This document shows, one piece after another, positions 1-64,000 of a stretch of 64,000 nt of DNA. This DNA is from Aureimonas phyllosphaerae (GTDB taxonomy: Bacteria; Pseudomonadota; Alphaproteobacteria; Rhizobiales; Rhizobiaceae). The notes beneath the pieces are model-generated. The model saw only the letters and a list, made by a program, of their open reading frames with translations. It was not told where the DNA came from and made no database searches. Made by a program: the position numbers and the translations under genes. Positions within the stretch are counted from its first letter, which is position 1. The number at the start of each line of letters is the position of its first letter. The DNA lies in assembly GCF_900113065.1 (NCBI RefSeq), contig NZ_FOOA01000019.1, positions 1-64,000 of the forward strand, given 5' to 3'.

Positions 1-1572
1 GAGGTCACGGGCCTGGACGAAGCGGACGTCATCGGCGCGACGTTGAACGACGTCTTCCATGCCGAGGACGGGGGCGACACGTTGTTCCCGACCGTCGCCG
101 AGGTCGACGCGCCGGCGATCCGCGAATTGCGCTGCACCTATCGGGCTGCCGACGGCTGCCGGCGCATTGCGCGGCTTTCGGCCCGGCCGGTGCAGGGCGA
201 GGACGAGGCCTTGATCGGCTATCGCGGCACCGCGACCGATATCACCCGCGAGATCGAGGCGCAGGCGCAGGCGATCCACCTCTCCCTGCATGATGCCCTG
301 ACCGGACTGCCGAACCGGGTCCAGTTCCAGAGCCGCCTTCAGGACGCCTTCGACGAGGACCGTCTCGGGCATATGCGCCTCGCCGTCCTCTGCATCGACC
401 TCGACCACTTTAAGGACATCAACGACACGTTCGGGCACGCGGCGGGCGACGCCGTGCTGACGGAGGTCGCCGAGCGCCTGCGCGCATGTCTGGGGAGCGG
501 CGATGTCGCGGCCCGCCTCGGGGGCGACGAGTTCGCCGTCGTCCAGTCCGGGCTGAACCAGCCGCTCGATGCGCTGGCCCTCGCCCGCAGGATCATCGCC
601 GATCTCAGCGCTCCTTTCACGGTGGACGGACGCGAGACCTTCATCGGCGCGAGCGTCGGCATCGCCTTCTCGGACGAGGACGGCGAGACGCCGAACCGGA
701 TCATGAAGAATGCCGACATCGCCCTCTACAGCGCCAAGGATGCCGGCCGAGGCGTGGCGCGCGTCTTTGAACCCTTCATGGGCATGGAGCGGCAGGCGCG
801 CCGGTCGTTAGAGCAGGACCTGAAGCAGGCTCTGGCCTGCGGGCAGTTCGAGGTCCATTACCAGCCGCTCGTCTCGTTGGAGGACGAGCGCATCATCGGC
901 GCCGAGGCGCTGGTGCGTTGGCGCCATCCGGACCGGGGCCTGGTGCCGCCCGGTGACTTCATCCCGCTGGCGGAGGAAACGGGCCTGATCCTTCCGATCG
1001 GCGAATGGGTCCTGCACACGGCCTGCAGCCAGGCCGCGCAGTGGCCGGGCCTGACGATCGCGGTCAATCTGTCGCCGATGCAGTTCAAGCACCGGGACCT
1101 CGTGGCCGTGGTCGCGGAGATCCTCGAGGCGACCGGCCTTCCGCCGGCGCGACTCGAACTCGAGATCACGGAAGGCGTCTTGCTCCACGACGGCGCCGCC
1201 GCGCGCGACATCCTCGCGCGGTTGAAGGCGCTCGGCGTGCGCATCGCCATGGACGACTTCGGGACCGGCTATTCCTCGCTCGGCTATCTCAACTCCTTCC
1301 CCTTCGACAAGATCAAGATTGACAAGTCCTTCATCGCGGACCTCACGGTCGAAAAATCGAACGCGATCGTGCGGTCGGTGATCGGTCTCGGGCAGAGCCT
1401 GAAGATGGTGACCACCGCGGAGGGCGTCGAAACCGCCGAGCAGGCGCGGTTCCTGCGCCGGGAGGGATGTCAGCAGGTGCAAGGCTACTTCTACAGCCGT
1501 CCGCTGCCGCTTGCCGAGATGGCCGCGCTACTCGGTGCCAAGGACCAGTCCCGAGTGGACGAGGTCGCCTGA
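1..1572 (+). CDS. PAS-GGDEF-EAL c-di-GMP signalling protein (5' truncated)
   Basis: The reading frame is open from the first base, so the true N-terminus lies outside the window. The visible order is the end of a PAS/PAC domain, a GGDEF domain and an EAL domain. The diguanylate cyclase signature is intact (RLGGDEFAV). The phosphodiesterase signatures are also intact: AEALVRWRHP, MDDFGTGYSSLGYL, KIDKSF and EGVET. Proteins of this build make and/or degrade cyclic di-GMP, with the PAS domain sensing a signal. Because both catalytic motifs survive, it could be bifunctional; which activity dominates cannot be read from sequence. It converges with the small secreted gene that follows. Confidence 0.95.
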   Translation, partial: EVTGLDEADVIGATLNDVFHAEDGGDTLFPTVAEVDAPAIRELRCTYRAADGCRRIARLSARPVQGEDEALIGYRGTATDITREIEAQAQAIHLSLHDALTGLPNRVQFQSRLQDAFDEDRLGHMRLAVLCIDLDHFKDINDTFGHAAGDAVLTEVAERLRACLGSGDVAARLGGDEFAVVQSGLNQPLDALALARRIIADLSAPFTVDGRETFIGASVGIAFSDEDGETPNRIMKNADIALYSAKDAGRGVARVFEPFMGMERQARRSLEQDLKQALACGQFEVHYQPLVSLEDERIIGAEALVRWRHPDRGLVPPGDFIPLAEETGLILPIGEWVLHTACSQAAQWPGLTIAVNLSPMQFKHRDLVAVVAEILEATGLPPARLELEITEGVLLHDGAAARDILARLKALGVRIAMDDFGTGYSSLGYLNSFPFDKIKIDKSFIADLTVEKSNAIVRSVIGLGQSLKMVTTAEGVETAEQARFLRREGCQQVQGYFYSRPLPLAEMAALLGAKDQSRVDEVA

Positions 1573-1600
1573 TCGTCGGCCGTCCCGATCGCCCGCGGCC

Positions 1601-1969
1601 TCAGAAGTTGCCGGGGTTGCCAGGTTCGACGACGCCGTTGCCGTCCACGACGTCGTTCTTCATCCAGGAAATCTCGCCCGATCGCGCGATCCTGGCGCCC
1701 CAGCACTGCGGCTCGGTCTTCGGGTCGTAACTGAAGCACAGCGTGTCGCCGACCACGCTCCAGCGTCCGTCGTAGTTCGAACCCCGCAAGGTGCCGTCGG
1801 GAAGGTAGAACTCGCGATACGGACCGCCTGACGCCATCGTCCCCTGGACCGTGTTCCCGGCGATGATCTTGGCGATCTCGGCGCCGGAAAGGGATCGGTA
1901 GTCTTGAGCGAGAGCTGGGCACGCCGTTGTCGACATGACAGCCAATGCGAAGAAGCAGCGCGGGATCAT
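1601..1969 (-). CDS. Small secreted protein of unknown function
   Basis: Encodes 122 aa. The N-terminus has a signal peptide (MIPRCFFALAVMSTTACPALAQ) with an ALA-Q type cleavage site, so the mature protein of about 100 aa is periplasmic or outer-membrane associated. The mature part has beta-rich text (GTLRGSNYDGRWSVVGDTLC), two cysteines that could pair, and a layout like small lipocalin-like or DUF995-like periplasmic proteins. That likeness is an impression, not an assignment. It is monocistronic by position, with the GGDEF-EAL gene converging on it. No function is assigned. Confidence 0.7.
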   Translation of the reverse strand: MIPRCFFALAVMSTTACPALAQDYRSLSGAEIAKIIAGNTVQGTMASGGPYREFYLPDGTLRGSNYDGRWSVVGDTLCFSYDPKTEPQCWGARIARSGEISWMKNDVVDGNGVVEPGNPGNF

Positions 1970-2147
1970 GGTCCTCTACCTCGATTGATGTTCACAAGGA
2001 TGTTCGCACCAGCCCAGGATCGTGGAAGGCGTGCATGCTGCAAGATGGCATGCGGTCCTGTTCCCACGCTTGATGCGCGCTGACCTATAGTTGGACGTCC
2101 GCTCCGCACGGACGGCCAGCAGTCATGGTCTGCGGAGAGGAGGGCCG

Positions 2148-2294
2148 ATGCGGATGGGTGTCGGACATGGAGAGTTTCGTTACCCGCCGAGCCACCCGGA
2201 CCATGATCGCATCCTGCGTCACGTAGGACCGATCCCGCCGGGCGGTCAGGTTCTGGTGCGGCCATTTCCGATACGCTGGCCGGACGAACCTTAG
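2148..2294 (+). CDS. Possible small protein (48 aa)
   Basis: A short reading frame follows a strong purine-rich ribosome site (GGAGAGGAGG at 2133-2142, 5 nt before the ATG). The product is rich in Pro, His and Gly (GHGEFRYPPSHPDHDR) and has no recognised domain. It ends 4 nt inside the 3' end of the converging secreted gene. Support is only the ribosome site and position, so it may be chance. Confidence 0.25.
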   Translation: MRMGVGHGEFRYPPSHPDHDRILRHVGPIPPGGQVLVRPFPIRWPDEP

Positions 2295-2914
2295 TTGCCT
2301 CTGCGACCGAGATCGTAGATCGCCGTCGCGATTACCTGGATGCGGTCACGTCTTCCACCCGGTGCGTCGGCACGGCTGAGAACGAGCGTCAGCTTGGGCT
2401 CCTCGCGCAGTCGGAAGGAAGTCGAGACCATGCCCTCCCGACGCTTCTCGCCGACGCGCTCCCAGCGCTCGGCGAAATCCGGCGAGGCGACAACGGCTTC
2501 GGCCGCCGGCTGGAGGTCCACCTCGCCGCCGCCGGTGATGTGGCACATCGGAATGTCGCGAGAGACCACCAGCGCGTAACCCTCGCTGGGGCCCGCATTG
2601 ATCCGCCAGTAGCGGTTGCCGCGTCGGAAGGGCTCGGGCGGGAGAAGCGGCTCGGGCAGGCTCTCGGTCTCGGACACCGCGCCGCCAAGATCGACGGCCG
2701 CCAGGAAACGCGTCGGATCATCCAGCCAGCTCGACGGGTCGAGGACCCAGATCTCGCATCCGCGCAGCGCGCCTTCCAAGCCACTGCGCAGCGGGTCTGC
2801 GACAGGCCCATCCTGCGCCGATGCTGAACCGGAGATCGCGAGCAGCATCCAGAATGCGAGCAGCAGGTGGCAAAGGCGCTTTGTGTCGATGCAGTACCGT
2901 GAACTCGGCCTCAT
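2291..2914 (-). CDS. Secreted hypothetical protein
   Basis: Encodes 207 aa with an N-terminal hydrophobic stretch (LLLAFWMLLAISGSASAQ), read as a signal peptide. The mature domain of about 170 aa has cysteines at CEIWVLD and MCHITGG and a repeated alternation of charged loops and beta strands. I do not recognise the family. Its start overlaps the stop of the upstream gene by 4 nt (ATGA), so the two are translationally coupled and probably act together in the periplasm. Confidence 0.75.
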   Translation of the reverse strand: MRPSSRYCIDTKRLCHLLLAFWMLLAISGSASAQDGPVADPLRSGLEGALRGCEIWVLDPSSWLDDPTRFLAAVDLGGAVSETESLPEPLLPPEPFRRGNRYWRINAGPSEGYALVVSRDIPMCHITGGGEVDLQPAAEAVVASPDFAERWERVGEKRREGMVSTSFRLREEPKLTLVLSRADAPGGRRDRIQVIATAIYDLGRRGN

Positions 2915-3423
2915 CGATTCTCGAGCCCCCGTGAGGCGCGCTCTGCCCGGATCGTGTCCGCCTCACGACCGATCTGGTCGCGAAGGTTTGTGAGTCCTGC
3001 CCGCATCCGCCGGTGTACGGCGGGATCCAGCGAGGGATCAGGATAGCGCGCGTCCCAAAGGAGCACCGCGTCGATCGTGCGCTGGAGCTTGGGGATGTCG
3101 CCGAATGCCCAGCCGTTGACAGACGGCCCGAGCGTTTCGAACAGCGACGAGAACAGGGCGGGTTCGCCGGTCGGGTCCTGATCCGGGTTGGCGTTCAGGC
3201 GCGAGCGCCACCGAAGTTGTCCGGCATAAAACCAGAACGTCGCCTCGTCGCCCTTGCCCGCCTTCATCAAGGGTGCCGCACGCAGCATGATCTCGCTAGG
3301 CGGCGCGGTGCCTGCCGTCTCGGCACCCGGCGGGAAGGCAGGATCCTGCGCGAGGGCCAGGTGCGAATAATGAAGGAGCAGGATCGCGGCTACCAAACCG
3401 AAGTGCATGGTGCGGTTGAACAT
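2911..3423 (-). CDS. Secreted hypothetical protein, first gene of a two-gene operon
   Basis: The frame is open much further upstream, but the ATG at 3423 opens a clean signal peptide (MFNRTMHFGLVAAILLLHYS, ending in ALAQ), so I chose it. The mature protein of about 145 aa is mostly helical and acidic. It carries FWFYAGQLRWRSRLN and SLFETLGPSVNGWAF, a pattern I have the impression of having seen in unnamed bacterial proteins. No catalytic motif is visible. It overlaps the following secreted gene by 4 nt. The function is unknown. Confidence 0.7.
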   Translation of the reverse strand: MFNRTMHFGLVAAILLLHYSHLALAQDPAFPPGAETAGTAPPSEIMLRAAPLMKAGKGDEATFWFYAGQLRWRSRLNANPDQDPTGEPALFSSLFETLGPSVNGWAFGDIPKLQRTIDAVLLWDARYPDPSLDPAVHRRMRAGLTNLRDQIGREADTIRAERASRGLENR

Positions 3424-3637
3424 GCGTAGCCTCGGCTTTTCCGGTTGGCCCTCCAACGCGTGAAAGCGATGTCGCTTCGAGACCTCGAAGATCAAGGGTT
3501 TCCGCTCACGTCTTCTCGAGCGACGCGATACCAGACGACACCGAGCTGCAGAACGGTGTCGTTTCCCCCGAAACACGACGCGCGAGCCTCGGGAGCGGTC
3601 GATATCGAACGCGCCGCCTGCCTGTACCGATCCTAGC

Positions 3638-5383
3638 CTAGACGCCAGCGACGACGCTTGTTGAGCCTGCGATCGTCTGCCAGGCGTCGTACGCGGCGAG
3701 AACCGTCTCCATCTGCGCCGAATGCCCGGCAACGTAGGCCGCACCGTATATCGTCTCGTCGGGGTACTCCGTGATCAGCGTGACTGGCGCGATGTGCCGG
3801 TCGTCGACAGACGAGAGGCAGGGGAAGCCGTTGATCATGCGGAAACCCGTTTCGCCCGCGTGGATCTCATACAGTGCGATCTGGGACCGGTTGGCCTCGA
3901 GAAGTCCCGGGATGGCTGCGAGGCGGCGCGTCACGTGATCGAGCAGCTGCTCGGCGGCGTCCCCCCAACCCTCATGATGGCGGACGATCAGGAAGAAGCC
4001 CTTGGGCAGCGTCCACATGGCGAAGTGGCGCGGCAGGTAGCCCGAGAGGGGCCGCGTCCATTCGTGCGAAGGGTAACCGTGGAGATTGACGTGCAGTCGG
4101 GCCTGGGCCCGCGTCTCGGCCTGGAGATGGATCTCCTTCTCGCCGAGGATCGCGCCGGCGTTCTCACGAGTGCGGTACTCCAGGTCGTCGCCGAGCGCGG
4201 TGTAGCGGGCAGCGTGGTGCATGTGGCGTGGGTTGTCGCGGCGGAGACGTTGGCTGAGCGCGTAGCCGTCCGGGTTTTCCAGCGGCGAGACCACGAAATG
4301 GGCGCCCTCCCGCTGCGACAGCTGCATGGCGGCCCGCATCGCACCGACGATGCCGGTCGGCTCGTTGGGGTGCTGGCCACCGCTGACCATGACCGGCGCG
4401 TCTCGCCCCGACACGTGCACGGCCTGCACGTGTCGGCCCGCACGCGAGCGCGCGGCGAACAATTCGCCACCGAAGTCGGCAAGGAGCCGCTGGACCTGCC
4501 CGACGCCGATCGGCTCGCCCGCCGTGCCGAGGTCCTGATCCGGCGCGTCGAGGAAGCCGTCCGTGAGCGGGCGCGTCTCGACGCGGACCGACACGGCGCC
4601 GTCGCTCGCCACGATCTCGGGGACGATCTGGCCGGGGCGAAGGCTCCGGTCGCCGAGCGGGCGGGCCGACCGGTGTTGGAAGACCTCCAGGAGGCTGAAG
4701 TAGAAGTCCTCGTGCAGCGCCTCGCGCAGGCTCGAGACCTCGTCGCCCACGGGCAACGGCACGTCCGCCGCCGGAAGGGCGACGGCGATGTTGAGCTCCT
4801 CGAAATAGGGCTCGTCCCGACCCCAGTCGTGCGCGGCGATGGCCTCCATCGTGTCGTGGAAGAGACGCTCGTAGTCTGTCTCGAGCCGTTGTCCGACGTC
4901 GTCGCCCGCGACCCGATACCAGCCGGTCGGGGAGAGACTGGTTTGGCCGACCAGATCGGCATGGACGCGGTTGGGTGCGAGGACGACCAAGGCTTCCGTC
5001 GTGTCGCCTCGTGTCAGCCGGACGTCGTACTGGAACGCGCCATCCTCCCGCGCGACGAAGTCGATCTGCCGATCGCCGACAAGCGCGGCGAGGGGATAGG
5101 CCTCCAAGCGGAAACGGTTGGCCGGTGCGCTTTCGTGGACGGGATAGTGCACCTCAATCGCCGTGACCCCGTCGAGGTCGATGTCCTCGAGGAAGGCGAA
5201 CACGAGCGGCTTGTAGGCGCTGTGGATGCGGGCGATGACCCCCTTGTCCCGGAGACGGCTTTCGGCGGCGCGGCGGCGCGCGGGGTCGTCGAAGGTCCAT
5301 GCTTCGAAGGCGCGGTCGGGGATGGCGTCCTCCACCAGCGCATCGAGAGTGCTGCGGTAGGTCCTACGGAAGATGTCGGTCAT
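3638..5383 (-). CDS. M14-family zinc carboxypeptidase-like protein
   Basis: Encodes 581 aa. The C-terminal half is an M14 peptidase: the zinc-binding HxxE is seen in SGGQHPNEPTG, with NPDGY downstream, a further candidate zinc His in HVNLHGYPSHEWTRP, and an acidic candidate in LITEYPDE. The N-terminal 290 residues or so match no domain I can name and may be a family-specific cap. There is no signal peptide, so it is probably cytoplasmic. It starts 3 nt after the last permease gene of the peptide ABC operon and is the last gene of that operon. This suggests that it trims imported peptides or N-acyl amino-acid compounds. Confidence 0.85.
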   Translation of the reverse strand: MTDIFRRTYRSTLDALVEDAIPDRAFEAWTFDDPARRRAAESRLRDKGVIARIHSAYKPLVFAFLEDIDLDGVTAIEVHYPVHESAPANRFRLEAYPLAALVGDRQIDFVAREDGAFQYDVRLTRGDTTEALVVLAPNRVHADLVGQTSLSPTGWYRVAGDDVGQRLETDYERLFHDTMEAIAAHDWGRDEPYFEELNIAVALPAADVPLPVGDEVSSLREALHEDFYFSLLEVFQHRSARPLGDRSLRPGQIVPEIVASDGAVSVRVETRPLTDGFLDAPDQDLGTAGEPIGVGQVQRLLADFGGELFAARSRAGRHVQAVHVSGRDAPVMVSGGQHPNEPTGIVGAMRAAMQLSQREGAHFVVSPLENPDGYALSQRLRRDNPRHMHHAARYTALGDDLEYRTRENAGAILGEKEIHLQAETRAQARLHVNLHGYPSHEWTRPLSGYLPRHFAMWTLPKGFFLIVRHHEGWGDAAEQLLDHVTRRLAAIPGLLEANRSQIALYEIHAGETGFRMINGFPCLSSVDDRHIAPVTLITEYPDETIYGAAYVAGHSAQMETVLAAYDAWQTIAGSTSVVAGV

Positions 5384-5386
5384 GGC

Positions 5387-6223
5387 TCAGCGCGTCCGTC
5401 CTGTTGGGTCGAGCGTGTCGCGCAGCCAGTCGCCAAGGAGGTTCAGGCCAAGCACGGTGAGGAGGATCGCCAGCCCCGGGAACACCGACACCCACCAGGC
5501 GAGCTGGAGGTAGGTCCGTCCATCGGCCAACATGCCGCCCCAGCTGGGGATGGTCGGGTCGACCCCGAGGCCGAGGAAGGTCAGCGAGGACTCGAGCAGG
5601 ATGTTGGTGGCGATGTTGAGCGTCATCAGCACGATCACCGGCCCGACGAGGTTGGGCAGGAGATGCTGCAGGATGATGTTGCGGTCGCGCACGCCGATGG
5701 CGCGAGCCGACAGGACGAACTCCCGTTCTCGCAGCGACAGAACGGAGCCGCGCACAAGGCGCGCGTACTGCACCCATTGCGAGACGATCAGGAGAATGAT
5801 CGTATTGGTGAGACTGCCGCCGACGATCGCGATGAAGGTGATCGCTAGGAGGATGAAGGGCATGGCCAGCTGCACGTCGGCGAAGCGCATCACCACCATG
5901 TCCCAGACGCCGCGATAGTAGCCGGCGACGAGGCCCATGAAGACGCCAATCACCACCGAGCCGGCCACCGACAGGATACCGACGGTGAGGGAGATCTTGC
6001 CGCCCTGCACCACGCGGGAGAGCACGTCGCGGCCGAGCGGGTCCGTGCCGAGCGGGAAGGCGGGATTGGTGAAGGGCGCCACGAGACGCGCCGTCAGGTT
6101 GATCTTGGAGCCTCCGTCCGGAAACAGGAAATCGGAGAACAAGACGGCCACGCAGATGCCGCCGGTGAGAAGAGCGCCGAGGAGAAACTCGAGATTGGCG
6201 AAGCGTCGGGTGAGGGAGGTCAC
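5387..6223 (-). CDS. dppC: Peptide ABC transporter permease, DppC/OppC type
   Basis: Encodes 278 aa from a GTG at 6223; the longer frame upstream is the shadow of dppB. It has an N-terminal membrane helix, the DppC-type TDPLGRDVLSRVVQG segment, about six membrane helices and the EAA-like loop (ARAIGVRDRNIILQHLLPNL) that contacts the ATPase. Length and order fit DppC. The start lies 5 nt after the dppB stop, and dppB and dppC together form the membrane channel. The substrate cannot be read from sequence: dipeptides, oligopeptides and other family-5 ligands are all possible. Confidence 0.93.
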   Translation of the reverse strand: MTSLTRRFANLEFLLGALLTGGICVAVLFSDFLFPDGGSKINLTARLVAPFTNPAFPLGTDPLGRDVLSRVVQGGKISLTVGILSVAGSVVIGVFMGLVAGYYRGVWDMVVMRFADVQLAMPFILLAITFIAIVGGSLTNTIILLIVSQWVQYARLVRGSVLSLREREFVLSARAIGVRDRNIILQHLLPNLVGPVIVLMTLNIATNILLESSLTFLGLGVDPTIPSWGGMLADGRTYLQLAWWVSVFPGLAILLTVLGLNLLGDWLRDTLDPTGRTR

Positions 6224-6228
6224 TGAGG

Positions 6229-7152
6229 CTACTCCGTACGCACGCGCGGATCGACGAGGCCGTAGGCGATGTCGACGATGAGATTGACGGCCACGATCAA
6301 GAGCGAGAGCACCGTGATGACACCCTGAAGGAGCGGGTAGTCGCGGGCAGCCACGGCGTCGAAGGCGAGTGTGCCGAGGCCCGGCCAGTTGAAGACGCGC
6401 TCCACCACGACGATGCCGCCGAGAAGGCCGCCGAACTGGATGCCGAAGTAGGTGATGAGCGGGATCGCGCAGTTCCGCAGCGCGTGCTTGTAGAGGACCT
6501 TGCGCTCGCTGAGGCCCTTGGCCCGGGCCACCATGACGTACTGCGACCCCAACGTCTCCAGCATGGTCGTGCGGACGAGGCGCACATTGGTCGCTGTTAG
6601 GATCACGCCCATCGTGAAGGCAGGCATCACGTAGCTCTGCCAGGTGCTCATGCCGCTGGGCGGGAGCCAGCCGAGGGTGATCGCGAAGAGCAGCACCAGC
6701 ATGGTCGCGAGCCAGAAGTTCGGGAAGGACAGGCCGATCAGCGAGAAGATGCGGATCATCTGGTCGCTCCATCGCCCGCGCGACGTCGCGGCCTTGATGC
6801 CGAGCGGGATGGACACGACGATCGACAGGGCGATGGACAGAAAGGCGAGCAGAAGCGTCGGCCCCATCGCCTGGGCGAGAAGGGTCGAGACGGGCGCGCC
6901 GCCGGCGAACGAGCGACCGAAGTCCAGCGTCAGCAGGCCCTTGAGGAACAGGAGGTACTGGGTGAGGAACGGCTTGTCGACGCCGAGCGCCTGGCGGATG
7001 CGCGTGAGGTCCTCCTCCGTCATCGAACCGCCGCCCTGGAACATCGTTACCGCCGGATCGCCGGTGAGGCGGATCGCGAAGGACACGAGGAGGGTGACGG
7101 CGATCACGACGAAGATCGCCTGAAGCACGCGTTTTATGAGAAAGCCGGCCAA
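6229..7152 (-). CDS. dppB: Peptide ABC transporter permease, DppB/OppB type
   Basis: Encodes 307 aa. I chose a TTG start at 7152 because it places the first membrane helix (FLIKRVLQAIFVVIAVTLLV) at the extreme N-terminus as in the family, with GGAG 9 nt upstream. An ATG much further upstream would add a basic non-family leader. The family segment ALGVDKPFLTQYLLFLKGLL and the coupling loop (ARAKGLSERKVLYKHALRNC) are present. It is the heterodimer partner of the downstream permease. Confidence 0.92.
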   Translation of the reverse strand: MAGFLIKRVLQAIFVVIAVTLLVSFAIRLTGDPAVTMFQGGGSMTEEDLTRIRQALGVDKPFLTQYLLFLKGLLTLDFGRSFAGGAPVSTLLAQAMGPTLLLAFLSIALSIVVSIPLGIKAATSRGRWSDQMIRIFSLIGLSFPNFWLATMLVLLFAITLGWLPPSGMSTWQSYVMPAFTMGVILTATNVRLVRTTMLETLGSQYVMVARAKGLSERKVLYKHALRNCAIPLITYFGIQFGGLLGGIVVVERVFNWPGLGTLAFDAVAARDYPLLQGVITVLSLLIVAVNLIVDIAYGLVDPRVRTE

Positions 7153-7226
7153 GGAATCGTTCTCCGGAAAGCGTGGGCCTATGCGCTTGGCGCGATGCGG
7201 CCTGCGCGGACGAGCGCGGAAGGAGA

Positions 7227-7242
7227 CCGCCCCTGAGGGCGG
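7227..7242 (-). terminator. Intercistronic hairpin between binding protein and dppB
   Basis: A 6-bp all-GC stem (CCGCCC/GGGCGG) with a CTGA loop lies in the 105-nt gap after the binding-protein gene. It has no U tract. Hairpins here are typical of solute-binding-protein operons, where they raise binding-protein mRNA over permease mRNA. That role is inferred. Confidence 0.45.
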
Positions 7243-7257
7243 CCTCAAGCAGCGGTG

Positions 7258-8790
7258 CTACTCGACGGACACGGTGTCGAACTTCGTGCGGTTGTCGGGC
7301 GCCGCGACAAAGTCCTTCACCCGCTTGTTGACGCCATAGATCGCGTTCGAATTGTACAGCGGGATCTCGAGCGCCCGGTCGGCGACGGTGGCGGCGATCT
7401 CCCGCAGGATCCGCTCGCGCTCGGCACGATCGGTCAGCGAGCGCTGCGACTCGAGGAGCTTGTCGAGCTCCGAATCGCTCTCGTACGGGTTCCACTTCTC
7501 GCCCGAGTGGTACATTGCATAGGCGGTGTTGTCGTAGTCGAAGGTCCAGCCGCCCCACTTTTGCTGGAACATCGCCCCGGTCTTGCCCTGCGGGATGATG
7601 TCGTTGAGCAGGACATTGGTCTCGTAGGGTTTAATGGACGCGGTGACGCCGACCATTTGCAGGTAGCTCGCGATGACCTGCGCCACCTCGTTCATGGTCT
7701 GGTCGTTGCCACGCACGTCGATTTGGACACTTGCACCCTCCTGGACCCCGGCCTCGGTGAGGAGCTTTTTGGCCGCCTCCGGGTCGTAGGGCAGCGGCTT
7801 CAGGGCGGGGTCGTCGCCGAACGATAGGGCGCTCTGGAAGGAGGCGATCTCCGTCGCCTGCCCGGCGAGGATCTGCTCGACGATGGTCTTGCGATCCACC
7901 GCCATGATGAGCGCCTTGCGCACGTTAACGTCCTTGGTGATGCCGTCGCGCGTGTTGAAGCGAAGCGCATCCACCGTCGGTCCGGGGACTGAGACCAGCT
8001 CGAGCTTGGGATCGTTGCGGATGACGTCGATCATGCCGATGGGGATGGTCGGCGGCAGCACGACGTCGACGCGGCCCGCCTGGAGTTCGGCGACGGCGGT
8101 CGCCGGCTCTGTGATGAAGCGGTATTCGAGCTCCGACAGCTTCGGCGCTCCGCCCCAGTAGTCGGGGTTGGCCGCGAGCTTGATGTCGACCTTGGGCGCG
8201 TAGGAGACGAACTTGAAGGCGCCGGTGCCGACCGGGTTCGTGTTGAAGTGGTCCTCGCCGTGCTCGGCGATGTATTTCGGCGGCACGATCATTGCCCCGT
8301 ACCCGGCCAGCTTGGTGAGGAGCACCGGATCAGGCGACTTCAGCTTCATTTCCACGGTGTAGTCGTCGATGACCTCGACGCTTTCGATCGCCGTGTAATT
8401 GGAGCGCTGCGGCCCCTTGGAGCCCTGCTCGCCGAGGAGACGCTCGAAGGTGAACTTGACCGCCGCCGCGTTGAACGGCTCACCGTCATGGAAGGTCACG
8501 CCCTGCCGCAGCTTGAAGCGGATGCGCTTGCCCTCGTCCAACTCCTCCCAGGACTCGGCCAGTCCCGGCACGAGCTTCAGGTCCGGCCCGCGATAGGTAA
8601 GGCCGTCGAAGATGTTGGTGGCGACGGCCGCCCAATTGACAAGAAACGTGTCGACTGGGTCCCAGCTGCCGGGATCCTGCGGCGAGGACACGGTGAGCTT
8701 GCCCTCGGCCATCGCCGGCGCCGCGGCGAAAGCGACGCCCGCCATCGCAAGGCTTAGGAAGGCAGTACGGATCGTCTTCGGTGTCGTCAT
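7258..8790 (-). CDS. Periplasmic substrate-binding protein, family 5 (peptide type)
   Basis: Encodes 510 aa from the ATG at 8790, with a Sec signal peptide ending AAPAMA-EG. It has the SBP_bac_5 layout: NIFDGLTYRG near the N-terminus, the diagnostic RQGVTFHDGEPFNAAAVKFT segment, NPVGTGAFKF and repeated DPEAAKKLLTEAG. It captures the ligand in the periplasm and delivers it to DppBC. The gene sits between the fused ATPase gene and the permeases, all on one strand. Ligand specificity is unknown; the M14 peptidase in the operon argues for a peptide. Confidence 0.93.
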   Translation of the reverse strand: MTTPKTIRTAFLSLAMAGVAFAAAPAMAEGKLTVSSPQDPGSWDPVDTFLVNWAAVATNIFDGLTYRGPDLKLVPGLAESWEELDEGKRIRFKLRQGVTFHDGEPFNAAAVKFTFERLLGEQGSKGPQRSNYTAIESVEVIDDYTVEMKLKSPDPVLLTKLAGYGAMIVPPKYIAEHGEDHFNTNPVGTGAFKFVSYAPKVDIKLAANPDYWGGAPKLSELEYRFITEPATAVAELQAGRVDVVLPPTIPIGMIDVIRNDPKLELVSVPGPTVDALRFNTRDGITKDVNVRKALIMAVDRKTIVEQILAGQATEIASFQSALSFGDDPALKPLPYDPEAAKKLLTEAGVQEGASVQIDVRGNDQTMNEVAQVIASYLQMVGVTASIKPYETNVLLNDIIPQGKTGAMFQQKWGGWTFDYDNTAYAMYHSGEKWNPYESDSELDKLLESQRSLTDRAERERILREIAATVADRALEIPLYNSNAIYGVNKRVKDFVAAPDNRTKFDTVSVE

Positions 8791-8825
8791 GGCTTGGGTC
8801 CTTCTCGTTGGGTCTTCGGAGCGCG

Positions 8826-10660
<1,835 letters not shown>

Positions 10661-10664
<4 letters not shown>

Positions 10665-10795
10665 GCCAGCGTCTCCGTGTGAATGCGGACAACGATCGTG
10701 CCTGCGGCTTGGAAGGCCGTTGATTCCGCCAGACGAATGGCGCTGCCGCTGAGCGGTACGGCGGCCGGATTTTCCATATTCATGTCACTCATCAT
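10661..10795 (-). CDS. Possible 44-aa leader protein overlapping the ABC ATPase start
   Basis: A short frame starts at two adjacent ATG codons, and its TGA overlaps the ATPase ATG (ATGA), the geometry of translational coupling. The product begins MMSDMNMENPAAVPLSG and has no domain I recognise. AAGG lies just upstream. Coupling and position are the only support; it may be a regulatory leader peptide or chance. Confidence 0.35.
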
Positions 10796-11857
10796 CGCCT
10801 TGGTCAGTCCATACGGCGGGGAAGGGCGCTCGATCCCAACTGCTGACGAGGATACGGCGCTGCCAGGTTCCGTCTGTTGATGACGGGTCGTTCGGGGGTG
10901 ACGCCCCTCGCGCGTCCATTGCGGGAATGCTTCAGGCAAAGCGTCTCACAAACGACCGGGTCGAGGGAGACATTGAGCGCGGATGGCCGCGCAAGTGCTT
11001 GTTACCAGCCTGCCTGGGAGCGTGTTGCGAGGAGCGACCATCAGTCGAAGCGATGCATTCCAAGACGACTTGGATCTCATGCTACGGAAGCGTGGGGAGG
11101 AGGCTCGCATCCGTTCGCGCTCCCCAAGATTGTCGGCAGCGTCAGGAATCAGGGTAGGGAGCACGAGGCCTCCGTCGCTCAGCGTACGAGGTCCGAAGCT
11201 TCTCCAATCGTCTCCGTCGATGATGGCCCCCTCGGCATGCGCCCTGAATTCGATAAGGCTACGTTAGAGATGACCGACGGTCGCGTCCATATTGTTGAAC
11301 AAGACGCTTCGCGTCGACGTGCTTTATGCACAAAGGATGACATCAGCCGGAGGGCGTGGCACGAAGGTGGATGGGACCGTTGTCCGATCGACGCACGCCG
11401 TCAGGTTCTGAATTGGCTTGGCGTCGTGGGCGCCGATCTTCCTTTTCGCGATACCGGCGTAGGATAAGACGGCCGCCTGTGGTCGCCGTCGTCAGGCCAC
11501 TTCGATGCGGGGCACAGGCGAAATGTTTTCCGATCCCTCGATGTTGGGCGCGGTGAGCTTCGCCATCCATGCTGGTTAGGGACAGGCGACCGGGAGGGCT
11601 GCTGCGAAGCGAAAGCTCGCATCCACGTTCGGTCGAGGTGCCGTCCGCGTTTCCTTAGGCACTGAGGTGCTTTGGGAAGACGCGGCGGGCGGCCCGACCG
11701 AAGCCGCCGTGCACATGCTTTCGAACCAATCGCGGGTTCGGCAGCGCGAAGGCTGGAATTGGTGGGCGGATCAGATGGCTGACGGGGGCCGCACACGGCG
11801 GCCCCCATCGCCTGCACGTTGCGAAATCCGTGCGCAGAACGGGCTTGGAGAGCCTCG
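10796..11857. other. Long gap without a convincing gene
   Basis: About 1.06 kb. Open frames exist on both strands, but none has a ribosome site, a domain or sensible amino-acid composition, and several contradict one another. I see no tRNA, repeat array or insertion-sequence end. It marks the boundary between the peptide ABC operon and the accessory region and may be decayed sequence. Confidence 0.5.
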
Positions 11858-12415
11858 TTACGCGTCCGCCTTCGCGGAGCCCTTCGCGGACCTCTTGGCT
11901 TTCGGCTTGCTCGCCGGGGTGGGCTCGGATGTCGGACCAGATGCAGGCGCCGCTTCAGATGTTGCGGCGTCGTCAGGCGCGGCTTCGGCGGCGACCGTGC
12001 GCTTCCGCCCGAGTCCCAGCTGCTTGGCGACCTCGGCACGGCGCTTCGAATAGTTCGGAGCGACCATCGGGTAGTCCGCCTTCAGCCCGTAGCGCTCGCG
12101 ATAGGTCTCGGGCGTCAGGCCGTGCGTCGCGAGGTGACGACGAAGCGCCTTGTACGGCTTTCCGTCGATCATGCTGTAGATGACCTCGGGGTCCGCAAGG
12201 CTTTTCCGGACGGTCACCGCACCCTGGTATTCTTCCGGTGCCGCCGCACTCGCCTGCGTTTCATCGGCTGGCGGGTCGATCATGCCGACAAGAGCGGCAT
12301 GGCTGTTCTTCAGGAACGTGTGGACGTCCTCGGGTGCGACCCGGGTATTAGGATTGCTGAGCCATGCGGTTGTGATCTCAACCGCCAGTTCAACCGCATT
12401 CGATTTCTCGTCCAC
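11858..12415 (-). CDS. MucR/Ros-family transcriptional regulator lacking the zinc cysteine
   Basis: Encodes 185 aa. The family core is clear: TAWLSNPNTRVAPEDVHTFL at the N-terminus, then YSMIDGKPYKALRRHLATHG, LTPETYRERYGLKADYPMVA and a GLGRKR DNA-binding end. In Ros the zinc is held by Cys-x2-Cys plus two His, and in many MucR proteins by Cys-x2-Asp plus two His. Here the first cysteine is Ser (S-x2-D), as in the zinc-free Mesorhizobium homologues. The C-terminal tail is an unusual Ala/Pro/Lys-rich low-complexity stretch of about 45 residues. MucR proteins bind AT-rich DNA and silence surface and horizontally acquired genes. Its place at the edge of an accessory region fits. Confidence 0.9.
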   Translation of the reverse strand: MDEKSNAVELAVEITTAWLSNPNTRVAPEDVHTFLKNSHAALVGMIDPPADETQASAAAPEEYQGAVTVRKSLADPEVIYSMIDGKPYKALRRHLATHGLTPETYRERYGLKADYPMVAPNYSKRRAEVAKQLGLGRKRTVAAEAAPDDAATSEAAPASGPTSEPTPASKPKAKRSAKGSAKADA

Positions 12416-12923
12416 TACGCATCTCCATCAAGCTAGTCGGTACGAATCCGTTGTCGCCAACTCTCGCGTGACTGATAGCTCACGGATGAAGGTTATTTCC
12501 AGTCCAGAATTATCCCTCGTCCATATTCGAGGTGTCCGACCGATACGGAAACTACAGTAGGAGTAACGTCCTGCGATCCGGCCAATTCACTGTGACGCGC
12601 GTGATCAACGCGCGCAAATCTGCCTTCGGCTGCTGTCCGACATGGTCGCGATCGTGCGGGCAAACCGAAGATTTGAATGCGTGAGCATTAGTGCAAAGAG
12701 TTTGTCGTTCACTCAACATCGCCGTCGCTTCGGAATGGTCGATCATCCGCAGGCGCTGCCTGACCGGAAACCACCATCCGTGAGGTTTGTCATCCGCTAA
12801 GGCGTCTCGCCCGTCCCGTCCAACAAGGAGCGGACAGGACCCTTAAAATCCTAGCAAACCAATTCGTTCGCCGTTTCTGACTCATCAGTAGACCTGATGG
12901 AAGCAGCGTAGGGGACCCGGACC
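12416..12923. other. Intergenic region upstream of the MucR-like gene
   Basis: About 500 bases, less GC-rich than the flanks. It should hold the promoters of the MucR-like gene (minus strand) and of the membrane protein gene at 12924. No repeat, RNA or further gene was identified. Confidence 0.45.
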
Positions 12924-13517
12924 ATGGCGTGGATGACGTTGAAGAAGAGAAAACGATCGACGTGGCCGTTTTGGATGGCACTTCTGCTTTTCGGCAACGT
13001 CTACAGCTGGACCCGGTCCGACAACGAACCTCCCACCAGTCCCATAACCCCGACGATGGCAGCTGCGCTACCGATTGCGAAGGCGACGCCTCCCCGAGCG
13101 GCCAGTCCAAGTGTGGTCGACCTAACTCTTCCGAAAGTCGCGACCGCCGCCTACGCGGTGCCGACCTTCGCATCATTGAATGAACGGCAGCAATTCGAGC
13201 GCCGGGTCTGCAAGGCTGTCATCGCGATCGAGTTCGGTCGAGATCCCGTGTCGATGTTCGCCAGTTCTATACAGGGTGAGCCGCATTACGTCAGCTACAT
13301 ACGCCCAAACGATGGCACCCTATGGGAGTACCTTTGCAGGGTCTCCGGAAGGAACGTCGTCTGGTCGATCCCGAACGGGAGGTGGCGGAACTCCTACACG
13401 GCTGGCGACACAGAATTTCGGTTCTCAACGTCAAACTCAGATCGGACACTTATGATCGAAGGCAGGCATTTCGACGGTTCGAGTACGAGAGAGAGCTTCA
13501 TCCTGGCAGCTCTTTAA
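12924..13517 (+). CDS. Membrane-anchored hypothetical protein
   Basis: Encodes 197 aa. A basic N-terminus (LKKRKRS) is followed by one membrane helix (PFWMALLLFGNVYSW), so the bulk faces the periplasm. A Pro/Ala/Thr-rich linker leads to a domain of about 110 residues. That domain has two cysteines, RRVCKAVIAIEFGRDP and LWEYLCRVSGRNVVW, which could form a disulfide. The family is not recognised. It is upstream of, and on the same strand as, the ClpP-like/PAN gene but 315 nt away. Confidence 0.6.
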   Translation: MAWMTLKKRKRSTWPFWMALLLFGNVYSWTRSDNEPPTSPITPTMAAALPIAKATPPRAASPSVVDLTLPKVATAAYAVPTFASLNERQQFERRVCKAVIAIEFGRDPVSMFASSIQGEPHYVSYIRPNDGTLWEYLCRVSGRNVVWSIPNGRWRNSYTAGDTEFRFSTSNSDRTLMIEGRHFDGSSTRESFILAAL

Positions 13518-13832
13518 GGACGCGGAGCGACGTTCCGAACACTGACGACGATCGTGCTGCCGTTGCGTCCCTCCTAACGGACGTTCTTTACTACCACCAG
13601 CGCCCTCAAGGCGGCGTCTCAGTCGCGGCTTTCGTAACAGGGTGGCGTTCGATGACGCGTAATGACGCGTCCAACGCCGCGTCTCTACGGTCTCCCGCAG
13701 GTCGGTGCGGTCACGCCGGATTGCCAACGCGGACTGGGGAAAACGCTCCGAGCTCCGGAATTCAACTAACTACGCGAACAATTCATCCTGCATCATACGA
13801 TGATGAATTTCGGCGAAACAGGAGGCGGCGCC
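13518..13832. other. Intergenic gap
   Basis: About 315 bases between the membrane protein and the ClpP-like/PAN gene. Nothing recognisable apart from the ribosome site of the next gene at its end. Presumably it holds the promoter of that gene. Confidence 0.4.
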
Positions 13833-15104
13833 ATGGGGTGGCTCAGGTACTGCATCGCGGCCACCATTTGCCTACTTTGGATCGGTCAGGCCCAGGCAGT
13901 CAGCATTGAAAGCGGGTCGACCGACAGTGGGATGAGCTACCTCGTCGTCCACGGGGAGTTCAGGCGTGACGACAACGAGCGAGCATTGGTCACCAAGGCG
14001 ATCGAAACGGATGCGAAAGTCGTCATCTTCGACTCGCCGGGCGGAAACGCGTATGCGGCGATGCGCTTCGGAAGGGCCATACGGGCGGCGGGTTTGAATA
14101 CGCTTCAGGCGCGACCGCTGGAATGCGCGTCCGCCTGCTCAATGGCCTTCATGGGCGGTGTCATGCGTGTGGCCGAGAGCGGATCGATCGGCGTGCATCG
14201 CGCGGCATTCGGCCAAGATGCGGAAATGGACAGTTCCACGGCCGTGGCTGCCATTCAGGCCGGAACGGCCGACCTCATTGCCTACCTCGTGGAGATGGGC
14301 GTGGATCCGCGGCTGATGCAGCTCGCCCTCTCCGTTGACTCGACGGACATGCGGTACCTGACCACGGCCGAGATGAGCGAGCTGCGCGTTACCTCAAACG
14401 GCGATGCATCCGGGAACGCGTTGCCATCATCCAATGGATTGGCGAGCTTGCCCGGCTCGAACTTCGGCTCCGATCAGCCGGGCGGTTCGGAAAATGAGGT
14501 CGCTGCAGGAGAGCAGCTTGCGGCGCTTCCACATACGCCACCGCTCTCGACTCCTCAGATCAACAAGCCAAATCGACTGGCACTCTATCGTGGCCTCGAT
14601 TTCGTTGGCCGGGACATACAGTCTCTCTCCCTTGCGGATGCCCCAGCCTGCGCGTCCGCGTGCCTCGGCACGGACCAATGCCGCGCCTTCACGTTCAACA
14701 CCGCGACCAGTCCGGCGAGGGGGCCGAATTGTTTCCTGAAGTCGAGCCAGGGAGAGCTCGACGGCAACTTCGTAGCGATTTCCGGGATGCTGCTCGGGCG
14801 AATGGAGCCGGACGCCGTCGCCATGAGCTTCGGTGTCATCGATCCGGCGCGCAACCTATACCAGGACGCGGATGCCACGGGAGGTGACCTGTCGCGAACG
14901 CCCTTGCCGTCCATCCACACCCCATTCGAATGCCGTTTGGCGTGCGTTCAGAACGGCGCCTGCGCTGGGTTTTCGTTCGTCGCCGCAAAGAAGCAATGTT
15001 GGCTGAAGGGTGAGATCGGTCAGTTGCGCAAGCGCCCCGGCATCGTCACGGGCCTGAAGACCGCGATGAGTTTTGAGCCTACCCACGTTCCGATCGGAGA
15101 GTGA
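13833..15104 (+). CDS. Exported ClpP-like (COG3904-type) protein with two C-terminal PAN/Apple modules
   Basis: Encodes 423 aa. I chose the ATG at 13833, not the in-frame ATG at 13800, because AGGAGG stands 7 nt upstream. It opens with a signal peptide or anchor (YCIAATICLLWIGQAQA). The first domain has FDSPGGNAYAAMRFG, a candidate nucleophile Ser in CASACSMAFMGG, and GSIGVHRAAF with a candidate catalytic His, as in crotonase/ClpP-fold periplasmic proteins. After a Ser/Gly-rich linker come two cysteine-rich PAN-like modules (CASACLGTDQCRAFTFN and CRLACVQNGACAGFSF). PAN modules bind proteins or carbohydrate, so this may be a periplasmic protease with a targeting region. The substrate is unknown. 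Confidence 0.8.
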   Translation: MGWLRYCIAATICLLWIGQAQAVSIESGSTDSGMSYLVVHGEFRRDDNERALVTKAIETDAKVVIFDSPGGNAYAAMRFGRAIRAAGLNTLQARPLECASACSMAFMGGVMRVAESGSIGVHRAAFGQDAEMDSSTAVAAIQAGTADLIAYLVEMGVDPRLMQLALSVDSTDMRYLTTAEMSELRVTSNGDASGNALPSSNGLASLPGSNFGSDQPGGSENEVAAGEQLAALPHTPPLSTPQINKPNRLALYRGLDFVGRDIQSLSLADAPACASACLGTDQCRAFTFNTATSPARGPNCFLKSSQGELDGNFVAISGMLLGRMEPDAVAMSFGVIDPARNLYQDADATGGDLSRTPLPSIHTPFECRLACVQNGACAGFSFVAAKKQCWLKGEIGQLRKRPGIVTGLKTAMSFEPTHVPIGE

Positions 15105-15569
15105 CGCGGATTGGGGCGGAATCCTGCTGGATGGGTTCGGGCCTCATCGCCGACGGTCGTGATACGACGGGCCGTTTCTTCGGCTGCATGCGGTCGAGCC
15201 GACCCGGCGCGAGCCCCTTCACTGGCTTGGGCTCCGGAGAAGTCGTCGCAGCTTCCGACCACCTCGAACCCTTCGAACGGTAGGCGTGTCGGGCGGGCGG
15301 GGCACACACATGAGTGCCGAAAAGAAGCCGCCCGGCACGAACATCCTCCGCAAGACCGAGTCCGCGATCCGAGCCGGAACCAGGGCGAATTTTGGTCGTC
15401 CGCTTGCTCGCAGGGTCAGGCGACTACGCGCCCAGCCTTGCCGACGCTGCGGTGTCTGAATGCGGACGGTAGTGGCCGCCTTTTGCGCCGCCATCCCGCC
15501 TAGCGATGCCGCAAACGGGGTAGGAGCAAAGCCGATCCTTGCCGTTGCCGCTCCGCTCAGCTTCCTCGA
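15105..15569. other. Gap with at most one doubtful small frame
   Basis: About 465 bases. The only frame worth noting runs 15310-15459 on the plus strand (49 aa, starting MSAEKKPPGTNILRKTESAI), without a good ribosome site. I do not annotate it as a gene. No repeats or RNA genes were seen. Confidence 0.4.
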
Positions 15570-15965
15570 TCAGTCGTCTGGACCGGATCCAAAGGCGTCC
15601 AACCGGAGAGCGGCGTTCCGGAATGTCGGCGCGTCCAACTCCGGGCAGTCGATCACGAGCAACTTCGGCAAACCGTAGAGGGGCCATCCGTCATGGATCG
15701 AAGAGGCCGAACTTTCCCTGGGGGTGCAGTCAAGAACGGCTGCTGTTGCGGGGGGTGGAGAAGCCGGATCGAAGACGAGCCGCATCCCGACGATCGTCTT
15801 GGCATGTGGGCAGACGTCGACGTGGATCGCTGCGGACAGGGCAGTCCGACTGTACTTGTCCGCTACCGAGAAGCAGTCGATCTCGATCGGCCGGGACACC
15901 GGCTGAACGGGGTCGGGCGACGGAGATTGGCAAGCACTGGCTTGCAGAATGGTGCGCGTCGTCAT
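15570..15965 (-). CDS. Short protein derived from a TnsB/TniA transposase catalytic core
   Basis: Encodes 131 aa from the ATG at 15965, which has its own GGAGAAAG ribosome site. The text follows the integrase-core region of TnsB/TniA proteins: PIEIDCFSV (first Asp), then KTIVGMRLVFDPASPPPATA, then WPLYGLPKLLVIDCPELDAP (second Asp region). It stops before the third catalytic Glu, and it lacks both the N-terminal DNA-binding domains and the Mu-type C-terminal domain. The usual D-N/R after the second strand has become D-C. It is either a remnant or a domesticated RNase H-fold protein. It follows the TnsA-like gene by about 100 nt on the same strand. Confidence 0.6.
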   Translation of the reverse strand: MTTRTILQASACQSPSPDPVQPVSRPIEIDCFSVADKYSRTALSAAIHVDVCPHAKTIVGMRLVFDPASPPPATAAVLDCTPRESSASSIHDGWPLYGLPKLLVIDCPELDAPTFRNAALRLDAFGSGPDD

Positions 15966-16064
15966 GTCTTTCTCCAAAGGAAATGCGTCACGATCAATGG
16001 GGTGATGGACGGTCGACTGGCGCTTCGACGGCGCCGGCCGCTACGTAGTTGAGGATGTCACCGC

Positions 16065-16766
16065 TCAGCTCGCCCGGGGGGCGGGTTTCCACACCAACAG
16101 GCCGGTGACGGGATCTCGGTCGAGCCTGCACCGGAACGCCATCAGGATGCCCGTCAGCATTGAGCGGGCGAAGAACACGTCGCCAGCTTGCAAGGGACCG
16201 CGGAGGCCCAGTCTTTCGGCGATCCGCATGATCAACTTCGGCGGCGCCGCCGGCGACGCCTCGCTGCCCACTTCCAAAGGCAGGTTCGCCAAGAGCGAGG
16301 CCTCCGCACCGGTCGCGACCCGCAGCAGCGGCCAGCCGCACGTGGCTTCGCGGATCTCGCGCTCCGTCCAAATCTCGAACGCCGCGCCCCTCAGCGCGCA
16401 TTCCAGCTCGATCCTCGTCCGCCTCCCGCAGAGCTCGGTGTCGCGGAGGAGCAAGGCGTGGGGTCGAACGGATCGGTAGACCTTCGATCCATCGGTCATG
16501 ACCGCGAGGAGGTCTGGCGTGTAACGGTGGCGGCGTCCGTCGACGGCGTCACGCCAGACGAAGGTCTCCGGCTGCGCGCGTATGGACGCGACGAACGGGT
16601 CGGCGGCCATGATCTTGAGGAGGTCCGCTCCGAGCGAACTCTCGAACGGTACGAGACCGCCTCCCTTGGGCGTCGGGACGAAACCGCGCCGGGGACGGCC
16701 GCTCCCGCGGTCGGAAGCGGAGCGTTTGGCGGACCGGATGGCCGGGCGTTGGCGGATCATGTGCAT
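16065..16766 (-). CDS. TnsA-like protein with altered nuclease motif
   Basis: Encodes 233 aa; AAAGGA lies 7 nt before the ATG. It matches the TnsA endonuclease pattern: FESSLGADLLKIMAADPFV (E42), IRAQPETFVW, RRHRYTPDLLAVMTDG (D85), then GAAFEIWTEREIR and a C-terminal winged-helix-like region (residues 145-233). In active TnsA proteins the next strand carries E-V-K or Q-x-K. Here it reads S99-V-R101-P, so the catalytic Glu/Lys pair is gone. DNA cleavage is therefore doubtful. It may instead bind a TnsC- or TnsB-like partner. It forms a probable operon with the unknown gene upstream and the TnsB-core protein downstream. Confidence 0.75.
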   Translation of the reverse strand: MHMIRQRPAIRSAKRSASDRGSGRPRRGFVPTPKGGGLVPFESSLGADLLKIMAADPFVASIRAQPETFVWRDAVDGRRHRYTPDLLAVMTDGSKVYRSVRPHALLLRDTELCGRRTRIELECALRGAAFEIWTEREIREATCGWPLLRVATGAEASLLANLPLEVGSEASPAAPPKLIMRIAERLGLRGPLQAGDVFFARSMLTGILMAFRCRLDRDPVTGLLVWKPAPRAS

Positions 16767-16870
16767 GGCGTTCCTTTCGTGGTTGTCTTGGTGAGGGGTT
16801 CGATGCGGGCGCGCGAGATCGCTGCCCCGCCGGAGGGGCGTCGGCGCGTTCGGACGTTAGAGGAAGCGGT

Positions 16871-17548
16871 CTAGCGGGCCGCGTGTGCGGCCATGGGCCT
16901 GTTGCGGGCCTGCGCCGGGCGGCGGAGCGCCATCGGCCATGCGTGGGCGGGCGCCCCCGGATGCCGCATCCCTGCGGAGCCGAGGATCATGCGGGCGAGT
17001 TCGCCGGCCGTTGCCAGGGGCCTCGGCATGGGCACTCCCCGCAGGAGCGAGGCCGTCTCGGCCTTGGTGAGGGCGGGGACGTCGACGCGCCAACTCGATG
17101 AGGCGATGTCCCAGGTCCGGCGCGGGCCGTTGCGGCCGATCGCGTCGCAGGAGATCCGGATCGGCGCGGGATCGCGCTCGAGCCGGGACAGCAGAAGCGA
17201 TCCTGCCACGAGGCAGTCGACATCGACGCCGGCGCCCCGGAGCCCGTCCCATGCCGCCAGCGGCACGTCGAGGATTCGCAGGACACGTCCCTCCTCGAGT
17301 CCTTTCCCCACGCGCATCCAACGACGGCCGGGTAGATTCGCGGCTTCGCTCCCATGGGGCGGCCGTACGACGTCGACACCCGCAAGGAAGTCCGGCATCA
17401 TGCCGGACGGCCCCGGGGTCGGCGGATCGGGATCCGTCTTCCCGTAAGACACCTCGAATCCCAGGGACGCGGCGCCGAGCGCGGCGAGCATGGGTATGCA
17501 GGACGTGCCGGGAACGTCCCGGTCGCAATGGAACTTGAACGTGGGCAA
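16871..17548 (-). CDS. Hypothetical protein, first gene of the TnsA-like module
   Basis: The frame is open to 17659. I place the start at a TTG (17548) so that it does not run into the divergent XRE gene, but no ribosome site decides this; ATG 17614 is an alternative. The product, about 225 aa, has coherent protein text (FKFHCDRDVPGTSCIPMLAA; VAGSLLLSRLERDPAPIRIS; LTKAETASLLRGVPMPRPLA) but no domain I recognise. There is no Walker motif, zinc finger or HTH. The gap to the TnsA-like gene is 104 nt. Its role is presumably tied to that module. Confidence 0.5.
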   Translation of the reverse strand: MPTFKFHCDRDVPGTSCIPMLAALGAASLGFEVSYGKTDPDPPTPGPSGMMPDFLAGVDVVRPPHGSEAANLPGRRWMRVGKGLEEGRVLRILDVPLAAWDGLRGAGVDVDCLVAGSLLLSRLERDPAPIRISCDAIGRNGPRRTWDIASSSWRVDVPALTKAETASLLRGVPMPRPLATAGELARMILGSAGMRHPGAPAHAWPMALRRPAQARNRPMAAHAAR

Positions 17549-17650
17549 GGCGATGGATCCACTGTTAGAGCGAGCGATCGATCGACTGGTGCCGGGCCTC
17601 CCTGGCCCCCGCATCTTTGTTGTGGGTCGAGCCCTTCTGCGGTTGACCAA

Positions 17651-18019
17651 ATGAAACATGAAGCCCGACTAGAGTCAACGACGATTCGATCGAATGGTGA
17701 GGGGGGGCGTGACGCTTTGGTGGCGGTCGCGCTTTCCCCGGGGCTGCCGATCGACGGCGTCGCCTGCCGCGGCGCCCGTGCGATGCTGGGCGTCTCGCAG
17801 CTTGCGCTGGCCGAAGCCGCCGACTGCGGGAGGAACCTCCTGAACGATTTCGAGAACGGGGTGCGCGTGCCCCGGGTCGGCAACGCCGTGCGCATCCGCG
17901 AGGCGCTCGAGGAACTCGGGGCCTTATTCATGGAGTGCCGTGGGAGGGTGGCCGTCGGCGTCGATCCCGAGGTGGCGTCGAAGCGGACGCCAAGGGCGCG
18001 GGCGTTGGGAGGGTCGTAA
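17651..18019 (+). CDS. XRE-type HTH regulator
   Basis: At most 122 aa. The helix-turn-helix domain reads CRGARAMLGVSQLALAEAAD, then LLNDFENGVRVPR and AVRIREALEELGALF, the compact form of Cro/C1-type regulators common in alphaproteobacteria. The ATG at 17651 has no ribosome site. TTG 17717 or GTG 17720 follow a G-rich purine run and would shorten the protein by about 22 residues. It is divergent from the TnsA-like module, so it probably represses or activates that module and itself. It lies upstream of the Tn7-like operon on the same strand. Confidence 0.7.
   Translation: MKHEARLESTTIRSNGEGGRDALVAVALSPGLPIDGVACRGARAMLGVSQLALAEAADCGRNLLNDFENGVRVPRVGNAVRIREALEELGALFMECRGRVAVGVDPEVASKRTPRARALGGS
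17684..17695. promoter_or_regulatory. Palindrome ATTCGATCGAAT near the XRE start
   Basis: A perfect 12-nt palindrome. If translation begins at 17717 or 17720 it lies in the leader of the XRE gene. A related CGATCGATCG lies at 17575-17584, in the divergent gap. It is a candidate operator for the XRE protein. CGATCG is not rare in this genome, so support is modest. Confidence 0.3.
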
Positions 18020-18797
18020 CTGTCTGGGGACCGTCCCCGGTATCTAATTGGGCCCCACCGTTCGTCGGCCCCGTCCCTCCGGTCCCCGCCAACCCGTCCC
18101 GGGGCACGAGACCCGCGTCAAAAGCGTCCGGCGACGGACGTTCTCCGTCCCCGGGGCAAGTGGGTTGCAGTCGATGGCGCCAACAGGACGCCGGACGGCA
18201 TTTCCAGAATTCGTAGGCTGAGATGCCTCTGTCGTCCGGCAACCTTCGAACTGCACATCAGGACAGACGAAGAGGTCCGACGTTCGGGACGCCGACGTCG
18301 TGCTCCATGTTGGCCTGAATGTCAGTCAAACGTAATGTTTTCGATCCCATCTCGATATTTCGACTTCCGCGATCCGCGTAAACGGTTCGTAGAGTAAGTC
18401 GTCCCATCATCATCTGGTTTCACCACCATCGATACGATTGCTGAAGTTCCGCTGGGCATCCTGTGGAGATTCGGAGTTTGATCGAAAGCGTCCCCCTGGA
18501 TGCTTCGAACCAAGCCGTCGGGGGATAGCGGCGATGACTGACGGAGACGGGAAGACGGGGCGAGGGGCTTGGTTGGCGCGGGACGGGGTAGTTCCGCGCG
18601 ACGATCCCAGCGCGGAGACGAAGCGCCGACAACCGTTCGCAACGATCGGGGGGCGTTCGTGCATCCGGTCGAAACAGAACGGTCGACCACACCGGACGAT
18701 GCTCGCGCGTCTCGCGCAGTCCGTCGTGACGGCGGGATGACCGATCGAACGATCGTCTCCGCCGAATGAGAATTCAACGCAGTAAGACGGGGACGGC
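18020..18797. other. Gap before the Tn7-like operon
   Basis: About 780 bases. It begins with a hairpin-prone GGGGACCGTCCCC stretch at 18026-18038. A minus-strand frame at 18322-18459 (45 aa, ending YRDGIENITFD) is possible but lacks a ribosome site. The other transposon end would be expected here. I searched by eye for the repeat found at 27.5 kb in both orientations and found no copy. Confidence 0.4.
18742..18755. promoter_or_regulatory. Inverted repeat CGATCG-AA-CGATCG upstream of tnsA
   Basis: A perfect inverted repeat with a 2-nt spacer, 42 nt before the tnsA ATG. It shares its half-site with the palindromes at 17575-17584 and 17684-17695, so one regulator (perhaps the XRE protein) could act on both loci. 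This is inferred only. Confidence 0.3.
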
Positions 18798-19346
18798 ATG
18801 TCGAGCAAACTTCATCGGGTCTTCGTCTCGTACGGGGATGGCGACGTCGCACGCGGCAACTCGCGCAGGGCGCTGCCCGACGTTCCGCTCGAAGGCCGCC
18901 GGATGGCGGACACTTCGCCTGCCGCGCGCCGCGTCGGACCCGCCCGGCGGCTCGCGATCGGCGGCAAGCGAACCTTCACGCCGAGAGCCAACTTCGAGAA
19001 GGCCTTCGGACGGATCACGGTCGAGAGTCTTCTGGAACTCGCGATGGCGGACCAGATGGAGATGGACGACGAGGTCGCGAACTTCCGGCCCCAGCCGGTC
19101 ACGTTCAAATGGTCTGATCATTTTCGCCGCCGAAGCTACACCCCGGACTTCGCCGTGTTCGGGACCGATGGCGGGCTTGCCTATCGGGAGGTGAAGCCGC
19201 GTGGGGTCTGGCTGCGTGACCCCACCCTGCGCGGTCGCCGTGACGCGATCGCCGAAGAATGCCGCCACCGGGGGGCGCGGTTCGAGGTCTGGGTGGATGC
19301 CGAACCCCGTCTAAACGGTCCCGTACCCAACGAGTTCGGCTTCTGA
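18798..19346 (+). CDS. tnsA: TnsA-family transposon endonuclease
   Basis: Encodes 182 aa. The restriction-endonuclease-like core is intact: ITVESLLELAMADQMEMDDE (E76), RRRSYTPDFAVFGTDG (D117) and AYREVKPRG (E131, K133). TnsA nicks the 5' ends of the element while TnsB cuts the 3' ends, giving cut-and-paste transposition. The protein is short: it lacks the long C-terminal TnsC-contact domain of Tn7 TnsA. The first 60 residues are basic and variable. The stop overlaps the tnsB start (TGATG). It is the first gene of a five-gene plus-strand unit. Confidence 0.9.
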   Translation: MSSKLHRVFVSYGDGDVARGNSRRALPDVPLEGRRMADTSPAARRVGPARRLAIGGKRTFTPRANFEKAFGRITVESLLELAMADQMEMDDEVANFRPQPVTFKWSDHFRRRSYTPDFAVFGTDGGLAYREVKPRGVWLRDPTLRGRRDAIAEECRHRGARFEVWVDAEPRLNGPVPNEFGF

Positions 19347-21712
19347 TGTCGCTTCCCGAAGCATCACCGCTCCGCTGGAACCCGGGAGAGCATGTCGAGA
19401 TCATCGACGAAGGAGGCGCGAAGACCCTGTGGTCCGTCCAAGAACGGGCAGACCGCGGGTGGAAGTTGAAGGAGACGGCGACGGGGAAGGTCCTTCCGTT
19501 CTCCGACGTCATGATCGAACTCCTGGGGTTCGACAGCCGCCTGCACCACTATCCGGCCAACGCCGCGCTCGTGTCCGAACGCCAGATGGACCTGATGGTT
19601 ACGCCCAGGGCCTTTTGGCCGGCACGGGTCGAGCTCGTTGTCGACGTGAAACTCGCCTATTGCCGCTTCGTCGACGAGCGTCTCGGGAAAGGGCGGACGA
19701 AGGAGGAGATCTGTCGCGCCGCCGTCGTGCCCGCGAGCAGGGAGGGTGGAACCACCGGGATCGACCAAGCTGACCAAGCATCTCTGGGGCGGGTTGGCGA
19801 CGACGGCGTGCCGATCGAGGGGGCCACGGAGCGCAGCGTTCACTCGACGAACTACCGGGGCTGGCGCAAGCGGCTCAGGAAGATCGAGATTGTGGAAGAG
19901 GCAAAAAGAACCTCCCGCGCACTGCCGGAAACGGCGCCCGAAGATCCCGACGAAGACGACGACACCTATTACGACTTCAAGAAGATGCCTTGGTTCCTCC
20001 GCCCCCCACACTGGCGAACGGTTTCGGATTGGCACGAACTCTGGTTGCGGACGAACAGGAGCGAGGGAATCCTGCAGCCCGACGACAAGCACAAGGGCAA
20101 CCGCACCAAGCGTGTGCATGCGTTGGTCACGACGAAGGAGGGTGCGCAGGATATCTACGAGGTCATGGGGGAATTCCTCGGGAAGCTCAACGTAAACAAA
20201 AAGAGGGTGTCCGTCGGGCAGGTCTGGGACGCAATCAAGCTGCAGCATCCCGAATTCGAAAGTTACTTCACGACAGCGAAACCGCTGGGTCGGCTTCTGG
20301 AAAAACTCTACCCGGAATCGTACGAGCGCCAGAAACGGCAATACGGCGCTTGGACGGCGAGGAACAACCATCGCGTCTCTCAGGCGCATCCCGATCCCGA
20401 ATACGTCATGGACGAGGTGGAGATCGACCACTGCCTGGCCGACATCATTGTCCGCGACGAAAACGGCGACATCCTGGGACGACCATGGATAACGGTGGTG
20501 CTGGACCGTTGCTCCCGCATGATCGTCGGCATGCACGTGTCCTTCGAGGTTCCGGGCTTCGCCGCCGTCCAGCGCTGCCTGATGCACGCGTTCTGGCCGA
20601 AGGACCTCCGGCGCTGGAAGCCCGGTCATCCCGAATTCGATCCCGAGCGCGAACTTCTCCACACGTGGCCGTGCCATGGCATCCCCGAGGTCATCTATAC
20701 GGACCGTGGCAAGGAGTTCCTCTCGATCCCACTCGACAGGGTCGGCTGGTCCCTGCGCATTCGGATCTTGCCGCTGCCGGCGCGTAGCCCGCACCTGAAG
20801 GGGAAGATCGAACGGTTCTTCGGAACCATGCACGCGAAGGTCTACTCCTACGAGGAAGGGAAGACGTTCTCGTCCTACGTGCAACGTCACGAATACGATT
20901 CGTACAAGGAGTCGAAACTCACTCTACGCGACCTGAAGTGGAAGCTCCTGAAGTGGGTGGTCGACGATTATCATCCGTCCTTGCATGACGGTCTGTCTGG
21001 TATCCCGCTTATGGTATGGCATGAGAAGGCCGCCCAGAAGTTCATCCAACCCGCTCCCGACGCCCGGTACAAGCACTCCATGCTCGGCAAGGCGTACTTG
21101 GTGCCGATCGGTCGAGACGGCATCAGCGTGGAAGGCCTGCTCTTCACCGGTCCCCAGCTTCAGAGGTTGCAGAACATCCATGGCCCCGGCCATCAGTATC
21201 ATGCGTCGGCCGATCCCTTCGACGCGGGGCAGATCTGGCTTTTCCCGCCCGGCGCACGCCAGCCGGTGGTGATCCCCGCCAAGCATCCCCGTCTTTGCGT
21301 CGGGGTCAGCTTCCGTCACGCGGTTCAGGCCAGGCGGCAGGCGAGAAAGCGTTACGGTAGGAAGGTCACCCCCGAACAGGTGGCCGAACTCATGTTGGAA
21401 TCCGAACGCCGGGCGGACGAAAGGCTTGCCGACAAGAAGCGGAAGGGGGGCGCGGCGCCGGAAGCGAGGTTCCGTCTGGCGAACGGCGAGTTCCTCACTC
21501 CGGTCGCCGGCGACAGCGGTGTCGTGGCTCGCCTGCCGGATGCGGCGCCCGAGCCGGAAGCTCCTGCCGCCATCGAGGTGCGAGATCCTCCGACTCCTCA
21601 AATGGAAGCTCCCGAGATCGTGCAACCTGTTCCGAACGTGGCCGCCGACTACAAGGAGACCGTCATGAGACGCGTGCGTGAGAAGGCAGCCATGAGGGCG
21701 AGCGCGTCATGA
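19346..21712 (+). CDS. tnsB: TnsB/TniA-family DDE transposase
   Basis: Encodes 788 aa from the ATG that overlaps the tnsA stop. The catalytic triad is D361 (VEIDHCLADI), D453 (VIYTDRGKEF) and E489 (HLKGKIERFFGT), with the usual D-35-E spacing. N-terminal regions carry the helix-turn-helix domains for end binding. A Mu-type beta domain follows the core (ARYKHSMLGKAYLVPIGRDG), and a variable tail would contact TnsC. It binds the element ends, cuts the 3' strands and joins them to target DNA. All catalytic residues are present. The stop overlaps the tnsC start by 4 nt. Confidence 0.96.
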   Translation: MSLPEASPLRWNPGEHVEIIDEGGAKTLWSVQERADRGWKLKETATGKVLPFSDVMIELLGFDSRLHHYPANAALVSERQMDLMVTPRAFWPARVELVVDVKLAYCRFVDERLGKGRTKEEICRAAVVPASREGGTTGIDQADQASLGRVGDDGVPIEGATERSVHSTNYRGWRKRLRKIEIVEEAKRTSRALPETAPEDPDEDDDTYYDFKKMPWFLRPPHWRTVSDWHELWLRTNRSEGILQPDDKHKGNRTKRVHALVTTKEGAQDIYEVMGEFLGKLNVNKKRVSVGQVWDAIKLQHPEFESYFTTAKPLGRLLEKLYPESYERQKRQYGAWTARNNHRVSQAHPDPEYVMDEVEIDHCLADIIVRDENGDILGRPWITVVLDRCSRMIVGMHVSFEVPGFAAVQRCLMHAFWPKDLRRWKPGHPEFDPERELLHTWPCHGIPEVIYTDRGKEFLSIPLDRVGWSLRIRILPLPARSPHLKGKIERFFGTMHAKVYSYEEGKTFSSYVQRHEYDSYKESKLTLRDLKWKLLKWVVDDYHPSLHDGLSGIPLMVWHEKAAQKFIQPAPDARYKHSMLGKAYLVPIGRDGISVEGLLFTGPQLQRLQNIHGPGHQYHASADPFDAGQIWLFPPGARQPVVIPAKHPRLCVGVSFRHAVQARRQARKRYGRKVTPEQVAELMLESERRADERLADKKRKGGAAPEARFRLANGEFLTPVAGDSGVVARLPDAAPEPEAPAAIEVRDPPTPQMEAPEIVQPVPNVAADYKETVMRRVREKAAMRASAS

Positions 21713-22881
21713 GCGAAGTACCGAAGAGCGAACTGTCGCCCGCGGAACACCAGGCGATGCTGTTCCAACTCGAGGGCGAGTGTCTCGACCACATGCAACT
21801 CGACAAGGCGTTGGGGGCGATCGACAGGCTGCGCAAGCGGTACACTCCCAATCCCGAGACGACGCTCGAAGCAAGGGCGCTTTTCGTCGTCGGCTACGCC
21901 GGTGCGGGCAAGAGCACCTTGCTCGCTCAGTACGAACGCAACGAGAGAATGAAGCCGGGAGCGTTCCGGAGCGACGAGGACGGCGACGTGCGGCCGGTGG
22001 TCCGACTGCAAGTGCCGAGCTCGGCGCAGAAAAGGCAGTTCGTGTCGGCCATTGTCGGAGCCTTGGGCTACAAGGCGCAAGCCGACGTCGACTCCACCGC
22101 CATCGTCCTCGAGATCGGTGATCTCTGCAGGCGTATGGGCGTACAGGTGATCCTCTTGGACGAGGCCCACGAGTTGACGAAAGGCGGTGGCAAGCGGGTC
22201 GAGGTGATCCAAGAGTTCGTCAAGTCGCTGCTGAACCAAACCGGGGTCCAGTTCGTCCTGGCCGGGCTTCCGGGCGTGCTGGATCTCCAGCCTGAGGAAC
22301 AGGTCGGACGACGCATGGCCCCTGTTTTTTACCTGGCTCCCTATGACTGGGGTACGGAAGAGGGTCGTGTAGAGTTCGCGACCCTTCTCGTCGAATTGGA
22401 GGCCAAAGTGGGCGTGCCGTTCGTCCCCTCCCTGCTCGACGATCCGGTCCTGCAGGCTAGGATGTACTACGCAACCAAGGGAAGGATCGGCCTCGTCTCG
22501 AAATACATGAGCGCGGCCTTGGACAAGGTCCTGCATGGTGAGTTGGAAAAGATCACCCCTTACGACCTGGGCGTCATCTTCGACGAGTTCCGGCCCAAGC
22601 CGATGCCAGCCATCGCGCCGGTCGAATTCGACGCGCCTCCCGTCGCGGCCGCCGTCCGCACCGTCCCGGTTGCGGGGAACCCTTTCCTCGTGGAGGTCGA
22701 CGAGTTTCGCAGGATGTGGAACTCGTGGCTCGCGGTCGGAGAGGATGGCTCGGGCGACGAGGAAACCGAGGCTGCCCCTGCAAAGCCGGACGCCACAAAG
22801 AATGATTATAAGCCGAGGAAGCGCGAGGGGCAGCGCAAGGGCACGTTCCGCGGCCCCAAGGCAGCAGATGGACGGCGTTGA
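21709..22881 (+). CDS. tnsC: TnsC/TniB-family AAA+ transposition ATPase
   Basis: Encodes 390 aa. Walker A is GYAGAGKST (residues 62-70) and Walker B is VILLDE (147-152), followed by AHELTKGGGKRVEVIQ and a sensor-like FVLAGLPG. TnsC forms ATP-dependent filaments on target DNA and links the target selector (TniQ) to the transposase; it also gives target immunity. The C-terminal 60-70 residues are Pro/Ala/Lys-rich and probably interact with TnsB. The tniQ ATG lies 14 nt inside its 3' end, so translation is coupled. Confidence 0.95.
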   Translation: MSEVPKSELSPAEHQAMLFQLEGECLDHMQLDKALGAIDRLRKRYTPNPETTLEARALFVVGYAGAGKSTLLAQYERNERMKPGAFRSDEDGDVRPVVRLQVPSSAQKRQFVSAIVGALGYKAQADVDSTAIVLEIGDLCRRMGVQVILLDEAHELTKGGGKRVEVIQEFVKSLLNQTGVQFVLAGLPGVLDLQPEEQVGRRMAPVFYLAPYDWGTEEGRVEFATLLVELEAKVGVPFVPSLLDDPVLQARMYYATKGRIGLVSKYMSAALDKVLHGELEKITPYDLGVIFDEFRPKPMPAIAPVEFDAPPVAAAVRTVPVAGNPFLVEVDEFRRMWNSWLAVGEDGSGDEETEAAPAKPDATKNDYKPRKREGQRKGTFRGPKAADGRR

Positions 22882-24739
22882 GCGGAGAAGGGCTCCGGCG
22901 CCCATCCGCCGGTTCGCGCTGCGTGTCCCGCTTGCACCGGACGAGCCCTCCTACGGCTTGATGGCACGTCTCGCCTGGCGCCACGGGCGCTTGGACGTCA
23001 GGGGGTTTGCCTCGTCCTGCGGGCTGCCGCTGAGGTCACTGCTCGCCGGCGGGGGCGTATCCAACCTCGCGTCCGCCGCCTTGGTGGATGATGAGGTGCT
23101 CCGGTTCTCGACGCCGGCCCACGACATCCGTCGGCGCATCGTGAAACTGCGCGGGGAGACCCTTCGCACGATCGACCACTCGGTGGCGACGCGTCGCTGG
23201 TGTCCGGCTTGCCTTTCGGAAGACCTCGACCTGTCGTCGTCAGGAGCTGCGATGGCCCGTCACCGCTTCTGGTGGGACGTGGCCGCCATCGAGACATGTC
23301 CGCGTCACGGATGCCGTATCGAGGATGCCTGTGCTCGATGCGGCGCCGGGGCGAATTGGGACCATGCGCCGTTGCACGCCTGCCGTTGCGGCGCGAAGCT
23401 GAACGGGGATGGGCGCCCGCAGCCCGTCGGGGCATTCTCCCGCTACCTCCACGATCGGCTCCTCGGTTTGCCGCGCCACGCCTCGCCGAACGTGGACGAC
23501 TTGGCGGTCGCCGAACTCATTCCCCTTGCCCGGCTCTTGGGGCTCGTCGAGTGTGCGGACTGGCACGCCCGTTGGCCGGATGCGGGAACCGAGGCGGACG
23601 GCGACCTCCGTGACGCGGGAATGGCCTGCCTGGAGGGCTGGCCCTTCTCGTTCCGTGCGGTGCTCAACCGAAAGGCGGTTCGCGAGCGGGGCGGCAAGCC
23701 GTCTGGAGGCGTGCTTGCGACCTACGGCTGGGTCTACGAGCAGTTCGTGTCTACCTATCCCGACGGACCCGTCGGCGACCGCCTTCGCTCCGAACTCCGG
23801 CGCCATGCCGTCGCCAACGGCGTGATGGCCGACGGAGAGGCCATGCTTGGGAAAAAGGTCGCCCGGGGCGTCACCCTCGTTGCGGCTTCGAGGTCGATCG
23901 GCAGCGACGTCGCCCGGACGAGGAGCCTGCTGGTCGCGGCGGGTCGCATGCCGCGCGGGTCGAGGCGGGGCGTGTCGAGCACCGTCGACCCCGCGGCCGT
24001 CGCGGCGCTCGCCTCGGATCGGCGCCGCAGGATCGGCGTCGCCACGGCCGCACAGCGACTGGGAATCGGCCGTCCGCAGGTCCGCTCGCTTGTCTCCTCC
24101 GGCGTTCTCGACGGCTGCCTGCTCGGCGAAGCGAACGGAAAGAAGGTCCTCGACGGCGAGAGGCTGGACGGCTTCGTTGAGAGGATCCTGCGCGACGTGG
24201 GGGAGGCCGAGGAAGGAAGCGGCCTCGTGCGGCTCGCCGGCGCCACGCGGTCGGCAAGGACAGACACCACGGCGCTCATCGCCGAACTGGCGGCCGGGCA
24301 CCTCCGTCCCGTGGCTCGGCTACCCGGTGGACGAGGTCTCGGCGCATGCCTTCTGCGGGAGAGCGATCTAGTTCCGCGTGCGGCTGAGGACACCGAGACG
24401 CTGAACCTCCAGCAGTTCGCGGGAGCCATCGGGATGCATCCGGAGGCGGTGTCTACGATGCTGCGCGAGGGGATGATCTCGGCGAGGCGCGCCGGAGCGT
24501 CGTGGACGATACCGCGGTCCGAGGTCGCGCGCTTCGAGGAGCGGTTTGTCACGGGGGCAAAGCTCGCCGTCCGCCAGGAACTGGCGCCCAGGGCGCTCAT
24601 CAACCGTCTCGCGAAGGTCGGCGTGCATCCGGTGATCGGTCCGCCCGCCTGCCGCCAGGTCGTCTACCTTCGAGGCGCCGAGGACGCGCAACTGTCCGGC
24701 AGGCGGCCAGCCATGCGATCGAGCCGATCTGGCCGCTAG
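22868..24739 (+). CDS. tniQ: TniQ-family target-site selection protein (first copy)
   Basis: Encodes 623 aa. The ATG at 22868 lies within the tnsC end; the longer frame upstream is a shadow. The TniQ domain has the entry motif APDEPSYGLMARLAWRHG and zinc-binding pairs WCPAC (C112, C115), CPRHGC (144-149), CARCG and CRCGAKL. The remaining 400 residues contain several helix-turn-helix-like blocks, e.g. VATAAQRLGIGRPQVRSLVS and LQQFAGAIGMHPEAVSTML. This is the layout of TnsD-type proteins that read a fixed attachment site. It should recruit TnsC to the target. Confidence 0.9.
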   Translation: MDGVERRRAPAPIRRFALRVPLAPDEPSYGLMARLAWRHGRLDVRGFASSCGLPLRSLLAGGGVSNLASAALVDDEVLRFSTPAHDIRRRIVKLRGETLRTIDHSVATRRWCPACLSEDLDLSSSGAAMARHRFWWDVAAIETCPRHGCRIEDACARCGAGANWDHAPLHACRCGAKLNGDGRPQPVGAFSRYLHDRLLGLPRHASPNVDDLAVAELIPLARLLGLVECADWHARWPDAGTEADGDLRDAGMACLEGWPFSFRAVLNRKAVRERGGKPSGGVLATYGWVYEQFVSTYPDGPVGDRLRSELRRHAVANGVMADGEAMLGKKVARGVTLVAASRSIGSDVARTRSLLVAAGRMPRGSRRGVSSTVDPAAVAALASDRRRRIGVATAAQRLGIGRPQVRSLVSSGVLDGCLLGEANGKKVLDGERLDGFVERILRDVGEAEEGSGLVRLAGATRSARTDTTALIAELAAGHLRPVARLPGGRGLGACLLRESDLVPRAAEDTETLNLQQFAGAIGMHPEAVSTMLREGMISARRAGASWTIPRSEVARFEERFVTGAKLAVRQELAPRALINRLAKVGVHPVIGPPACRQVVYLRGAEDAQLSGRRPAMRSSRSGR

Positions 24740-24957
24740 CGTCGGGGGCAGGGCAGCCCGGTCGGCGGTTGACGCAACGCGTCGGCACCCCTGGCAGGCC
24801 GACGCCGCAATTCGCCGGAATTCGTGAGTGATCGCGGAACCGGGTTCGAGGGCTTCAAAAGGACTCAGGTTGCCGAAGGCGGTGATCTGGCATCCGATCC
24901 TAACGCGATCTTATCGCACCGTCGCCGAAGCTCGGCCGATTCCTGTCGGAAACGGTC

Positions 24958-27306
24958 ATGCCAGACAATCTCGCGCTGCTTCCCCTTCGAGTCCGACCGC
25001 GGATCGGCGAGACGCCGCTGAGCCTGTTGGGCCGCTTGGCCTCGCGTCGGGGATCCGACGATCCGGCTCGGTTCGCCCGATCGGTGGGCCTGGACCCCGT
25101 TGCCGTGTCGCGGGGCCATCATACCGCGGAACTGTCGATCCTCTCCGGCCTGCCGGCAGCGGGCATCGCGGAATGGTCCGTCGACCAGGTGTCCGAATCC
25201 ACCGTCGTGCTGGCGGGCGAGACCCTCCGCATGAAGTCCGAGTGGTGCTGCATGGATTTCGCCGAGGCGGGTCGGCGCTACTGCGCCGAATGCCTCGAGG
25301 AGGACGCGTCGGACGGGGAAGGCGGACCGCCCGAGCAGCGCGCGTATGTCCGTGCATGGTGGGACCTGCGCTTCGTCCGCGCCTGCTCGAGGCATCGAAT
25401 CCTTCTCGAGACGCGCTGTCCGCGGCCCCAATGCCGGGCGATCGTGAAGCATTCGCATGTCCCGTCACATCGCTGCATGGTCTGCCGCGCGCCGTTCGCC
25501 GCCAAGACGCGGTCGGCATTGTCAGAGGGGGATATGGCTGCCGAGGCTTACGTCCAGGGACGCCTGGGCATCCGCGAGCGCATGTCCGTCCCCTTCCTGG
25601 ACGCGATGAGCCTGCATCAGGCGGACGAGACGATGTGGCGATTGGGCATCGTCGCGGAGATGGGCACCGAGCGTGTGAACCGCTTCGTCGAGACGTTGGG
25701 GCCTGCGGACTTCTGTCGGCTGGCCTCCCGAGGGTTGTCGGTCTGTATCGATGGCAAGCAGGGAGTCGAGCGCCTCCTGCAGAGCCTCTTCGACCGATCG
25801 GCGGGCTTCAAGAACGGCCCCTCTAAGTCGTACGGTATGCTCTTCACATGGCTCGACTCAACTCGCTTCGACGACGACACGCCCAAGCACGTCGAGATCC
25901 TCAGGGGAATCCTGCGGACGCACGCCATGTCCGAGATCCCGATGATGACGACGGACGCACTGTTCCGCCAGGACTGCTCCGGAAGCCGCTACGTGTCCAT
26001 CAAGTCCGCGTCGCTCGCTGCGGGAACGCAGCACCGGGCCTTCGTGCGGCGGGCGCTTGCAGCGGGCATGATCACGGAACGGGACGTCTCTTTAGGCAGG
26101 TTCGTCCGTGGCGACATACCGAAGATCACGTCGATCCGCACGGACCGCCTTCCGATGGGAGAAGTCGGCAAACGGCTGGGGCTGACGCAGAAGCACCGGA
26201 ACAGGATCATCGAGCTCGGCATCCTTCCGGTCGTCAGCGCTCCTCCACCAGCGGAACGCAGGTACGTCGAGGCCAACGACGTCGAGCGCTTCGCGAACCT
26301 GACGCGCCTGGACGCTCCGCTCGTCACGTTGGACGAGCGCGAACACCTGTGTCTGTTCGCGGATGAGGTCGATACCTGGCTCGCCCTGCCGGCGATCGTG
26401 GAAGGCAGCCTGGTACCCCTCGGTCCGTCGAAGGTTCGTGACCTCAAGGCGCTCGTCCTGGATCGAAGGGATTTGGAAAAGGGTGGATACCTGAAGCTCC
26501 CCAAGGAGCGTCGCGAGCGGAAACGCCAACCGCAGAAGCGAGCTCAGCGCGTGAGGGAGATCGAGAACAAGCCTAAACTTCTCAGCTCGCGCGCGACCAC
26601 GAAGCGGCTCGGGACGGCTTGGGCAAGCTTGGTCGCTCTCGTCCAGGGAGGCCTTCTTCGAAGTGTGTCGGATGGAGGGCGGATCAAGTTCGGGTTCTTG
26701 GAGAAGGACGTCGAGGAGTTCGCGGCGCGATACGTCCTCTCCAACCGTCTGCGATCGGAATACGGTCTTCCCTGGAGTGAGAGCCTGCGGTTCGATCTCG
26801 AGGCTCGTGGATCGTTCGTGCATGCGGTCGCCGGATTTGCCGACCTGTTCGTGGTCGAGCGCGGCGATGTCCAGAGGGTCCTGTCGGATGGCCTCGTCGA
26901 CCGGGTGCCTTCCGGAGGTCCGGACGCCGGGAAGTCCACCGCCTACGATGACATGGGCGACGAGGAATGGTCCGTGATCTCCCCCCTGCTGCCGACCGCA
27001 GTTCAAGGCTACGCCCGCTTGAACGACCGACGCACCGTCGACGGCATCCTGTGGCACTTGAGGACCGGGTTGCCTTGGTCCGACCTCCCCGACAGGTATG
27101 GGCCTCATTCCACGGTTCGTGCCCGCCTGACGAAATGGGACCGCGCCGGAGTTTGGGACGGAGTGCTCGCTGCGATGGCCGCCGCTCTGGCAGACCGATT
27201 CCTTCCGATAGAACGGCCCGGAGTTCAAATGTGGGGCGGCGTTCGGACGGGAAGCCGGTCTGACCTAAGGGTCGTCGCGTGGTGGAAGCCGCCAGCCCGT
27301 GGATAG
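24958..27306 (+). CDS. Second TniQ-family protein fused to an IS5-type (DUF4096-like) transposase domain
   Basis: Encodes 782 aa. The N-terminal TniQ domain has RIGETPLSLLGRLASRRG, a CAEC zinc pair, CSRHRILLETRCPRPQC and CMVC. The middle holds HTH-like blocks (MGEVGKRLGLTQKHRNRIIE; ATTKRLGTAWASLVALVQGG). From residue 666 the text changes to MGDEEWSVISPLLP, then NDRRTVDGILWHLRTGLPW, SDLPDRYGPHSTVRARLTKW and AGVWDGVL. That is the N-terminal DNA-binding region of IS5/IS402-group transposases. No DDE domain follows in any frame. The fusion is in frame without a break. It may give this copy a different target from the first TniQ. A 218-nt gap separates it from tniQ. Confidence 0.85.
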   Translation: MPDNLALLPLRVRPRIGETPLSLLGRLASRRGSDDPARFARSVGLDPVAVSRGHHTAELSILSGLPAAGIAEWSVDQVSESTVVLAGETLRMKSEWCCMDFAEAGRRYCAECLEEDASDGEGGPPEQRAYVRAWWDLRFVRACSRHRILLETRCPRPQCRAIVKHSHVPSHRCMVCRAPFAAKTRSALSEGDMAAEAYVQGRLGIRERMSVPFLDAMSLHQADETMWRLGIVAEMGTERVNRFVETLGPADFCRLASRGLSVCIDGKQGVERLLQSLFDRSAGFKNGPSKSYGMLFTWLDSTRFDDDTPKHVEILRGILRTHAMSEIPMMTTDALFRQDCSGSRYVSIKSASLAAGTQHRAFVRRALAAGMITERDVSLGRFVRGDIPKITSIRTDRLPMGEVGKRLGLTQKHRNRIIELGILPVVSAPPPAERRYVEANDVERFANLTRLDAPLVTLDEREHLCLFADEVDTWLALPAIVEGSLVPLGPSKVRDLKALVLDRRDLEKGGYLKLPKERRERKRQPQKRAQRVREIENKPKLLSSRATTKRLGTAWASLVALVQGGLLRSVSDGGRIKFGFLEKDVEEFAARYVLSNRLRSEYGLPWSESLRFDLEARGSFVHAVAGFADLFVVERGDVQRVLSDGLVDRVPSGGPDAGKSTAYDDMGDEEWSVISPLLPTAVQGYARLNDRRTVDGILWHLRTGLPWSDLPDRYGPHSTVRARLTKWDRAGVWDGVLAAMAAALADRFLPIERPGVQMWGGVRTGSRSDLRVVAWWKPPARG

Positions 27307-27534
27307 CCGGTGGTTCGTTTGGGCGGCGTCGCGTTCGGACGGCGAATGTCGTCGATCGAACGTCGGGGCCGCTCGTCGTGGCGTGCGGCGTTGCCTCGGG
27401 CCGGCTGTATCTCCCATCGCCACTGGTTGTCCGTTCGGCCCCGATGAATGGGCGGCAATAGGGTCGTTGAAGGCCTGCTCGTACGATCCCCAGGGTTCTG
27501 GCGCGCGGCCTCACTGGCCACTGCTGGAGCACGC

Positions 27535-27657
27535 TGCGGGATTTATGGGTCGGAAGGCTACGTCAATGCGGGATTTATGGGGTGGCTCTGCGGGATTTAT
27601 GGGTCGAAGTTGCCGCTAACCTATTGATTGATGCGTTTGCTCTGCGGGATTTATGGG
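27535..27657. repeat. Four 15-bp direct repeats, probable TnsB-binding sites of the element end
   Basis: TGCGGGATTTATGGG occurs at 27535-27549, 27567-27581, 27589-27603 and 27643-27657, identical in all four. The spacing is irregular (32, 22 and 54 nt start to start), like the separated sites of the Tn7 left end. The outermost copy is followed by GGCGGCGACAACA, whose reverse complement starts TGTTGTCGCC, the TGT start typical of Tn7-like ends. The chance frame through them encodes ALRDLWG repeats and is not a gene. Confidence 0.85.
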
Positions 27658-27889
27658 GGCGGCGACAACAGGCATTCAGTCCGACGGGACGTCCGCTTAC
27701 GAGAACGAAGAGGCGCCATATCCTCGGCGCGGGTGGCCTCGGCGTCGGTTCGTCACCGGTCTGCCGTTCCCAGCGGCTATTGGGGCTGTGCCTCGTTCGC
27801 ATCGAGTATCTCCGTCATCCCGACCGCGTGGCGGTATCGAACTTCTCCACCTCCCTTGCCGTTGACGCTGCCGACGTGCGCCGCGTAAG

Positions 27890-28146
27890 CAGGCTTCGAC
27901 GGTTTCCCCGCGGCGACGAGCCCGGGGGATTAAAAGGGAACACGGTGAGGACGACCCAATCGGGGCCGAAACCGTGGCTGCCCCCGCAACTGTAAGCGGA
28001 TGCCGATCATCCCCGCGCTGGTCCTCGGACGGGCGCGGCGGGCCGCTGGGTCGCCCCGGCGCCATGCCACTGCGAAGCGCCCACGGGCCGAAGCGGGAAG
28101 GCAGATGATCGGTGCGACCTCCGCGAGCCAGGAGACCTGCCGTCAG
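27890..28146 (+). promoter_or_regulatory. Cobalamin (B12) riboswitch
   Basis: It contains the class hallmarks in order: AAAAGGGAACACGGTGAGG (27932-27950), CCGAAACCGTGGCTGCCCCC then GCAACTGTAAGCGG (27967-27999, the B12 box region), GCCACTGCG (28066-28074), CGGGAAGGC (28094-28102) and GAGCCAGGAGACCTGCCGTC (28125-28144). GACGG near 27898 can pair with CCGTC at 28140-28144 to close the element. It lies about 220 nt before the binding-protein gene of an ABC importer and should shut that operon when adenosylcobalamin is plentiful. Confidence 0.95.
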
Positions 28147-28363
28147 CGATAGATCCATGACGTTCGGGCGGGGATGCCCGGAAAGGATGCCCATGACGGC
28201 TCACCCTCGGCGCGTTCGCGCCCACACTCCCCCTTTCTGCTTCCGCCCGCGAGCGTCCGCGCGCCGCTGAGGCGCCGCGCTCGTCCCGTTCTCCCATCCG
28301 GGCGACCCAGGCCGCACGCCGCGGCATGGCGAAGCCGCGCCCATTCCCATCAGGAACCCGTCG

Positions 28364-29383
28364 ATGACATCCTACCGCTGCCCCGCCGCCCTTGGCCTCC
28401 TCGCTGTCGTCCTCTCCGCAGGCTCGGCCATCGCGGCCCCGACGCAGTACCCGCTGGAGCTGGAGAACTGCGGCCGTACGCTCCGCTTCGAGAAGGCGCC
28501 TTCGCGCACCGTCTCGATCGGCCAGTCCACCACCGAGATCCTCTACCTGCTTGGCCTGTCGGAGAAGGTCGCGGGAACCGCTCTCTGGGTCGGCCCGGTC
28601 CTGCCGGGCTACGAGGAGGCGAACGCGAAGGTGAAGCGCTTGGCCGACAACGATCCGAGCTTCGAGAGCGTCGTCGCAGAGCGCCCCGACCTCGTCACCA
28701 CGCAGTTCGAATGGCAGGTCGGGCCGCAGGGTGTCGTGGCGACCCCCGAGCAGTTCCATGAGCTCGGCATCCCTGTCTACACCTCGCCCGCCGACTGCAA
28801 GGGCAAGGACAACTCCGGCGGCGGCGACGGCACGCGCACGGCCCGCTTCATGATGGACCTCGTCTACCAGGAGGTCGAGGACCTTGCCCGCATCTTCGAC
28901 GTCCAGGACCGGGGGGCGGCGCTGGTGACCGACCTCAAGGCGCGCGAGACGGCGGCCAAGGCCAAGATCGCCGGCCTGAAGGCTGACACTTCGGCGGTGT
29001 TCTGGTTCTCCTCGGCCGAACTCGACATCGACCCTTACGTCGCCGGGCAGAGCGGCGCGCCGGGCTACATCATGTCCCTCCTCGGGGTGCGGAACGTCAT
29101 CGACAGCCAGGAGGAATGGCCGACGGTCGGCTGGGAGACGATCGCCCGGGCGAACCCGACGGTGATCGTCGCCGGCAGGATGGATCGTCGCCGCTTCCCG
29201 GCCGACGACATCGCGGTGAAGCTCCAGTTCCTGCGCACCGACCCGGTCGCCAGCCTGATGCCCGCGGTGCACGAAGGCCGCGTCGTCGAGATGGACGCCC
29301 AGGCGATGAACCCGACGATCCGCACCATCGACGGCATCGAGGTGCTGGCCGACGCGCTCGAGAAGGCCGGCCTCGCCCGGTGA
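28364..29383 (+). CDS. btuF: Periplasmic cobalamin-type substrate-binding protein (BtuF/FecB family)
   Basis: Encodes 339 aa with a signal peptide (CPAALGLLAVVLSAGSAIAA) and AGGAA 8 nt before the ATG. It has the class III binding-protein layout: RTVSIGQSTTEILYLLGLSE in the first lobe, ERPDLVTTQFEW, a long linker helix, and a second lobe (GYIMSLLGVRNVIDSQEEWP). The riboswitch upstream supports B12 or another corrinoid as ligand; siderophore or heme binders share the fold. Two cysteines (ENCGRTL and SPADCKG) may pair. Its stop overlaps the permease start. Confidence 0.85.
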   Translation: MTSYRCPAALGLLAVVLSAGSAIAAPTQYPLELENCGRTLRFEKAPSRTVSIGQSTTEILYLLGLSEKVAGTALWVGPVLPGYEEANAKVKRLADNDPSFESVVAERPDLVTTQFEWQVGPQGVVATPEQFHELGIPVYTSPADCKGKDNSGGGDGTRTARFMMDLVYQEVEDLARIFDVQDRGAALVTDLKARETAAKAKIAGLKADTSAVFWFSSAELDIDPYVAGQSGAPGYIMSLLGVRNVIDSQEEWPTVGWETIARANPTVIVAGRMDRRRFPADDIAVKLQFLRTDPVASLMPAVHEGRVVEMDAQAMNPTIRTIDGIEVLADALEKAGLAR

Positions 29384-30420
29384 GCCGAGCCGCCGCCCAT
29401 CCGGCACGCACCACCGGATTCGCCATTGCCGCACTCATGCTTATCCTTGCCGCCCTGGTCTTCGGGGCGGCAATCGGGGAGACGCGCATCCCGTTCGAGA
29501 CGGTCGCGAAGACGATCGCTAACCGCCTCTGGCACGGCGGCCACGTCCTCGACCCGATCGACGAGGGCATCGTCTGGAACTACCGCCTGTCGCGGGCGGT
29601 GGTAGCAAGCGCCTGCGGCGCGGCGCTGGCCGTCTCCGGGGCCGTCCTCCAGTCGCTGTTGCGCAATCCGCTGGCGGATCCCTACCTTCTCGGCATCTCG
29701 GCCGGCGCCTCTTCAGGAGCGGTGGCGGTGGCGATCCTAGGGCTCGGCGGCGGCCTCCTGTCCTTGCCGCTCGGCGCGCTCGCAGGGGCGCTCCTTGCCT
29801 TCGCGCTCGTGTCGGGCCTCGCGCTTCTGGCGGGGCGGGGGCCGGCCGGGATCATCCTCGCCGGGATCGCGGGCTCGCAACTCTTCAACGCCCTGACCTC
29901 GCTCATAGTCACCAAGTCGGCCACCGCCGACCAGGCGCGGGGCATCATGTTCTGGCTGCTCGGCAACCTGTCCGGCGTGCGCTGGCCGGACGCTGGGCTG
30001 GCGGTTCCCGTGGCGCTCGTCGGCCTCGCGATCTGTCTCCTCCACGCCCGCTCGCTCGATGCCTTCGCCTTCGGCACGGCGTCCGCGTCCGCGCTCGGCA
30101 TCCCCGTGCGCCGGGTGCGGGCGGTGCTGATCGGGGTGACCGCGCTGATGACGGCCGTGATGGTCTCGATCGTCGGCTCGATCGGCTTCGTCGGCCTTGT
30201 CATCCCCCATGCCGCGCGTCTCGTGGTCGGCGTGCGCCACGGCGCGCTCCTCCCTACGTCTGCCCTGATCGGGGCCCTGTTCATGATCGCCGCCGACGTC
30301 CTCTCGAGGACCGTCATCCCCGGCCAGGTCCTGCCGATCGGCGTGATGACGGCGCTCGTCGGCGCCCCGGCCTTCGCCCTCATCCTGATCCACCGTCCAG
30401 TCGCGGGGGCGACGCGGTGA
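29380..30420 (+). CDS. btuC: BtuC/FecCD-type ABC transporter permease
   Basis: Encodes 346 aa from a GTG at 29380 that overlaps the upstream stop (GTGA); the longer frame upstream is a shadow. About nine or ten membrane helices are visible. Family signatures are present: NYRLSRAVVASACGAALAVS, LLRNPLADPYLLGISAGAS and FVGLVIPHAARLVVGVRHG. It forms the homodimeric channel of the B12 importer. The stop overlaps the ATPase start in the same way, so the three genes form a tight operon under the riboswitch. Confidence 0.93.
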   Translation: MSRAAAHPARTTGFAIAALMLILAALVFGAAIGETRIPFETVAKTIANRLWHGGHVLDPIDEGIVWNYRLSRAVVASACGAALAVSGAVLQSLLRNPLADPYLLGISAGASSGAVAVAILGLGGGLLSLPLGALAGALLAFALVSGLALLAGRGPAGIILAGIAGSQLFNALTSLIVTKSATADQARGIMFWLLGNLSGVRWPDAGLAVPVALVGLAICLLHARSLDAFAFGTASASALGIPVRRVRAVLIGVTALMTAVMVSIVGSIGFVGLVIPHAARLVVGVRHGALLPTSALIGALFMIAADVLSRTVIPGQVLPIGVMTALVGAPAFALILIHRPVAGATR

Positions 30421-31205
30421 GGTTGGCGGCGGAGAACCTCACTTTGCGTGCCGGCGGGCGGGCGATCGTCGACGGCGTGTCGCTGGAGGCTCAGCCGGGC
30501 GAGTTCCTCGCGCTCGTCGGCCCCAACGGATCGGGCAAGACGACGCTGATCGCGATGCTGGCGGGTCTGAAACGCCCGCATGGCGGAGCGGCGACGCTGG
30601 ACGGGCGATCGGTCGCACGGATGCCGCGCCGTGATCTCGCGCGCGTCCTCGCCCTCGTCGAACAGCAGGCCGAGACGACGGAGCGGCTCACCGCGCGCCA
30701 GGCAGTGGAGCTTGGGCGCACGCCCCATCTCGGCGCGCTGTCGCCCTGGGGGACACGCGACGACGCGATCGTCGCCGACGCGCTCGAAGCCGTCGGCATG
30801 GCGCCCTTCGCGGATCGCCTCTGGCATTCGCTGTCGGGCGGCGAGCGCCAGCGGCTCCACATCGCCCGCGCGCTGGCGCAGGAGCCGAAGGTGCTCGTCC
30901 TCGACGAGCCGACCAACCACCTCGACGTCGAGCACCAGCTCGGCCTCCTCGCGCTGGTGCGGCGGCGCGGCGGCACCGTGCTCGCCGCGCTCCATGACCT
31001 CAACCACGCCGCCATGTTCGCTGACCGGATCGCGGTGATGGAGGGCGGTCGGCTCGCCGCCGCGGGCCTGCCGTCGGACGTGCTGACGCCCGAGCTGATC
31101 GGCGCCGTCTTCAACGTGACGGCTGCCGTCGAGATCGGAGCGGACGGCCGACCCTTCATCCGCTTCGCCCCGCCCGCCATGCCGCGATGCGACGGATGGG
31201 CTTGA
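30417..31205 (+). CDS. btuD: BtuD/FecE-type ABC transporter ATPase
   Basis: Encodes 262 aa from a GTG overlapping the permease stop. Walker A is GPNGSGKTT, the signature LSGGERQRL, and Walker B VLVLDEPTNHLD, followed by the H-loop in LAALHDLNHAAMF. The protein has the length and C-terminal extension of the B12/iron-chelate group. It drives corrinoid import with the two upstream gene products. No outer-membrane receptor (BtuB) is present in the window. Confidence 0.93.
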   Translation: MRLAAENLTLRAGGRAIVDGVSLEAQPGEFLALVGPNGSGKTTLIAMLAGLKRPHGGAATLDGRSVARMPRRDLARVLALVEQQAETTERLTARQAVELGRTPHLGALSPWGTRDDAIVADALEAVGMAPFADRLWHSLSGGERQRLHIARALAQEPKVLVLDEPTNHLDVEHQLGLLALVRRRGGTVLAALHDLNHAAMFADRIAVMEGGRLAAAGLPSDVLTPELIGAVFNVTAAVEIGADGRPFIRFAPPAMPRCDGWA

Positions 31206-31357
31206 AGACGCCTCCCATCCTTGACCGGCCGGATGCGAAGCGCGCCCGGTCGCACGGGTTGCTTCGGGCCACCTTCGATCCGCAATCCACTCGGTCTGTC
31301 GCGTGCCTCCGAGGGCGTTGTGCTGACGATCGGGGACGAAGCCGGCGGAGACGAAAA

Positions 31358-31394
31358 CGGCCGCCCTGGAGGTGTCCAACCTCCGGTGCGGCCG
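31358..31394. terminator. Shared terminator between btuD and the efe operon
   Basis: A 15-nt stem with about two imperfect pairs (CGGCCGCCCTGGAGG against CCTCCGGTGCGGCCG) and a 7-nt loop, between converging operons. A run of four A before the stem gives a U tract when read on the minus strand, so it should work best for the efe operon. Confidence 0.65.
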
Positions 31395-31413
31395 TTGCTC
31401 GGTATGGCGCGGG

Positions 31414-32235
31414 TCAGTTCAGGCCGAGCTTGCCGCGCAGCGTGGAGAGGTCCTCGGCCAGCGTGTTGACGTTGGCGGCGAGAACGCGGCGGTCCGCGTC
31501 GGTGAGCTTTTCGTAATGAGTGTAGCCGTCGCCCTCGCGGTACTTGTCGAGCGTCGTGTCGACGATGCCGAAGCTCTTGTTGACCTTGGCGACGAAGGGG
31601 GCGTCCTGCGTCTCGATCAGCGGCTGGACGAGGTCGAAGATCTTGCGCGAGCCGTCGAAATTGCCGCGGAAGTCCCAAAGGTCGGTGCCGCTGTAGCGAT
31701 CCTCCTCGCCCGAGATCTTGGTCGCGGCGACCTCTTCCATCAGCGCGGCCGCGCCGCCGACGACCTTCTCGGGCGGCAGGGCGAGGTCGGCGATGCGCTG
31801 CTCGAGATCGGTGACGTCGGCCATCAGCCGGTCGGCGAAGGGCGCGAGGCCCTCGGTCGAGTTCTTCGCGAAGAGGCCGTATTCCAGGCGGTGGAAGCCG
31901 ATGAACCCCTCGTCCTCCTCGCGCTTCTCGTGGTCGTCGGCGCGCGAATCGATCGACGCGTCGAGGTCGGAGAACAGCTCGGCGATCGGCTCGACCGCCT
32001 CGTAGCTCATGCGGGTCGGCGCAAACAGCGCCTTGGCACGCGCCACGTCGCCTGCCTTGATGGCGTCGGTGAAGGCCTTCGTGTCGGTCACCAGCGTTTC
32101 CAGCTTGTCCGAGACGTAGAGCTTGTACTCGGCCACCGGCTGGACGAGATCGAGCGGCGACACCTCGGCAAGCGTCGGCGTCGCGCCGCACAGGAGGGCG
32201 GCCGCAAGGGCGAGGGCGGGCGTCTTACGGGTCAT
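31414..32235 (-). CDS. efeM: EfeM-type periplasmic iron-uptake protein (M75 imelysin-like)
   Basis: Encodes 273 aa from the ATG at 32235, with GGAGA upstream; the neighbouring TTG is less likely. A signal peptide (ALALAAALLCGATPTLA) precedes an M75/imelysin-like domain with the HxxE motif in GFIGFHRLEYGLF. It lacks the cupredoxin domain of EfeO, so it is the single-domain EfeM form thought to bind ferric or ferrous iron in the periplasm. It is the last gene of efeUOB-M. Having EfeO and EfeM side by side gives two M75 proteins in one operon. Confidence 0.88.
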   Translation of the reverse strand: MTRKTPALALAAALLCGATPTLAEVSPLDLVQPVAEYKLYVSDKLETLVTDTKAFTDAIKAGDVARAKALFAPTRMSYEAVEPIAELFSDLDASIDSRADDHEKREEDEGFIGFHRLEYGLFAKNSTEGLAPFADRLMADVTDLEQRIADLALPPEKVVGGAAALMEEVAATKISGEEDRYSGTDLWDFRGNFDGSRKIFDLVQPLIETQDAPFVAKVNKSFGIVDTTLDKYREGDGYTHYEKLTDADRRVLAANVNTLAEDLSTLRGKLGLN

Positions 32236-32251
32236 CAAGGGGTCTCCGTCG

Positions 32252-33553
32252 TCAGGCTTTCAGGTCGGATGCCGCCCGGAGCAGGGGGCGGCCGAGGAAA
32301 TCGTCCTCGTCCCGCACGCCGGGCAGGGTGAAGAAGTAGCCGCCGCCGACGGGCTTGATGTATTCCTCCAGCGGCTCGCCATCGAGGCGGCGCTGGACGG
32401 CGATGAAGCCCTCGTCGAGGTCGGCCTGGTAGGCGATGAACAGGAGGCCCTGGTCGAGCTGGCCGTTCCGGGTGATGCCGTTCGAATAGTTGAACGGGCG
32501 TCGCAGGATGCGGCTCTTCTCGGTGTCCGCCCGGCGCGGATTGGCAAGCCGGATATGGGCGTCCAACGGCGTGATCGTACCGTCAGGGTCGGATGCGAAG
32601 TCCGGCACGTCGGCTTCCGTGCCGGGATGGCCAAGCGGCGCGCCGTTCGGCTTCTGCCGGCCGATGATCGCCTCCTGCTCGCCGAGCGGCGTGCGGTCCC
32701 AGCGCTCCACGAAATTGCGGATGATGCGCACGGCCTGATAGGTGCCTGCCTCTGCCCAGGCCGGCTCGTCGGCTCCCGTGCCCACCCAGACGAGCGCGTC
32801 CATCAGGCTCGCATCGCGCGAATCCGGGTTGGCCGAGCCGTCGCGGAAGCCGAGGAAGTTGCGGGCGCTTTCCTCGCGCCCGTCCGGGCTTGGCGGCAGG
32901 ATCGGCACCGAGCCCTCCTGCTTCCAGCGGACTACGAGAAGGTCGGGCAGCGTCTTGATGATGTCGCGCAGCGCGTGGATCGTCGCGTCGGGCGTGTTGG
33001 CGCAGATCTGGATCGACAGGTCGCCGTGGCACAGCGCCGGGTCGAGCGCGTCGTTGGGAAACCGCGTCATGCGCTGGAGGCATCGCGGCCGCAGCGGCCG
33101 CAGCCACGGGCGGGCCTCGAAGAAGCTGTGCCCGAGCGACAGGGTCATCGTCAGGTTGTCGGGCGCGATCACGGGGCCGAGGATGCCGGAATCGGCGGGC
33201 GGAAGTTTCGGGTCGAGTTCCGGCACCGGGCCGCCCGCCATCAGGAAGCGGAAGCGCTCGGTGAGCGTGCGGAACAGGCGCTCGACCTCGTCCGGCGTCT
33301 CAGCCAGCGTGTCGAAGGCGACCACCATGCCGGCTGCCGGACGGGGCGTGACGATGCCGCTCTGATGCGGGCCGTGGAACGGCTGGCTCCGGCGTGCCGC
33401 CTCGCTGTGCGGTGCGTCGGCGACCTCGGCCTCCGACGCGCGCGCAGCGCCGATGCCGGCGATCGAGGCGGCGGCTCCCCCGGCAAGGCCCCTCAGCAGG
33501 CGGCGCCGGTCTGTGACGAAGGCGGGGCAGCCGCCCGTGCCGGCGTCGCTCAT
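32252..33553 (-). CDS. efeB: EfeB, Dyp-type heme peroxidase of the EfeUOB system
   Basis: Encodes 433 aa. A twin-arginine signal (TDRRRLLRGLAGGAAASIAG) sends the folded heme protein to the periplasm. The Dyp catalytic Asp is in FLGFRDGSANP, the proximal heme His in LDAHIRLANPR, and a distal Arg in SRILRRPFNYSNG. EfeB oxidises ferrous iron, or frees iron from heme, for delivery to EfeU. Its start overlaps the efeO stop by 4 nt. Confidence 0.95.
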   Translation of the reverse strand: MSDAGTGGCPAFVTDRRRLLRGLAGGAAASIAGIGAARASEAEVADAPHSEAARRSQPFHGPHQSGIVTPRPAAGMVVAFDTLAETPDEVERLFRTLTERFRFLMAGGPVPELDPKLPPADSGILGPVIAPDNLTMTLSLGHSFFEARPWLRPLRPRCLQRMTRFPNDALDPALCHGDLSIQICANTPDATIHALRDIIKTLPDLLVVRWKQEGSVPILPPSPDGREESARNFLGFRDGSANPDSRDASLMDALVWVGTGADEPAWAEAGTYQAVRIIRNFVERWDRTPLGEQEAIIGRQKPNGAPLGHPGTEADVPDFASDPDGTITPLDAHIRLANPRRADTEKSRILRRPFNYSNGITRNGQLDQGLLFIAYQADLDEGFIAVQRRLDGEPLEEYIKPVGGGYFFTLPGVRDEDDFLGRPLLRAASDLKA

Positions 33554-34740
33554 GCGTCGTCCTGCCCGAGGCCGATGGCACCACCAAGGGTCTCGATCGC
33601 CTCCGCAAGGGCCCGCGCATCCGTCGCCAGCTTGGCAAGCGCCGCCGCCGGCACGGCGTCGAAGGAGGGCGCGGCACCCGTGCCGGCGATCGCCGCGACA
33701 TCGGTCTTCAACGTTTCGAGCTGTGCGTCCACGGCGCCGAAGGGCGCGGGGGCCGCATCCGCCGCGACGGGCTTCAGGAGCGCTGCGATCTTCTCGACGC
33801 CCGCGACGCGGGCCGCGATATCGGCGACATCGGTGCGGGCGTAGACGTTCTCGCCGCCGCCGTCCGTGGTGTCGGCCAGCGAGCGCAACGCGCGCGCGGC
33901 GCCGTCGGTCATGTCGGCAGGGCCGGTCTTCAGGGCGCGCAGCCGCTCGCGCAGGGCGCCGACGTCGGCAACGAGTTGCTTCGACACCGGTTCGAGGCCA
34001 GCGAGCGAGTTCTTGGCGAACAGGCCGTATTCCAGGCGGTGGAAGCCGGTGAAGCCTCCGTCCGCCTCGCGCGCGGCCAGATAGGCGGCGACGGGATCGA
34101 TCCGGTCGGCGAGATCCCCGATCCGTTCCGCCACCGGCGCGATGCGCTCGAAGGGCGCGCGCGCCTGCGAATAAAGCTCGCGAGCCTTGGCGAGATCGCC
34201 GGCCTGCACCGCCGCGTCGAGCGCTGCCACGGCGCGCTGGAGGTCGCGCGCCTGCATCTGCGTGAAGACCTGATACTCGGCGAGCGGCCCGACGAAGGCG
34301 ACGAGGCGCGGTGCCTCGACTGGTGCGCCGTTCCCGGACGGCAGGACCACGAGGCGCCCGCGCGGGTTGGACAGGAGACCGCAGGTGATCGCGTATTCGC
34401 CGGGCTTCAAGCGTGCGCCAAACGTCTGCGACAGGCCGGGCGCGATGTTCTCGCGCTCCTCCACCACCATCACGCCATCGAGGATCTCCCATTCCACGGC
34501 GCGCTCGGTCTCGTTGACGATCCGGAAGCTCACGCGACCGGCCGGGACCGTCAAGGCGTTCGGCTGGCAGGCGTCGCCGCGCAGCGTCACCGTCACGGCG
34601 TCGCCGCCGGGCGACCGGCGGGCGGCCACCTGCGAGGCATAGGCGAAGGCGCCGAGGCCCGCGACCATCAGGCCGGCGGACGCGACGGCCCCCCAACGAA
34701 GGGCGCGGCGAGAGGCGGGGGCGGGGGAAGCGGCGGTCAT
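33550..34740 (-). CDS. efeO: EfeO, periplasmic iron-uptake protein with cupredoxin and M75 domains
   Basis: Encodes 396 aa from the ATG at 34740. It has an N-terminal membrane anchor or signal, then a cupredoxin-like domain (GDACQPNALTVPAGRVSF) and an M75 domain with HxxE in GFTGFHRLEYGLFAKNSLAG. The two domains are thought to oxidise and bind iron before handing it to EfeU. The gene lies between efeU and efeB, with a 10-nt gap to the former and an overlap with the latter. Confidence 0.94.
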   Translation of the reverse strand: MTAASPAPASRRALRWGAVASAGLMVAGLGAFAYASQVAARRSPGGDAVTVTLRGDACQPNALTVPAGRVSFRIVNETERAVEWEILDGVMVVEERENIAPGLSQTFGARLKPGEYAITCGLLSNPRGRLVVLPSGNGAPVEAPRLVAFVGPLAEYQVFTQMQARDLQRAVAALDAAVQAGDLAKARELYSQARAPFERIAPVAERIGDLADRIDPVAAYLAAREADGGFTGFHRLEYGLFAKNSLAGLEPVSKQLVADVGALRERLRALKTGPADMTDGAARALRSLADTTDGGGENVYARTDVADIAARVAGVEKIAALLKPVAADAAPAPFGAVDAQLETLKTDVAAIAGTGAAPSFDAVPAAALAKLATDARALAEAIETLGGAIGLGQDDA

Positions 34741-34750
34741 CGGACTGTCC

Positions 34751-35596
34751 TCAGCGCAGCGCGGCGGCGGGGCGTGCGGACGCGCGCGCGGGCACCCCGG
34801 CCGGGCGGAGGAACAGTCGCAGCGTGACAGCGAGATAGGCGACATAAGCCAGAAGCTCGCCCGTATTGGGGTCGGCCATGTAGCCGAAGAGACCCGACAG
34901 GACGCTGCCGAGCGCGCTGTCGACCGGCAGGACGGGCGTCAGGTCGAACACCGTCGTCTGCAGCGCGTTCCAGACACCGGCCTCGTGGAGATGGCGCAAG
35001 GAGCCGGCGAGGAGACCGGCCGCGACCACGAGGATGAAGACGCCGGTCCAGCGGAAGAAGCGCGAGAGATCGAGGCGTACGCCGCCGGCATAGATGGCGT
35101 AACCAAGAAGGGCGGAGACGACGACGCCGAGAAGCGCGCCGAGCGGAGCCGAGGCGCCGGGGCTCTGCTGGAAGAGAGCGAGAAGGAAGAAGACCGACTC
35201 GAGACCTTCGCGCGCGACGGCGAAGAAGACGAGGCCGACGAGCGCCAGCCCTTGCGCGCGCGTGTCGCCGAGCGCCTGGTCGATCGAGCCCTGGAGTTCG
35301 GTCTTGAGCGAACGCGCGGCCTTTCGCATCCACAGCACCATCGACGTGAGGATCGCGACGGCGACGAAACCGACGACGGCCTCGAAAAGCTCCTGCGTGC
35401 GCTGGGGGAACTCGGCGCTCGCCAGTTGCAGCCCGGCGCCGACGAAGAGCGACAGCGCGACGGCAAGGAAGATGCCCGACCAGACCGCCGGCATCCAGGC
35501 GCCGCGACCGCTTCGCGAGATGTAGCCGGCGACGATGCCGACGATCAGGGCGGCCTCCAGCCCCTCGCGGAGCATGATGAGGAACGGGACGAGCAT
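34751..35596 (-). CDS. efeU: EfeU, FTR1-type iron permease
   Basis: Encodes 281 aa from the ATG at 35596, chosen because it begins directly with the first membrane helix (MLVPFLIMLREGLEAALIVG). The two iron-binding REGLE motifs are present (LREGLEAAL and AREGLESVFF), and seven helices are expected. The frameshift that inactivates EfeU in E. coli K-12 is not seen here. It is the first gene of the operon; its upstream region holds a possible iron-regulator site. Confidence 0.94.
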   Translation of the reverse strand: MLVPFLIMLREGLEAALIVGIVAGYISRSGRGAWMPAVWSGIFLAVALSLFVGAGLQLASAEFPQRTQELFEAVVGFVAVAILTSMVLWMRKAARSLKTELQGSIDQALGDTRAQGLALVGLVFFAVAREGLESVFFLLALFQQSPGASAPLGALLGVVVSALLGYAIYAGGVRLDLSRFFRWTGVFILVVAAGLLAGSLRHLHEAGVWNALQTTVFDLTPVLPVDSALGSVLSGLFGYMADPNTGELLAYVAYLAVTLRLFLRPAGVPARASARPAAALR

Positions 35597-35690
35597 GGTC
35601 GGACCCCAGCGGTTCTGAACGGGATGCGGCGAGCGTTCGCCGGGTGGGTCCTCATAATCCTTCACAAAAAAGTCAGCAAATGTTTTGTTT

Positions 35691-35703
35691 TGGAACCGTT
35701 CCA
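35691..35703. promoter_or_regulatory. Palindrome TGGAAC-C-GTTCCA upstream of efeU
   Basis: A perfect 6+6 inverted repeat centred at 35697, about 100 nt before the efeU ATG. It resembles the Irr iron-control element (TTAGAA-n3-TTCTAA) at 9 of 12 half-site positions, and AT-rich sequence flanks it. Iron control by Irr or a similar regulator is inferred. The site also lies 170 nt before metH. Confidence 0.35.
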
Positions 35704-35813
35704 GCCTAAACCCTGCATTGCAACGGTTTGCGGGGTGTTGTCCCATCGGCGAATGGCGTCGATCGAGGCCCGGACGACCGGCGACGGCGACGCCTCGCCA
35801 CGGCCGGTCAAAT

Positions 35814-35835
35814 CATATAAGGACATCCTTATATG
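35814..35835. promoter_or_regulatory. 22-nt palindrome before metH
   Basis: CATATAAGGA and TCCTTATATG form a perfect 10-bp inverted repeat around CA, ending 35 nt before the metH ATG. It is a strong AT-rich operator in a GC-rich setting. Proteobacterial methionine-cycle genes are known targets of SahR-type ArsR regulators that sense S-adenosylhomocysteine. That this is such a site is a hypothesis from position. Confidence 0.6.
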
Positions 35836-35870
35836 TGGTGCGGCCGCGCCCCGGCCCTGAGGTGCTTCCC

Positions 35871-39635
<3,765 letters not shown>

Positions 39636-39984
39636 GCCCTCATCGGCGGTCCGTCCCGGACACTCGACATCGACGCAGATCGGAACGCCGGCCGCGACAT
39701 GCGGCCGGCGTCTCTCGTTGCGGCGGCTGTCACGAACTGATGGTGCATCGCCCGCTACTCAAAGAATATACCGCGACGCAATATGGTAAGACGTCCTTAC
39801 TGTAAGTAGTAATAGCCATATCTGCAGTCGAAATGTGGCTAAAACGGCACAACGATGTGTCTGAGCGTCTATCCGGGAAGGGGTCTTGGCGTTTTTAAAT
39901 TGTGTCCAAACATCTTCGGTGCCATTCGTGAGGCGTAGCCGCCGCAAGGGCTGCCTAGCCTTCAACCAGGATTTGTCCGGGACA
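39636..39984. other. Intergenic region and long porin leader
   Basis: About 350 bases. The first part has GC-rich repeats that can fold (GCCGGCCGCGACATGCGGCCGGC near 39687-39709) and may end metH transcription. The second part is AT-rich for this genome and should hold the porin promoter. No gene was seen. Confidence 0.5.
39786..39800. promoter_or_regulatory. Inverted repeat GTAAG-n5-CTTAC upstream of the porin
   Basis: A 5-bp inverted repeat in an AT-rich stretch. Its core AAGACGTCCTT resembles the AAGGACATCCTT centre of the metH palindrome 4 kb upstream. It may be a related operator or chance. Confidence 0.25.
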
Positions 39985-41235
39985 ATGAAAAACGTTTTCC
40001 ACCAAGTACTTCTTGGCTCCGCTGCGGCTCTCGTCGCTGTTTCCGGCGCTCGCGCTGCCGACGCCATCGTGGCCGTCGAGCCGGAGCCGGTCGACTACGT
40101 CCGCGTTTGCGACGTCTACGGCAAGGGCTTCTACTACATCCCCGGCACCGAGACCTGCCTTTCGGTCGGCGGTTACGTCCGCTTCCAGGTGAACGTCGCC
40201 GGTGACCCGGCCGTCAACCTCGAAGGCGACGACTACCAGCTCGCCAGCCGCGTCCGCGCCCGCCTGAACTTCGACGCTCGCGAAGAGACCGAGCTCGGCA
40301 CCCTGCGCGCCTTCGCCCGTCTCCAGGCGACCAACACCTCGGGCGCCAACAACGGCGTAGCGATGGACCAGGCCTACATCCAGCTCGGCGGCCTGCTCAT
40401 GGGCTACCGTGACACGATGTGGTCGTCGAACATCGGCGGCATCGAGGACGGCCTCCTGACCGATACCGACCTCGTGGTCGGCGACTTCAACACCAACCAG
40501 GTGTCCTACACCTTCGCCCTCGCCGGCTTCTCGGCCTCGATCGGCCTCGAGGACGACGGCACCGGCGACGTGGTTCCGGACATCCACGGCAAGCTCGTCT
40601 ACTCGGGCGCGTTCGGTGGTGCCTACATCTCGGCCGTCTACGACGAGACCTTCAACCGCGAAGATCTCCGCACCGCCTTCGGCAACAACTTCAACTTCGT
40701 GACGCTCGCGGGCAACTTCCCGACGCTCCTCGAGGACGGCAACAACGACGCCTTCGCTCTGAAGGGCGGCGTGCTCCTGAAGGACCTGATCGCGGCTGGC
40801 TCGCAGCTGAAGATCGAGGGTCACTACGCCTTCGACCCGACGGTCTACTCGTCGATCTCGGGCCTCGCGACGGTCAACACCTTCGCCGCGAACAACCCGA
40901 ACATCCTGAACCCGACCCCGGGCTCGCTGCCGATCTTCCTCGAGTGGGCTGCTGGCGCCGGTTACGCCCAGGCGTTCGGCAAGCTCGGTCTCGCGGTCTC
41001 CGGTCAGTACGGTGAGACCTTCGACACTCGCTTCTTCGCCCTCAGCCCGATCGGCACCGTCATCCCGGTCGATCTCTCCGGCGAGTATTACTCGTTCGTC
41101 GGTAACGTCGGCTACCAGATCACGAACAACTTCGCGACGCTGGCTGAAGTCTCCTACCGGAACGTCGACTTCGGCGGCCCGATCGGTGACACCGACCAGG
41201 TCAACGGCTTCCTGCGCTTCCAGCGCAACTTCTAA
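39985..41235 (+). CDS. Rhizobiales-type outer-membrane porin
   Basis: Encodes 416 aa from the ATG at 39985 (the frame is open further up), with a signal peptide (LLGSAAALVAVSGARA-AD). The mature start, VDYVRVCDVYGKGFYYIPG, then TCLSVGGYVRFQVN, is the signature of the Porin_2 (Omp2-like) family in Rhizobiales. Beta strands continue to a terminal aromatic (LRFQRNF). It forms a trimeric channel for small solutes. Codons are strongly biased to C-ending forms and the protein is acidic, as expected for an abundant protein. It has a strong terminator. Confidence 0.95.
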   Translation: MKNVFHQVLLGSAAALVAVSGARAADAIVAVEPEPVDYVRVCDVYGKGFYYIPGTETCLSVGGYVRFQVNVAGDPAVNLEGDDYQLASRVRARLNFDAREETELGTLRAFARLQATNTSGANNGVAMDQAYIQLGGLLMGYRDTMWSSNIGGIEDGLLTDTDLVVGDFNTNQVSYTFALAGFSASIGLEDDGTGDVVPDIHGKLVYSGAFGGAYISAVYDETFNREDLRTAFGNNFNFVTLAGNFPTLLEDGNNDAFALKGGVLLKDLIAAGSQLKIEGHYAFDPTVYSSISGLATVNTFAANNPNILNPTPGSLPIFLEWAAGAGYAQAFGKLGLAVSGQYGETFDTRFFALSPIGTVIPVDLSGEYYSFVGNVGYQITNNFATLAEVSYRNVDFGGPIGDTDQVNGFLRFQRNF

Positions 41236-41249
41236 GCCGATCGCAAGAC

Positions 41250-41325
41250 CGAAGGGGCTTCGGCCCCTTCGCACCTGCCTCCAGTTTCGGGGAGAGACCT
41301 GTCGTCCCAGGTCTCTCCCTTTTTC
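41250..41325 (+). terminator. Porin terminator: two hairpins, the second with a T tract
   Basis: The first hairpin is CGAAGGGG/CCCCTTCG at 41250-41271. The second is a 10-bp perfect stem, GGAGAGACCT/AGGTCTCTCC, at 41291-41318, followed by CTTTTTCGTTTT. It is a classical Rho-independent terminator, strong as expected for a highly expressed porin. Confidence 0.9.
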
Positions 41326-41513
41326 GTTTTGGCGACAGGCTCGACGGCTCCGGCAAGCGTCGCCGCGGCGTCGTGCGTGACCTCCCGCAAAGCCTTGCGC
41401 CGACACGGATTCGCTGCACTGCCGCATGCCGGACCCGTTGACGCGGCCGGGCCGACGCGAAACAACGGCCCTCCGGTCGGCTCGTTGAGCCGGTCCAGCG
41501 AGCGAGGGATTCC

Positions 41514-43793
41514 ATGGCCGAAACGACGCGACGCAGCGGCATCCGCACCACCGAGGCGGAAGCGCTCGCCTTCCATGCCGACGGTCGGCCCGGCAAGCTC
41601 GAAATCGCGCCGACGAAGCCGATGGCGACCCAGCGCGACCTCAGTCTCGCCTACTCGCCCGGCGTCGCCGTGCCCGTGAAGGCGATCGCCGAGGACCCCG
41701 CTCGCGCCTTCGACTACACGACGCGCGGCAACATGGTCGCCGTCATCTCGAACGGTACCGCGATCCTCGGGCTCGGCAATCTCGGGCCGCTCGCCTCCAA
41801 GCCGGTGATGGAGGGCAAGGCGGTCCTCTTCAAGCGCTTCGCCGATGTCGATTCGATCGACCTCGAGGTCGACACCGAGGATCCGGAGACTTTCGTCAAC
41901 GCCGTGCGCTACCTCGGCCCGTCGTTTGGCGGCATCAATCTCGAGGACATCAAGGCTCCCGAGTGCTTCATCATCGAGCAGCGCCTGCGCGAGCTGATGG
42001 ACATTCCCGTCTTCCACGACGACCAGCACGGCACCGCGATCATCGCGGCCGCCGGCATCATCAACGCGCTGCATCTGACGAAGCGCGAGATGAAGGACAT
42101 CAAGCTCGTCTGCAACGGGGCGGGAGCGGCGGGCATCGCCTGCGTCGAGCTCGTCAAGGCGATGGGCGTGCCGCACGACAGCGTCATCCTGTGCGACACC
42201 AAGGGCGTGATCTACCAGGGGCGCACCGACGGCATGAACCAGTGGAAGTCGGCGCACGCCGCCCACACCGACGCGCGCACGCTGGAGGAGGCGATGCGCG
42301 GCGCCGACGTCTTCTTCGGCGTGTCGGCCAAGGGCGCGCTGACGGCCGAGATGGTCCGCTCAATGGCCGACAATCCGATCATCTTCGCCATGGCCAATCC
42401 CGACCCCGAGATCACGCCGGAGGAAGCGCACGCCATCCGCGACGACGCGATCGTGGCGACGGGGCGCTCGGACTACCCGAACCAGGTCAACAACGTTCTC
42501 GGCTTCCCCTACATCTTCCGCGGCGCGCTCGACGTGCGCGCGACGCAGATCAACGACGCGATGAAGATCGCGGCAGCCGAGGCTCTCGCGGCGCTCGCGC
42601 GCGAGGACGTCCCCGATGCCGTCGCCTCGGCCTACAAGGGCTCCGGCCGGCCGAAGTTCGGCCGCGACTACGTCATCCCCGCGCCCTTCGACCCGCGCCT
42701 CATCACCCACATTCCGGAAGCCGTGGCGCGCGCGGCGATGGAATCGGGCGCCGCACGCAAGGACATCGCGGACTGGACCGCCTATCGCAACCAGCTCGCC
42801 TCGCGCCGCGACCCGACCGCCGGCACCTTCCAGAACATCTTCGCCACGCTCCGCCAGCGTCCGCGCAAGGTCGTCTTCGCGGAAGGCGAGGAGGAGCAGG
42901 TCATCCGGGCGGCGACGAACTACGTCACGCAGGGGCTCGGCCAGGCCGTGCTCGTGGGCCGCGAGGACCGCATCCGCGAGACGGCGCGCTTTGCCGGCGT
43001 CGAGCTGAAGGACGGGATCTCGATCAACAATGCCCGGCTTTCGGAGCGCACCAGCGCCTATTCCGAGCATCTCTACGGCCGGCTCCAGCGCCACGGCTAC
43101 CTGCAGCGCGACTGCCACCGCCTGATCAACACCGACCGCAACCACTTCGCGGCCGCCATGGTGGCGCTCGGCGACGCCGACGCGATGGTGTCGGGCCTCA
43201 CGCGCAACTATTCGGTGGTGCTCGACGACGTGCGCCACGTCATCGACCCCAAGCCGAACCGCGCCGTGATCGGCATCTCGATCGTGATCTCGAAAGGGCG
43301 CACGACCTTCGTCGCCGACACCGCCGTCCATGACATGCCGACCGCGGCGCAGCTCGCGCGCATCGCGACCGAGGCTGCGCGCTTCGCCCGCAAGCTCGGC
43401 CACGACCCCCGCGTCGCCTTCCTTGCTCACTCGACCTTCGGCCATCCGGCGTCGGAGCGGTCCGAGCGCGTGCGCGAGGCCGTCGCGCTGCTCGCGCAGA
43501 ACAGCGTCGACTTCGAGTTCGACGGCGAGATGGGCGCCGATGTCGCCCTCAACCCCGAGCTGATGGCGCTCTACCCGTTCTGCCGTCTCACCGGGCCCGC
43601 CAACGTCCTCGTCATGCCTGCCTTCCATTCGGCCTCGATCTCGACCCGCATGGTGCAGGAACTCGGCGAGGCGACGGTGCTCGGCCCCGTCCTCGTCGGC
43701 CTCGAGAAGCCGGTGCAGATCGTCAAGCTCGGCGCGACCGATATCGACATCGTCAACATGGCCGCCTTCGCGGCGTTCTCGGCGGAGGGGTAG
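41514..43793 (+). CDS. maeB: NADP-type malic enzyme with phosphotransacetylase-like C-terminal domain
   Basis: Encodes 759 aa. The N-terminal 430 residues are malic enzyme: [15 protein letters not shown], the Tyr/Lys catalytic region ([30 protein letters not shown]), [11 protein letters not shown] and the Rossmann loop [12 protein letters not shown]. The C-terminal 320 residues resemble phosphate acetyltransferase, here regulatory in the family ([18 protein letters not shown]). It converts malate to pyruvate and CO2, making NADPH. Length and order are those of MaeB/TME. It is monocistronic by position, with a terminator downstream. Confidence 0.96.
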
Positions 43794-43869
43794 GGATAGC
43801 GGGGCTGCCGCCCCGGTCCCCGCTCGGGAAAGAATTCCCGAACCCTTCTTTTCATTTGATGATCTTTCC

Positions 43870-43904
43870 AAAGACAAAGGGGGCCGGCGGCCCCCTTTGT
43901 CTTT
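43870..43904. terminator. Bidirectional terminator between maeB and the sugar ABC operon
   Basis: A perfect 16-bp stem (AAAGACAAAGGGGGCC and its complement) with a 3-nt loop. A-rich and T-rich arm ends serve both converging transcripts. Confidence 0.85.
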
Positions 43905-43983
43905 GGACACTCTTCGAGTGAGGAGGGGTCCAGGGGACATCATGTCCCCTGGCAGGGTGCAGGGGCGGCGCCCCTGCCATCCC

Positions 43984-44952
43984 TTACGCCGCGGCGGCCA
44001 GGCTGGTGCGTTTCGTCAGGCCGCGCTGGAGGGTGATGAAGGCGAAGAGGAGGATGCCGATGGCGATCTTGGTCCACCAGGACGAGAGCGTGCCGTCGAA
44101 GACGATGTAGGTCTGGATGAGGCCCGAGATCAGGATGCCGACGAAGGTGCCGGCGATGAAGCCGACGCCGCCAGTCAGGAGCGTGCCGCCGATGACGACC
44201 GCGGCGATCGCGTCGAGCTCGACGCCGACGGTCGCGAGCGAATAGCCGGAGGAGGTGTAGAGCGCGAAGACGACGCCCGCGACGCCGGCAAGGAGGCACG
44301 ACAGGGCGTAGATGCCGATGGTGACGCGGGCGACCGGCACGCCCATGAGTTCCGAAGAGGTTCGGTCACCGCCGAGCGCGTAGACATAGGTGCCGAAACG
44401 CGTCTTGTGGGCGATCAGCATGCCAACGGCGAAGACGGCGAGCATGACTATGGCGACGAAGCTGAGGCGACCGCCGGTCGGGATCGTCCAGTAGATGCGC
44501 TTCAGCGCGTCGAAGGCCGGGTGGTCGATCGGCACGGATTCGGTGGTGAGGAGGTAGCAGCCGCCGCGCGCGAGGAACATGCCGGCGAGCGTGACGATGA
44601 AGGGCGGCGTCTCGAGATAGTGGATCATCGCCCCCATCAGCGCCCCGAAGAGCGCCGATATGACGAGGATCGCGGCGATCATCGGGTAGGGATGGTAGCC
44701 GTCGCGAATGGTGACGGCGAGGAAGACGCCGGTGAAGGCGATTACCGAGCCGACCGAGAGGTCGATGCCGCCCGACAGGATGACGAAGGTCATGCCCACC
44801 GCGACGATGCCGAGAAAGGCGTTGTCGGTCAGGAGGTTGGCGACGACGCGGGTCGAGAGCATCGCCGGGAACTGCACCGACGACAGGGCGAAGGCGACGA
44901 CGAAGACGGCGATCGTGATGACGAGGGGCAGGAAGCGCGCGTTCATCGGCAT
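43984..44952 (-). CDS. yjfF: Sugar ABC transporter permease, YjfF type
   Basis: Encodes 322 aa. The ATG at 44952 overlaps the stop of the upstream permease (TGATG). About nine membrane helices are visible. The RbsC/YjfF signature LSGGIDLSVGSVIAFTGVFL and the C-terminal AVVIGGTLLTGGVGFIAGT are present. With YtfT it forms the channel of a galactofuranose-type importer. It is the last gene of the four-gene operon. Confidence 0.9.
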   Translation of the reverse strand: MPMNARFLPLVITIAVFVVAFALSSVQFPAMLSTRVVANLLTDNAFLGIVAVGMTFVILSGGIDLSVGSVIAFTGVFLAVTIRDGYHPYPMIAAILVISALFGALMGAMIHYLETPPFIVTLAGMFLARGGCYLLTTESVPIDHPAFDALKRIYWTIPTGGRLSFVAIVMLAVFAVGMLIAHKTRFGTYVYALGGDRTSSELMGVPVARVTIGIYALSCLLAGVAGVVFALYTSSGYSLATVGVELDAIAAVVIGGTLLTGGVGFIAGTFVGILISGLIQTYIVFDGTLSSWWTKIAIGILLFAFITLQRGLTKRTSLAAAA

Positions 44953-45982
44953 CAGACCTTGCGGGGATTGGCGGCGGTCGGCGCGGCAGGACCGGGCGCC
45001 GGGGCGCGGCGGGCCGTCAGGAGGCCGGTGACGCGCGCCATGGCCGGCGACTGGAGGACGAGGATCAGCGCGATCAGGACCGCCTTCAGGATGAGGTTCA
45101 TCTCCGGCGGGAAGCCCGACAGGAGGATGCCGGTGTTCATCGCCTGGATGATCAGGGCGCCGACGAGCGCCAGCGGGATCGAGAAGCGCCCGCCCATCAG
45201 CGACGTGCCGCCGATGACGACGGCGAGGATCGCGTCGAGTTCGAGCCAGAGGCCGGCATTGTTGGCGTCGGCGCCCCGAATGTCGGCCGCCGCGATGATG
45301 CCCGCGACGGAGGCGCAGAGGCCGGAGGTCATGTAGGCCGCGATCAGGACGGCCTTGGCGTCGATGCCGGCGAGCGCGGAGGCGCGGCGGTTGATGCCGG
45401 TCGCCTCGATCAGGAGGCCGAGCGCGGTGCGCCGGACGAGAAGGATGACCAGCGCCGCCATCACCAGCGCGATCACCACCGGCATCGGCAGGAACAGGAA
45501 GGACCCCGAGCCGATGAAGAAGAGCGTCGGGTCGTTGAAGGTGACGATGAAGCCCGAGGTGACGAGCTGCGCGATGCCACGCCCGGCGACCATCAGGATC
45601 AGGGTCGCGATGATCGGCTGGATGTCGAGGACGGCGACGAGGATGCCGTTCCACAGGCCGCAGACGAGGCCGACCCCGAGCGAGGCGAGGATCACCAGTG
45701 GAACCGGCACGCCCGCGACCGTCAGCGTCGCGGCCACGGCGCCCGAGATCGCCATGATGGCGCCGACCGAGAGATCGACGCCCTTGGTGGCGATGACGAG
45801 CGTCATGCCGATCGCGAGCAGCATCACCGGCGCGCCGCGATTGAGAACGTCGATCAGCGGCCCGTAGAGGCGCTCGTTGCGCACCGTCAGGTCGAAGAAG
45901 GAGGGGAACACCATGGCGTTGACGCCGAGCACCAAAGCGAGGGCGAGAAGCTGCGGCAGGGCGGAGCGGAGGCGGGCGAGGG

Positions 45983-45986
<4 letters not shown>
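44952..45986 (-). CDS. ytfT: Sugar ABC transporter permease, YtfT type
   Basis: Encodes 344 aa. It has the carbohydrate ABC permease pattern: TKGVDLSVGAIMAISGAVAA, IEATGINRRASALAGIDAKA and LAVVIGGTSLMGGRFSIPL. It is the heterodimer partner of YjfF. Its start overlaps the ATPase stop by 4 nt and its stop overlaps the next start, so stoichiometric expression is likely. Confidence 0.9.
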
Positions 45987-47497
<1,511 letters not shown>

Positions 47498-47579
47498 GAC
47501 GTCGCTCGGATCGCGGGAGCCGGGGGCGGTCCGTTCCAGCCGGCGCCTTGCGCGCGGCGGCGTCCTCGCCCCGAAAGGA

Positions 47580-47610
47580 CCGCGCCGTCGACCTCGGGGC
47601 GACGGCGCGG
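47580..47610 (-). terminator. Intercistronic hairpin between ytfQ and ytfR
   Basis: An 11-bp perfect stem (CCGCGCCGTCG/CGACGGCGCGG) with a 9-nt loop and no U tract. It probably stabilises the ytfQ message or partly terminates transcription, keeping the binding protein in excess over the membrane parts. Confidence 0.6.
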
Positions 47611-47651
47611 CTGATCGAACGGACGGGAGGTGTCCCGTCAGACGAGTCGGC

Positions 47652-48620
47652 TCAGTAGCCGAGGCCCTTCTTCGATTCCATCACCGCCTTCGGATCGTCG
47701 GCCTGCGTGTAGAGCTTCGATTCGGTCTGGATCCACTTCTTCGGCTCGGTGCCGTCCTTCTTGTAGGCTTCCAGCGCGTCGAAGGCGGGGCCGGCCATGT
47801 TGGGCGTCAGCTCGACCGTGGCGTTCGCCTCGCCGGCCGCCATGGCGGCGAAGATGTCGGGCACGGCGTCGACCGAGACGACCATGATGTCGGAGCCGGG
47901 CTTCAGGCCGGCTTCCTTGATCGCCTGGATCGCGCCCACCGCCATGTCGTCGTTGTGGGCGTATACAGCGCAGATGTCCTTGCCGCCGTTCTCGGCCTTG
48001 ATGAAGCTCTCCATGACTTCCTTGCCCTTGGTGCGGGTGAAGTCGCCGGTCTGCGAGCGGGTGAGCTTGATGTTGTCGTGGCCCTTGAGAGCCTCCTCGA
48101 AGCCCTTCTTGCGGGCGATCGCGGGCGAGGAGCCCGTGGTGCCCTGGAGCTCGACGACGTTGCAGGGCTTGGAGCCGACCTGACCGACGAGATAGTCGCC
48201 GGCGACCTTGCCCTCGTGGACCTGATCCGAGGTCACGGCGGTGAGGTAGAGCGAATCGTCGGTGGTCTCGATGTTGCGGTCGAGAAGAATGACCGGAATC
48301 TCGGCTTCCTTGGCTTCCTCGAGGACGTCGTCCCAGCCGGTCGCGACCACGGGGGCGAGCAGGATCGCGTCGACGCCCTGCGCCACGAAGGAGCGGATCG
48401 CCTTGATCTGGTTCTCCTGCTTCTGCTGGGCGTCTGCGAACTTCAGGTCGATGCCGCGCTTCTCGGCCTCCTGCTTGGTGACCGCGGTCTCGGCCGCGCG
48501 CCAGCCCGATTCGGAGCCGACCTGCGAGAATCCGACCACCATGCCGCCCTGCGCGAAGGCGGGCGCGCCCATCACGGTCGCCAAAGCCAAGGCCGCAGCC
48601 AGCTTGCCCAACTTACCCAT
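47652..48620 (-). CDS. ytfQ: Periplasmic sugar-binding protein, YtfQ type
   Basis: Encodes 322 aa from the ATG at 48620, with AGGAAG upstream and a signal peptide ending GAPAFA-QG. The type I fold begins VVGFSQVGSESGWRAAETAV and contains KAIRSFVAQGVDAILLAPVV, VILLDRNIETTDDSLYL and AVYAHNDDMAVGAIQAIKEA. The E. coli relative binds galactofuranose. Here the neighbouring polyol-type dehydrogenase leaves other furanoses or sugar alcohols open. It is the first gene of the operon. Confidence 0.93.
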   Translation of the reverse strand: MGKLGKLAAALALATVMGAPAFAQGGMVVGFSQVGSESGWRAAETAVTKQEAEKRGIDLKFADAQQKQENQIKAIRSFVAQGVDAILLAPVVATGWDDVLEEAKEAEIPVILLDRNIETTDDSLYLTAVTSDQVHEGKVAGDYLVGQVGSKPCNVVELQGTTGSSPAIARKKGFEEALKGHDNIKLTRSQTGDFTRTKGKEVMESFIKAENGGKDICAVYAHNDDMAVGAIQAIKEAGLKPGSDIMVVSVDAVPDIFAAMAAGEANATVELTPNMAGPAFDALEAYKKDGTEPKKWIQTESKLYTQADDPKAVMESKKGLGY

Positions 48621-48915
48621 GTTCTTCCTCCCTGAAGCCGGACCGCTGCCGGCCTGAATCCGAACCGGCCTCCCGAGCCGGCGAACGGGTCCGGCCGTGC
48701 CGGAAACCGCCTTGCGGTCGTCTGATCCGCAATAACTCATACAAGTTCGAAACCCGGGCGTCTGTCAACTCGATTTCTCACACGCCCGTGTTGATGCGTC
48801 CGGCTGCCGTTTCCCTGTGGATTTCGAGGGGAATGGTGAAATGCGCAATTTGATGAAACCGGGCCGAAACAAGGCCGTTGTAGGATCGAATTGCCGACTA
48901 CGAGGAGAGATTCCG

Positions 48916-49014
48916 GTGCGCATCGAGACCATGGTGTCCGTTTTCGTGAACCTGACCGCGCTGGCCATGCTGGCCGCGGGCACGACGCTGGCCGTCGCCA
49001 TCCTCTTCCCCTGA
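48916..49014 (+). CDS. Small single-helix membrane protein (32 aa)
   Basis: A GTG start has AGGAGA 7 nt upstream. The product begins MRIETMVSVFVNLTAL, continues with one hydrophobic helix of about 22 residues and ends AVAILFP. It stands alone between two divergent minus-strand units and is followed by a perfect terminator hairpin, which supports an expressed small gene. The frame is open further upstream, but the ribosome site favours this start. The function is unknown. Confidence 0.55.
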   Translation: MRIETMVSVFVNLTALAMLAAGTTLAVAILFP

Positions 49015-49056
49015 CCGCTCCGTCGGCCGATCGGGCTGGCGACCAACCGAAACGAC

Positions 49057-49089
49057 GAAGGGCCGGACCTCCATGAGGTCCGGCCCTTC
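49057..49089. terminator. Bidirectional terminator
   Basis: A perfect 15-bp stem (GAAGGGCCGGACCTC and its complement) around a 3-nt loop, between the small membrane gene and the dehydrogenase gene, which converge. Confidence 0.8.
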
Positions 49090-49126
49090 GGATTCCGCGG
49101 CTGAAACGGGCCTTTCGGCCCGAGCG

Positions 49127-50599
<1,473 letters not shown>

Positions 50600-50695
50600 C
50601 GTCGATCCTCCCTCGCGCGGCGCCGTCCTCGGCCGCCGCAGTCGGGCGATCTCATAGCGGATAAGTCGCCGCTCCGCACCAGTGGGCGCGTCGGG

Positions 50696-51136
50696 TCAGG
50701 CCGGATCGGCCGTATTGAGGGCGTCGCGGATCGACACGAGCTGGTGCCGCAGGTCGGTGAGTTCGGCCATGGTCGAGCCGCTCGCAGCCTTCGCCGCCTC
50801 CGGCAGAGGGCAGGCGTCCTCGCGCAGCGCGCGCCCGACGGGCGTCAGCGTCACCTCCACCACGCGCTCGTCGCGCAGCGAGCGGTTGCGGCTGACGTAG
50901 CCGGCCGCTTCCAGCCGCTTCAGGAGCGGCGTCAGGGTGCTCGAATCGAGGAGCAGCCGCTCGCCGATGCTGCCGACCGTCTGCGGCTCCTCCTCCCAGA
51001 GCACCATCATGACGAGGTACTGCGGATAGGTGAGGCCGAGCCGATCGAGCTTCGGCTTGTAGAAGCGGTTGAAGGCGTGAGTCGCGGAATAGATCGCAAA
51101 GCACAGCTGCTCGTCGAGGAGAAGGTCCTTGCTCAT
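50696..51136 (-). CDS. MarR-family regulator, OhrR type
   Basis: Encodes 146 aa from the ATG at 51136; a GTG 15 nt upstream is an alternative. The text [20 protein letters not shown], then [16 protein letters not shown] matches OhrR proteins, with the sensing cysteine at C12 (QLCF). The winged helix holds [20 protein letters not shown] and [14 protein letters not shown]. OhrR represses peroxide-resistance genes until its cysteine is oxidised by organic hydroperoxide. No ohr gene is present here; the divergent neighbour is an aldehyde dehydrogenase. Confidence 0.85.
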
Positions 51137-51392
51137 CGGTGCTGCCGCCACTTCTTACAAAGGAATACCAATCTCACATGCCGCAATGTGTCTTCGTACG
51201 CAACACTTAGGTTGTCGTATCTGATGCAGCGGCATCAAAGACCCCCTGCCGTTTGCATGTTCGCGCCCCTATTTGTCCGAGGAAACCGTCCCGAACGGGC
51301 TTCGCGAGGTTCCCTCCGCCGGCTCTAGGCTGTAATCGGAGCGCGAAGCGGCGGGCGCGCCGCACCGGGTCGGGACACGACGGAGACCTATC

Positions 51393-52976
51393 ATGACCAT
51401 TCAAGGCGAGCAGATCATCGGCCAGGCCATCTCCAAGGGGGGGCAGGGCACGGTCTACGGTATCGCAGCGGCGACGGGCGAAAAGCTCGAGCCGGCCTTC
51501 GGCGGTGCCAGCAAGGCCGACCTCGGCCGGGCCTGTGCGCTCGCGGACGCCGCGTTCGACACCTATCGCGAGACCAGCCTCGAGGACCGGGCCCGGTTCC
51601 TGGAAACGATCGCCGACGAGATCCTGGCCCTCGGCGACGAGCTCGTCGAGCGCTGCATGGCGGAGAGCGGCCTGCCGCGCCCGCGCATTGAGGGCGAGCG
51701 CGGCCGCACGATGGGCCAGCTGCGCCTCTTCGCCGGCGTCCTGCGCGACGGCGGCTATCTCGATGCGCGCATCGACCCGGCGATGCCGGACCGCCAGCCC
51801 CTGCCGCGCCCGGACCTGCGTCTTCGCAACGTGCCGGTCGGCCCGGTCGCCGTGTTCGGCGCCTCCAACTTCCCGCTCGCCTTCTCGGTCGCCGGCGGCG
51901 ACACGGCCTCGGCGCTCGCCGCAGGTTGCCCGGTCGTCGTCAAGGCGCACTCGGCCCACCCCGGCACGTCCGAGCTTGTCGGCCGCGCGGTGCATGCGGC
52001 GGTCGAGAAGTGCGGCATGCCGGAAGGCACCTTCTCGCTCCTGTTCGCGGCCGAGCGCGCTATCGGCGAGGGCCTCGTCGCCGACCACCGCATCAAGGCG
52101 GTCGGCTTCACCGGCTCGCGCACCGGCGGCACGGCGCTGATGAAGATCGCGGCCAACCGGCCGGAGCCGATTCCCGTCTATGCCGAGATGAGCTCGATCA
52201 ATCCGGTGCTGCTCTTCTTGGGCGCGCTGAAGGAGCGTGGCGCTGCGATCGGCAAGGCCTTCGTCGGCTCGCTGACGCTCGGCGCCGGCCAGTTCTGCAC
52301 CAATCCCGGCCTCATCATCGCGGTCGAGGGCGAGGGGCTCGACGCCTTCCTGCGGGGCGCTGAGGAGGCGCTCGTCGCCGCGCCCGCCGCCGTCATGCTG
52401 ACGCCTGGCATCTGCTCGGCCTACGCCAAGGGCGTCGCGGCGGTCGAGGGCCATGCCTCCGTCTCGGTGGTCGCCAAGGGGCAGGCCGGCGAGACGCTGC
52501 GCGGCCAGGCGGCGCTCTTCCGCGTCTCGGCCTCCGACTTCGTCAAGTCGGCCGAATTGCAGGACGAGATGTTCGGCTCGGCCTCGATCGTGGTCGTCTG
52601 CCGGGACGCCGCCGAGATAAAGTCGGTGGTATCGGCGCTGGAAGGTCAGCTCACAGCGGCGATCCACATCACGGAAGGCGACCACGAGGCGGCGCGCGCC
52701 GTGCTCCCGCTTCTGGAGCGCAAGGCCGGCCGCATCCTCGTCAACGGCTTTGGCACGGGCGTCGAGGTGGCGCATGCCATGGTCCACGGCGGTCCCTATC
52801 CGTCCACGGCCGACGGCCGCTCGACCTCGGTCGGCTCGAAGGCGATCGACCGCTTCCTGCGTCCGGTCTGCTACCAGGATCTGCCGGACGGCCTCCTGCC
52901 CGACGCCCTGAAGGACGCCAACCCGCTCGGCCTCTGGCGCCGGATGGACGGCAAGATGACCGCGCCGAAGGCCTGA
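51393..52976 (+). CDS. Aldehyde dehydrogenase, alpha-ketoglutarate-semialdehyde type
   Basis: Encodes 527 aa. It has the aldehyde dehydrogenase fold with [58 protein letters not shown] (catalytic Glu) and [13 protein letters not shown] (catalytic Cys). The long N-terminus and [10 protein letters not shown] are typical of type III ketoglutarate-semialdehyde dehydrogenases, which finish the oxidative breakdown of pentoses, sugar acids or hydroxyproline. It ends with a terminator. No other pathway gene is adjacent. Confidence 0.92.
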
Positions 52977-52995
52977 ACGGCCTGACGCATATGAG

Positions 52996-53020
52996 AAGGC
53001 CGCCTCCGGGCGGCCTTTTT
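52996..53020 (+). terminator. Terminator after the aldehyde dehydrogenase
   Basis: A 9-bp stem AAGGCCGCC/GGCGGCCTT with a TCCG loop and following T residues. It borders the stop of the converging LysR gene. Confidence 0.85.
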
Positions 53021-53931
53021 CATGAGAGGAGCGGCGCGCCCGCGAAGGTCTCCGCAGCCGATTGCGCGGCGTTGCGGATGAAGTCCGACAGGAGGCGGAT
53101 GCGCGGCGCGGCGACGAGATCGTCGTGACAGATCAGCCAGTAGGCGCGCTCGATATGCACCTCGCGCGGCAGGACCGGGACGAGGTCGGGATGGCGGCTG
53201 GCGATGAAGAAGGGAAGGACCCCGAGGCCGAAGCCGGCGCGCGTTGCGGCCAGCTGCGCCTGGATGCTGGAGCTCTGGTAGCTCGCGCGCGTGCCGGGCA
53301 GGATTTCGCGGAGATAGTCGAGCCCCGGCGTGAAGATCATGTCCTCGATGTAGCCGATCACCGGATGGGCCGCGAATTGGCCTGCGTGCCGGATTGGGCC
53401 ATGCGCGTCGAGATAGCCGCGCGAGGCATAGACGAAGAGGCGATATGGCAGGATGCGCTCGCGCCGGTATGGCCCGCTCGACGGCGAATGCAGCGCCACC
53501 GACAGGTCCGCCTCGCGCCGCGACAGCGACATGATCTGCTGGATCGGCACGAGCTCGATGAGGAGCGCGGGATGGCTGCGGGCGAGCGCGGGCAGGTGGT
53601 CGGCCAGGAAGAAATTGCCGAACCCTTCCGGCGTCGCCAGCCGCACCGTGCCGCGCGGCGTCGCGGGGCCCTCGGTCGCCGCTTCCGCAAAGACAGCCGC
53701 ATCGCGCTCCATCGCGCCGGCCCGCTCGACCAGCCGTTCGCCGAGCGCGGTCAGCCGGTAGCCGCGTGGCGAGCGCTCGAAGAGGCGGACGCCAAGGTCG
53801 CTCTCCAGCCGATCGAGCCGGCGGGACACGGTGACGTGATTGGTGCGAAGCTCGCGCGCCGCGGCCGACAGCTGGCCGGTCCGTGCGACGGCGAGGAAAA
53901 ACGGCAGGTCGTCCCAGGAATATTCGGCCAT
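53020..53931 (-). CDS. LysR-family transcriptional regulator
   Basis: Encodes 303 aa. I chose the ATG at 53931 (GGAGA 5 nt upstream) because it starts right at the family HTH: WDDLPFFLAVARTGQLSAAA, RELRTNHVTVSRRLDRLESD. The frame could start at 53982. The C-terminal effector domain (LLIELVPIQQIMSLSRREAD, YLREILPGTRASYQ) is complete. It is divergent from the liv-type ABC operon, which it probably controls. Confidence 0.92.
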   Translation of the reverse strand: MAEYSWDDLPFFLAVARTGQLSAAARELRTNHVTVSRRLDRLESDLGVRLFERSPRGYRLTALGERLVERAGAMERDAAVFAEAATEGPATPRGTVRLATPEGFGNFFLADHLPALARSHPALLIELVPIQQIMSLSRREADLSVALHSPSSGPYRRERILPYRLFVYASRGYLDAHGPIRHAGQFAAHPVIGYIEDMIFTPGLDYLREILPGTRASYQSSSIQAQLAATRAGFGLGVLPFFIASRHPDLVPVLPREVHIERAYWLICHDDLVAAPRIRLLSDFIRNAAQSAAETFAGAPLLS

Positions 53932-53942
53932 TCTCGTCTCCG

Positions 53943-53962
53943 CCTGTACGTTTTTGTACAGG
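53943..53962. promoter_or_regulatory. Inverted repeat CCTGTAC-n6-GTACAGG
   Basis: A perfect 7+7 repeat with an AT-rich spacer, 11 nt before the chosen LysR start, in the divergent gap. It is a candidate autoregulatory site. It would fall inside the gene if translation starts at 53982, so it also bears on the start choice. Confidence 0.45.
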
Positions 53963-54190
53963 TCATTTTCGGAAATGAACATTCATCTGCCGGCGGGGCG
54001 ATGCTAGCCTTTCGGTCATCGGCAGCATCACGAGGCGGGAGGCCTCGGGTGCTGCAGGCGGATGGTCCGAACCTGCGCGATCGAACGACGCGGGGCGGAC
54101 GGGGAGGTTGGCGAGAGCCGGGGCGGGCGAGATCCACCCTGGCGCACGCGCCGTCTTCCCGACGTTCGTCGCAACCTGGGAGGACACCTG

Positions 54191-55399
54191 ATGACCCGAC
54201 TCGCCGCGCTTTCGACGCTTCTTCTCGCCGCCACCGTGCTGCCGGCTGCCGCCCAGGTCTCGGACGGCAAGGTGAAGATCGGCATCCTCAACGACCAGTC
54301 CGGCGTCTATGCCGACTTCGGCGGGCGCTGGAGCTTCGAGGCCGCGAAGATGGCGGTGGAGGACTTCGGCGGGAAGGTCCTCGATGCGCCGATCGAGGTC
54401 GTCACGGCCGACCACCAGAACAAGCCCGACGTCGCCTCCAACATCGCACGCCAGTGGTATGACACGGAGCAGGTCGATTCGATCATGGAGCTGACGACCT
54501 CCTCGGTCGCGCTCGCCGTACAGGGCCTGTCGAAGGAGAAGAAGAAGGTCACGATCACGACGGGCGCCGCGACGGTGGAACTCACCGGCAAGCAGTGCAG
54601 CCCCTACGGCTTCCATTGGGCCTACGACACGCATGCCCTCGCGGTCGGCACCGGCGGCGCGCTGGTGAAGCAGGGTGGCGACACGTGGTTCTTCCTGACC
54701 GCCGACTACGCCTTCGGCTATTCGCTGGAAGAGCAGACCTCCAACTTCGTGAAGGCCAATGGCGGTCAGGTGCTGGGCTCGGTCCGCCATCCGCTCTCGA
54801 CCACCGACTATTCCTCGTTCCTGCTTCAGGCCCAGTCGTCCGGCGCCAAGGTGATCGGCATGGCGAATGCCGGCCTCGACACCGCCAACGCGGTGAAGCA
54901 GGCGGCCGAGTTCGGCATCGTGCAGGGCGGCCAGCGGCTGGCCGCGCTCCTCTTCACGCTCGCCGAGGTGCACGGCCTCGGACTCGAAGCGGCGCAGGGC
55001 CTGTCGCTGACCGAAGGCTTCTATTGGGACCGCGACGACGAATCGCGCGCCTTCTCCCAGAAGTTCTTCGATCGCACGCAGCGCATGCCCAACATGATCC
55101 AGGCCGGCACCTACTCGGCCGTGACGCAGTATCTGAAGGCCATCCAGAAGGCCGGCACCGACGAGACGGAAGCCGTCTCCAAGGCGCTGCACGAGATGCC
55201 CGTCGAGGACGTCTTCGCGCGCGGCGGCAAGGTCGGCGCCAACGGCCGCATGATCTACGATATGTATCTCATGGAGGTGAAGACGCCGGCCGAGAGCACC
55301 AAGCCCTGGGACTACTACAAGGTGCTCGCCACCGTGCCGGGCTCGGAGGCCTATATCGATCCGGCGAAGAGCGGCTGCCCGCTGGTCGCGGCGCAGTAA
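54191..55399 (+). CDS. Periplasmic binding protein, branched-chain amino acid type
   Basis: Encodes 402 aa from the ATG at 54191, with a signal peptide (LSTLLLAATVLPAAAQ). The type I binding fold begins VKIGILNDQSGVYADFGGRW and has DHQNKPDVASNIARQWYDTE, GFHWAYDTHALAVG and FFLTADYAFGYSLEEQTSNF. This subgroup often binds amides, aromatic acids or other non-leucine ligands, so the substrate is left open. It leads livG, livF, livH and livM in the same direction. Confidence 0.92.
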   Translation: MTRLAALSTLLLAATVLPAAAQVSDGKVKIGILNDQSGVYADFGGRWSFEAAKMAVEDFGGKVLDAPIEVVTADHQNKPDVASNIARQWYDTEQVDSIMELTTSSVALAVQGLSKEKKKVTITTGAATVELTGKQCSPYGFHWAYDTHALAVGTGGALVKQGGDTWFFLTADYAFGYSLEEQTSNFVKANGGQVLGSVRHPLSTTDYSSFLLQAQSSGAKVIGMANAGLDTANAVKQAAEFGIVQGGQRLAALLFTLAEVHGLGLEAAQGLSLTEGFYWDRDDESRAFSQKFFDRTQRMPNMIQAGTYSAVTQYLKAIQKAGTDETEAVSKALHEMPVEDVFARGGKVGANGRMIYDMYLMEVKTPAESTKPWDYYKVLATVPGSEAYIDPAKSGCPLVAAQ

Positions 55400-55413
55400 A
55401 GGGCGGGGCCGAG

Positions 55414-56227
55414 ATGGCGGGCGCGACGGCGCGCATCGACCGGCCGGGCGCTGTCCCGGCCGGCGCCTCCCCGATCGCAGCCAAAGGCGAGGTCGTGCTC
55501 GCCTGCCGGGGGCTCCGGCGCGACTTCGGCGGCTTCACCGCGGTCAAGGACGTCGATCTCGACGTCCGCCATGCCGAGGTCCACGCGCTGATCGGACCGA
55601 ACGGGGCGGGCAAGACCACGGTCTTCAACCTCCTGACGAAGTTCCTCCAGCCGACCGCCGGCACCATCACGCTGATGGGCGAGGACATCACGAAGACCTC
55701 GCCGTCCAAGGTTGCGCGCATGGGCCTCGTGCGCTCGTTCCAGATCTCGGCGACCTTTCCCCATATGAGCGTCCTGGAGAACGTGCGCGTCGCGCTCCAG
55801 CGCCCGGCCGGGCTCGCCACGCAGTTCTGGCGCAGCCTGTCCGCCCTCGACCGCCTCGATGCGCGGGCGATGGAACTCCTGCGCGAGGTCGGGCTGGAGG
55901 ACGCCCGCCACCTGCAGGCGGCCGACCTGTCCTATGGCCGAAAGCGTGTCCTCGAACTCGCGACGACGCTTGCGCTCGACCCCAAGGTTCTCCTCCTCGA
56001 CGAGCCGATGGCCGGCATGGGGCACGAGGACGTCGGCACAGTCGCCGCCATCATCAAGCGCGTCGCCGAGACGCGCGCCGTCCTGATGGTGGAGCACAAC
56101 CTGAAGGTGGTCGCCGATCTCTGCGACCGCGTGACGGTGCTCCAGCGCGGCGAGATCCTGGCGGCGGGCGACTATGCCACCGTCTCCACCGACGAGCGCG
56201 TGCGCACCGCCTACATGGGGACCGACC

Positions 56228-56235
<8 letters not shown>
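55414..56235 (+). CDS. livG: LivG-type ABC transporter ATPase
   Basis: Encodes 273 aa from the ATG at 55414; the upstream open frame is a shadow of the binding-protein gene. Walker A is GPNGAGKTTVFNLLT, the signature is LSYGRKRVLEL, Walker B VLLLDEPMAGMG, and the switch His is in LMVEHNLKVV. The N-terminus has about 25 extra residues. It energises LivH/LivM together with LivF. Confidence 0.93.
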
Positions 56236-56932
<697 letters not shown>

Positions 56933-56936
56933 CCGC

Positions 56937-57824
56937 ATGACCATGGTCTTCGGCATTCCGATTCAGGCGCTGCTCGGCCAGCTTCTCGTCGGCCTCATCA
57001 ACGGCTCGTTCTACGCGATGCTCTCGCTGGGCCTTGCGATCATCTTTGGGCTCCTGCGCATCATCAACTTCGCCCACGGCGCGCAGTACATGCTGGGCGC
57101 CTTCGTGGGCTACCTGCTCCTGACCAATCTCGGCATCGGCTTCTGGTTCTCGCTGATCCTGGCGCCACTCGTCGTCGGCATCATCGGGGCGGCGATCGAG
57201 CGCCTCGCCCTCTCGCGCCTCTACGACCTCGACCACCTCTACGGCCTTCTCTTCACCTTCGGCCTCGCGCTCGTGATCGAGGGCACGTTCCGCTATCTCT
57301 ACGGCGCCTCGGGCCAGCCCTACGCACCCCCGGTCGCGCTCACCGGCGGCACCAATCTCGGCTTCATGTTCCTGCCGAACTACCGCGCCTTCATCGTCGT
57401 GGCCTCGCTCGTCGTCTGCATCGGCACCTGGGCGCTCATCGAGAAGACGCGGCTCGGCGCGACCTTGCGCGCGGCGACCGAGAACCCGGTGATGGTGCGC
57501 GCCTTCGGCATCAACGTGCCGCTCCTCCTCACCTTCACCTACGGGCTCGGCTCGGCGCTGGCGGGGCTTGCCGGCATCATGGCGGCGCCCGTCTACCAGG
57601 TCTCGCCACTGATGGGCTCCAACATCATCATCGTGGTCTTCGCGGTGGTGGTGGTCGGCGGCATGGGATCGATCGGCGGCGCGATCCTGACGGGTTACAT
57701 GCTCGGCCTCTTCGAGGGCCTGACCAAGGTCTTCTACCCCGAGGCCTCCTCCATCGTGATCTTCGTCATCATGGCCATCGTGCTTCTCGTGCGCCCGGCC
57801 GGACTGTTCGGAAGGGCGGCTTGA
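56937..57824 (+). CDS. livH: LivH-type ABC transporter permease
   Basis: Encodes 295 aa with about eight membrane helices. The family start LLVGLINGSFYAMLSLGLAI, then FGLLRIINFAHGAQYML, and the coupling segment LRAATENPVMVRAFGINVPL are present. It starts 4 nt after livF. It forms the channel with LivM. Confidence 0.94.
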   Translation: MTMVFGIPIQALLGQLLVGLINGSFYAMLSLGLAIIFGLLRIINFAHGAQYMLGAFVGYLLLTNLGIGFWFSLILAPLVVGIIGAAIERLALSRLYDLDHLYGLLFTFGLALVIEGTFRYLYGASGQPYAPPVALTGGTNLGFMFLPNYRAFIVVASLVVCIGTWALIEKTRLGATLRAATENPVMVRAFGINVPLLLTFTYGLGSALAGLAGIMAAPVYQVSPLMGSNIIIVVFAVVVVGGMGSIGGAILTGYMLGLFEGLTKVFYPEASSIVIFVIMAIVLLVRPAGLFGRAA

Positions 57825-57825
57825 G

Positions 57826-58791
57826 ATGACGCAAACCACCATGTCCCTGCCGTGCGAACGCCCGGCCGCCAAGGCGATGGGCTTCGCGCTGGCGGCGATC
57901 GTCCTCGCCGCGCTCGTCGTCGCGCCCTTCCTCGTCTACCCGATCTTCTTGATGAAGGTTCTGTGCTTCGCGCTGTTTGCGGCGAGCTTCAACCTCCTTC
58001 TCGGCTATACCGGCCTCCTGTCCTTCGGCCACGCCGCCTTCTTCGGCGGAGCGGCCTACGCCACCGCCCACGCGGTCAAGGTCTGGGGCCTGCCGCCCGA
58101 ACTCGGCCTTCTCGCAGGTGTCGCGGCGGGCGCGCTGCTCGGCCTCGTGATCGGCTTTCTCGCGATCCGGCGGCAGGGCATCTACTTCTCGATGATCACG
58201 CTCGCGCTCTCGCAGATGTTCTTCTTCTTCTGCCTTCAGGCCCCCTTCACCGGGGGCGAGGACGGGCTGCAGGGCGTGCCGCGCGGGTTCGGACTTGGTG
58301 TCCTCGACCTCTCCCAGCCGCTCGCGATCTACTTCTACGTGCTCGCCGTCGTCCTGATCGGGCTTTTCGCGATCTGGCGCATCGTCCATTCGCCCTTCGG
58401 CATGATCCTGAAGTCGATCCGCGAGAACGAGACGCGCGCGACCTCGCTCGGCCTCTCGGTCGGCTCCTACAAGCTCGCCGCCTTCGTCATGTCGGCGGGG
58501 CTGGCGGGGCTCGCAGGCGGTCTCAAGGCGCTGGTCTTCCAGTTCGCCACGCTCACCGACGTGTCTTGGCAGATGTCAGGCGAAGTCATCCTGATGACGC
58601 TGTTAGGGGGCATCGGAACGGTGGCGGGGCCGCTCGTCGGCGCCGCGCTCGTCGTCTCGCTGCAGAACTATCTCGCGACCTCGGCCTTCCCGGTGACGGT
58701 GATCACGGGTCTGACCTTCATGGTCTGCGTGCTCCTCTTCCGCCGCGGCATCGTCGGCGAGATCGCCCACCGGCTCCGGCGGCGGGGCTAG
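57826..58791 (+). CDS. livM: LivM-type ABC transporter permease
   Basis: Encodes 321 aa with about nine membrane helices. Signatures are FNLLLGYTGLLSFGHAAFFG, then ILKSIRENETRATSLGLSVG and GGIGTVAGPLVGAALVV. It starts directly after the livH stop and closes the operon. A weak hairpin (58800-58817, GTCCGC/GCGGAC) follows before the converging GGDEF gene. Confidence 0.94.
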   Translation: MTQTTMSLPCERPAAKAMGFALAAIVLAALVVAPFLVYPIFLMKVLCFALFAASFNLLLGYTGLLSFGHAAFFGGAAYATAHAVKVWGLPPELGLLAGVAAGALLGLVIGFLAIRRQGIYFSMITLALSQMFFFFCLQAPFTGGEDGLQGVPRGFGLGVLDLSQPLAIYFYVLAVVLIGLFAIWRIVHSPFGMILKSIRENETRATSLGLSVGSYKLAAFVMSAGLAGLAGGLKALVFQFATLTDVSWQMSGEVILMTLLGGIGTVAGPLVGAALVVSLQNYLATSAFPVTVITGLTFMVCVLLFRRGIVGEIAHRLRRRG

Positions 58792-58862
58792 ACGATCACG
58801 TCCGCCTTTCAGCGGACACGGCGAGAGCGCGGGACGTTTCGACTTGTCGCTTGGGCAAGCGT

Positions 58863-60872
58863 TCAGGCGGCCAGCGCCCTGACCTGGTTCCGGCCGCCGG
58901 CCTTCGCCGCATAGAGGGCTTCGTCGGCCTTCTGGATGATCTCGGTCGGACCCGGATGGCCGGTACGGAGTTCCGAGCGCGAGGCGACGCCGATGCTCAC
59001 CGTCAATGTCCCGCCCGCCGCGTCCTTGTGCGGGATCGCGAGCGCGGCGATCGCGCGGCGGATCGCATCGGCACGCTGGAGCGCTTCGGACGGGCCGACG
59101 CCGGGCAGAATCAGGGCGAGTTCCTCGCCGCCATAGCGCGCGCCGATCTCGTCATCCCTGCGAACGCAGGCGGCCAAGGTCTCGGAGACGGCCTTCAGGC
59201 ACCGATCGCCGGCGGGATGGCCGTAACGGTCGTTGAAGGCCTTGAAGTGGTCGACGTCCAGAAGGAGCAGGCTGAAGTCCCCACCGTCGCCTGTCTGCGC
59301 GAACGCCTCTTCCAGCCGGCGGTTGAAGGTGCGCCGATTGGCAAGGCGCGTCAGCTCGTCGGTCGCCGCCAGGAGTTCCAGCTGGCGGGTCGCCTCCGCC
59401 AGCGCTTCCTCGGTGCGTTGACGCTGATCGACGTCGCGCATGGAAACGACGCAGCCGCCGATCTCGTCGATCGGCCGTCCCGATAGCTCGACCCAGATCA
59501 CCACGCCGTCCTTGCGGCGCACGCGGTATCTCGCCCCGCTGACCTCGCCGCCCAAACGACAGGTGTCGAGCAGCGAACGGACGATCGCGCGATCTTCCTC
59601 GACGGCCAGTTCTATGGGGCTGAGGCCCATCAGTTCGGACGGCTCGTAGCCAAGGAGGCGACGGCTCGCGCCGGTGACGAGGGTCCTTTTGCCCTCGGCA
59701 TTCACACAGGTGATCATGTCGACCGTGTTGTCCGCCACCAGCTGGAAGCGACGCTGGCCGGCTGCGACGGCCTCTTCTGCGGCCTTGGCCTGCGCCAGCG
59801 TCAGCGCGGCGCGGTCCACGAGCTGTCCCAAACGGCGGAACTCGGGTGCCTGCCACTGGCCCATGCCGGTGCGCACGTCGAAATTGCCGGCGCCGATGCG
59901 TTGCGCCGAGCGCGACAGAAGCGCGATCGGGCGCAGCTGCATCCAGTAGGCGATCAGCGCGGTGCCGCCGAGCGCCAGGATCAGGGCGCCGGCGCTGGCG
60001 AGCAGCGTCCAGTTGAGGCGGCGCTCCACCTTGGCGAAGACCTCGGAGGGCGGAATGCCGACCGCCAGCCAGAGATCGCCGGTGCTGGCGTTCGGGATCG
60101 GCTCGAAGCCGTAGATCATCGACTGTCCGCCGAGGTCCCGAACCGCCGCGGTGCGGCCCGTGCGGCCGGCGCGCATCACTGGGAACAGCTCGAAACCGGG
60201 CGTGACGGTGCCGAATTCGACAGCGTGTGGCCAGCCGAGGATGATGCGCGAGGCGCGAGGCTGGACGATCATCCATGAATGACCGCTCTCCTCCGCGAGC
60301 AGCTGAACGTCGCGCTCGACCATCGGCAGGTTGAGTGAGGCGAAGATGACGCCGCCCGAAGCGCGGCCCGCGGTCGGGGGAAGGCGCATCGCGACCGCAA
60401 TCGTCGGGCGGCCGGTGATCGGGCTGACGAGGAAGTCGCCGACCACGAAGCGGTTGCCGCGCGAGTTGATCGTCTGCTCGAACAGGTCCTCGTCGTGGAA
60501 GAGCGACCCCGTAACCCCGCGGCTGTGGCACAGGATCGTCCGGTCCGGCGCGATCACCCCGATCGACAGGAGCTGCGCGCGTTCGGCCTTGAGGCCCGCC
60601 AGAAGCGTGTTGCAGGTCGGCTGCTGGGCCTCGAGAACCTGCGGCATGTGCCGCAGGGTCGCCAGGAACTCCTGAGCATCGTCGAAGATATGGGCGATCT
60701 TGGAAGCGCCGAGGCGCGCTTCGTTGGCGACGTTCCGGTGCGCCTCGTATTCGGTGTCGCGATAGGAGATGACGAGGCCGGTCACGATCAGTCCGATCAG
60801 CGGCAGCATGGCTGCCGCGATCAACAACAAGAGGCGAGCGCGCACGCCAATGTTGCGGAGGACGTTCATCAT
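58863..60872 (-). CDS. Membrane-bound PAS-GGDEF diguanylate cyclase
   Basis: Encodes 669 aa from the ATG pair at 60872, which has GAAAGG upstream; an ATG at 60929 is an alternative. Two membrane helices (LLLLIAAAMLPLIGLIVTGL and LLASAGALILALGGTALIA) frame a periplasmic sensor of about 240 residues with cysteines at QPTCNTL and TILCHSR. A HAMP-like segment, a PAS/PAC domain (RFQLVADNTVDMITCV) and a GGDEF domain follow. The active site reads YGGEELAL with LDVDHFKAFNDRYGH, so it should be an active cyclase. The autoinhibitory RxxD is not obvious. Confidence 0.93.
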   Translation of the reverse strand: MMNVLRNIGVRARLLLLIAAAMLPLIGLIVTGLVISYRDTEYEAHRNVANEARLGASKIAHIFDDAQEFLATLRHMPQVLEAQQPTCNTLLAGLKAERAQLLSIGVIAPDRTILCHSRGVTGSLFHDEDLFEQTINSRGNRFVVGDFLVSPITGRPTIAVAMRLPPTAGRASGGVIFASLNLPMVERDVQLLAEESGHSWMIVQPRASRIILGWPHAVEFGTVTPGFELFPVMRAGRTGRTAAVRDLGGQSMIYGFEPIPNASTGDLWLAVGIPPSEVFAKVERRLNWTLLASAGALILALGGTALIAYWMQLRPIALLSRSAQRIGAGNFDVRTGMGQWQAPEFRRLGQLVDRAALTLAQAKAAEEAVAAGQRRFQLVADNTVDMITCVNAEGKRTLVTGASRRLLGYEPSELMGLSPIELAVEEDRAIVRSLLDTCRLGGEVSGARYRVRRKDGVVIWVELSGRPIDEIGGCVVSMRDVDQRQRTEEALAEATRQLELLAATDELTRLANRRTFNRRLEEAFAQTGDGGDFSLLLLDVDHFKAFNDRYGHPAGDRCLKAVSETLAACVRRDDEIGARYGGEELALILPGVGPSEALQRADAIRRAIAALAIPHKDAAGGTLTVSIGVASRSELRTGHPGPTEIIQKADEALYAAKAGGRNQVRALAA

Positions 60873-61046
60873 GGCCTTTCGATCGATCCCAAGCTCTCGC
60901 TGACGCAACGTCGCCGCGCCGTCGTTCATGGGTTCTAGCCTGTCGCCGCTTAACAATTCGGATGGCGGATCCCGTGCTTTCTCAGGTTCGCGACAGTCGC
61001 CCACCCCGGCCTTGCCCGCGATCGGTTCCCGCGCCAAGGATGGGCG

Positions 61047-63716
61047 ATGTCGATCCGAAACCTCGATGCCCTGTTCGAGCCTCGCTCCATCGCCCTGATC
61101 GGGGCCAGCAACCGCGCCGGTTCGGTCGGCGCAGTTCTCGCGCGCAACCTCTTCGGATCGGGGTTCAACGGGCCGGTGATGCCGGTCAATCCGCGCGAGA
61201 CCTCGATCCGGTCCGTGGTCTGCTATCCCGCCCTCGACGCCCTGCCGATGGTACCCGACCTCGCCCTGATCGCGACGCCGGCCGCGGGTGTCCCGGCGCT
61301 CGTCTCCGACCTCGGGCAACGGGGCTGCCGGGCCGCCGTGGTGATCTCGTCCGGTTTCGACGCCGACGGGCGGCGCGCGCTTCTCGAGGCCGCCCGGCCC
61401 CACCTCCTGCGCGTCGTCGGGCCGAACTGCCTCGGCGTCCTGTCGCCGCCGTCCTCCCTGAACGCGAGCTTCGCCCACCTGACGCCCCGCAAGGGGGATC
61501 TCGCCTTCGTCAGCCAGTCGGCCGCCATGGCGACCACGGTGCTCGACTGGGCCGACGTGCGCGAGATCGGCTTCTCGCATGTCGTCGCGACGGGCGACAT
61601 GAGCGATGTCGATATCGGCGATCTTCTCGACCATCTGGCGCTCGACGCGCGGGCGCGGGCGATCCTCCTCTACATCGAGACCATTACCGACGCGCGAAAG
61701 TTCATGACCGCCGCTCGCATCGCCGCGCGCACGAAGCCGGTGGTCGTGATCAAGGCGGGCCGCAATGCCGGGCTGCAGGCGGAGCTTCGCCCCGAGATTG
61801 GCGGCGGACGGGGCGCCGACGACGTCTACGACGCGGCGTTCCGGCGCGCCGGCATGCTGCGGGTCGAGACGCTGCGCGAACTCTTCGAAGCCGTCGCGAC
61901 GCTCGCGACGGGCTTGCGGCCGAGCGGCGACCGGCTGGCGATCCTCACGAACAGCGACGCCGCCGGTACGCTCGCGCTCGATGCGCTCAGCACCTTCGGC
62001 GGGCGCCTCGCGCGGTTCTCCGACGGGGTGTGGGAGCGGCTGCGGCCTGTGCTGCCGGGCTCGCCGTCGCCGCTCGGGCTCGTGAAGCTCGCACCCGACG
62101 CCTCGGCGAGCGCCTATTCCGACGCGTTGGCCGCGATCCTCGAGGCGGGCGAGCAGGACGCCGTCCTGGTGATGAACTGTCCGCAGGCGATCGCCGACGG
62201 CACGCAGGCCGCCCATGCGACGGTCGAGGGCGCGCGCAAGGCCCGCCGCACGCCGGTCCTCACCTGCTGGCTCGGCGAGCGCGCAGCTCGCACGGCGCGG
62301 CGCGTGTTCGCCGCCAGCAACGTGCCGACCTACCAGACGCCGGACGAGACCGTGCGCGCCTTCATGCAACTCGTCACCTACCGGCGCAACCAGGAGCTCC
62401 TGATGCAGACGCCCGCCGTCGTCGCCCCGTTCGGCGTCGATCGGGAAACGGTCGACCGGCTCGTCGGCGGGGCGCTCTCCGAAGGACGCACGGCGCTCAG
62501 CGAGCCCGAATCGAAGGCGCTTCTTGCGGCCTACGGCATCGCCTCGGTGCCGACCGAGATCGCCGCCGACCCGGCCGAGGCCGCAAGGCTCGCCGGACGG
62601 ATCGGCTTTCCCGTGGCGCTCAAGATCCTGTCGCCCGACATCGCCCACAAGAGCGACGTCGGGGGCGTGCGCCTCCAGCTCGACGATGCCGCCATGGTGC
62701 GCGAGGCCGCCGAGCACATGATCCGCACGGTGGCGGAACGCCAGCCGGGCGCCCGTATCGAGGGCTTCACGGTCCAGGCGATGATCCGGCGCGCCAACGC
62801 GATCGAACTGAGGCTCGGAATATCCACCGATCCGGTGTTCGGCCCGATCGTCCGCTTCGGGCAGGGCGGTACGGCCTCCGACATTCTCGACGACCGGGCC
62901 GTCGGCCTGCCGCCGCTGAACGCGGTGCTCGCCCGCGACATGATCGACCGGACCAAGGTGTCGCGTCTTCTCATGGGCTACAGCGACCGCCCACCCGCCG
63001 ATCTCGAGGCGGTGGTGGCGACGCTCGTCACCCTCTCGCGGATGGCGGCCGACCTCGAGGCGGTTGCCGAACTCGACATCAATCCGCTTCTGGCCGACAG
63101 CGACGGCGTCCTGGCGCTCGATGCGCGCATCGTCCTGCGCGGCGAAGCGGGGGCGGGCGAAGCCCGTTTTGCGATCCTGCCCTACCCGGAGGATCTCGAG
63201 ACCGAGGTCGCCTCGCGCAAGGCGCGCTTCCGGCTCCGGCCGATCCGGCCGGAGGACGAGCCGGCCCTGGTGCGTATGGTCGAGGCGAGCGATCCGGAGG
63301 ACGTGCGCCTGCGCTTCTTCGCGCCGATGCGCCGCATCGGCCACGCCTTCGCCGCGCGCCTCACCCAGATCGACTATTCGCGCGAGATGGCGCTCGTCGC
63401 CGAGGACGCCTCGGCCGCGGAGCCGGGGACGATCCTCGGCGTCGTGCGCCTCATCGCCGATCCTGACGGCGATCGCGCCGAGTTCGGCATCATGGTCCGC
63501 TCCGACCAGAAGGGCCGGGGGCTCGGCCGCATCCTGATGGACGCCATCCTCGGCTATGCGCGCGGGCAGGGCATGCGAATGGTCTACGGCGAGGTGCTCG
63601 CCGAGAACGCCGCTATGCTGGCGATGGCGCGCCGCATCGGCTTCCGCCAGCGGGTCCATGCCGAGGATCCGGGGCTGCGGATCCTCGAATACGACCTCGC
63701 CGTGAACAGTTCCTGA
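61047..63716 (+). CDS. Acyl-CoA synthetase (NDP-forming)-like protein fused to a GNAT acetyltransferase (Pat/YfiQ type)
   Basis: Encodes 889 aa. In order: CoA-binding domain (FEPRSIALIGASNRAGSVG), succinyl-CoA-ligase-like domain (VVGPNCLGVLSP, FVSQSAAMATTVLDWA), ATP-grasp domain (YGIASVPTEIA, FPVALKILSPDIAHKSDVGG) and a C-terminal GNAT domain (IMVRSDQKGRGLGRILMDAI). This is the layout of protein lysine acetyltransferases that inactivate acetyl-CoA synthetase. In those, the synthetase part only senses nucleotides or CoA. Whether the synthetase half is active cannot be told here. It is monocistronic by position. Confidence 0.92.
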   Translation: MSIRNLDALFEPRSIALIGASNRAGSVGAVLARNLFGSGFNGPVMPVNPRETSIRSVVCYPALDALPMVPDLALIATPAAGVPALVSDLGQRGCRAAVVISSGFDADGRRALLEAARPHLLRVVGPNCLGVLSPPSSLNASFAHLTPRKGDLAFVSQSAAMATTVLDWADVREIGFSHVVATGDMSDVDIGDLLDHLALDARARAILLYIETITDARKFMTAARIAARTKPVVVIKAGRNAGLQAELRPEIGGGRGADDVYDAAFRRAGMLRVETLRELFEAVATLATGLRPSGDRLAILTNSDAAGTLALDALSTFGGRLARFSDGVWERLRPVLPGSPSPLGLVKLAPDASASAYSDALAAILEAGEQDAVLVMNCPQAIADGTQAAHATVEGARKARRTPVLTCWLGERAARTARRVFAASNVPTYQTPDETVRAFMQLVTYRRNQELLMQTPAVVAPFGVDRETVDRLVGGALSEGRTALSEPESKALLAAYGIASVPTEIAADPAEAARLAGRIGFPVALKILSPDIAHKSDVGGVRLQLDDAAMVREAAEHMIRTVAERQPGARIEGFTVQAMIRRANAIELRLGISTDPVFGPIVRFGQGGTASDILDDRAVGLPPLNAVLARDMIDRTKVSRLLMGYSDRPPADLEAVVATLVTLSRMAADLEAVAELDINPLLADSDGVLALDARIVLRGEAGAGEARFAILPYPEDLETEVASRKARFRLRPIRPEDEPALVRMVEASDPEDVRLRFFAPMRRIGHAFAARLTQIDYSREMALVAEDASAAEPGTILGVVRLIADPDGDRAEFGIMVRSDQKGRGLGRILMDAILGYARGQGMRMVYGEVLAENAAMLAMARRIGFRQRVHAEDPGLRILEYDLAVNSS

Positions 63717-63726
63717 GGCTTCCGCC

Positions 63727-63921
63727 TCAGCGCGCGGGCTTGAGACCCCGGCGCACGAAGCCGGCCGAGACGTCCGCCTGGAAGCGGTGCTCGAGCTCGT
63801 GCTGACGGCGGGCGAGGTTGCGGATGGCGGCGAGGAGATCGCCCCCGGCCTGGGCCACGGCCTCGTCCACGGCGGCGTCGAGTTCGTCGTGGCGTACGGC
63901 GGCGTTGATCATGATGCGCAT
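63727..63921 (-). CDS. Small hypothetical protein (64 aa)
   Basis: An acidic then basic, fully helical small protein (VRHDELDAAVDEAVAQAGGD, LLAAIRNLARRQHELEHRF). The heptad-like spacing suggests a coiled coil. There is no signal peptide or domain that I recognise. It converges with the acetyltransferase gene, 10 nt from its stop. GGGA is just before the ATG. Confidence 0.55.
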   Translation of the reverse strand: MRIMINAAVRHDELDAAVDEAVAQAGGDLLAAIRNLARRQHELEHRFQADVSAGFVRRGLKPAR

Positions 63922-64000
63922 TCCCGATTCCCGATCGTGGAAGGATGCCGCTCGGACCGCAGGGGGGAAACCGGCTTCGGCCCCCTTTCCACCGATTCGT

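Follow-up and report, generated by a model that had tools for sequence, protein, structure and literature searches.

TniQ/TnsD proteins are modular, and 998 loci with dual TniQ-TnsD are described in the available part of PMC10293859. The same part reports one fusion of TniQ with TnsF, which is an inactive tyrosine recombinase derivative (PMC10293859). According to the available part of PMC11406308, TniQ proteins acquired different DNA-binding domains. The fused domains named in its Fig. 4 legend are TnsD, AcrR, CI, HA, HTH, and XRE, and a parE-targeting TnsD is found in some I-F3 CASTs (PMC11406308). The available parts of the two papers make no mention of an IS transposase domain on TniQ, and a full-text literature search that combined TniQ and DUF4096 gave no paper. 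An earlier sequence-only reading of this DNA had likewise known of no described Tn7-like element with such an arrangement. TniQ with other DNA-binding domains is already known in the available parts of PMC10293859 and PMC11406308; the IS transposase domain is new here.

The protein in question, TniQ2, is encoded in the window (the whole stretch of 64,000 nucleotides that was analysed). As far as the available parts of PMC10293859 and PMC11406308 describe them, TnsD of Tn7 and the other long TniQ selectors share with TniQ2 the N-terminal TniQ domain, the long C-terminal extension, the tnsABC-type neighbours, and the presence of two TniQ proteins per element. In contrast to them, the last domain of TniQ2 is an IS5-family OrfA domain. 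TnsF of Tn6022, in the available part of PMC10293859, is a recombinase that lost catalysis and was recruited as a target selector, with one natural TniQ fusion. The TniQ2 tail would parallel this recruitment, but its source is an IS5-family (DDE) transposase, of which it represents the DNA-binding part, whereas TnsF is derived from a tyrosine recombinase.

Architecture of TniQ2 and its transposon

tniQ2, a single open frame of 782 aa, closes a gene run with the order tnsA, tniA, tniB, tniQ1 (starting at about 22880), and tniQ2 (Table 1). The Pfam profile search recovered TniQ (PF06527) at residues 9-150 (E 6.7e-12, 46.7 bits, cut-off 27) and DUF4096 (PF13340) at residues 667-736 (E 1.4e-22, 80.1 bits, cut-off 34.3). 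Both profiles are above the cut-off, and the in-frame fusion of TniQ with the N-terminal domain of an IS5-type transposase, which the sequence-only reading had proposed, is real. NCBIfam names the tail domain IS5 family below the cut-off (82/110 bits), as expected because the tail is a partial transposase. In a structure model, the DUF4096 domain is predicted to consist of four helices, with blocks at pLDDT 71-88. The combination of a TniQ domain at residues 9-150 with a long C-terminal extension is a TnsD-type architecture. C109, C112, C143, and H146 in the TniQ domain and C154, C159, C173, and C176 just past it are invariant in four aligned sequences.

Table 1. Features of the TniQ2 transposon and its right flank in the window
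Feature	Position	Strand	Basis
tnsA-like endonuclease gene	18798..19346	+	PF08722, 28.4 bits, cut-off 26.5
tniA/tnsB transposase, 817 aa, start codon provisional	19259..21712	+	frame, weak Pfam matches
tniB/tnsC AAA+ ATPase, 390 aa	21709..22881	+	TniB PF05621, 81.3 bits, cut-off 22.4
tniQ1, start codon provisional; TniQ and HTH_17	22880..24739	+	Pfam
tniQ2, encoding a TniQ domain, a long middle region, and the fused DUF4096 domain	24958..27306	+	frame, Pfam, two 782-aa homologues
TniQ domain, residues 9-150	24982..25407	+	Pfam
junction/linker, about residues 643-665	26884..26952	+	homology of an unfused relative ends near residue 642
captured IS5-family DUF4096 domain, residues 667-736, predicted to bind DNA	26956..27165	+	Pfam
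rest of OrfA, residues 743-782, diverged	27184..27303	+	OrfA alignment, codon-position GC
right end: TGCGGGATTTATGGG in four copies, presumably bound by the transposase	27535..27657	+	repeat search
right tip ...GGCGACA (TGTCGCC inwards), inferred	27658..27667	+	comparison with two gyrB-side copies
host cobalamin riboswitch beside the insertion	27883..28158	+	RNA annotation and relatives' loci

Two TniQ proteins are encoded in the run, with PF06527 scores of 46.7 and 52.5 bits (cut-off 27), and tniQ2 is the second of them. The Pfam scores of tniA are below the cut-off (rve, 24.7 vs 32.6 bits; Mu-transpos_C, 15.2 vs 21.7 bits). The gene order and a 34% identical tniA relative, located beside relatives of tnsA, tniB, and tniQ in the genus genome G211, fit TnsB/TniA. 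The right end consists of the four repeats and an ACA tip, and we infer the tip of the window copy to lie at 27667. Tn7-like elements have binding-site arrays with TGT/ACA tips at both ends and produce a 5-bp target duplication; the left end was not found within the window. Upstream, a second TnsA-like gene is present at 16065-16766 on the minus strand (PF08722, 28.2 bits). The stretch around it is 75% identical to G213:C1:728091-728950, and this gene is probably part of another Tn7-like element.

Relationship of the tail to IS5-family OrfA

The TniQ2 tail is homologous to nearly the whole OrfA of IS869-like IS5-family elements, over residues 665-780. The sequence-only reading had limited the IS-like part to residues 666-742; the domain it saw there is borne out, but the homology actually reaches residue 780, nearly the end of OrfA. 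In the 21 genomes of the genus, including its own, IS OrfA frames align from about residues 650-664 to residues 774-780 with 36-42% identity. Among the plasmid matches listed, the closest OrfA sequences are 44-45% identical over residues 665-780, and one further plasmid record outside the matches listed falls in the 60-80% identity band. The closest IS among the matches listed are unannotated or annotated as 'IS5 family' (44.8%), and an IS869-family element shows 44.0%. We take these closest matches to belong to the IS427 group of IS5, not to IS402 as in the IS5/IS402-group label of the sequence-only reading. Judged from the sequences, the capture of OrfA is either old or from an unsampled donor.

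OrfA and OrfB of such IS are joined by frameshifting, and catalysis by the IS transposase relies on residues of which the MIDSS Asp is the first. The later part of OrfA reads MIDSS...GKKGG, versus PIERP...GSRSD in TniQ2. In residues 743-782 of TniQ2, this Asp is replaced by Glu, the lysine run is gone, and the codon-position GC pattern is weak. A tblastn search with one IS OrfB (L085) against 27000-28400 detected no OrfB or DDE remnant after tniQ2 (best E 0.059, on the minus strand). With Glu at the position of the MIDSS Asp and no OrfB similarity within this interval, the catalytic DDE domain of the IS5-family transposase is not present in TniQ2, as the sequence-only reading had stated.

In blastn comparison of eight IS869-like elements with 26400-27700, matches are confined to 26959-27185 (68-78% identity), except for a sole 13-bp match on the minus strand. 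The same comparison revealed no IS terminal inverted repeats around the tail, although those of a diverged donor may differ. In the junction/linker, neither blastn of these eight elements nor inspection by eye revealed a recognisable IS leader or terminal repeat. An ungapped projection would place the tip of the IS at about 26857-26868 (residues 633-637), not far from the end of the unfused relative's homology at residue 642. TniQ2 thus resembles IS869-like elements in its OrfA homology but differs from them in the loss of the MIDSS Asp, with no OrfB found and no recognisable IS ends.

The unfused relative is a 664-aa TniQ of the genome G215, which is 34% identical over residues 6-640 and has a different tail past the position of residue 642. 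A shorter TniQ relative in G211 is 30% identical over residues 3-378. No other DUF4096-bearing TniQ frame was observed in 63 locus files. The TniQ part of TniQ2 has a match in 18/199 family genomes and 26/397 order genomes, its own included. For tniA, a match is present in 12/21 genus genomes and 119/394 family genomes (own included), and none of the matches listed is over 41% identical save the window's own. The fusion is thus, among the sequences compared, known from one small lineage.

Conservation and possible roles of the fused domain

The homologue search yielded two further 782-aa proteins with both TniQ and DUF4096 domains, P0001 (ENA), 92% identical to TniQ2, and P0002 (Aureimonas phyllosphaerae), 89% identical. 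The fusion is therefore observed directly in three diverged homologues. The sequence-only reading had considered a frame error and an IS that decays in this genome alone; both are ruled out because the fusion is kept in the two homologues and its domain is as conserved as the TniQ core. That reading had also named several independent homologues with the fusion as support. Two more keep it, in the same length and frame, but the alignment of the three fused proteins is gap-free across the junction, and they look like one event.

Among the three proteins, variable sites number 6/150 in residues 1-150 (TniQ core), 32/250 in residues 151-400, 60/242 in residues 401-642, 1/22 in residues 643-664, 3/78 in residues 665-742 (fused domain), and 5/40 in residues 743-782. 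The strong conservation of the fused domain is like that of the TniQ core; it is observed at the amino-acid level, in protein sequences only, and recombination could contribute. With residues 1-642 as the reference rate, the few differences in residues 665-742 have a binomial P of 0.039 between the window protein and P0001, 0.0004 between the window protein and P0002, and 0.022 between P0001 and P0002, the pairs not being independent. The GC contents at codon positions 1-3 are 0.676/0.539/0.794 in codons 641-742, close to those of the gene body (0.666/0.486/0.802 in codons 1-640), and 0.725/0.625/0.600 in the last 40 codons. An alignment of 27 IS domains from the genus genomes defines the conserved columns, of which TniQ2 keeps 9/12 at the 90% level and 22/31 at the 70% level. 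The fastest-changing stretch, residues 401-642 (26158-26883 in the window), diverges as if target contacts diversify there.

The best explanation, held with moderate confidence, is that a TnsD-type selector has retained the tail, which derives from one capture and is catalytically dead, as a DNA-binding module. TniQ2 would be the TnsD-type target selector of the tnsA-tniA-tniB-tniQ1-tniQ2 transposon. In an ancestor of the Aureimonas lineage, an IS869-like element of the IS5 family would have contributed its OrfA half, joined in frame behind the C-terminal region of TniQ2, and OrfB and the catalytic function would have been lost. The captured domain may still bind DNA, adding a contact to the target DNA, and the TniQ domain may recruit TniB/TnsC. 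Because two relatives keep the fusion, the tail gives the impression of reuse, not of debris. A change in the DNA-binding part of TniQ is how Tn7-like elements switch targets. If the reading of a retained DNA-binding module is true, IS transposase parts without catalysis would be a common and very diverse source of such modules, in addition to the known ones.

It is possible, though somewhat unlikely, that tniQ2 accidentally acquired the OrfA piece as its 3' end and tolerates it without a role, with the low divergence of the piece resulting from exchange between elements or from chance. The apparently single event, the weak codon pattern and the variable sites of residues 743-782, and the 34% relative that manages without the piece are consistent with such a passive tail. 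However, the homologues are 8-11% apart overall, residues 665-742 vary much less than the stretch just upstream, and codons 641-742 show the codon pattern of a used gene.

It is doubtful that TniQ2 reads a short CATAAA-type site, in IS ends or in its own end repeats, with an end-recognition domain exapted as a homing module. If true, such reading would provide a route of targeting or self-recognition, new to description, for this Tn7-like family. The more specific idea that the domain binds the transposon's own ends, bridging the donor end and the target or modulating transposase access, is improbable. C[CT]CATAA is present near the tip in nine IS869-like left ends (6 of the twenty plasmid matches listed and 3/4 genus loci), and CATAA starts 10-11 bp inside the IS tip in the eight left ends measured. 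The end repeats of the element read CCCATAAATCCCGC inwards, with CATAA 12 bp inside the tip, and when both strands of the window are scored with a 12-column profile, the four repeats take ranks 4, 5, 10, and 11. However, CATAA was noticed post hoc, the IS ends were picked by that word, and only 3/8 IS right ends contain it. Profiles of 14 and 24 columns rank the repeats 106 or lower. CATAAA is also seen in an unrelated array after gyrB in the genome G079, and it may be common in such ends.

Insertion sites

Three right ends of this transposon family were found, two after gyrB and one before the cobalamin riboswitch. The exact 14-bp repeat is present in 2/21 genus genomes. Contig 12 of the genome that contains the window carries a second array, whose tip is 174 bp downstream of the gyrB stop (L127:11392-11512), and in G214 (L206:1-262) the tip TGTCGCC is 9 bp after the gyrB stop. 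The window copy is at another site: its right flank is the cobalamin riboswitch region, common to seven relatives from about 27860 on. A TnsD-type selector would recognise a conserved chromosomal site; the family ends follow gyrB in two genomes, but the window copy does not. By eye, the ORFs past the riboswitch read like a binding-protein and ABC transporter set.

A short TniA gene is located 5.3, 5.9, and 8.1 kb after gyrB in its own genome, G213, and G215 (L127:5478-6473, L196, and L082:11671-12612). The copies of its own genome and G213 are 75% and 77% identical to the G215 copy, and this gene is possibly the relic of an old element. In G215, the distance from gyrB to the unfused TniQ2 relative downstream is 2.7 kb. 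Because the family tips, the short TniA genes, and this relative all lie after gyrB, the gyrB 3' end looks like a homing or attachment site for Tn7-like elements in the genus. The TniQ2 type fits the gyrB site through only one 34% relative. parE and gyrB are paralogues. The ends of the TniQ2-transposon family after gyrB recall the parE-targeting TnsD of I-F3 CASTs in the available part of PMC11406308, with gyrB instead of parE.

It is quite improbable that the domain directs the transposon to IS elements or scars by recognition of IS ends, as the sequence-only reading had suggested. In the donor, an IS transposase, DUF4096-type N-terminal domains are the part that binds DNA, but a DUF4096 IS adjoins none of the three right ends, at gyrB or the riboswitch, in the sequence examined (262 bp beyond gyrB in G214). 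Such an IS is present at 0/7 orthologous riboswitch loci and at 1/15 gyrB-downstream loci (262 to 15,753 bp examined each), where it is 8.6 kb away, and the domain is merely 44-45% identical to the OrfA sequences listed. It is hardly credible that the domain serves mainly for protein-protein contact, by dimerisation or with TniB or TniQ1, since nothing specific points to it; low divergence would fit, but most of the kept columns belong to a family whose use is DNA binding.

Two further loci were observed. In G211, the TniQ1-type element is within 3 kb of a riboswitch (yybP-ykoY, L084:2914-3085 (-)) in the same direction, possibly by chance. In G079 (L208), a triple array of TGTTGCGCA is present about 20 bp after gyrB.
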